Assembly: GCA_031276485.1 (NCBI GenBank)
Contig: JAISMY010000009.1
Coordinates: 1-36,953 of the forward strand
Direction: 5' to 3'
DNA from: Desulfovibrio sp.
GTDB taxonomy: Bacteria > Desulfobacterota > Desulfovibrionia > Desulfovibrionales > Desulfovibrionaceae
Length of the DNA: 36,953 nucleotides
Of the stretch, positions 1 through 36,953 are shown piece after piece (positions within the stretch are counted from its first letter, which is position 1; every line of letters begins with the position of its first letter). Under the pieces are notes generated by a model. The model searched no databases, was not told the origin of the DNA, and was given only the letters and a program-made list of their open reading frames with translations. Position numbers and translations under genes: made by a program.

Positions 1-186
1 AAACCCGAGATTTTGGATGTGCTTGAAGGATTGCTTGAGCCGCATACGAAAGGCGATCCCACGAACCCGCTTAAATGGACCGACAAAAGTCTGCGCTCGC
101 TTGAAAAAGCGCTCAAGGAAGAGGGCTTTGACGTAAGCGACACGACGATCGCCTTGATTCTGAAGAGGCATTGCGGTTTCCGATGA
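1..186 (+). pseudogene. Truncated ISAzo13-like transposase fragment (enters from the left edge)
   Basis: Frame 1 reads KPEILDVLEGLLEPHTKGDPTNPLKWTDKSLRSLEKALKEEGFDVSDTTIALILKRHCGFR*. This resembles the N-terminal/HTH part of ISAzo13 (DDE) transposases and then stops; no DDE domain follows. Confidence 0.7.
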
Positions 187-420
187 GGAAATTCGCATGG
201 TATAGCCGGCAGACCGCCCGCTCATTATACCAGCTTGGGCTGGAAATCGTTGTCCTGTAAAGCAAAGGCGGCTGTTGGCATGGAACTTTTTCAAGCCCCC
301 GTATCGGCTTTTCGTCCCGCCGGACAATGCTGCAAAACCACAGCCAGGGCCATAATGAGAACTGCCGACTAGGCAGCTCGCTCCTTGACCTGGACGTGAT
401 ACTTTTTTACCTTTGCCGGC

Positions 421-1872
421 ATGGAATCTCCCCGACGACTGCTCATCGTGGATGACGAATACGGCATCCGCCTTTCCCTGCGCGGCATCCTCGAAGATGA
501 AGGCCATGAGGTTTTTGAGGCCGGCGATGCGGAAACGGCCTTGAGTTTTCTTGAGAAAGAAAACGTAGACCTGATCTTTCTGGATATCTGGCTGCCGGGC
601 ATGGACGGCCTCGCCGCCCTGGAACTCATGCGCGCAACCCGGCCTGCCGTGCCCGTACTGATGATTTCCGGGCACGGGACCATTGAAACGGCCGTGAACG
701 CTGTCAAAAAAGGAGCGCACGACTTCATCGAAAAACCCCTGTCCCTGGAAAAGGTGGTCATCGCCGTCGAACGCGCCCTGGAATTCCAGGCGCTGAAACA
801 GGAAAATACGGAACTGCGCGCGCGGCTCGACCTGCGCGACATCGGCGGCCCCATGGGGGCCTCCCCGGTCATGGTGCAACTGCGGGAACAGATAAGCCGT
901 GTCGCTCCCCTAGACACCTGCGTGCTGATAACCGGCGAAAACGGCACGGGCAAGGAACTGGCGGCGCGCGCCCTGCACCATGCCGGTCGCAGAAGCGGCA
1001 AGGCCATGGTTGCCGTCAACTGCGCGGCCATACCCGACGAACTGATTGAAAGCGAACTGTTCGGACACGAAAAAGGAGCCTTCACCGGAGCGGACGGCCC
1101 CCGCGCGGGCAAATTCGAACTGGCGCATCAAGGCACGCTGTTTCTTGATGAAATCGGCGACATGAGCCTGAAGACCCAAGCCAAGATCCTGCGCATCCTG
1201 CAGGAAAAAAGTTTCGAGCGCGTCGGAGGGAACAAAACCTTGCGCGCCGATGTGCGGGTCATCGCGGCCACCAACAAGAACCTTGAGGCTGCCATGGCCG
1301 CCGGGGAATTCCGCGAGGACCTGTATTACCGCCTGCGCGTGTTCCCTCTGCATGTCCCCCCTCTGCGCGAGCGGGGAGTCGACGTGTTCCTGCTGGCAGA
1401 TTATTTCACCGCATCCCTGGCCGAAGAGTTGGGGCTGGCCCCCATCGTCTTTGCCGCCGACGCCTGCGAAGCCCTGCGCGCCTACCCTTGGCCGGGCAAC
1501 GTGCGCGAACTGCGCAATTTTATCGAGCGGATGCTGATTCTCTATTCCGGACGGACAATCGCCTCGGCCGACCTGCCGCCGGAAATAAAATCCGGCGCCG
1601 CCCCGGCCGGGGAATATGCGGCGGCGGCAGACGCGGGAGGCGACTTCAAAAGCGCCCGCAACGCCTTTGAAGCAGCCTTTCTGGCGCAAAAACTTCAGGA
1701 ATACGGCGGCAACATCTCTCGCATGGCCGAGGCCGTCGGCCTCGAACGCAGCTATCTTTCGCGCAAACTCAAAACCTACAACCTCCACGGCGCTGAACGT
1801 CGCGCCTGCCTTTCAACCCGCACGGCTGCTGAACGCGCGCCCGCTTTTCAACCCGGCGAACCGGAGTCCTGA
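421..1872 (+). CDS. Sigma-54-dependent response regulator, NtrX/NtrC family (receiver + AAA+ + Fis HTH)
   Basis: Receiver (LLIVDDEYGIRLSLRG, FLDIWLPGMDG), Walker A GENGTGKE, sigma-54 motif GAFTGA, PWPGNVRELRN, C-terminal Fis-type HTH. Confidence 0.93.
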   Translation: MESPRRLLIVDDEYGIRLSLRGILEDEGHEVFEAGDAETALSFLEKENVDLIFLDIWLPGMDGLAALELMRATRPAVPVLMISGHGTIETAVNAVKKGAHDFIEKPLSLEKVVIAVERALEFQALKQENTELRARLDLRDIGGPMGASPVMVQLREQISRVAPLDTCVLITGENGTGKELAARALHHAGRRSGKAMVAVNCAAIPDELIESELFGHEKGAFTGADGPRAGKFELAHQGTLFLDEIGDMSLKTQAKILRILQEKSFERVGGNKTLRADVRVIAATNKNLEAAMAAGEFREDLYYRLRVFPLHVPPLRERGVDVFLLADYFTASLAEELGLAPIVFAADACEALRAYPWPGNVRELRNFIERMLILYSGRTIASADLPPEIKSGAAPAGEYAAAADAGGDFKSARNAFEAAFLAQKLQEYGGNISRMAEAVGLERSYLSRKLKTYNLHGAERRACLSTRTAAERAPAFQPGEPES

Positions 1873-3116
1873 ACGCCTTTGACCGGTATGCCGGAGCGAA
1901 TTTTCTCCTTGCCCCGCAGCACTATTCTATCCCCTGCCGCGGGGCCGCCGGTGACAAAGTAGTGATCCCCCATGCTGCGGTTGACATTCAGCACGACCGT
2001 GCGCACATCGTACAGGCCGGAGGAAGGGAGCGTTGCGTTCGCGCTCTGTCCGGAACTTCCCGGCAAGGCGCACTGCGCATCGGACGCCCCGCCGCCGTTT
2101 CGGGCTTCCGCCGGGGACAGGACGAACACCGTCAATTGTCCGCGGTTGTTGCGGGACACGGCCTCTTTGGGAATCAGCAGGGCCTGCTCGTTCACGCCTT
2201 CCTCGACCACGGCGCGCACATACATACCGGGGAGCAGGATGCCGTCGGGATTGGGAAAAACCGCGCGGAAGGTGACCACCCCCGTACTCTGCTCCAAGTC
2301 GGCTTCCGCAAACTTGAGGAGGCCGGCAACGGGTTCGCCTTGGGCATTCGTGTACGGGGAGCCGTCTTCAAGGGTCAGCAGCACCCGCGCGGCATCAGGT
2401 CCGCCGGATTTGAGCCTGCCCGCCGCCAGGGCTTTTCTGAGCCGCAACAGTTGCGCACCGGACTGCGCTACATCCACATACATGGGGTCAACCTGCTGCA
2501 CCGTGGCCAGGGCGTCCGGCTGGTCGCGGGTAACCAGCGCGCCGGGGGTTACTGAAGACCACCCGATGCGCCCGGAAACCGGCGCGCTGACGGCGGTATG
2601 GCGCAGGTCGACGGACGCGGTTTCCAGCACCGCTTCGGCTGCGGCCGCGCGGGCGACCGCCCGTGCATGGGCGGCCGCAGCGTTGTCGTAATCCTGCCGG
2701 CTTACGGCATTGGTCCGGGCCGCCGTCTTGTAACGCGCGGCCAGAAGCGCCGCCGCCGCCTCGCCGGCCCGCGCCTGCTCCAGCGTCGCGGCCGCCCGGT
2801 CGTATTCCGCCTGATACAGAGAAGGATCTATGCGGTAAAGCACATCGCCTTCACCCACCTCCGAGCCTTCCTCAAACAGCCTTTCCAGAATGATGCCGCC
2901 GATGCGCGGCCGGACTTCGGCGATCGTATAGGGAACCGTGCGGCCCGCAAGCTCGGAGGTCAGGATCGCCGGCCTCGGCGTCAATCTGAACCAGGTCACT
3001 TCGGGCGCAGGCGGGCTTTCCATGTCCGCCCCGCCGCAGGAAACCGCCGCGAGCAGCGCAACGGCCGAAAGTAAAAAAACGGGGACAACCGTCCTTTTTC
3101 CCGGATCGCTCTGCAT
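1848..3116 (-). CDS. RND efflux periplasmic adaptor subunit (AcrA/MexA-like membrane fusion protein)
   Basis: Lipobox-like N-terminus (LLAAVSCGG), EVRPRIGGIILERLFEEGSEVGEGDVLYRIDPSLYQAEYDRA, VSAPVSGRIGWSSVTPGALV; typical MFP hairpin and barrel motifs. Confidence 0.92.
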   Translation of the reverse strand: MQSDPGKRTVVPVFLLSAVALLAAVSCGGADMESPPAPEVTWFRLTPRPAILTSELAGRTVPYTIAEVRPRIGGIILERLFEEGSEVGEGDVLYRIDPSLYQAEYDRAAATLEQARAGEAAAALLAARYKTAARTNAVSRQDYDNAAAAHARAVARAAAAEAVLETASVDLRHTAVSAPVSGRIGWSSVTPGALVTRDQPDALATVQQVDPMYVDVAQSGAQLLRLRKALAAGRLKSGGPDAARVLLTLEDGSPYTNAQGEPVAGLLKFAEADLEQSTGVVTFRAVFPNPDGILLPGMYVRAVVEEGVNEQALLIPKEAVSRNNRGQLTVFVLSPAEARNGGGASDAQCALPGSSGQSANATLPSSGLYDVRTVVLNVNRSMGDHYFVTGGPAAGDRIVLRGKEKIRSGIPVKGVQDSGSPG

Positions 3117-3308
3117 ACCATCTCCTTGTTCATGCCCCTGATCTTTGGCATGACGGGCGCTTTTACATCAACCGGTGCTTCGAGGCAAGCCGCCGGCATT
3201 GCCGGAATCCATGTATAGACCCGCCCGCGAGTCAAGGTTTTTTTGAGTTTCCGAATCGAATGCAAGCCATGTATCCGGCATCTTTTACGGGATATTTCCC
3301 TGTTGTCA

Positions 3309-3720
3309 TACCAAGTTGCAATCAAAAGGCATTTAATATCCAATTTCTATGCGACAGGCTTTTGATTAACGCCGGCATGCTCTCCAATTGCTGCAGACCG
3401 CCGGCTGCAGTTTCAATCACAGCCTGGAGAGACTTGAACAGTCTGCTGCTGAAAAACCTTTCTCTGAGTTCATCCCATATCTGCTCCTGAGGGTTGAGAT
3501 CAGGCGAATAGGGAGGGAGGAAAACCAATTCCATATTGTGTGGACTCCTTAATTTTTCAGCTCTGTGCCAACCAGCCTGATCCATAACCGTCACTATATA
3601 TTCGTCACGGTTAAGGGCTTTGATAAGCCAAAGTTTCTTTTTTTTTGACAGTATAAAATGCCGCTTTTCGTCAAACTCAATTTGGGTGACTTCGCCGCCA
3701 ATGCGGTGCCGCTGACCCGA
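3309..3720 (-). pseudogene. Transposase remnant: IS1-like segment fused in frame to an IS630-family DDE C-terminus
   Basis: Minus-strand frame reads ...VTQIEFDEKRHFILSKKKKLWLIKALNRDE (IS1 InsB-like), then YIVTVMDQAGWHRAEKL..MELVFLPPYSPDLNPQEQIWDELRERFF (IS630-like). Ends near TIR-like TACCAAGTTGCAATCAA at 3309. Confidence 0.7.
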
Positions 3721-3762
3721 TGCCGGATACGCATGCGTTATGCGGATCTCCGGTGCCGGCAG

Positions 3763-4692
3763 CTACTGCGGCGGCGGAGCGGGGGCATAGCCCAGGTCGG
3801 AGCTTCCCGGCGGCGCGAGCGCCGAATCTTTTTCCGGGGCCGGCCGGCTGCCCACAGGCGGCAACAGCCGGCTTCCGCCCGGCGCATCGGTCCCGGGCGG
3901 AGTTGAAAGCGCAGGCAAGGCGGGCGGCGGGGCTTGCGGGGACGCGCCGGCAGGGGACGTCGCGGGCGCAGCAGCGGCGGACGGCGTGGTCGTTTGGGCC
4001 TTGCCGTTGCCGGGTGCGGACGCCGGCCCGGCCGAGGCTGGAGGCGGCGCAAAGGCCGTCGACGGGGTGACGGAAGGCACGGATGCGGCAGGAGCGGAGC
4101 CCGGCGTGGAAACGGAAGGGGGAACCTGCGCTGCCGGCGCCGACGCTTGCGCCGGGGCCGGGGTTGCGCGCCTGTAGCCGGGCGCTGGGACGCAACCTTC
4201 CGGGCACACAGGTTCGGGAAACAGTCCGCCGTAAGCGGCAGGCGTTTTAGGCGTTGTGCTTTTCGCGGCTTTTTTGGCAACCTTTTTCCCGGTTTTTTTG
4301 CCTGCCGTTTTGCGGGATGCACGGGCGGGGGCGCTTTTCTCCGCGCCGCCGGTGCGCGCTTCGGCAACGGCGGCGGCTGCGGCGGTGCCCGTTCCATAGG
4401 GCACGAAGGCTTGGGTGCGGACAGCGTACTGTTTCCACAAAGGATCGGCGCCGGCGACGACCTGCCCGGTCAGCGCAAGGGGACGGGTCGGGCCGGAACC
4501 CGCCGCGTTATACTCTTCGGGCGTGGTATGCTTTGCCTGGTAGTTCGCATACGCGGGTTCGCGCGCGCATCCCCCGGTCATAAGGGGCACAGCCGGCAAA
4601 AATATGAACACGACAGCGGCGGCAGCCGCGCCCTGCAATCTGCCGGACTGCCGGGACCAACGCCCGGAGCCGGTTATGGAGTGAAACATCAC
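3763..4692 (-). CDS. Ala/Pro-rich putative lipoprotein
   Basis: Signal peptide with lipobox LMTGGC, then low-complexity Ala/Pro/Lys tail; no recognised domain. Confidence 0.6.
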   Translation of the reverse strand: MMFHSITGSGRWSRQSGRLQGAAAAAVVFIFLPAVPLMTGGCAREPAYANYQAKHTTPEEYNAAGSGPTRPLALTGQVVAGADPLWKQYAVRTQAFVPYGTGTAAAAAVAEARTGGAEKSAPARASRKTAGKKTGKKVAKKAAKSTTPKTPAAYGGLFPEPVCPEGCVPAPGYRRATPAPAQASAPAAQVPPSVSTPGSAPAASVPSVTPSTAFAPPPASAGPASAPGNGKAQTTTPSAAAAPATSPAGASPQAPPPALPALSTPPGTDAPGGSRLLPPVGSRPAPEKDSALAPPGSSDLGYAPAPPPQ

Positions 4693-5117
4693 GGCCTCCC
4701 TTCCACATTCTCATCGGCTTTTAGGCGCTGCACATTAGCCTATCTTAGTCAGCCCGGAAAAAAATAACAACATTTTGAAATTTCTGGTAAAAGAAGGTGA
4801 AATACTGTAAACGCGAGGAAAAGCCGGGGCGCGGGGCCGCCGGAAAAGTACCTTTAGCGGCCGCTGTGGAGACGACAGACGCCGGCAAACAACCTCACTG
4901 AATGAAACTTTATCCTGTGACAGGCTGCTTCACAGGTAAGGCCATTGAAGAAGCGGCGGTCTCCATTTTGACGGACGCGCGCACGGTAATTACTGATGGA
5001 TTGTAAGCGCTCACGGGTGGTCTGGAAAATCTTTTGATTTTCTGCTATGCGGGGAGGCATGGCGACTGAGCCGTTATCCGAGCGAAAACGTCAATCTGCC
5101 TGTTCGGACAGGCTCAA

Positions 5118-5149
5118 CAACGGCCGCGCTCCGGGGAACACGGCCGTTG
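5118..5149 (-). terminator. Hairpin downstream of rplL, possible terminator
   Basis: Inverted repeat CAACGGCCG...CGGCCGTTG just after the rplL stop; no clear U-tract. Confidence 0.4.
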
Positions 5150-5172
5150 TATGCGGTCTATGAGGAACCCGG

Positions 5173-5550
5173 CTACTTGATTTCGACTTCCGCGCCGGCT
5201 TCCACAAGCTGCTTCCCGGCATCCTCGGCTTTGTCCTTGGCTACGGCTTCCAGCAGCGTGGAGGGCGCGCCGTCCACCTTGTCCTTGGCCTCCTTGAGAC
5301 CAAGCGAGGTCAAGGCGCGCACCACCTTGATGACGGCGATTTTGTTGGCCCCTATGCTCTTGAGGATGACGTCGAATTCCGTCTTTTCCTCCTCGACCGG
5401 AGCGGCGGCAACAGGAGCGGCCGCCGCGGCGACAACCGGGGCCGCCGCCGATACGCCGAACTTTTCCTCAAGTTCCTTGATGAATTCAGACAGTTCCAGA
5501 ACCGTCATGTTGGCAATGAAATCGACTACTTGTTCCTTGGTAACGGACAT
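5173..5550 (-). CDS. rplL: 50S ribosomal protein L7/L12
   Basis: Protein [33 protein letters not shown]...[54 protein letters not shown]. Confidence 0.98.
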
Positions 5551-5583
5551 GGAAAATCTCCTTGGCTTTGTCGGACAGGCTTA

Positions 5584-6102
5584 TTACGCCGCTTTCTTTT
5601 CTTCTATGGCCTTGAGCGCGTAAAGCATGCCGCGGATTATTTCGGCGAAAAGCGACACGAAGTTTCTCGGTACCGCGTTCATGGTGCCGAGGAGTCCTGC
5701 GAGCAGTTCCTCGCGCCCCGGCATTGTGGCCAGGGCCTCGATCTGCGCGGCGCTCAGGCATTTGCCTTCAAGGCTGCCGTGACGCAAGGTCAATTTTTTG
5801 CTGGTCTTGGCGAAATCCGCCAGCGCCTTGGCGATGGAAACAGGATCTGCCGCCCCGAAGGCAATTGCGCAGTTTTCGCGGAAGTTGTCCTTTATGACAT
5901 GATGGGGGCCGCCGGTAAATGCGATGCGCGCCAGGGTGTTTTTCACCACCAGCAACTCCCCCCCCGCCTCGCGCAACCTGACGCGCAGGCGAGTTATCTC
6001 TTCCACCGGCATTCCCTTGAAGTCCGCGACCAGCGCAACGGAAGAACGGCCGGCAGCCGACCGTATCTTCTCTATCATCGCAGCTTTCTCTGTTCTGTTC
6101 AC
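5584..6102 (-). CDS. rplJ: 50S ribosomal protein L10
   Basis: [40 protein letters not shown]...; located between rplA and rplL. Confidence 0.97.
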
Positions 6103-6311
6103 GCGATTCTCCCGGTGAGGGTTATGCGGCGGAAAACGAGCCGTAGGTCTGGGCCGGGCTTATATTTCAGCAGGCCTGAAGCCGCCGGCCGTCTCGGACT
6201 CATATTTCCGGGTCCATTGCCGTACACGGGCCGCAAGCCCGCGTTTTCAGAAGGGATACAGTTTTGCTCATGCCGCCTGGGGCCGCGCGCGCGGCTTTCC
6301 CCGGCGTCTGA

Positions 6312-6452
6312 TACCAAGTTGCATTCAAACGAGTTTAAATGCAAGACGCCAAAGTTTCTGAAAAACAGACAACGCCTGAATTTTCAAAAACTTGCGGGCG
6401 GCGGCTTCGCCTCCGCCATACCAATTTGCTTTCTGCTGAAAGCAAATTGATA
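6312..6452. repeat. IS630-type MITE-like sequence: TIR at 6312 plus a 34-bp palindrome at 6419-6452
   Basis: TACCAAGTTGCATTCAAA at 6312 and TACCAATTTGCTTTCTGCTGAAAGCAAATTGATA at 6419-6452. Both match repeats elsewhere in the window. Confidence 0.65.
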
Positions 6453-6483
6453 CGAGTCATGACATTCTGCCAATGACATGACC

Positions 6484-7197
6484 CTAGGCGTTCCCTTCAA
6501 TGAATTTACGTATAAGGCCGGGGTCCACTTTGAAGCCCGGCCCCATGGTCGTGGACAGCGCCATGCTTTTCATGTACGCGCCTTTGGCCGCCGAGGGTTT
6601 CAAGCGGTTGACCTCGGCCAGCAGGGCGCGCAGGTTGTCCAGAATTTTTTCCGTTCCGAAAGAAACTTTGCCCAAGGGAACATGCAGGACCCCTGCCTTG
6701 TCCACTTTGAATTCGACGCGGCCGGCCTTGATTTCTCTGACTGCCCCGGCCACGTCGAAGGTCACGGTGCCGGTCTTGGCGTTGGGCATAAGCCCGCGCG
6801 GCCCGAGTACCCGGCCGACCTGGCCGACCAGGGCCATAACGTCGGGGGTTGCGATGGCGGCGTCAAATTCCAGAAATCCCTCTTTGACCTTGGCGACCAG
6901 ATCTTCCGCGCCGGTGATGTCCGCGCCGGCCGCCTTGGCCTCGGCCTCTTTTTCGCCTTTGCAGAAAACGGCCACGCGCACGGTTTTGCCCAGCCCGTGG
7001 GGCAAGGGACAGGCGCCGCGCACCATCTGGTCGGAGTATTTGGGTTCTACGCCCAACCCCAGGGCCAGATCCACGGACTCGTCAAACCCGGCATAGGAAG
7101 AAGACAAGGATTGGGCAACGGCTTCCTCGATGCTGAACCTGCGCTGCAAGTCTATTCCTGCAACGGCGCTGCGGAATTTTTTACCATGTTTGGGCAT
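6484..7197 (-). CDS. rplA: 50S ribosomal protein L1
   Basis: [29 protein letters not shown]..., [19 protein letters not shown]. Confidence 0.98.
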
Positions 7198-7336
7198 GAT
7201 GCACCTTGATCCTGTATCGTTTGCCTCTTCCGCCGCGTGCGCCTGCGCGCCGGTCGCGGAGGATCGGGTGATTTCGCGCTGTTTGACCGCATCCGGGCAG
7301 AACGCCGGACGGCCTCAGGGCGGCCGCCGTTTCGCG

Positions 7337-7759
7337 CTATTTGACGTCCAGGCCCATACTGCGGGCCGTACCCAGAATGGAACGCCGCGCCGCCTCAAGG
7401 TTTCCGGCCGTCAGGTCGGGCATTTTCAGGGCGGCTATTTCGTCCACCTGCTGCATGGTAATCGTGCCTACCTTGTTTCTGTTCGGTTCGCCGGAACCTT
7501 TTTCTATTTTGGCCGACTGCATGAGCAGCACGGCCGCGGGCGGAGTTTTGGTTATAAACGAGAAGGAACGGTCATGATACACGGTGATCACCACCGGGAT
7601 AATCGTGCCTTTCCGATCCGCGGTTTTGGCGTTGAACGCTTTGCAGAACTCCATGATGTTCAGACCGTGCTGACCGAGGGCCGGTCCCACAGGAGGAGAG
7701 GGATTGGCGACGCCGCCGGGGATCTGGAGCTTTATTTTCGCAACTTCTTTTTTGGCCAT
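7337..7759 (-). CDS. rplK: 50S ribosomal protein L11
   Basis: [46 protein letters not shown]. Confidence 0.98.
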
Positions 7760-7822
7760 GAGCGAATTCCTTACAGCTTGCGCGTACCGCCCGGCGGCGG
7801 CTCCCCGCCCCGGCGTGTTTGC

Positions 7823-8407
7823 CTATCCTTTGGAGACCTGGACAAAATCCAGTTCCACCGGGGTTTGTCTTCCGAAAATGGACACTGCGACGCGCAGTTT
7901 CCCCTTGTCGTAATTGACGTCTTCCACTATGCCGTTGAAGCCTCCGAAAGGCCCGTCGATGACCCGGACCTCGTCGCCGCGCTCAAAGTTGAACTTGGGC
8001 CGGGGCTGCTCGCGGCGCTCTTCCACAAGAGCGCGGATGCGTTCGGCCTCGGAGTCGCGCATGGGGGTCGGCAGACTCTTGCCGCCCACGAACCCCGTGA
8101 CTTTGGGAATGCTCTGCACGAGATGCCGGGAAAAATCGTTCATCACCATGCGGACCATCACATAGCCGGGATAGAACTTGCGGGTGAAGGTCTTTTTCTC
8201 CCCGCGCACCAGTTCCATAACTTTTTCCGTGGGGATGACCACTTCGGCGATGAGTCCCTTGTCCTGCTCCGTGCGCATCATTTCGCGCAAGGTTTGTTCC
8301 ACCCGGTTTTCAAAACCGGAGTAGGTATGCACCACGTACCAGCGGGGCCTGGGGGCGTCGAGCGCGGCATCGGCCGCGGGGAAGGCGTTTTCAGAGCTTT
8401 GCGTCAT
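7823..8407 (-). CDS. nusG: Transcription termination/antitermination protein NusG
   Basis: RWYVVHTYSGFENRVEQTL..., FYPGYVMVRMVM, KOW motif FERGDEVRVIDGPFGGFNGIVEDV. Start set at MTQSSENAF, shorter than the ORF track. Confidence 0.96.
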   Translation of the reverse strand: MTQSSENAFPAADAALDAPRPRWYVVHTYSGFENRVEQTLREMMRTEQDKGLIAEVVIPTEKVMELVRGEKKTFTRKFYPGYVMVRMVMNDFSRHLVQSIPKVTGFVGGKSLPTPMRDSEAERIRALVEERREQPRPKFNFERGDEVRVIDGPFGGFNGIVEDVNYDKGKLRVAVSIFGRQTPVELDFVQVSKG

Positions 8408-8411
8408 GGTC

Positions 8412-8705
8412 CTATCCGCGCGAAAGTATGGCTTCCATGATTTTGGACAGCAGGATATCCGCCAGTCCCAGGAAGATCGACATAACGACGATGAGCGCGA
8501 GAACGGCCAGCGACGTCGTCTTGATTTCCCTGCCCGTGGGCCAGGAAACTTTGTCCAGTTCCGCCCTGGATTCTTCCAGGTAACGGCGCAACGCTTCAAA
8601 CTTCGCGGCCGGCCCGCCGAATCCGCGCGTCAGGGCCGTCGCCGCCGCCTGCCGCGCCGGTGTGCCCTCGGTTCCGCTTTTCTGCTGCTTCTTCTTGCCG
8701 GCCAT
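8412..8705 (-). CDS. secE: Preprotein translocase subunit SecE
   Basis: Single-TM SecE motif EESRAELDKVSWPTGREIKTTSLAVLALIVVMSIFLGLADILLSKIM; upstream of nusG. Start at MAGKKKQQK. Confidence 0.95.
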   Translation of the reverse strand: MAGKKKQQKSGTEGTPARQAAATALTRGFGGPAAKFEALRRYLEESRAELDKVSWPTGREIKTTSLAVLALIVVMSIFLGLADILLSKIMEAILSRG

Positions 8706-8899
8706 AGTGTCACCTTTATTCTCGCGCATAGGATGCGGCGGCCTGACCCGCGACATCGTTACCGGTGCCTGTATGCAAAAACATCAGGGCGCTGTTTGTG
8801 GTTGTTTTTGCAGGAAAGTCGGCATAAATACGCTTTTCGCCGACCCGCGCCCTGCGGACAGCGCAACCGCCCGCCTGCGCGGACAACACCCGGAAAGTA

Positions 8900-8976
8900 T
8901 GGCAGGGCAGGAGGGATTCGAACCCCCAACTTGCGGTTTTGGAGACCGCCGCTCTAGCCGTTGGAGCTACTGCCCT
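8900..8976 (-). tRNA. tRNA-Trp (CCA anticodon)
   Basis: Cloverleaf AGGGCAG..CTCCAAA..GGGGGTTCGAATCCCTC CTGCCCTGCCA, 3' CCA encoded. Confidence 0.95.
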
Positions 8977-9055
8977 TCATCGGTTCACGGAAGAGGGATG
9001 CGGGAGCAGACGCGCGCCCGCCGCCGTTGCGCGCCGTTTTTTCCGCGCGGACTGC

Positions 9056-9205
9056 CTATCTGGTTTCCCGGTGGACAGTCATCTTTCTGTCCCACGGGCA
9101 GTATTTTTTCAGTTCAAGGCGGCCCGTGGTCGTTTTTTTGTTTTTGCTCGTGGCGTAGTTGCGCCGTTTGCACTCCGTGCAGGCGAGCAGGATGTTGACG
9201 CGCAT
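9056..9205 (-). CDS. rpmG: 50S ribosomal protein L33
   Basis: 49 aa: [49 protein letters not shown]; not listed in the ORF track. Confidence 0.97.
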
Positions 9206-9208
9206 CGG

Positions 9209-10402
<1,194 letters not shown>

Positions 10403-10462
10403 GGTACTCTCCCTGACCGTCCTTTAGAAATTATTCTGCGTTTTGTGTTTGCAAATCGGGCA

Positions 10463-10538
10463 TGGAGCCCACGAGCAGGATTGAACTGCTGACCTCGTCC
10501 TTACCAAGGACGCGCTCTGCCGACTGAGCTACGTGGGC
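10463..10538 (-). tRNA. tRNA-Thr (GGT anticodon)
   Basis: GCCCACGTAGCTCAGTCGGCAGAGCGCGTCCTTGGTAAGGACGAGGTCAGCAGTTCAATCCTGCTCGTGGGCTCCA. Confidence 0.97.
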
Positions 10539-10573
10539 AATTCCGGCTGCGTGGGGAGGAAGGAGGCGCCGCG

Positions 10574-10648
10574 TGGAGCGGGAAACGGGATTCGAACCCG
10601 CAACCCTCAGCTTGGAAGGCTGATGCTCTGCCGTTGAGCTATTCCCGC
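10574..10648 (-). tRNA. tRNA-Gly (TCC anticodon)
   Basis: GCGGGAATAGCTCAACGGCAGAGCATCAGCCTTCCAAGCTGAGGGTTGCGGGTTCGAATCCCGTTTCCCGCTCCA. Confidence 0.97.
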
Positions 10649-10782
10649 ATGACCGCCGTAGTTCCTCGACGGATCGTCCCGTCTCCTACAGCCTTTGCCG
10701 TTTTTCCGGGCCTTTCTCACACGGCGGGCGCCGGAAAGTATATACATAACGCAACCCTGTGTCCGGGTTACGATGTTTTCCC

Positions 10783-10867
10783 TGGTGGTGGGGGGTGGAT
10801 TCGAACCACCGAAGTCACTGACGACAGATTTACAGTCTGTTCCCTTTGGCCGCTCGGGAACCCCACC
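10783..10867 (-). tRNA. tRNA-Tyr (GTA anticodon)
   Basis: GGTGGGGTTCCCGAGCGGCCAAAGGGAACAGACTGTAAATCTGTCGTCAGTGACTTCGGTGGTTCGAATCCACCCCCCACCACCA with long variable arm. Confidence 0.97.
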
Positions 10868-10874
10868 GTCCATA

Positions 10875-10950
10875 TGGAGCCGGCGATGGGACTCGAACCC
10901 GCAACCTGCTGATTACAAATCAGCTGCTCTGCCAGTTGAGCTACGCCGGC
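10875..10950 (-). tRNA. tRNA-Thr (TGT anticodon)
   Basis: GCCGGCGTAGCTCAACTGGCAGAGCAGCTGATTTGTAATCAGCAGGTTGCGGGTTCGAGTCCCATCGCCGGCTCCA. Confidence 0.97.
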
Positions 10951-11122
10951 AATGAATCAGACTTACTTAGGCGCGCTTTCGGTAAAAAGCAAGCAAAAAA
11001 ATGCGCCGGGAAAAAAGAACGGACGGCGCATCGGGCCCGTTGCCGGGAACCGGGCGGCGACGGAGACCGCGCGGCGGGCGGGGATGAAATTTCTCCCGCG
11101 CGCGACGCCGCCTCGTTCCGGT

Positions 11123-12355
11123 TTATGACTTCAGCAGCAAATCCACAGCCTGCCTCATCTTCTCTATATCGACATAAAAATTCGAGTTTCTCTCGCCGGT
11201 GACGGATTTGTTACCCATGACAACGTGATGTTCGCAGTTCATGAACTGCGAGAGCGCGACATAGCTGCCTTCGACAAAACCGGGCGGGAAGATTTCCAAA
11301 AAACGCACGCCGGGTTTGCAGAACAGCAGGTTCGTCGCGGCCGCGCCGTGCGGGCAGACAACGGCGTCCGCATTGCGGGCAAGGCGTATTTTCATGTCCA
11401 CGGGATGCTCGGCGCAGAGGATTTTCCGAAAGCCGCATGCGCCGAGCAGGGCAAGCAGCTCGTCTTCATTTTCCACATCGCGGTTGCCTATATCTCCGCG
11501 TCCCAGGTACAGGCGTTTGGGCAGTTCATCCTCAAAATTCCCGCGCGGCACAAGGGCGGAAAGCTCCCTTACGGCGGACAGGGCCGGAACGCAGCACCTG
11601 TGGGGCGGTGCATTGACGACGCCGACGCTGCGGAACCGGTACAGGCGGTAGTCGGCAACCGTCAAAACGCGTTCCTTCGGCACGCCGAGCAGGGCAAAGG
11701 TTTCTGTCTGGTACGGAAAGTTGTCGTCCACGCAGAGCAGCTTGTTCCGCCACGCCGGACAGTGCAGCATGCGCCCGACCAGCTCCGCGAACCAGGTGTA
11801 ATAGCCGCCCGCATGCCATGTGTTCAGGGCGAGGGCGTCTTCATTGATGAAGACCGGCCTGCGCGTGCGGATATCCTTGTTGTTCCTGTAGAGGTCGTTG
11901 AACGCCGCCGGCGTGTCCGCGATAAAGCGGCGCTCGCGGTCGAGAGCGAAGGTTCTGAAACAGTGGCCGTCCGGAAAGGTATACTCGTACAATTCGGGGA
12001 TATGGGCTTCCGGCGCGTTGAAGCGGGCCGGCAGTTCCGAGTCGACGCTTTTGACGCGGAACGCGGGCGCATAGGACGGGCCGTGGACTACCGCGCGCGT
12101 TGCCGCTCCCTCGCGCAGCGCTTCGACCGCCGTGATGCGGACATCTTTGAGAACCTCCGGAAACAGCGCGGCGCGCAAGGTTTCTATGCAACGCCGCTGC
12201 AGGCGTTTGCCCGGCACGACGTTGCGGATCGTCTTGTGCAGAAATTCGTAGACGGCAACGCTGTCCATACCCGCATGACCGACCGCGTCCGCCGGCAGCG
12301 TCTGACCGTACTCCCGGCCCGCGCCCGCCGGCGGGATGTCCAAAAGTTTGCTCAC
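11123..12355 (-). CDS. Glycosyltransferase family 61-like (DUF563) protein
   Basis: C-terminal GT61/DUF563 features: KRLYLGRGDIGNRDVENEDELLALLGACGFRKI..ADAVVCPHGAAATNLLFCKPGVRFLEIF. The ORF-track start (12526) crosses a terminator hairpin; a GTG start (VSKLLDIPP) near 12355 with GGAG upstream is preferred but uncertain. Confidence 0.8.
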   Translation of the reverse strand: MSKLLDIPPAGAGREYGQTLPADAVGHAGMDSVAVYEFLHKTIRNVVPGKRLQRRCIETLRAALFPEVLKDVRITAVEALREGAATRAVVHGPSYAPAFRVKSVDSELPARFNAPEAHIPELYEYTFPDGHCFRTFALDRERRFIADTPAAFNDLYRNNKDIRTRRPVFINEDALALNTWHAGGYYTWFAELVGRMLHCPAWRNKLLCVDDNFPYQTETFALLGVPKERVLTVADYRLYRFRSVGVVNAPPHRCCVPALSAVRELSALVPRGNFEDELPKRLYLGRGDIGNRDVENEDELLALLGACGFRKILCAEHPVDMKIRLARNADAVVCPHGAAATNLLFCKPGVRFLEIFPPGFVEGSYVALSQFMNCEHHVVMGNKSVTGERNSNFYVDIEKMRQAVDLLLKS

Positions 12356-12424
12356 CGCGCTCCGCACCCCGATCTCCCTTTGCCCCCGCCTTGACCCGCC
12401 TGCCCCTCCGCCCGGCGCGGACAA

Positions 12425-12600
12425 GAAAAAAACCCTCGGTTGGGGGGAGCCGAGGGTTTTCATGTGAAGAAGACCTTCACATAATCCGGTAAAAGGAGGG
12501 ACCGGATTTTTGGGATAACCGAACATAACCTTAGGGGGGAAGGCCGACGCACGTTAGGGGGGAACGCTTGCCGCATTCGGTTGCTTATATTTATGCAAAG
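12425..12600 (-). ncRNA. Candidate C-rich multi-hairpin sRNA or attenuator leader upstream of the GT61 gene
   Basis: Minus strand: two TTCCCCCCTAA(C/G)G direct repeats, hairpin AATCCGGT-CCCTCCTTTT-ACCGGATT, hairpin GTGAAG-GTCTT-CTTCAC, then terminator AAAACCCTCGG-CTCCCCCCAA-CCGAGGGTTTT plus T-run. Confidence 0.5.
12429..12460 (-). terminator. Rho-independent terminator
   Basis: Perfect 11-bp stem AAAACCCTCGG/CCGAGGGTTTT followed by T7 on the minus strand. Confidence 0.85.
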
Positions 12601-12726
12601 GCTGTGCCGGCTCGGCATAGACGCTGTCCTTTCCAGGATTATCCATATATTACCGCGTAATACGTAATACTGACGCACCCGGCGTCCGGCCGCAGGCCGG
12701 CAACGACCGCTGCGTGTCCGCGCACA

Positions 12727-12765
12727 TATGAGCGTTTTCGCTCATAATGTGTTCATTTTCGCACA
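12727..12765. promoter_or_regulatory. Tandem palindromic operator-like sites
   Basis: TATGAGCGTTTTCGCTCATA (perfect 20-bp palindrome, 12727-12746) and TGTTCATTTTCGCACA (12750-12765); centres 21 bp apart. Confidence 0.5.
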
Positions 12766-12950
12766 CTGTTTCGAACCATAAAGGAATTTCTGCTGAGGGC
12801 GGGGGGCTGACCTTTCGCCCGGCGGGAAGAAGCCGGGGGTGGCGCCGGCCGGCACCGGATGTGGATTGAAACGCAAAGGGAAAAGCCTGCGGCAAAGAGG
12901 CGCGGCGCCCCCGAAAGAGCGCCGGGCCGCAAAAACGGGTCAACTGCCGG

Positions 12951-13967
12951 TTACAGACCTTTTTCGGCGATGAAACGCACAAGGTCGGCCACGCGGTTGG
13001 AATAGCCCCATTCGTTGTCGTACCAGGAAACCAGCTTGGCCGTCAGGGCATCGGCCATGGTGCAGTACTCCGCGTCCACAACGGAGGAATGCGTGTTGCC
13101 TTTGAAGTCCATGGACACAAGAGGCAGCTCGTTGTAGGCCATTATGCCCTTGAGCGGACCCTCGGCGGCCTCTTTCAGCACTTTGCGCAGCCCGTCGGTG
13201 TCGGCAGGTTTCTCAAGAACGGCCGTGAAGTCCACTATGGACACCGTCGGCGTGGGCACGCGCAGCGCGTAGCCGGAAAAACGCCCCTTCAGGGCCGGGA
13301 TGACCAGGGCTACAGCCCTGGCCGCGCCGGTGGACGTGGGAATGATGTTCAGCGCCGCCGCCCTGGCCCGGCGCAGATCCTTGTGCGGCAAATCCAGAAT
13401 GCGCTGGTCGTTGGTATACGAATGGACGGTACACATGACGCCGACTTTGATGCCGAAGGCCTTGTGCACGACATGCGCCACAGGCGCAAGGCAGTTCGTG
13501 GTGCAGGAGGCGTTGGAGATGATGTTGTGCTTTTTCGGGTCGTAGGCGTCCTGGTTGACGCCGAGTACGACGGTAATATCCTCGCCCTTGGCCGGGGCGG
13601 TGATGATGACCTTTTTCGCGCCGCAGGCGCGGTGCACCTCGGCGTCCGCAGCATTGGTGAACACGCCCGTGGATTCGACAACAACATCCACGCCCAGTTC
13701 ACCCCACGGCAATTTTTTAGGATCGCGCTCGGCCAGACTTCTCAACGTCCAGCCTCCCGCCTTCACTGTATCGCCGTCCACAACGGCGTCAAAGGGCGCG
13801 CGCCCGTAGCTGCTGTCGTACTCCAGAAGCTGAAAGTTGACGCGCGCGTCAAAAAGATCGTTGACGGCGACAACGTCGACCGCGTCAGCGTATTTTTCGT
13901 GCAAAGCCCGGAAAACCAGCCTGCCTATACGTCCGAAGCCGTTGACGGCAACGCGTGTTTTGCTCAT
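12951..13967 (-). CDS. gap: Type I glyceraldehyde-3-phosphate dehydrogenase
   Basis: [21 protein letters not shown]..., active site [35 protein letters not shown]. Confidence 0.98.
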
Positions 13968-14117
13968 GCGAAGGTCCTTACATGCCGGATGTTGCTGTAT
14001 GTAAGCTCCTCCTCCCTCCGGATTTGGAAAGAAAGAGCCGTAACAGTATAGAGCCGTTGCGCCGTAAAAGCAAAGATTTTTTTGTCCGCCTTACGCTTAC
14101 GCCGCCCCGGCTGTTGT

Positions 14118-14175
14118 TCGAAACCTCTCCTTTCAGTGAGATTCCCGCTTGACGCCCGGCAAAGCCCGGCATACC
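14118..14175 (-). repeat. REP-like dispersed repeat (partial copy)
   Basis: Minus: GGTATGCCGGGCTTTGCCGGGCGTCAAGCGGGAATCTCACTGAAAGGAGAGGTTTCG. Same family as 16999-17127, 27177-27245 and 33250-33372. Confidence 0.75.
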
Positions 14176-14231
14176 GTGACTGTGACGATAACATCCGCAA
14201 TACGCCGCACGGGCGTCCCCGGAGCCGGAGA

Positions 14232-14582
14232 ATGCAGCGCATGCTGGAAAAAATGGCGCAGAAACTCAACGAGTACGACGAAGCCTCGCTCATGCAGTTG
14301 TGGCAGCATTACGCCGCGACCGTGCAGGAGTTCGAGCCGAGCCGGCGCTGGGAAGAAGCCGCCCTCGCCCTCTGCCTCATCCAGGCCGTGCACTGGAAAA
14401 ACCAGCTCTTCAACTACAACCTGGCCTTGACGACCGAGCCGGCGGACGTGAACGACATGCCGCCCGTGCCCGACTTTGCGCTTTTGCATAAAAAACAGGG
14501 CGGAGAACAGGACGCCGGGGCCGAACCGCCCAAAGCCACGGTCCTGGCCTTCCCCCCCCGGCCGGAGCGCAAAAAAAACTGA
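14232..14582 (+). CDS. Conserved hypothetical protein
   Basis: MQRMLEKMAQKLNEYDEASLMQLWQHYAATVQEFEPSRRWEEAALALCLIQAVHWKNQLFNYNLA...; the upstream part of the ORF-track call overlaps a repeat. Confidence 0.6.
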   Translation: MQRMLEKMAQKLNEYDEASLMQLWQHYAATVQEFEPSRRWEEAALALCLIQAVHWKNQLFNYNLALTTEPADVNDMPPVPDFALLHKKQGGEQDAGAEPPKATVLAFPPRPERKKN

Positions 14583-14615
14583 CGCATGCAGGCAGCCCGC
14601 CGCACCAACGTCTGA

Positions 14616-14724
14616 TACCAAGTTGGCGGCAATAGGCAGTTATTTTATATAAATATGCCAAATTTATCAGTATAGTACGATGGATATTTCATCGAATTTA
14701 CACTGTATTGATTGCAACTTGGTA
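14616..14724. repeat. 109-bp MITE, IS630/Tc1-mariner type
   Basis: TACCAAGTTG...CAACTTGGTA terminal inverted repeats with TA ends. The right end reads TACCAAGTTGCAATCAA on the minus strand, 17 bp identical to the IS630 remnant end at 3309. Confidence 0.75.
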
Positions 14725-14794
14725 TGGGCAGACAAACGTCGCAAAACCGCGAAGGCTGCGCGCCGGCTGAAAAATCCCGCCGGATGAGGAGCGT

Positions 14795-16105
14795 ATGTCC
14801 AAGATCGTGATTATCGGCGCCCAGTGGGGCGACGAAGGCAAGGGTAAAATCGTGGACAGGCTGGCCCCGGACATGGACGCGGTCGTGCGCTTCCAGGGCG
14901 GGCACAACGCCGGCCATACGGTGTCCGCCGGCGGCAGGACTTACAAACTCAAACTCATCCCTTCCGGCATCCTCCACAAGAACAAAATCTGCCTTGTCGG
15001 CAACGGCGTGGTGCTGGATCCCCGAGAATTCTGCGGCGAAATGGACGCCCTAAGCGCCGAAGGGCTGGACCTCAGCCCGCGGCGCCTGAAAATTTCCCGC
15101 AAATGCCACCTGATATTGCCCTACCATCAGGCGCTCGACCAGGCCCGCGAGGCGTCCAAAGCCGGCGCCAGGATCGGCACCACCGGGCGCGGCATCGGCC
15201 CCTGCTACGAAGACAAGGCCGCGCGCGTCGGGATACGCGCCTGCGACCTTGAAGACTTCGACCTCCTGAGACGCAAGATTACAGAAACGCTCAAAGAAAA
15301 AAACACATTGCTTACCTCCCTGTACGGGCAAAAAAACCTTGATCCGGAAACGCTGATCGCCGAACTGAAACCCGTTGCCGCCCGCCTTGCGCCCTACCTG
15401 ACCGACGTTTCCGAAGAACTGTCCGCCGTTGAGTCCCGCGGGGGGAGCATCTTGTTTGAGGGCGCCCAGGGCGCGCACCTGGACATCGACCACGGCACCT
15501 ACCCCTATGTGACATCTTCCAGTACCGTGGCGGGCAACGCCGCAGCGGGCGCAGGCATCGCCCCCTCGCGCCTGCACAGAGTCATAGGCATCGCAAAAGC
15601 CTACACCACGCGCGTCGGCTCCGGAGCCTTTCCCACAGAACTGACCGGGGAAACAGGAAAATACATTCAGGAAAAAGGCGCGGAAGTCGGCACGGTCACC
15701 GGACGCAAACGGCGTTGCGGCTGGCTGGACGCCGTGATCCTGCGCGAAACCGTGCGCCTTTGCGGAGTGAACGACTTTGCGCTGACCAAGCTGGACGTGC
15801 TCTCCGGCCTGCCGGAAGTGAAAATATGCACGGAATACGTCTACCGCGGCCGGCGCATCAACTATCCTCCCCAGGCGGAAAACGGTCCGGCGGAAGTCGA
15901 ACCCGTCTACGAAAGCCTGCCCGGCTGGCAGGAAGACCTGAGCGCAGCGCGCGCCTTCTCCGATCTGCCGGAAGCGGCGCGCAACTTCGTCGCGCGTGTG
16001 GAAACGCTGACCGACGTGCCGGTAAGCATGATCTCCGTGGGAGCAAACCGTGAACAAACCGTCATGCGGCGCTCCGTTCCGCATCCGGCTCCGTCTGCCG
16101 TATGA
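14795..16105 (+). CDS. purA: Adenylosuccinate synthetase
   Basis: [42 protein letters not shown]..., [17 protein letters not shown]. Confidence 0.98.
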
Positions 16106-16191
16106 ATCGAACGGGCTGCCGGAAAGCCCGGCCCTCCCTTGCCGGTAGGGCGCCTCCCCGATGTGAAAGCAGTTGGAGCATATAGGGATTT

Positions 16192-16944
16192 TTGATGAAT
16201 ACGGAGACGTTCGACAAAGGATCAACCCCGCCGGCAACCCGCGCCAGGCTGGGCAAGGACGAAGTCAACGCCCTGCCGCTTTTCCGCTACAGCGGCAAAA
16301 TCACCTTGGCCCGCACGGACGCCGATGTCCGGCACGCGCTCCCGCGCCTCGGCCGGGCCGCCGTACTCGGCTTTGATACGGAAACGCGGCCGAGCTTTTT
16401 CCGGGGCGTAAGCTATCTTCCTTCCCTCGTGCAACTCGCTCTCGAAGATGAAGTCTTCCTCTTCCACTTCAAATGGCGGTCTCTGGGACCAGACCTGCTG
16501 TCCATTTTCGAAAACCCCGCCGTCATCAAAACAGGCGTGGCCGTCCACGACGACATGCGCTTTCTGGGCGCCGTCCGCCCCTTCCGGCCCGCATCCGTCG
16601 TCGACCTCGGTGAAGTGGCCCGCCTGAACAACATAGAAAACAGAGGACTGCGCGGACTGGCCGCACTCTTCCTGGGCCTGCGTATCTCCAAAACAGAACA
16701 CTGCTCCAACTGGGGACACGGCGATCTCTCCCCCCGCCAGATCAGCTACGCCGCAACCGATGCCTGGATCAGCCGCGCCCTTTACCTCAAAATGCGTGAG
16801 GCTGGTCTGGACTTTTCCGGTGAAGAAAACCGCAAAGAACGTACCCTGCCGGACGACAACGAACGCCGCCGCCGCTTCAGGGCGCGCAGAATCGTTCGCG
16901 TCTCCCTCAGCGGAACCCGCACGCCGGAAAACCCCGAAACCTGA
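16192..16944 (+). CDS. 3'-5' exonuclease (RNase D-like, DEDDy)
   Basis: LGFDTETRPSFFRGVSYLPSLVQLA..., KTGVAVHDDMRFL, YAATDAWISRALY. Confidence 0.88.
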   Translation: MMNTETFDKGSTPPATRARLGKDEVNALPLFRYSGKITLARTDADVRHALPRLGRAAVLGFDTETRPSFFRGVSYLPSLVQLALEDEVFLFHFKWRSLGPDLLSIFENPAVIKTGVAVHDDMRFLGAVRPFRPASVVDLGEVARLNNIENRGLRGLAALFLGLRISKTEHCSNWGHGDLSPRQISYAATDAWISRALYLKMREAGLDFSGEENRKERTLPDDNERRRRFRARRIVRVSLSGTRTPENPET

Positions 16945-16998
16945 AAAATGTTTCAATCCACGGCCGACTCCATCCGCCGACCGACTCCGTCCCGGCAG

Positions 16999-17127
16999 AG
17001 AGGAGCCGGGTGGATTGCCCCCTCCCTGAAAGGAAGGGTTTACCGGGAAGGTAGGCCCGGCTTCGCCGGGCGTCAAGCGAGAATCTCCCTGAAGGGGGAG
17101 GTTGCAGACCATAAAGGAAATTTTGAT
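16999..17127 (+). repeat. REP-like dispersed repeat, long copy
   Basis: GGAGCCGGGTGGATTGCC..CCTGAAAGGAAGGGTTTACCGGGAAGGTAGGCCCGGCTTCGCCGGGCGTCAAGCGAGAATCTCCCTGAAGGGGGAGGTTGCAGACCATAAAGGAAATTTTGATGA. Confidence 0.8.
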
Positions 17128-17260
17128 GAGGGTCAAGGGGCATCATGCCCCTTGCGGGGTGCAGGGGCAGCGCCCCTGCCTGGGGGCGGGGGCAGCGCCC
17201 CGGCTTGGGGGCGGGGGCAGCGCCCCGGCCTGGGGGCGGGGGCAGCGCCCCTATCTGTGG
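17127..17260. repeat. GC-rich double-hairpin repeat with tandem ~25-bp amplification
   Basis: CAAGGGGCATCATGCCCCTTG, CGGGGT, GCAGGGGCAGCGCCCCTGC, followed by repeated GGGCGGGGGCAGCGCCCCGGCYTGG units. Confidence 0.8.
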
Positions 17261-17396
17261 GAGACATGCTGCCCGCCGCCGAAAAACAAAATGAGAATTA
17301 CCGCTGAAACGCCGGGGTTGTTGACCGCTCGGCGAAATTAGGTTAAGTATCAAGCACGTCCGCTCAATTACCTGAAATACCGGACGGAGGTGCATA

Positions 17397-17768
17397 GTGA
17401 GCAAGAAAATTCTTGTCGTGGACGACGAGCTCCACATCCGCATGCTGTACCGGGAAGAACTGGAAGGAGACGAGTATGCCGTCGCGCTGACGGACGGATT
17501 CACCCCGATTACGGAAGTTTTGGAAAACGAAAAACCGGACTTGGTTATTCTTGACATAAAACTGGAAGGCAACTCCTTGACCGGCTTGGATATACTACAG
17601 ATCATCCGGGCCGCGAACCCGCTCCTTCCGGTTATCCTGAGTACCTCTTACGACAGTTTTCAAAACGATCTCAAGTCTATTGCCGCCGATGCGTATGTCG
17701 TCAAATCCGTTGACCTTTCCATGCTCAAAGAGGCCATACGCCGGGTGACGGAGAAAAAAGGATCATGA
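17397..17768 (+). CDS. Single-domain response regulator (receiver only)
   Basis: MSKKILVVDDELHIRMLYREELEGDEYAV..DLVILDIKLEG..LPVILSTSYDSF..AYVVKSVDLSML; no output domain. Confidence 0.9.
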   Translation: MSKKILVVDDELHIRMLYREELEGDEYAVALTDGFTPITEVLENEKPDLVILDIKLEGNSLTGLDILQIIRAANPLLPVILSTSYDSFQNDLKSIAADAYVVKSVDLSMLKEAIRRVTEKKGS

Positions 17769-17931
17769 TGATGCCGGCGGCGCGTACCTCGTCAAACCCG
17801 CCGGTCTTTTCACCGCTTAAAGACGCCGCCCGCCGGATGCCGGCAAGATAAAGGCGCACAAGGACGCCGCCGGACGGGCGTTCCTGTGTCGGGAAAGCCC
17901 ACAGGACCGCCCGCCCTGCCCCGGATTCGTC

Positions 17932-18609
17932 ATGGTTCAGCATCTCAACACCGCGCTGCAACATTTGGCGACAGCCTTCGTGCCGGCCGTTCTGGGCATT
18001 ATGCTCCATGAAGTCGCGCACGGCTGGGCGGCGTACAAAATGGGCGACCCCACGGCCGAACGTTCCGGCTGGCTGACGCTGAACCCCTTAAAGCATATTG
18101 ATCCCCTGGGGCTCTGCGTGTTCGTTTTCACCGCGCTGGCCGCCCCGTTCACCATAGGCTGGGCCAAACCCGTACCCATACAGCCGCGGCTGTTCCGCAA
18201 TCCCCGCGCCGGGATGATCCTGGTGTCCCTGGCCGGCCCCCTGGCTAATTTCCTGACCGCCTGCCTGTGCGCCCTGGTAGTCAAGCTTGCGTTAAACCTG
18301 CTGACGGCCGATTTTCCAGGATCCGAGGCGCTGTTCTTTATTGCAGGGTCCGCGCGTGAAGGCATGTTCATCAATGTCGCCCTGGCCTGGTTCAATCTCA
18401 TGCCCGTTCCTCCCCTGGACGGCAGCCATATCCTGGCCGGGCTGCTGCCCGCCGCCGTTGCGCGCATGTACGCTTCCCTCGCCCGCTTAGGCATGGTTAT
18501 AGTCATTTTGCTGGTAGCGGCGGGTCTCCTGCGCCGGGTGCTTGTTCCCCTGATGATCGTGAGCATTGAGTTCATTGATGCGCTGTTCAACCTCGGACAA
18601 CGGATGTAG
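17932..18609 (+). CDS. Site-2 protease family protein (M50)
   Basis: IMLHEVAHGWAAYKMGDPTAERSGWLTLNPLKHIDPLG (HExxH) and NLMPVPPLDGSHIL. Confidence 0.93.
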   Translation: MVQHLNTALQHLATAFVPAVLGIMLHEVAHGWAAYKMGDPTAERSGWLTLNPLKHIDPLGLCVFVFTALAAPFTIGWAKPVPIQPRLFRNPRAGMILVSLAGPLANFLTACLCALVVKLALNLLTADFPGSEALFFIAGSAREGMFINVALAWFNLMPVPPLDGSHILAGLLPAAVARMYASLARLGMVIVILLVAAGLLRRVLVPLMIVSIEFIDALFNLGQRM

Positions 18610-18691
18610 CGCCGGGTCCGGAAGCAATGTAATTCCGCTGCCGAAGCAACCGTACCTGAGCGGTTGATTCGGAGGAAAACAAGGAGGCGGC

Positions 18692-19705
18692 ATGGCGCTT
18701 GATGCAGCCGGCATCAACAAGGATGCGGAAACGCGGACGCTTTCCGGCATGCGCCCCACCGGCGCGCTGCACATAGGCCACTACTTCGGCGCGGTGAAGA
18801 ACTGGCTGGAACTGCAGGCAAACATGCGCTGCTTTTTCTTTGTGGCGGACTGGCACGCCCTGACCAGCGAATACGAGGATCCCCGGCGCATAGGCGCCTT
18901 TATTCCGGAAATGGTCAAAGACTGGCTGGCAGCAGGACTTGACCCGGAACGCTGCGTAATCTTCCGACAGTCGGCAGTCAAGGAAACTGCGGAATTGTCG
19001 CTGATACTGTCCATGCTTACCCCTGTGAGCTGGCTGGAGCGCTGCCCGACTTACAAAGAACAGATACAGCAACTGAGCCACAAGGATTTGGGCACCTACG
19101 GCTTTCTGGGCTACCCGGTGCTGATGACGGCGGACATCATTATGTACCGGCCGCGCTGGGTTCCGGTCGGGCAGGATCAGTTGCCGCACCTTGAACTTTC
19201 ACGCGAAATCGCCCGCCGTTTCAACAACTTTTACGGATTGTTCTTCCCCGAGCCGGAAGCCCGCCTGACGACTCAGCCCAAATGCCCCGGGCTGGACGGA
19301 CGCAAGATGTCCAAAAGCTACAACAACGGCATCCTGTTGAGCGAGAGTATGGCCGAAATAAGCCCGAAAATCCGGGAAATGCTCACGGACACGGCCAGAA
19401 TGCGCCGCAGCGACCCCGGCAACCCGGAACGCTGTAATCTTTTCCCCTACCACGCGCTGTTGAGCGCTGCCGATACCCAGGCGGAAATCCGCGCGGGCTG
19501 CCTTTCGGCGTCCATGGGCTGCGTGGACTGCAAGGCTCTGCTGCTCAAAAGCCTGGAACGCTTTCTCGCCCCCATGCGTGAACGGCGCGCCCGCCTGGAC
19601 GCCCGGCCGGGCCTGGTTGAAGAAGTGCTCGCCGCCGGCAATGAAAAAGCCCGCGCCGAGGCCCGCAAAACTATGGAAGGCGTCCGTTCGCTTACCGGTT
19701 TCTGA
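18692..19705 (+). CDS. trpS: Tryptophan--tRNA ligase
   Basis: SGMRPTGALHIGHYFGAVKNW (HIGH), KMSKSYNNGILL (KMSKS). Confidence 0.97.
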   Translation: MALDAAGINKDAETRTLSGMRPTGALHIGHYFGAVKNWLELQANMRCFFFVADWHALTSEYEDPRRIGAFIPEMVKDWLAAGLDPERCVIFRQSAVKETAELSLILSMLTPVSWLERCPTYKEQIQQLSHKDLGTYGFLGYPVLMTADIIMYRPRWVPVGQDQLPHLELSREIARRFNNFYGLFFPEPEARLTTQPKCPGLDGRKMSKSYNNGILLSESMAEISPKIREMLTDTARMRRSDPGNPERCNLFPYHALLSAADTQAEIRAGCLSASMGCVDCKALLLKSLERFLAPMRERRARLDARPGLVEEVLAAGNEKARAEARKTMEGVRSLTGF

Positions 19706-19709
19706 TCCA

Positions 19710-19769
19710 GGCAATGACAAAGTCCGCGCGAAATCCGCAAAACCATGCCAGGCGTCCGTCCGCTTAGGA
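19710..19769 (+). repeat. Diverged tandem duplicate of the trpS 3' end
   Basis: GGCAATGACAAAGTCCGCGCGAAATCCGCAAAACCATGCCAGGCGTCCGTCCGCTTAG aligns to trpS 19637-19697 GGCAATGAAAAAGCCCGCGCCGAGGCCCGCAAAACTATGGAAGGCGTCCGTTCGCTTAC. Confidence 0.75.
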
Positions 19770-19954
19770 ATTGTTCATTAATTACCCTGACATTTACACG
19801 GCCGGATCCCATAATTCCACTCTGGAGCGCAAACAGCGCACTCCGCATAAAAGACATGTCCCCCCTGTTGGGCAATGCTTATCCGGTGAAGCAATAGGAT
19901 CTCAGGCAAGCAATATCTTGCGCCCACCGCCGGCTTGGGGAGGCGCCGGCGTCC

Positions 19955-20530
19955 CTACTTCTGCCCGCGCGACGAAGCGCCGGGCTTTCGCCCGCCCGCC
20001 TTGCCCCCCTGATTCGGGGAGGGCGCCGCGGTAGACGCCGCAGGGGCTGCGGGTGGCGCATCCGAGGCCGTTGAAGACGCAGCCGGGGCCGCGGGTGGAG
20101 CAGCCGGGGTCCCGGAAGACGCTTCCGGGGCGGCAGAGGCAGGTGACGCGGGAGGCGCGCCGGGGGTTGCCGGCGCCTCGGCCGGGGATGCGGAGGGCTC
20201 CGCCGGTGATGCCGGAGTTCCGGTCGGCGCGGCTGGGGATTCCGGTTTCGGCGGTGCGGAGGGATCGTTGACCTCAATGTCGATGATGGTTGATTCCTTG
20301 TTCATTTTGGCCGACGACAGGATATTGTAGCCCAGGGACGTGCCGAGAAACGTCAGCGCGGCAACGGTCGTGAGCTTTACCAGGATGCCGCCTGCGCCCG
20401 TGCTGCCGAACAGGGAAGAGGAGCCGCCGCCGAAAATCACCCCCATGCCTTCTTTGCCCGATTGCAGCAGAACCAGCAGAACCAGCACAATGCAGGCGAT
20501 GATGTGCAGGGTCAGAACGGTATTTTCCAA
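19955..20530 (-). CDS. secG: Preprotein translocase subunit SecG with long Ala/Pro-rich tail
   Basis: ENTVLTLHIIACIVLVLLVLLQSGKEGMGVIFGGGSSSLFGSTGAGGILVKLTTVAALTFLGTSLG. TTG start at 20530 preceded by GGAGG is preferred over the ORF-track ATG. Confidence 0.92.
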   Translation of the reverse strand: MENTVLTLHIIACIVLVLLVLLQSGKEGMGVIFGGGSSSLFGSTGAGGILVKLTTVAALTFLGTSLGYNILSSAKMNKESTIIDIEVNDPSAPPKPESPAAPTGTPASPAEPSASPAEAPATPGAPPASPASAAPEASSGTPAAPPAAPAASSTASDAPPAAPAASTAAPSPNQGGKAGGRKPGASSRGQK

Positions 20531-20666
20531 GAGGTTGCCTCCGGTGCTTCCATGGAATATTGCCCGCGCTTCGGCGGCGCGGCAGGACAAGCGCAACCGG
20601 CGCGGAAGCCCGCGCGTCCGGCCCGGACGCGTACGCCGGCAGCGTCCGGCGGAGAAGCCGGCCGGT

Positions 20667-21431
20667 TCAGTCGCTCACGCCGGCCAGGGCGATGCGCGCG
20701 AATGTTTCGGCCTGCAAAGAAGCACCGCCTACCAAGACTCCGTCGACATTGTCAAGGTTTATAATTTCTTCAGCGTTGCCGGCTTTGACGCTGCCGCCGT
20801 ATAGAATGCGCATTGCGCCTCCTCCGGAGGTGAAGCGTTTCCGCAGAAAGGCGCGGATCAGGGCGTGAGCTTCGAGGATTTCCACAGGCCCGGCCACGCG
20901 ACCCGTACCGATGGCCCAAACGGGCTCGTAGGCGATGCTCAGTCTTTCCGCCGCAATATCGTCCTGCACGCCGGAGAGTCCCTCCGCGAGCTGCCGTTCC
21001 AGCACGGGGCGCAGCATGCCGCCGTCGCGTTCTTTGAGGGTTTCCCCGATGCAGAGCGTCGTATCCAGGCCGGAGTTCAAGGCAAAAGCGCATTTTTTGC
21101 CGATGAAGGCGTCGCTTTCGCCCAGCAGGGCGCGGCGTTCGGAGTGCCCGACGAGTACCTGGGAGCAGGCGCAGTCCAAAAGCATGCCCGGAGAAATTTC
21201 TCCGGTAAAGGCGCCTTCGGAGGCCGGGTAGCAGTTCTGTCCGCCCAGGCGCAGACGCGCGCCCGGCCCCAGCGCTTCGGCGCAGGCCGCCAGCGCCGTG
21301 AACGGGGCAAAAAGCACCGCCTCCCGGTCGGCCGGCAACCAGGCGAGCCTGCTTTCGATCCCGCGCGCGCAGTCAGCGGCTTCACCACGCGTTTTGAACA
21401 TCTTCCAGTTGGCCGCCATGAGCATTTTCAT
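20667..21431 (-). CDS. tpiA: Triosephosphate isomerase
   Basis: MKMLMAANWKMFKTRGEAADC..., VLVGHSERRALLGE, SIAYEPVWAIGTGRVA, ILYGGSVKAGNAEEI. Confidence 0.96.
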   Translation of the reverse strand: MKMLMAANWKMFKTRGEAADCARGIESRLAWLPADREAVLFAPFTALAACAEALGPGARLRLGGQNCYPASEGAFTGEISPGMLLDCACSQVLVGHSERRALLGESDAFIGKKCAFALNSGLDTTLCIGETLKERDGGMLRPVLERQLAEGLSGVQDDIAAERLSIAYEPVWAIGTGRVAGPVEILEAHALIRAFLRKRFTSGGGAMRILYGGSVKAGNAEEIINLDNVDGVLVGGASLQAETFARIALAGVSD

Positions 21432-21495
21432 CAAAAATTCCTTTGCGGGAATCTCCCTGAAGGGAAAGGTTTCAGACCATAAAGGAAGCTTCGCT
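21429..21495. repeat. REP-like dispersed repeat copy overlapping the tpiA start
   Basis: Plus: CATCAAAAATTCCTTTGCGGGAATCTCCCTGAAGGGAAAGGTTTCAGACCATAAAGGAAGCTTCGCTGA. The minus strand provides AAAGGAATTTTTGATG as RBS/start of tpiA. Confidence 0.7.
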
Positions 21496-21546
21496 GAAAA
21501 AGCGGGGGCTGGGAAGCCCCCGGCGAGTAAACCGTCGCGTCCGGGC

Positions 21547-22041
21547 TCAGGCGACTTTATAGAACGCCTTGGCGGCGGCGCCGCATACGGGACAGTCGGC
21601 GTCACTCGGGCCTTCATGCGTGTACCCGCAAACGGCGCAGACGTAATAGTCCGTTGCGGCCGGTTTGCCCGCGGCTTCCACGGCCTTCCGGTACAGTTTG
21701 GAGTGCGCTTCTTCCACGGCTCCGACCCAGGAAAAATATTTTGCCTCCTTGCCCGCATTCTCGCTTTCCGCTTCCTTGATCATTTCCGGGTACATTTTGG
21801 TGAACTCGAAGATTTCACCCGATTCCGCGTCCTGCAAATTTTCCAGCGTGCTGCCGACTTTCCCGGCATTGCGCAAATGCGCATGGGCGTGGATGGTTTC
21901 GGCTTCGGCAACGGCGCGGAACAGCTTGGCGACCTGAGGCAGACCTTCGTCATCGGCCTGCTTGGCAAAGGCCAGATATTTACGGTTGGCCTGGGACTCG
22001 CCGGCAAAAGCCGCCAGCAGATTTTCTTTAGTCTTGGACAT
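21547..22041 (-). CDS. Rubrerythrin
   Basis: Ferritin-like diiron domain plus rubredoxin-like CAVCGYTHEGPSDADCPVCGAAAKAF. Confidence 0.96.
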   Translation of the reverse strand: MSKTKENLLAAFAGESQANRKYLAFAKQADDEGLPQVAKLFRAVAEAETIHAHAHLRNAGKVGSTLENLQDAESGEIFEFTKMYPEMIKEAESENAGKEAKYFSWVGAVEEAHSKLYRKAVEAAGKPAATDYYVCAVCGYTHEGPSDADCPVCGAAAKAFYKVA

Positions 22042-22159
22042 GTCGCTTTCTCCTAGTTAAAATTATCAGGAAGAATTCCTATCTAGCAATATGAAAATAA
22101 AAAGTAAAGAGGGAAGATAAAAATGATAACATCAGGATATAACAGGAAAATATCAGAAG

Positions 22160-22582
22160 TCAATACATGCGGATGTAATCGTCCAGGGTTTCCGCGCTGC
22201 ATGCCTTGCTGACCCAGAAAGCTGCCGCCCAGACCATAAGGGCGGCGGCCTGCGTATCGTCAAGGCGTTTTATTTTGGCCTCAAGGGCGCTTTTGCCTGC
22301 CCCGTGCCGGATATGCACATTGTTTGTTTCGCAGGCGTCAAGCACCCTGAGCAGCAGGTATGAGCCCCGCGTCGTGTCCGGCAGCAGGCGGACATCCTTG
22401 TGCGCGTCCACGATGGTTTTCAGTTCTGCCGGAGTGAACGCGCCTTTCAGGGACATAATGGCGCGGAAGAAGGTATCCACGGCCCAAGGCAAAATAAATT
22501 CCGCTCCGGCGCTTTTAGTGCGGAAATAGTCTTTCAGCCACCGTTCCTGGTCGCTGTTTATTCTGGCTGCTACCTGAGGCAT
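22160..22582 (-). CDS. Conserved hypothetical protein (140 aa)
   Basis: Intact ORF with charged/helical composition; no recognised domain. Confidence 0.6.
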   Translation of the reverse strand: MPQVAARINSDQERWLKDYFRTKSAGAEFILPWAVDTFFRAIMSLKGAFTPAELKTIVDAHKDVRLLPDTTRGSYLLLRVLDACETNNVHIRHGAGKSALEAKIKRLDDTQAAALMVWAAAFWVSKACSAETLDDYIRMY

Positions 22583-22772
22583 TATGACCCCCTGGGCTTG
22601 CGACTTGCTTTTCTCCCCACTTACGGGTATTTGACGAATAAATCAAGAGTAAATCTAGTGTCATGTCATTTGCAGAATATCACGGCACGGCCGCCGGGCG
22701 AAGCCGGGCGCGCCGCCGCGGGCGGCGTGAGCAAAGCGAAAGACGCGTTTTTTGCTTTTAGGGAGGAGCGCC

Positions 22773-24605
22773 ATGTGCGGCATCATCGGTTACACCGGGC
22801 ACAGGCCCGCTGTTCCCGTCATCATGGAAGGACTGCGGCGTCTGGAATACAGGGGCTATGACTCTTCCGGCGTCTGCTTCGTGCGGAACCGGGAATTGCA
22901 GGTGGTCCGGGCGGAAGGCAAACTCAACAACCTGGAAGACAAACTTGCGGATCTCGACGTCTCGCTTGCGACGGCGGGTTTGGGCCATACCCGCTGGGCA
23001 ACGCACGGCGCCCCGACGGAAAACAACGCCCATCCCCACGTATCCTTCACGCGCGACCTGGCCGTCGTGCATAACGGCATCATAGAAAATTATCAGGAAT
23101 GGAAAGATATTCTGCTGGACAAGGGCTATCGCTTTTCCTCGGAAACGGACACCGAGGTACTGGCCGACCTCATCGCGGACGAGCGGGCCGGGGGGCTGTC
23201 CCTGCTCCGGGCCTTTGCCGCCGCCCTGGAAAAAGCGAACGGCGCCTACGCCGTCGCCCTGCTCTCGACCGATGAACCCGGCACGGTTTACGCGGCGCGG
23301 CATTCGGCGCCCCTGCTCATCGGAGCGGGCGCGGGCGAATATTTCGCGGCCTCGGACATCCCCGCCTTTCTGCCCTACACCAGGAATGTGCTGTTTCTTG
23401 AGGACGGAGAAATTGCGCGCATCACGCCGTTGAGCGCGGAAGTGTTCTCCATGGCCGACCTGAAGCCCGTGCCGAAAACGCCCACCCGCATTGAATGGGA
23501 TTTGCAGGCGGCGCAGAAAGGCGGCTACAAGCACTTCATGCTCAAGGAAATTTTCGAGCAGCCGCGCGTGGTGGCCGACTGCATCGCGGGCAGGGCGGAC
23601 ACCTCGCGCAATACCGTCCGCATGCCGGAGCTGGACGGGTTCCCCGTGCCCTCGCGCCTGCGTATCGCCGCCTGCGGCACCTCATGGCATGCCGGACTGT
23701 GGGCGCAGAGCCTCATGGAAGGGTGGGCCGGCATACCGACCACTGTGGAAACGGCCTCGGAATTCCGCTACCGCAATGCCCTGCCGGTACCGGGGGAATG
23801 CCTGCTGGTCATCAGCCAGTCCGGAGAAACGGCGGATACGCTCGCGGCCCTGCGCCTGGTCAAGGAGCAGGGCATCGCAACCCTTGGCATCTGCAACGTC
23901 ATCGGCTCGTCCATAGCCCGCGAAGCGGATGCCGTCGTACTCACCCAGGCCGGCCCGGAAATCAGCGTGGCGTCCACCAAGGCCATGACCGCGCAGATGA
24001 CCGTACTCATGCTCACGGCCCTGTACTGGGGCCGGAAACGGGGATTGCCCGGCGGGGAAACCCGGGCGCGGGCCCTGGCCGGGTTGTCGGATATCCCGGC
24101 CCGGCTCACGGGCCTGCTCCCCACGCTTGAAGCCGAAGCCGCCGGTCTGGCCGCGCGTTTTGCCGCCTCCAAAAGCATGTTCTTCCTGGGGCGCGGGCAA
24201 TCCTTCCCTCTGGCGCTGGAGGGCGCGCTCAAGGTCAAGGAGCTTTCCTACATACACGCCGAAGGCTACGCGTCGGGAGAAATGAAACACGGTCCCATCG
24301 CCCTGATTGATCCGTGTTTCCCCTCCTTCTTCCTTATGCCTCACGACGCGCATTTCGCCAAGACCATGTCCAACCTGGAAGAAGTGGCGGCGCGCAAGGG
24401 CCCCGTCGTCGCCCTGACCAACCCGCCCAAAGACGGCATGGAACTGCGCGCGGGCGAAAGCTGGCTGCTGCCCGAGGCATGGGGGCCGCTGTGCGCTTTT
24501 TTCATGCTGCCCGCCCTGCAGTTGTTCAGCTATAAAGCCGCCGCTTTTCTGGGCAAGGATGTGGACCAGCCCCGCAACCTGGCGAAAAGCGTTACCGTGG
24601 AATAA
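22773..24605 (+). CDS. glmS: Glutamine--fructose-6-phosphate aminotransferase (isomerizing)
   Basis: MCGIIGYTGHRPAVPVIMEGLRRLEYRGYDSSG..., SIS domains; RBS GGGAGGAG just before 22773. Confidence 0.98.
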   Translation: MCGIIGYTGHRPAVPVIMEGLRRLEYRGYDSSGVCFVRNRELQVVRAEGKLNNLEDKLADLDVSLATAGLGHTRWATHGAPTENNAHPHVSFTRDLAVVHNGIIENYQEWKDILLDKGYRFSSETDTEVLADLIADERAGGLSLLRAFAAALEKANGAYAVALLSTDEPGTVYAARHSAPLLIGAGAGEYFAASDIPAFLPYTRNVLFLEDGEIARITPLSAEVFSMADLKPVPKTPTRIEWDLQAAQKGGYKHFMLKEIFEQPRVVADCIAGRADTSRNTVRMPELDGFPVPSRLRIAACGTSWHAGLWAQSLMEGWAGIPTTVETASEFRYRNALPVPGECLLVISQSGETADTLAALRLVKEQGIATLGICNVIGSSIAREADAVVLTQAGPEISVASTKAMTAQMTVLMLTALYWGRKRGLPGGETRARALAGLSDIPARLTGLLPTLEAEAAGLAARFAASKSMFFLGRGQSFPLALEGALKVKELSYIHAEGYASGEMKHGPIALIDPCFPSFFLMPHDAHFAKTMSNLEEVAARKGPVVALTNPPKDGMELRAGESWLLPEAWGPLCAFFMLPALQLFSYKAAAFLGKDVDQPRNLAKSVTVE

Positions 24606-24686
24606 TGCCCGCGTCGTACCGGCGTTGCGGGCCGCGCATCGACAAACCCACACGCCGCGCACCCGGAGGCGCGGCGCGGGATCGTT

Positions 24687-25889
24687 ATGGCCGGCGACAA
24701 ACACAGACGCCACATCATCTGTTTAGCGCTGATCACGGCCTTGTGCCTGACCGGCGATTCCATGCTGTACATTGTCCTGCCCCTGTATTACCGGGAAGCC
24801 GGCCTGAATTCCCTTTGGGAAGTGGGAATCATCCTCGCGGCGAACAGGATTGTGCGTCTTCCGCTCAATCCGCCCGTCGGCCGCCTGTACGCGCTGATCA
24901 GCGAACGCACGGGCATTGTCGCCGCCGTGCTCCTGGCGACGGCCGCGACGTCGACATACGGCCTCGCAGCGTCGTTTCCCGTCTGGCTGGCGGCCCGCTG
25001 TCTCTGGGGCGCGGCCTGGACCCTGTTGCGACTGGGTTCGCTGTTCTGCATCCTCAGAGTGTCCACGCCGGACAACCGGGGGAGTTACACCGGGTTGTAC
25101 AACGGGCTTTACCGCCTGGGCAGCCTGATCGGCATGCTTTGCGGCGGCATCGTCGCGGATGCGGCAGGTTTGCGCGGCACGGCCCTGCTCTTCGCGGCAG
25201 TCACGGCCCCGGCGGTCATCCTTGCGTTGCTCCTTATTCCCGCAGGCAAACCGATCCGGCGGTCCCCCGGCGCCGGCGCCGGCGCCGGGCTGCGCGTTTG
25301 TCTGCGCACGGCTGGAACACTGCGCATTGCGGCGGCCGGAGGCATTGTCGCGCTGGTCATCCAGGGCATACTGGCCTCGACCCTGAGCCTGTTGATAGCC
25401 GCGCACACAGGCGGCGGCGTGCCCATTGCCGGGGTGCTGGTCGGAGCGGCATCGCTGGGAGGATGTTTCCAGGCTCTGCGCTGGGCCTGGGAACCGTGGT
25501 TGGCGCCGCTGGCGGGGAAACTCGCGGACCGGAGCGGCGGCAGGGGCAAGCCGTTGTATCCGGCCTTTGCCGCGGCCGGCCTGCTCGCGGCAGCTCTGGC
25601 GGCTCCGCTGCCGTTGCCGCTCTGGTTCGCCTGCCTGCTCGGCATGCAACTGGCGGCCACGGCGCTCACTACCCTGACCGATACCGCGGCTTCCAACGCG
25701 GCCGCCCGCGGCGGGGGGCAGTCCATGCTCGTCATTTATGCGTTTGCAGCGGATGCCGGGATGGCAGTCGGCCCCATCCTGGCTTACGCCGTGAACGAGA
25801 TTTCGGACATCAACGCCGTGTACATCTTTTCCGCCTGCCTCCTGTTCCTGTACTTCCTGAGGTATCGCAAAAGCGCGCTGCCCTGCTGA
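24687..25889 (+). CDS. MFS transporter
   Basis: About 12 hydrophobic segments and an MFS-like loop (NRIVRLPLNPPVGRLYALISERTG). Confidence 0.85.
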   Translation: MAGDKHRRHIICLALITALCLTGDSMLYIVLPLYYREAGLNSLWEVGIILAANRIVRLPLNPPVGRLYALISERTGIVAAVLLATAATSTYGLAASFPVWLAARCLWGAAWTLLRLGSLFCILRVSTPDNRGSYTGLYNGLYRLGSLIGMLCGGIVADAAGLRGTALLFAAVTAPAVILALLLIPAGKPIRRSPGAGAGAGLRVCLRTAGTLRIAAAGGIVALVIQGILASTLSLLIAAHTGGGVPIAGVLVGAASLGGCFQALRWAWEPWLAPLAGKLADRSGGRGKPLYPAFAAAGLLAAALAAPLPLPLWFACLLGMQLAATALTTLTDTAASNAAARGGGQSMLVIYAFAADAGMAVGPILAYAVNEISDINAVYIFSACLLFLYFLRYRKSALPC

Positions 25890-25927
25890 ACGCGGTTTGT
25901 CAAAATACGCTCAGGCCGGACGAGCCG

Positions 25928-26491
25928 TTACCTGTGGCAGACCGAGTCCTCGCACGCCGCCATACGCTTCACCGCCGCAGCGTCGTTTCCGGCCTGCTCC
26001 GTATGGCAGGCGACGCAACTGTAAAAAATGACCTTCGGCGCGGCGTGCGTCGCCAGATAGTAGGAGCGGGCGCTTTTATCCCTGGGATTGAAATTGTCGT
26101 GACAATCCTGCGTTGCGCAGGTCAGATGCCGCGTCACGCCGTTGACGGGATGATGACAGCTCACGCAGACTTCGGAATCCGCAGACGACGGGCTGTTCGC
26201 TTCTTCGCCGCCGGACCGCCTCGGGTAAAGTTCCGCTGCTCTCGCCCGGCTCCGCAACGCGGGCGCGTTGAGATGTGTTTGGTGGCTGAACAGGACGGGT
26301 TTGCGGGACCAGTTCAACTCCGCCGGCCCGGGAGGCGGAGATGCGGCGTGGTATGTGCCTGCATCGGCCGCGGCGGCGGACGCGGTGGATGCGATAACGA
26401 TTGCGCCGGCTGCGGCGGCAGCGCAAAAGCGGCATGCGGAGAAAATACCGGATGTTTTCGTGCCCCGGTCCGCCGCATTGCCCCGGCGCAT
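25928..26491 (-). CDS. Tetraheme cytochrome c3 (class III)
   Basis: Signal peptide; HQTH..CVSCHHPVNG..CATQDCHDNFNPRDKSARSYYLATH..CVACHTEQAGNDAAAVKRMAACEDSVCH. Four heme motifs in the c3 pattern CxxCH, CX4CH, CxxCH, CX4CH. Confidence 0.93.
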   Translation of the reverse strand: MRRGNAADRGTKTSGIFSACRFCAAAAAGAIVIASTASAAAADAGTYHAASPPPGPAELNWSRKPVLFSHQTHLNAPALRSRARAAELYPRRSGGEEANSPSSADSEVCVSCHHPVNGVTRHLTCATQDCHDNFNPRDKSARSYYLATHAAPKVIFYSCVACHTEQAGNDAAAVKRMAACEDSVCHR

Positions 26492-26495
26492 CGTC

Positions 26496-27179
26496 TCAGG
26501 CCACCATGGGGCGCGCGGGCGCGCCGTCCCGGACCATGCGGCCGAACTCAAGCTGCACGATGCGCTCCGCATGCTCCGCCACTTCCGGTGAATGAGTGAC
26601 CACAATAATGGTACTCCCGGCGTCGTGCAACTTGTGGAAAATCTCCAGAACCGCGGCCTGATTGCTTTCATCCAGGTTGCCCGTGGGCTCGTCGGCCAAA
26701 ATGAGCTTGGGATGGTTGATGAGCGCGCGCGCAATGCACAGCCTCTGCTGCTCACCGCCGGAAAGCTGCCGGGGCAGATGCCCGGCCCTGTGCCCGAGGC
26801 CGACGCGCTCCAGAGCCTGCAAGGCTTCCTCCTCATCCGCCATGCTGTGGTAATACTGGGCAAGCATGACGTTTTCCACGGCCGTGAGGTAGGAAATCAG
26901 GTGGAACTCCTGAAAAATCAAACCGATCCTGTCCCTGCGGATGGCCGTAAGCTCCTTGGCGTTCAAACGGGATATCTTCTCGCCGTCGAGGATGACCGTG
27001 CCGTGCGTGGGCTTGTTCATGCAGCCGACGACGTTCATAAGCGTGGTCTTGCCCGAACCCGACGACCCCATGATTGCCGTCCATTCGCCCTGTCGTATGC
27101 TGAGCGTGATGTTCCGCAGGGCCGTCACGGAACCGTACACCATAGAAACATCATGTAATTCAAGGATGTTTTTCATCAA
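26496..27179 (-). CDS. ABC transporter ATP-binding protein (LolD/MacB type)
   Basis: Walker [10 protein letters not shown], signature [15 protein letters not shown], Walker [14 protein letters not shown]. Confidence 0.97.
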
Positions 27180-27245
27180 AAATTCCTTTATGGTCTGAAA
27201 TCACTCCCTTCAGGGAGGTTGCCGCTTGACGCCCGGCTTCGCCGG
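27177..27245 (-). repeat. REP-like dispersed repeat (supplies RBS/start of ABC ATPase gene)
   Basis: GATGCCCGGCGAAGCCGGGCGTCAAGCGGCAACCTCCCTGAAGGGAGTGATTTCAGACCATAAAGGAATTTTTGATGA. Confidence 0.8.
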
Positions 27246-27286
27246 GCATCCGTGCCGCGGCATTCTGCGAACGACATGACGCTTGC

Positions 27287-28423
27287 CTACTCTCCGCGCA
27301 GCGCCGTTGCCGGTTCCACCTCGGCGGCGCGGGAGACGGGAAAGAAGGACGCCGTCAGCGTGACGAGCAGCGAGGCGCACAGGGTCAGCCCGACAAGGAA
27401 AACAGGCAGGCTGACTTCGCGTCCGAACACGCTCATGCTCACGACCTGGGCAAAAACGTAGCCGGTGCAGGAGCCGAGAAGCGCCCCCGCGCAGGCCAGC
27501 ACCACGCCTTCACCCGCGAATTCCCCGATAATGCTCCGCTTTTCCGCTCCGAGGGCCTTTTTCAAGCCGATTTCCTTTCTGCGCTCCATGACCACGGTCA
27601 TCATGCCGGTGCCCACGCAGACCATGGTCAACAGCAGGACCACAACCGTCACCAGACAGACAAGTATCCGCAGCTTGTTCAGTACCGTCGCCTCCGAGCG
27701 CATGATGCGCTTGACGGGGCGGGGCGCGATGCCGGGGATTTCGTCCCGGATTTGTTCAGCCAGGCGGGTGATTTCGCCGCTGTCCGCGGCAAGGCTGATT
27801 TCAGCGGCATCGGCGCGGCCGGGCGAGCCGAGCAGCGCCTCAAGCGCGCGCGCGGGCATCAGCACAAAAGCGTCTTCGGGACCGCCGGTGCGGAGTATGC
27901 CGCTGACCGTAAATTCCTTTTTAATCCTGCGTCCCCTGGGCGGAACCGCTTCCAGCACTATGGACGTGCCCGCGTACAGGCGCGCGTTCTCGGCGATATC
28001 CGTGCCGACCAGCACCTGATTGTCAGCTTCCGGCCATGCGCCGTGCACCTGCCGGTACGGGCCGGTTTTCCGCGCGGCGTCCATATCGACGCCGAGCGCC
28101 GTAAGCCCTTGTTTGCTGTAGTACAGCGTCTCATAGCGCAGGGGAGTCATGCCGACCAGTTTATCCGCGGGCAGCAGTTCTTCCGCTTTGCGCAGTTCCC
28201 TTGGGCTCAGGGCGGCGTTGGCGCCGGCGGGGACAAGGACGAGGTTGGCGCCGTATGAGCGGAATTCCCGGCCCATCTGGCGGGGAATGTCGAAATACAC
28301 CGCGCCCATGCCCAGAACCACGGTCGCGCCGATGATCACCGCCGTCAGGGCGAGCGCCAGACGGGAGCGCCGGCGCAGCATCGAGCAGAACACCATTTTC
28401 GCATACATCTTCCTGCGGTTCAT
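27287..28423 (-). CDS. ABC transporter permease (FtsX/MacB-like)
   Basis: MNRRKMYAKMVFCSMLRRRSRLALALTAVIIGATVVLGMGAV...ERRKEIGLKKALGAEKRSI... FtsX family; start trimmed from the ORF track to the MNRRK methionine after AGGAA. Confidence 0.93.
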   Translation of the reverse strand: MNRRKMYAKMVFCSMLRRRSRLALALTAVIIGATVVLGMGAVYFDIPRQMGREFRSYGANLVLVPAGANAALSPRELRKAEELLPADKLVGMTPLRYETLYYSKQGLTALGVDMDAARKTGPYRQVHGAWPEADNQVLVGTDIAENARLYAGTSIVLEAVPPRGRRIKKEFTVSGILRTGGPEDAFVLMPARALEALLGSPGRADAAEISLAADSGEITRLAEQIRDEIPGIAPRPVKRIMRSEATVLNKLRILVCLVTVVVLLLTMVCVGTGMMTVVMERRKEIGLKKALGAEKRSIIGEFAGEGVVLACAGALLGSCTGYVFAQVVSMSVFGREVSLPVFLVGLTLCASLLVTLTASFFPVSRAAEVEPATALRGE

Positions 28424-28460
28424 CAAAAATTCCTTTATGGTCTGAAAGCCCGAAAGTTCC

Positions 28461-29756
28461 TTATCTTCCGTGCAGCACTTCCGCCGGTCTGAGGCGCAGC
28501 AGCATGCGGCAGGCCGGCAGGCTGCCGCCTGCCGCCACCGCCAGCACCAGCAGGGCGACAAGCGGGATGACCAGTCCTTTTGCGGACACAGCCGCGCCGA
28601 AGACGCTTTGTCCTATGACCTGCGCCAGACCGAGTCCGGCAACGTAGCCGACCGCGCCGCCGACAAGGGCGGAGGCCAGCGTCTCCGTCAGAATGAGCAG
28701 GACGATTTCCCAGTCACCCGCGCCCAGGGCTTTGAGCAGGCCGATCTCCGTGCTGCGCTCCATGACGCCGGCCGTCACAAGACCGGCGACGGCCAGCGCG
28801 GAACAGGCAAGACTGAGTACGGTGAGCAGCAGCATGAGCAGGCTGGTTTTTTGCAGGACGGCGCCCTCGGAAGCCGCTACCTGCAACACGGGCTTGGCGC
28901 GCGACTCCGTCAGGACTTCCTCGATCTGGAAGGCTATGGCGCTTGCGTAGGCCGTGCAATACCAGATTTCCCATTCATGGCGGGAAAGACTGTTCGGATT
29001 CTGCGCCGCCCGTCGGGCGAGGTCGTTTTCGGGCGTGGTCAGGGCGCTCACTTCAATACGCCGGACCCTGCCTTCCAGTCCGGACAGACGCTGCACGACG
29101 GCCAGGGGCGCGAGCAGGACCCCGTCCTCCTTGTCCCCGGAGTGGAACAGCGAACGCACCGTCAGTTCCGTCCCGCGCTTTTCACCCGTCCGGTCTTCAA
29201 CCTCGACCCGGATCCTGTCGCCGATGCGGATATTGTACCGGTCCGCCGTAAGACCGCCGACCATGACTCCGTCCGCATCGTCGTCTTTGAGCCACGGGCC
29301 TTGCACATCCCACCAGGATTTCAGGTTGATGATCCCGGCATCCACGGATTCTCCGGTGGGAATGTCCAGACGCCGGGCAAACCATGTGCCAAGCAGCGTC
29401 ACTTTGCCGATGCCTTCCGCTTCGGCCTGAACGTCGAGATACGGCGTGAAATCCACGATATTGAAGGCCCAGAAGATGGTCTTTATCCTGGGCAGCTCGG
29501 CTTCGAGCAAAAATTTGTCGGCAACGCCCTCCCCTTCCCCGATGCCGTAGAGGTCGCCGAGCAGGGCCGCGCCGCGCGGTTCGACCGTAATATTGGCCCC
29601 GTAGGTCCTGAGCGCCTGGTTCACCTTGTCGCCCACGTCCAGCATGACGTTGAGCATGGCCGTGGCCAACGAAATACCCAGGGCCACGGTGCCTGCGGTC
29701 ATCAGGAATTTGCGCTTGCGACGGGTAACGGCCCGTCCGATCATGCACAGAAACAC
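28461..29756 (-). CDS. ABC transporter permease (FtsX/MacB-like)
   Basis: MFLCMIGRAVTRRKRKFLMTAGTVALGISLATAMLNVMLDVG...MERSTEIGLLKALGAGDWEIVLLILTETL. Confidence 0.93.
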   Translation of the reverse strand: MFLCMIGRAVTRRKRKFLMTAGTVALGISLATAMLNVMLDVGDKVNQALRTYGANITVEPRGAALLGDLYGIGEGEGVADKFLLEAELPRIKTIFWAFNIVDFTPYLDVQAEAEGIGKVTLLGTWFARRLDIPTGESVDAGIINLKSWWDVQGPWLKDDDADGVMVGGLTADRYNIRIGDRIRVEVEDRTGEKRGTELTVRSLFHSGDKEDGVLLAPLAVVQRLSGLEGRVRRIEVSALTTPENDLARRAAQNPNSLSRHEWEIWYCTAYASAIAFQIEEVLTESRAKPVLQVAASEGAVLQKTSLLMLLLTVLSLACSALAVAGLVTAGVMERSTEIGLLKALGAGDWEIVLLILTETLASALVGGAVGYVAGLGLAQVIGQSVFGAAVSAKGLVIPLVALLVLAVAAGGSLPACRMLLRLRPAEVLHGR

Positions 29757-29773
29757 GGCGGACTCCTTCAGCT

Positions 29774-31026
29774 TTACATGAACCTGGGCGCCTCGGCCTC
29801 AAGATCCTCAATGTCGATGAGCAGCAGACCGCCTTCGATCCGGAAAGGCAGAGGCACGGGATTACAGCCTCCGGCAAAGCCTATGGTGGATTTGTTCATA
29901 ACCACGTCGCACAGCGTGCAGACCACCTGCCCCTTGCGCTCGTAATACCCGCCGCCGGCGCCGCAGACGTCGCAGGCGTCAAGTCCCACCCCGTAGGCGC
30001 TTTCGCTTTTTTTAATCACAATATAGCGTATTTGCACATCTTTCCGGGAAGTGTAGACATAGCGGTGCAGGGCGCCGTCGTTCACTTCGGAGAGCGGCAG
30101 GCGAATCAATCCTTCCGTTGCCTGTGTCGCCGCCGGCGGTGAAAGCTCTACTTCCCTGCTCTCGAAGTGTACGCCCGCCGTGAGCAGCAGCACACCGAGC
30201 AGCAGCGAGGCAAGGGCGGTCCCGCTCCAGCGCAGGCGCGCGATCCGGCGGCTTTTTGCCTTGCGCCTCTCGGCCTGGTTGTTTCCATCCACGGAAACAT
30301 TGCCGGAACGCGCGATAAGAAAGACGGCGGGCAGGGCGGCAACGGCCAGGCCGCAGAAAAAGAGCGGCCGGTCCTTGTCGAGCAGGAAAATGATCAGGTC
30401 CAGGGCCGCGTCGGACCGGGGCAGAAGACCGCGTCCGAGCATAATCTGCCCGGCGGTGATCAGTTGCCGGCAGACGGCAAGGGATACGGCGGCGCACAGC
30501 ACGGGGAACATGATCCGTGCCGGCGCGGCGGCGCCCGCCGCGTACAGCGCCCGGCAGACAAGCAGGCAGAGCAGCAGGCCGGCCAGGTAGCCCGCGACGA
30601 TAAAGACGAATTCACTGCTGACGACCTGCACGACGCCCACGGCAAAATGCGTGGGGAAGATAAAGATATCCGGCAGATAATAGGCTCCCCAGGAAGCGGT
30701 AAGCGCGAAGGCGACGCGCCGCAGCAGGGGCGAAGCCGCCGTTTCGGCCGGGCAGGAACGGCTGCGGAAGAGCAGGAACAACAGCAGCAGCTCGGCGGGG
30801 ATCATGACGCCGAGTACGGCGAGATCGTAGTATTCACGCACCACGAAACCGGTGCCTGTTTTGAGAGCGGCAAGCGCGCCCGCGCTCAGTATGCCGAGCG
30901 CCGCGCCGCGCACGAGCGGCCTGCGGAGTTCAAAAAGTTCACGCGCGCGGGCAAAACCCGGCAACATGCCCGCGGGCGCGGCAATCGGCAACAGCGTTGC
31001 GGCAACAAGAATCAAAAAATGCAGCA
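29774..31026 (-). CDS. DUF2318 domain-containing membrane protein
   Basis: Multiple TM helices and C-terminal CDVCGAGGGYYERKGQVVCTLCDVVMNKSTIGFAGGCNPVPL, typical of DUF2318. Start set at MLHFLILVAATLLP. Confidence 0.92.
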
Positions 31027-31069
31027 TGGAGTTACCAGTCAAGTTCTCGCTGGAGCGGTTTAACTTTGA

Positions 31070-31103
31070 TACCAATTTGCTTTCTGCTGAAAGCAACTTG
31101 GTA
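31070..31103. repeat. 34-bp palindromic MITE-like element
   Basis: TACCAATTTGCTTTCTGCTGAAAGCAACTTGGTA; two mismatches to 6419-6452. Confidence 0.75.
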
Positions 31104-31123
31104 TGAAAGTATATGTACCCGAT

Positions 31124-31177
31124 GAGGGGGTCCGGGGGGAATCATTCCCCCCGGCGGGGACCGGGGCGGCGCCCCGG
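31124..31177. repeat. GC-rich double-hairpin repeat, second copy
   Basis: GAGGGGGTCCGGGGGGAATCATTCCCCCCGGCGGGGACCGGGGCGGCGCCCCGG. Same layout and 6-nt spacer as 17134-17179. Confidence 0.75.
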
Positions 31178-31333
31178 CCGCCGGAGGCATATAAAATCAA
31201 TACTAAACCGCTCCAAACTACGCCCGCTTCGCAGCTTAAACAAAACAGCCCGGGCGGCCGGTTTGCGCCGACCGCCCGCCAGTGTACAGAAATGGAATGT
31301 CGTTTTCAATACGTAGGCGCTGTTTTTTTCAGC

Positions 31334-31912
31334 CTACCATTTCCGGGGAACCCACTTGAAGTCCCAGCTTACCTGCAGGGGTTCTTTCCAGAAGCGGCCG
31401 GTCACGCCCGTTTCCTTGTCCACATGCAGCAGATAGCCCTGCTTTTCGGGGTTGTCGATGATGAAGGTGACTTTATAGTCGCCGGCGCCGTCGAGCTTGA
31501 CGTTGTTGCCGTAGTGCGGGCCGTCGCTTGCGCTCATGGGCATAAAGCTGCCTTCGATGACTTTGCCGCCTTTTTTCTCGATGCGGTATTTAACGGTCAG
31601 GTTGGGCACGAAATCACCGGCGCCGTAGCCGAGGTTGTTGCCCTCGGCCGCGCTGATGTCGGCTTCCAGGTGCATGTCGGCCTGGGAGGCAGGCAAACCG
31701 CCGAGCGCTGCGGGTTGCATATCGACGGGCTGGAAATAGACGCCCGCCACCTGAAGCGGGCCGACTTTCTGTTCATCGCCGAGGGGGAACTCCTCAAAGC
31801 CTTTCTCCGTTCCCGGAGCCGGGGCGGCGGCAAGAGCCGCCCCGGCAACGCCCATAAACAGCAGGGTCAATGCCGGGATGCAGACAAGTTTGCGAAACGC
31901 TGCTTTTGTCAT
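31334..31912 (-). CDS. Periplasmic iron-binding protein, Tp34/P19 family
   Basis: Signal peptide; FEEFPLGDEQKVGPLQVAGVYFQPVDMQPA..DMHLEADISAAEGNNLGYGAGDFVPNLTVKYRIEKKGGKVIEGSFMPMSASDGPHYGNNVKLDGAGDYKVTFII. Confidence 0.93.
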   Translation of the reverse strand: MTKAAFRKLVCIPALTLLFMGVAGAALAAAPAPGTEKGFEEFPLGDEQKVGPLQVAGVYFQPVDMQPAALGGLPASQADMHLEADISAAEGNNLGYGAGDFVPNLTVKYRIEKKGGKVIEGSFMPMSASDGPHYGNNVKLDGAGDYKVTFIIDNPEKQGYLLHVDKETGVTGRFWKEPLQVSWDFKWVPRKW

Positions 31913-31938
31913 CAGTTCTGTCCTCCGATGTTTTCGGC

Positions 31939-33138
31939 CTAAGCCGGGTTGCGCCGCCGGACGGCGGCTGTTTTACGGGTATGGTAAAGGAACGTCGCCG
32001 CCGCGAGGGCGAGGAGCGCCGCCTGTGGGGCCAGGGTTTCCAGCGTGGGATACACGCCGAGCAGATCAACGGAACCGATGAAGGATACGGGGGTCACGGA
32101 AACCGCATCGGCTTCCTGCAGTTCCTTCACGCCGCCTCCGGCAAACACGACGGCCATGATGTACATGAGAACGCCGGTGCCGATGAAGAAGGGACGCAGG
32201 GGAATGCGCAGGCTGCCGAAACGGATGAGGACGAACAGCGCGACGAGGCACACGCTGCTCACGCCGAAGCCGTACCAGACCATGTCGATATGGTCCCCGG
32301 CGTCCGTCAGCAAGGCCTGATAAAAGAGTATGGTTTCCGCCCCCTCACGGAATACCGCGAGAAAGGCGGCCGCGCCCAGGGCGAACACGCTGCCCCTGCC
32401 GACCGCCGCGGCTACCTTGCCTTCGATATAGGAACGCCAGGCCGCGCTTTCCGCCTTGGAAATCATCCAGTTGCTGACTAAGAACAGGACGGCTGCGGCC
32501 AGCAGCATGGTGACGCCTTCGAGAATTTCCTGATCGGCGCCGCTGACGGCGAAGAAGCGTTGCAGAGCGAGGGCCAGCAGGGCGCTGACCGGCACGGCGA
32601 TTGCCCCGCCCGCGTAGACTACCCTGGTCAGGGCGGCGTTGCCGGAGCGGATCAGGTAGGCGGCGATGGCCGCGACCACCAGGATGGCCTCAAACCCTTC
32701 GCGCAGCAGGATAAGCAGGGACGCCGCGAAAACGGGCCAGCCGCCGTCCTGCCTGCCGTCCAGGGAGTCTCCGTCCTCGCGCAGCATCCTGTTCAATCCG
32801 TCAAGGCTTGTGCGGACCTCTTTGTTGGGAGCGCCGTCGGTCATCAGGCGCTTGACCTCGGCAAAGCGGTATTCGACGACGGCGGCGCGTTTGCCGGACA
32901 CATAGGCCATGACGGCGCGCTCCACTCCGAGTTTTTCATAGTATTCAAAGTAGGCCCTGTTGACCAGCGCCTTGGCTTTTTCGGCATCCTTGGTGGTGAA
33001 GTACACCTCGTAGGCGTCGTTCAGAATCACGCTCATCTCGTCCGTGATTGCCCGCCACGAGGCGTATTGGGCGGCGGACGCCGCTGCGGCGGGGCAGAAC
33101 GGAAGCAGCAGACAGGCAAAAATGACGAATTTTTTCAT
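31939..33138 (-). CDS. FTR1 family iron permease
   Basis: Two FTR1 motifs LLREGFEAILVV and FREGAETILFYQ, about 7 TM, N-terminal periplasmic domain. Start at MKKFVIFACLL. Confidence 0.95.
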   Translation of the reverse strand: MKKFVIFACLLLPFCPAAAASAAQYASWRAITDEMSVILNDAYEVYFTTKDAEKAKALVNRAYFEYYEKLGVERAVMAYVSGKRAAVVEYRFAEVKRLMTDGAPNKEVRTSLDGLNRMLREDGDSLDGRQDGGWPVFAASLLILLREGFEAILVVAAIAAYLIRSGNAALTRVVYAGGAIAVPVSALLALALQRFFAVSGADQEILEGVTMLLAAAVLFLVSNWMISKAESAAWRSYIEGKVAAAVGRGSVFALGAAAFLAVFREGAETILFYQALLTDAGDHIDMVWYGFGVSSVCLVALFVLIRFGSLRIPLRPFFIGTGVLMYIMAVVFAGGGVKELQEADAVSVTPVSFIGSVDLLGVYPTLETLAPQAALLALAAATFLYHTRKTAAVRRRNPA

Positions 33139-33239
33139 ACCACCCCCTCCTGCGGGCAAGTGGGTGAAAGCACGGTGCAGATAATGAACGTCAAATTCAT
33201 CAACGCAGAATGCCGAACAGAATTCGTTCTGTCAACTTT

Positions 33240-33372
33240 TTTCAGCAAAGATTTCTTTATGGCCCGAAACCTCTCTCTTCAGGGAGATTGCCGCTTGACG
33301 CCCGGCGAAGCCGGGCATACCTTTCCCGTAACCTCTCCCTTCAGGAAGGTGAACAGTCCACCCGGCTCCGTA
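33240..33372 (-). repeat. REP-like dispersed repeat, long copy
   Basis: Minus: GGAGCCGGGTGGACTGTTCACCTTCCTGAAGGGAGAGGTTACGGGAAAGGTATGCCCGGCTTCGCCGGGCGTCAAGCGGCAATCTCCCTGAAGAGAGAGGTTTCGGGCCATAAAGAAATCTTTGCTGA, parallel to 16999-17127. Confidence 0.8.
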
Positions 33373-33396
33373 TCCGCCGGATGTCGGGATGACGAT

Positions 33397-34398
33397 ATGA
33401 TACTTCAATCTGTCCCCGCTTCATGTCGGGAAGATTTTCCAATATGGACGAAGGCTGCCGTCAGCACAAATCAGGTGGATCCTTTTTGCTGTTCTCCGTT
33501 ATGGCAGCTTTCCTTTCATGAGGCGTTCAGCCCCAATCGCAGATTATTTATTGAAGAATCTACCGACAGCGCGTTGATCTTTGCGGAAAAGGTTTTTGAT
33601 CGCGGTGAAATATTTCTGACGCCGATTGAGCCGTACTGGTTTTTCGGCTGTCCGCTGTTGGGCAGCCGTTCTGTCGCAATGCTGTCGGCCGCGATGGAAT
33701 GGATGCGGAAAGAGTATGCTCCGTTGTTTCCTAAAATCGTGATCAGCGGCATACGCCCCGAAGGACAACTTTTTCGCCGCTTACTGCTTACATTCGGCGA
33801 GCATTTTAATTTCCGCCTTCATTCGGCAGGCGTTCAATGCGCCGCATCTCTAGACGGAGGAATGGAAGGTTTTTTGTCCAGACGATCCGCGAATCATCGG
33901 CAAAAACTCAAAAAGGAATTCCGAAGGGCCTACAGAGAAGGCATATATTTTGAACGTTATGTCCCAAGTTCCGCGTCTGAAGTAGAAGCAATATATTCAC
34001 GCATGATTACTGTTGAGCTCTCAAGCTGGAAAGGTATCGGCCATTGCGGAATGGCTGAACCGCCGTCAAGGCAGTTTTATGATTGTATGCTGCGGCGGCT
34101 TTCCGTTTCCAAGCAGGGCAGAATTATTTTTGCCGGACACGAAGACAGGGACATAGGCTTCATCTTTGGAGGCAAAGTCGGTAATGTCTACCGGGGTCAA
34201 CAGTTCAGTTATGCTGATGACTGGAAAGCATTTTCCATCGGCAACCTGATGCAGATGGAGCAAATCAGATGGCTCTGTGAAGAAGGAGTTCAAAGATATG
34301 ATATGGGGCCGCTTGTCGGTCCGCGTATGGGATATAAAACTCATTGGACAGAAAAAATGATGCCGATTCAGACATGGATTCTTGAACAGAAATATTAA
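33397..34398 (+). CDS. FemAB/GNAT-like acetyltransferase (Acetyltransf_6 type)
   Basis: RSANHRQKLKKEFRRAYREGIYFERYVPSSASEVEAIYSRMITVELSSWKG..FYDCMLRRLSVSKQGRIIFAGHEDRDIGFIFGGKVGNVYRGQQFSYADDWKAFSIGNLMQMEQIRWLCEEGVQRYDMG. Visibly lower GC than neighbours. Confidence 0.78.
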   Translation: MILQSVPASCREDFPIWTKAAVSTNQVDPFCCSPLWQLSFHEAFSPNRRLFIEESTDSALIFAEKVFDRGEIFLTPIEPYWFFGCPLLGSRSVAMLSAAMEWMRKEYAPLFPKIVISGIRPEGQLFRRLLLTFGEHFNFRLHSAGVQCAASLDGGMEGFLSRRSANHRQKLKKEFRRAYREGIYFERYVPSSASEVEAIYSRMITVELSSWKGIGHCGMAEPPSRQFYDCMLRRLSVSKQGRIIFAGHEDRDIGFIFGGKVGNVYRGQQFSYADDWKAFSIGNLMQMEQIRWLCEEGVQRYDMGPLVGPRMGYKTHWTEKMMPIQTWILEQKY

Positions 34399-34473
34399 CG
34401 CCCTATGCTGCCGATTCAGTATCAGGAAAACAGTGTCGGCCTGAACGCGCGCCCGCAATACAAGGAGGCGCCG

Positions 34474-35622
34474 ATGCGCATTATAGTCGCCCCGGATTCG
34501 TACAAGGGCAGCATCTCGGCCCTCGGTGTGGCGGAAGCCGTAACAGAGGGCATTTTACGGGTTTTCAGCCGGGCGGAGGTTGTTGCGCTCCCCGTTGCCG
34601 ACGGCGGCGAAGGAACTGTGGAAGCTTTGGTCGCCGCCACGAAGGGAGAGTTCCGTACCGATACGGTCAGCGGGCCTCTGGGAGACCCGGTGGATGCCGT
34701 TTGGGGTATTTTGGGCGACGGCAAAACAGCGATTATCGAAACGGCTGCGGCTTCCGGCCTGACGCTGCTTGCGCCCGAGCGCCGCGACCCCCTGCGCGCC
34801 TCGACCTACGGTACAGGCATGTTGGTGCGCAAGGTGCTGGACGCCGGCCTGCCCCGCCTGATCATGGGCATAGGCGGCAGCGCCACCAACGACGGCGGCG
34901 CCGGGTTCATCTCGGCCCTGGGCGCGCGGTTCCTTGACGCGGCCGGCGACCCGTTGCCCCCCGGCGGCGCCGCGCTGGCGCACCTGCATACCGTTGATCT
35001 TTTCGGCCTTGACCCCCGTCTTGCCGAGCTGGAAATCCTCGTGGCCTGCGATGTTGACAACCCGCTCTGCGGCCCGCGCGGCGCTTCCGCCGTATTCGGA
35101 CCTCAAAAAGGCGCCGCGCCTGCCGCAGCAGCAGAACTGGACGCCGCCTTGCGCAATTACGGCAATATCGCCGCGGCCGCCGTCAACCGGCAGATAACGG
35201 AAACCCCCGGTGCAGGCGCGGCAGGCGGTCTGGGAGCCGGTCTGCTGTTCTTCACGTCCGCCCGCCTCAGGCCGGGCGTGGAAATCGTGCTGGAAACGCT
35301 GGATTTCGCCTCCGTCGTGTCAACTGCATCCCTGGTGATAACCGGCGAAGGGCGCAGCGATTTCCAGACGGCTTTCGGCAAGGCGCCGGTCGGCGTTGCC
35401 AGGGTCGCCGCCCGCTACGGGGTACCTGTGATCTGTTTGTCCGGAGGATTGGGCGAGGGCTATCGCGATGTTTACGCTCACGGCATCAGCGCCGTGTACG
35501 CGTGCCCGCCCCGCCCCATGACGCTGCAGGAATGTACGGACGCCGGCGGGGAGCAGATATCCGATGCGGCCGAGCGGCTTTGCCGGGTGATACAGGCCGC
35601 TCTGGCCATGCCGGGCCTGTAA
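34474..35622 (+). CDS. Glycerate kinase (GarK/GlxK family)
   Basis: MRIIVAPDSYKGSISALGVAEAVTEGI..., GIGGSATNDGGAGFISALGARFLD, GAGAAGGLGAGLLFF. RBS CAAGGAGG upstream. Confidence 0.95.
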   Translation: MRIIVAPDSYKGSISALGVAEAVTEGILRVFSRAEVVALPVADGGEGTVEALVAATKGEFRTDTVSGPLGDPVDAVWGILGDGKTAIIETAAASGLTLLAPERRDPLRASTYGTGMLVRKVLDAGLPRLIMGIGGSATNDGGAGFISALGARFLDAAGDPLPPGGAALAHLHTVDLFGLDPRLAELEILVACDVDNPLCGPRGASAVFGPQKGAAPAAAAELDAALRNYGNIAAAAVNRQITETPGAGAAGGLGAGLLFFTSARLRPGVEIVLETLDFASVVSTASLVITGEGRSDFQTAFGKAPVGVARVAARYGVPVICLSGGLGEGYRDVYAHGISAVYACPPRPMTLQECTDAGGEQISDAAERLCRVIQAALAMPGL

Positions 35623-35772
35623 TGAAGATGCGGCCCGGAGGAAAATTTTCCCTGTGCGCCGGCTCGAAAGTAGCTGAACATAGTACGTAATCAGGGAAAA
35701 ATTTCAAATTCGACGCCGCTCACGCGGCGTAAGAATAAAAACAAAAAAACAAGGCTTAAACATTAACAGCTC

Positions 35773-35800
35773 ATGAGGGGCCGGAAGCCCGGCCCCTCAT
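35773..35800. terminator. Perfect 12-bp-stem hairpin between convergent genes
   Basis: ATGAGGGGCCGG-AAGC-CCGGCCCCTCAT; no adjacent U-tract. Confidence 0.5.
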
Positions 35801-35827
35801 AAACAAAGACAAAAAGCACCCTCGAAA

Positions 35828-36925
35828 CTACCGCAGACACGCAACTGGAGCGTGGCTGCCGACAACGAGGCCGTAGCCGGCGTCGCCGTCGTAGAGGTCC
35901 ACAAAGAACGCGTCGAGCGCGCCGCCGGCCTCACCGGTCCACCACCACGAGGGGGCGTCGGGATCCCATCCGGCGGCATAGGCAGCGCCCTGGGCATTGG
36001 CATCACCATTCCTCTGTGAGGGAGGAGAAATTGCCCGCATTTCATCGACTGTCGGCATCTTGCCGCTGTCCTTGTCTTTGCCGCCGACATAGTCTCCGTT
36101 TTTCCAATTAGACGAATCAACTCCGTCACTGTCGTATTTCCCTGCACCGTTGCAAAGAACATACGCCTCCCTAAAAGTTAATAGCGGGGCATACTCAAGA
36201 TACTCCGCAGGCGCCGTAAACTTTGACAACGGCCCCTTGCCGAAAGACACATCCTGCGTTGCGCTATAGGTTATGCCGCTTATAGTCACTTCCGCTTTAA
36301 CCGTGAGTATGCGCTCGCCCACTATATCCGTCAGTTGCATTGTGGTTGCGCCGGAGGGATCGGTAGTGGAAGTATTGTTGGTCGCGTTGACGATGCGTTC
36401 CTGTGCAAGCTCCTCATAATTCAGGCCGGCTTCCGGCGTTGCTCTCCACGTCAGCCCTGTCTTCTTTCTCCCCCAACCGGACATCATGGCCGGGGAATTG
36501 TTTTGCGCTGAAATCACGCTCCACGTCACCGCAGCTTCGCTCACGGGACTGCCGTTCGTATCCACTACTTTGGCCGTCAGGGAGGCGGTGGAATACAGGT
36601 TGCCGCTGATGAAATCCCCGCCGTTGGAAAACGACGTTATGCTGATCAGGCCGGCTCTGTTGCCGTTCAGAGTAAATGTCCGCCCGTTCTTCCCGGACCG
36701 CACGGTCACGGACTCCACCTCACCCGCAGGCAGGGTGTTACCGTCAAGCTCCAGCAGAAACTCCCTCCGGCTGTCTGTGACGTAACTCTTGGAGAGATCC
36801 CCCGCGTAGGCGGCCCGGACTGAAATCAGATCGTCCGGCAAAGGGGCAGGCCACAGTAAAAAGTAACCGAGTACCAGCGCAGCCGGAAGGCTCCAAATTC
36901 GTAAAGAACCAAAACGATGATACAT
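35828..36925 (-). CDS. Secreted protein with Ig-like region and lectin-like (DUF1566/Lcl_C-like) C-terminus
   Basis: N-terminal signal/TM segment; LTAKVVDTNGSPVSEAAVTWSVIS (invasin/Big-like); C-terminus MPTVDEMRAISPP..WWWTGEAGGALDAFFVDLYDGDAGYGLVVGSHAPVACLR. Confidence 0.6.
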   Translation of the reverse strand: MYHRFGSLRIWSLPAALVLGYFLLWPAPLPDDLISVRAAYAGDLSKSYVTDSRREFLLELDGNTLPAGEVESVTVRSGKNGRTFTLNGNRAGLISITSFSNGGDFISGNLYSTASLTAKVVDTNGSPVSEAAVTWSVISAQNNSPAMMSGWGRKKTGLTWRATPEAGLNYEELAQERIVNATNNTSTTDPSGATTMQLTDIVGERILTVKAEVTISGITYSATQDVSFGKGPLSKFTAPAEYLEYAPLLTFREAYVLCNGAGKYDSDGVDSSNWKNGDYVGGKDKDSGKMPTVDEMRAISPPSQRNGDANAQGAAYAAGWDPDAPSWWWTGEAGGALDAFFVDLYDGDAGYGLVVGSHAPVACLR

Positions 36926-36953
36926 GATAACTCCTTTGGGATTGAAGGCCGGA

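Follow-up and report, generated by a model that had tools for sequence, protein, structure and literature searches.

A small RNA with repeated C-rich loops behind a sigma-54 promoter in Desulfovibrio, probably a relocated relative of Dv_sRNA2

Results

A multi-hairpin RNA gene between GAPDH and GT61

The window analysed here is a stretch of 36,953 nucleotides from Desulfovibrio sp. (contig JAISMY010000009.1). On its minus strand, with GAPDH and GT61 genes as neighbours, lies a gene for a small RNA of about 159 nt (12425-12583), which was recognised from its fold z-score, covariation and covariance-model matches. The RNA opens with a multiloop (12517-12582), in which an outer 8-bp stem (12582-12575 with 12524-12517) surrounds two hairpins with C6 loops, i.e., Hairpin A (12545-12573; loop CCCCCCT, 12562-12556) and Hairpin B (12528-12544; loop CCCCCCT, 12539-12533). 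An earlier note on this DNA had pointed out the two C6 blocks, and both are present at 12562-12557 and 12539-12534, but it had missed that they are the hairpin loops of a closed multiloop. Hairpin C (12483-12508) has the 8-bp stem and the CCUCC-bearing loop that the note described; its loop CCCTCCTTTT (12500-12491; CCCUCCUUUU in RNA form) is anti-Shine-Dalgarno-like. The small hairpin noted as GTGAAG/CTTCAC was found at 12482-12462 (Hairpin D), with a stem of 8 bp (TGTGAAG/CTTCACA) instead of the 6 bp named. Likewise, the terminator hairpin with its C6-repeat loop and following T-run is present at 12461-12428, but the stem has 12 bp and not 11; the loop is CTCCCCCCAA (12449-12440; CUCCCCCCAA in RNA form), and the U-run after it carries the element to 12425. 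A simple terminator scan did not list this terminator, because its 10-nt loop exceeds the limit of 8 nt in that tool.

In the window RNA, C-runs or CCUCC occupy the loops of four of the five hairpins, and three of these loops are C6. The minimum free energy was −55.5 kcal/mol, while dinucleotide shuffles gave −37.5 ± 3.6 kcal/mol (z = −5.04), and none of the 200 shuffles folded as well. On sequence grounds, there is strong support for a genuine trans-acting sRNA whose C-rich loops recur ahead of its terminator.

The sigma-54 promoter and upstream sites

A sigma-54 promoter, CCGGCACAGCCTTTGC (GG-N10-GC; −24/−12), was found at 12595-12610 on the minus strand, with a predicted transcription start at about 12583. 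It fits the published Desulfovibrio sigma-54 consensus, tGGcacg/tTGCt (PMC4641369). The −24/−12 element GGCAY-N5-YTGC sits 25-29 nt before the RNA 5' end in all 14 copies from the genus (see below), and the background frequency of this pattern in the genome from which the window was taken is about one in 27 kb of strand. Further upstream, the minus strand carries three enhancer-like sites (12711-12765), namely TGTGCGAAAATGAACACA (12765-12748), TGAGCGAAAACGCTCA (12744-12729) and TGTGCGCGGACACGCA (12726-12711), which probably bind an NtrC-type activator. Neither the promoter nor these palindromes just upstream of the RNA (12765-12595) had been noticed in the earlier note. Sites of the TGTGCG/CGCACA type were present upstream of 13 of the 14 genus copies, and the fourteenth copy had only 39 nt of upstream sequence. 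In most copies their distance from the RNA is about 125-185 nt, and in genome G014 it is greater; such spacing suits an enhancer-binding protein. The genus-wide pattern TGNGCGN4CGCNCA was also tried for these sites and was discarded as too permissive, its matches being mostly noise.

Conservation and covariation within the genus

Close copies of the window RNA were confined to the genus in BLAST searches. A covariance model built from five BLAST copies (R1) found 13 copies in 12 of the 15 genus genomes, with two in G012. A second model trained on the window's genus only (R2) recovered a held-out copy in G003 (E = 2.4e-17), likewise behind a sigma-54 promoter, and the two models together gave 14 copies in 13 of the 15 genomes. 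An R2 match in G006 (E = 3e-4) was not counted, as no recognisable sigma-54 promoter was found at the right place. R1 also gave matches outside the genus at E of about 1e-3, and the five best, on inspection, were terminator-only or unrelated sequence.

In the alignment of 13 copies, which was fitted to the structure and hence leans towards it, standard pairs filled 94.6% of the cells, 38 of the 50 base pairs changed on both sides, with such pairs in all seven helices, and the covariation score was 0.524 (shuffles, 0.224 ± 0.014; slid partners, no more than 0.110). Independent minimum free energy folds of single copies gave the same architecture. Double-sided changes were seen in seven of the eight pairs of the multiloop outer stem, in seven of eight in Hairpin D and in seven of twelve in the terminator, where 100% of the cells are paired.

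The loops keep their C-runs on these changing stems. Every one of the 13 aligned copies has consecutive C residues in the loops of Hairpin A (5-7), Hairpin B (4-6) and the terminator (5-7). The loop of Hairpin C holds CCCTCC or a C-run in nearly all copies, and CCCUCC is kept in most. The Hairpin D loop is usually not C-rich, the exception being a C6 in the second G012 copy. Three to four of the five hairpin loops per genus copy contain CCCC or CCCTCC (13 copies), while the shuffle mean was 0.3-0.7 and the maximum 3.

The earlier note had suggested an sRNA analogous to the cuckoo (alpha-r14) and UCCC-motif RNAs, and this suggestion is supported, since the stems covary and the C-runs of the loops are kept. 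The covariance-model check across relatives that it proposed thus found both the structure and the C-rich loops conserved. Its Rfam check gave no family for the window RNA at the gathering threshold, so that no known unrelated RNA was indicated, and a permissive search gave only a sub-threshold ar14 alignment.

Gene neighbourhood

The GAPDH gene lies upstream of the RNA in the five closest genomes, and GT61 lies downstream in the window genome only. The more distant copies adjoin histidine kinase genes, transport genes and others, on either strand. In G005 and G008 (L052, L053) and at the second copy of G012 (L068), the RNA is divergent from histidine kinase genes (a HATPase protein and a PAS hybrid kinase); these kinases are possible partners of the regulator described below. 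The G005/G008 kinase was considered as a fixed partner of that regulator and was rejected, because it is absent beside the regulator in other genera.

The GT61 open frame (12526-11123, minus strand) reaches back into the RNA, and automatic callers may therefore annotate a gene of 467 aa whose start codon falls within the sRNA; translation probably begins instead at the GTG near 12366. The opening codons of GT61 (12370-12290, minus strand) are similar to those of another gene, which lies after the RNA in G001, G002 and G012; in G012 the frame of this other gene runs on into what looks like a cupin-type protein. The resemblance suggests a gene replacement at GT61, with its junction near the start codon.

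An NtrC-type response regulator is linked to C-loop RNAs in other genera

In G014, the RNA is located directly 3' of the gene for a 518-aa NtrC-type response regulator. The ortholog in the window genome (G000:C80:12492-14012) is unlinked from the RNA and has receiver, AAA+ sigma-54 activator and Fis-type domains; the receiver, sigma-54 activator and Fis-type Pfam domains were confirmed in the G134 ortholog. The consensus of ten orthologs carries the motif GAYTGS, and G014 has GAFTGS. Within the genus, 12 of the 15 genomes have an ortholog (E < 1e-115), and so do several further genera of the family; in an order-wide sample searched at a stricter cut-off, every match fell inside the same family. 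All 12 regulator-bearing genomes of the genus also have the RNA, the two genes being unlinked in all but G014. Thus, the regulator is present in 12 of the 13 RNA-bearing genomes; in the remaining one, G011, which is 82% complete, it was undetected. Searching the window genome with PF00158 gave 11 strong sigma-54 activators. One of these, at 421-1872 on the plus strand of the window, is another NtrC-type response regulator gene and is not of the DVU0679 type discussed below.

In genera g50, g9, g21 and g15, the regulator stop codon is closely followed by upstream sites of the type seen in the window's genus, a sigma-54 promoter and then an RNA bearing runs of C5-C10. Many of the C5-C10 runs in the regulator-linked RNAs of other genera fall in hairpin loops. 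The whole unit of upstream sites, sigma-54 promoter and C-loop RNA is repeated in tandem in some genomes, giving three cassettes in G022 (L110) and two in G086 (L113). The best R2 match in G086 (genus g9) was the regulator-linked RNA itself (E = 1.1e-6), so that sequence and structure, and not position only, tie the genus RNAs to the regulator-linked RNAs. R2 did not recover the more diverged RNAs of g50, g21 or g15, and the case for their homology accordingly comes from position, promoter and loop design. No C-run array followed the regulator in the orthologs examined from g3, g18, g46 and g8. Histidine kinase genes are located just upstream of the regulator in some other genera.

Two variants of the arrangement were observed. 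In G029 (g16; L116:8941-9282) and G088 (g11; L120), the sigma-54 promoter is separated from a long array of C-run hairpins by a small open frame, which in G029 had no Pfam match. The g21 RNAs (L111, L112 and L127), found about 200-400 nt past the regulator stop, share long blocks outside the C-loops, for example ATTGCCAGCGATTAGGCGT or GATTCAGACCAACCTATCTTG, and comparison of these blocks suggests an extra conserved domain.

Discussion

Relationship to Dv_sRNA2 of D. vulgaris

In D. vulgaris, the response regulator DVU0679, which carries the motif GAYTGS, targets Dv_sRNA2 downstream of its own gene. Dv_sRNA2 is sigma-54-dependent and was detected on tiling arrays, its function being unassigned in the 2011 report (PMC3333781; PMC4641369). 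The regulators found here share with DVU0679 the NtrC-type organisation of receiver, sigma-54 activator and Fis-type domains and the unusual GAYTGS, and in G014, g50, g9, g21 and g15 a C-loop RNA stands, as Dv_sRNA2 does, behind a sigma-54 promoter directly downstream of the regulator. DVU0682, three loci from DVU0679, is listed as a transcriptional regulation gene (PMC4641369), and the gene order in G172 (CI/S24-type regulator, receiver-histidine kinase, PAS histidine kinase, regulator) fits this numbering. The RNA of the window's genus differs in that it lies away from the regulator locus in all but G014. The comparison covered 288 Desulfovibrionaceae genomes, D. vulgaris Hildenborough not among them, and the link to Dv_sRNA2 is one of signature and gene order. 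From the common GAYTGS and the G172 gene order, therefore, the window RNA is probably a relocated relative of Dv_sRNA2. No description of C-loops in Dv_sRNA2 was found in the literature on it (PMC3333781; PMC4641369). The novelty of the window RNA is limited by this probable D. vulgaris counterpart; judged by the literature searched, its structure and C-loops, the occurrence of the system across the family and the move away from the regulator within the genus appear not to have been described before.

Comparison with other C-loop RNAs

The alpha-r14 or cuckoo sRNAs of Alphaproteobacteria (NfeR1; RF02344) have three hairpins, each with CCUCCUCCC unpaired, and a terminator (PMC10746234). The window RNA resembles them in its repeated C-rich anti-Shine-Dalgarno motifs in unpaired regions, its stems free to diverge and its terminator, but it comes from a different phylum and has C5-C7 runs and one CCCUCC loop instead of CCUCCUCCC in each hairpin. 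Against RF02344 it scored 32.9 bits (E = 2.2e-4 on 601 nt), well below the gathering threshold of 58.8. The Actinobacteria-specific 6C RNA binds several mRNAs through C-rich loops without chaperones, according to a title cited in PMC9569102. Its stable hairpins with loops of about six C make this a resemblance of design and not of membership; the window RNA, in contrast, has five hairpins and a sigma-54 promoter, and it gave no match to the 6C Rfam family at the gathering threshold or at E up to 10. In Xanthomonas, the apical loops of sX13 (4C, 4C and 5C) repress mRNAs with G-rich motifs near the start codon, independently of Hfq (PMC3771888). The several C-rich apical loops are again a likeness of design: sX13 has three stems and lies next to polA, whereas the window RNA lies beside GAPDH and GT61, and no sequence relation is shown. 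RepG of Helicobacter pylori, in which the loop UCCCCCU targets a homopolymeric G-repeat in an mRNA leader (PMC8295292), also shares a C-rich loop, but it has a single targeting loop and a phase-variable target and belongs to a different phylum. The C-loop sRNAs of Actinobacteria (6C), Alphaproteobacteria (alpha-r14), Xanthomonas (sX13) and Helicobacter (RepG) are apparently of separate origin. In design the window RNA is a C-loop sRNA of the known kind; what sets it apart is its family, its phylogenetic range and its control by sigma-54 and a two-component system.

Proposed mode of action

We propose, with a probability of about 0.6, that the window RNA is a trans-acting sRNA, that the DVU0679-type regulator and sigma-54 drive it, and that its C-loops lower the translation of mRNAs with G-rich starts. 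The phosphorylated regulator (the ortholog at G000:C80:12492-14012) would bind the TGTGCG/CGCACA-like upstream sites and activate sigma-54 RNA polymerase at the −24/−12 promoter. The 159-nt RNA would then be made, stopping at its own terminator, and four of its five loops, with C-runs or CCUCC, would base-pair with several mRNAs where their translation starts are G-rich or carry a Shine-Dalgarno sequence, and so lower their translation. By analogy with 6C, sX13, alpha-r14 and RepG, pairing of the C-loops with G-rich translation starts is likely. The RNA with its covarying structure and terminator, the promoter element, the upstream sites and the co-occurrence with the regulator can be read from sequence; we infer the driving regulator, the signal sensed and the antisense action.

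The sequence GGGGGGAG, the exact complement of the loop sequence CUCCCCCC, is present before some start codons in 416 kb of the window genome, including the flhB-like start at G000:C53:26079-26091 (minus strand) and the gcvPA-like start at G000:C90:5258-5274 (plus strand), these two names being our own reading of the protein sequences and not the outcome of a family search. Among perfect complements upstream of ATG in the window genome and three relatives, none was conserved at orthologous starts, and we therefore claim no target.

Alternative explanations

Across copies, the C-runs alone are constant, their length and flanks being variable, a pattern that would also fit protein binding. Titration of a protein is for this reason a serious rival to antisense action: the C-loops of the same sigma-54-controlled RNA would sequester a C-tract-binding protein instead of mRNAs, as CsrB and RsmZ do in their way. 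The RNAs CsrB/CsrC and RsmX/Y/Z are driven by two-component systems, have multiple hairpins with a repeated GGA loop motif for CsrA, and often occur in several copies. The present RNA is similar in its two-component regulator, many hairpins and repeated loop motif, but its loops are C5-C10 runs and not repeated GGA. The bound protein might, for instance, be of the cold-shock, S1 or KH type, or it might be Rho, which prefers RNA rich in C. A near-identical loop motif on diverging stems, run lengths that vary between C5 and C10, tandem cassettes (as many as three, in G022), the two-component control and the lack of conserved target sites all fit such a sponge. We nevertheless judge it unlikely, since base pairing is how tested C-loop sRNAs work (sX13, and 6C by its title), the analysis identified no candidate protein, and Hairpin C keeps its anti-Shine-Dalgarno-like CCCUCC loop in most copies. 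A wider idea is that of a Gac/Rsm-like circuit across the Desulfovibrionaceae: the RNA made under the two-component regulator, present in several copies in some genomes, would use its C5-C10 loops to titrate a C-tract-binding protein or to engage Rho, and would not pair with individual mRNAs. We consider this slightly less likely still.

The same sRNA could also be driven by a sigma-54 activator other than the DVU0679-type regulator. The window genome offers 11 strong activators, one of them within the window; in most of the genus the RNA and the DVU0679-type gene lie at separate loci; and in G011, which carries the RNA, no regulator was detected. The linkage of regulator and RNA in G014 and in other genera, with upstream sites of the same kind, and their co-occurrence in all but one of the RNA-bearing genus genomes make this decidedly improbable. 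A cis-acting attenuator leader, which would stop transcription ahead of GT61 under some condition, had been the second reading of the earlier note. The terminator indeed stands about 60 nt before the plausible GTG start of GT61, whose frame is open back into the RNA. However, GT61 is not conserved beside the RNA; the other copies have their own sigma-54 promoter and unrelated neighbours. In addition, there is no conserved antiterminator pairing, and the terminator is paired in all 13 aligned copies. The leader reading thus has very little chance of being right, and we return to the trans-acting sRNA under DVU0679-type control as the preferred explanation.

Significance for the Desulfovibrionaceae

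The RNA family has been seen so far only in the Desulfovibrionaceae, where one particular two-component regulator appears to activate it. The Desulfovibrionaceae thereby gain a well-covarying C-loop family whose probable transcriptional handle is a sigma-54 response regulator. A structure and a likely mode of action are suggested for Dv_sRNA2: the RNA that follows DVU0679 would have C-loop hairpins, a prediction that can be tested, D. vulgaris being a sulfate reducer amenable to genetics.
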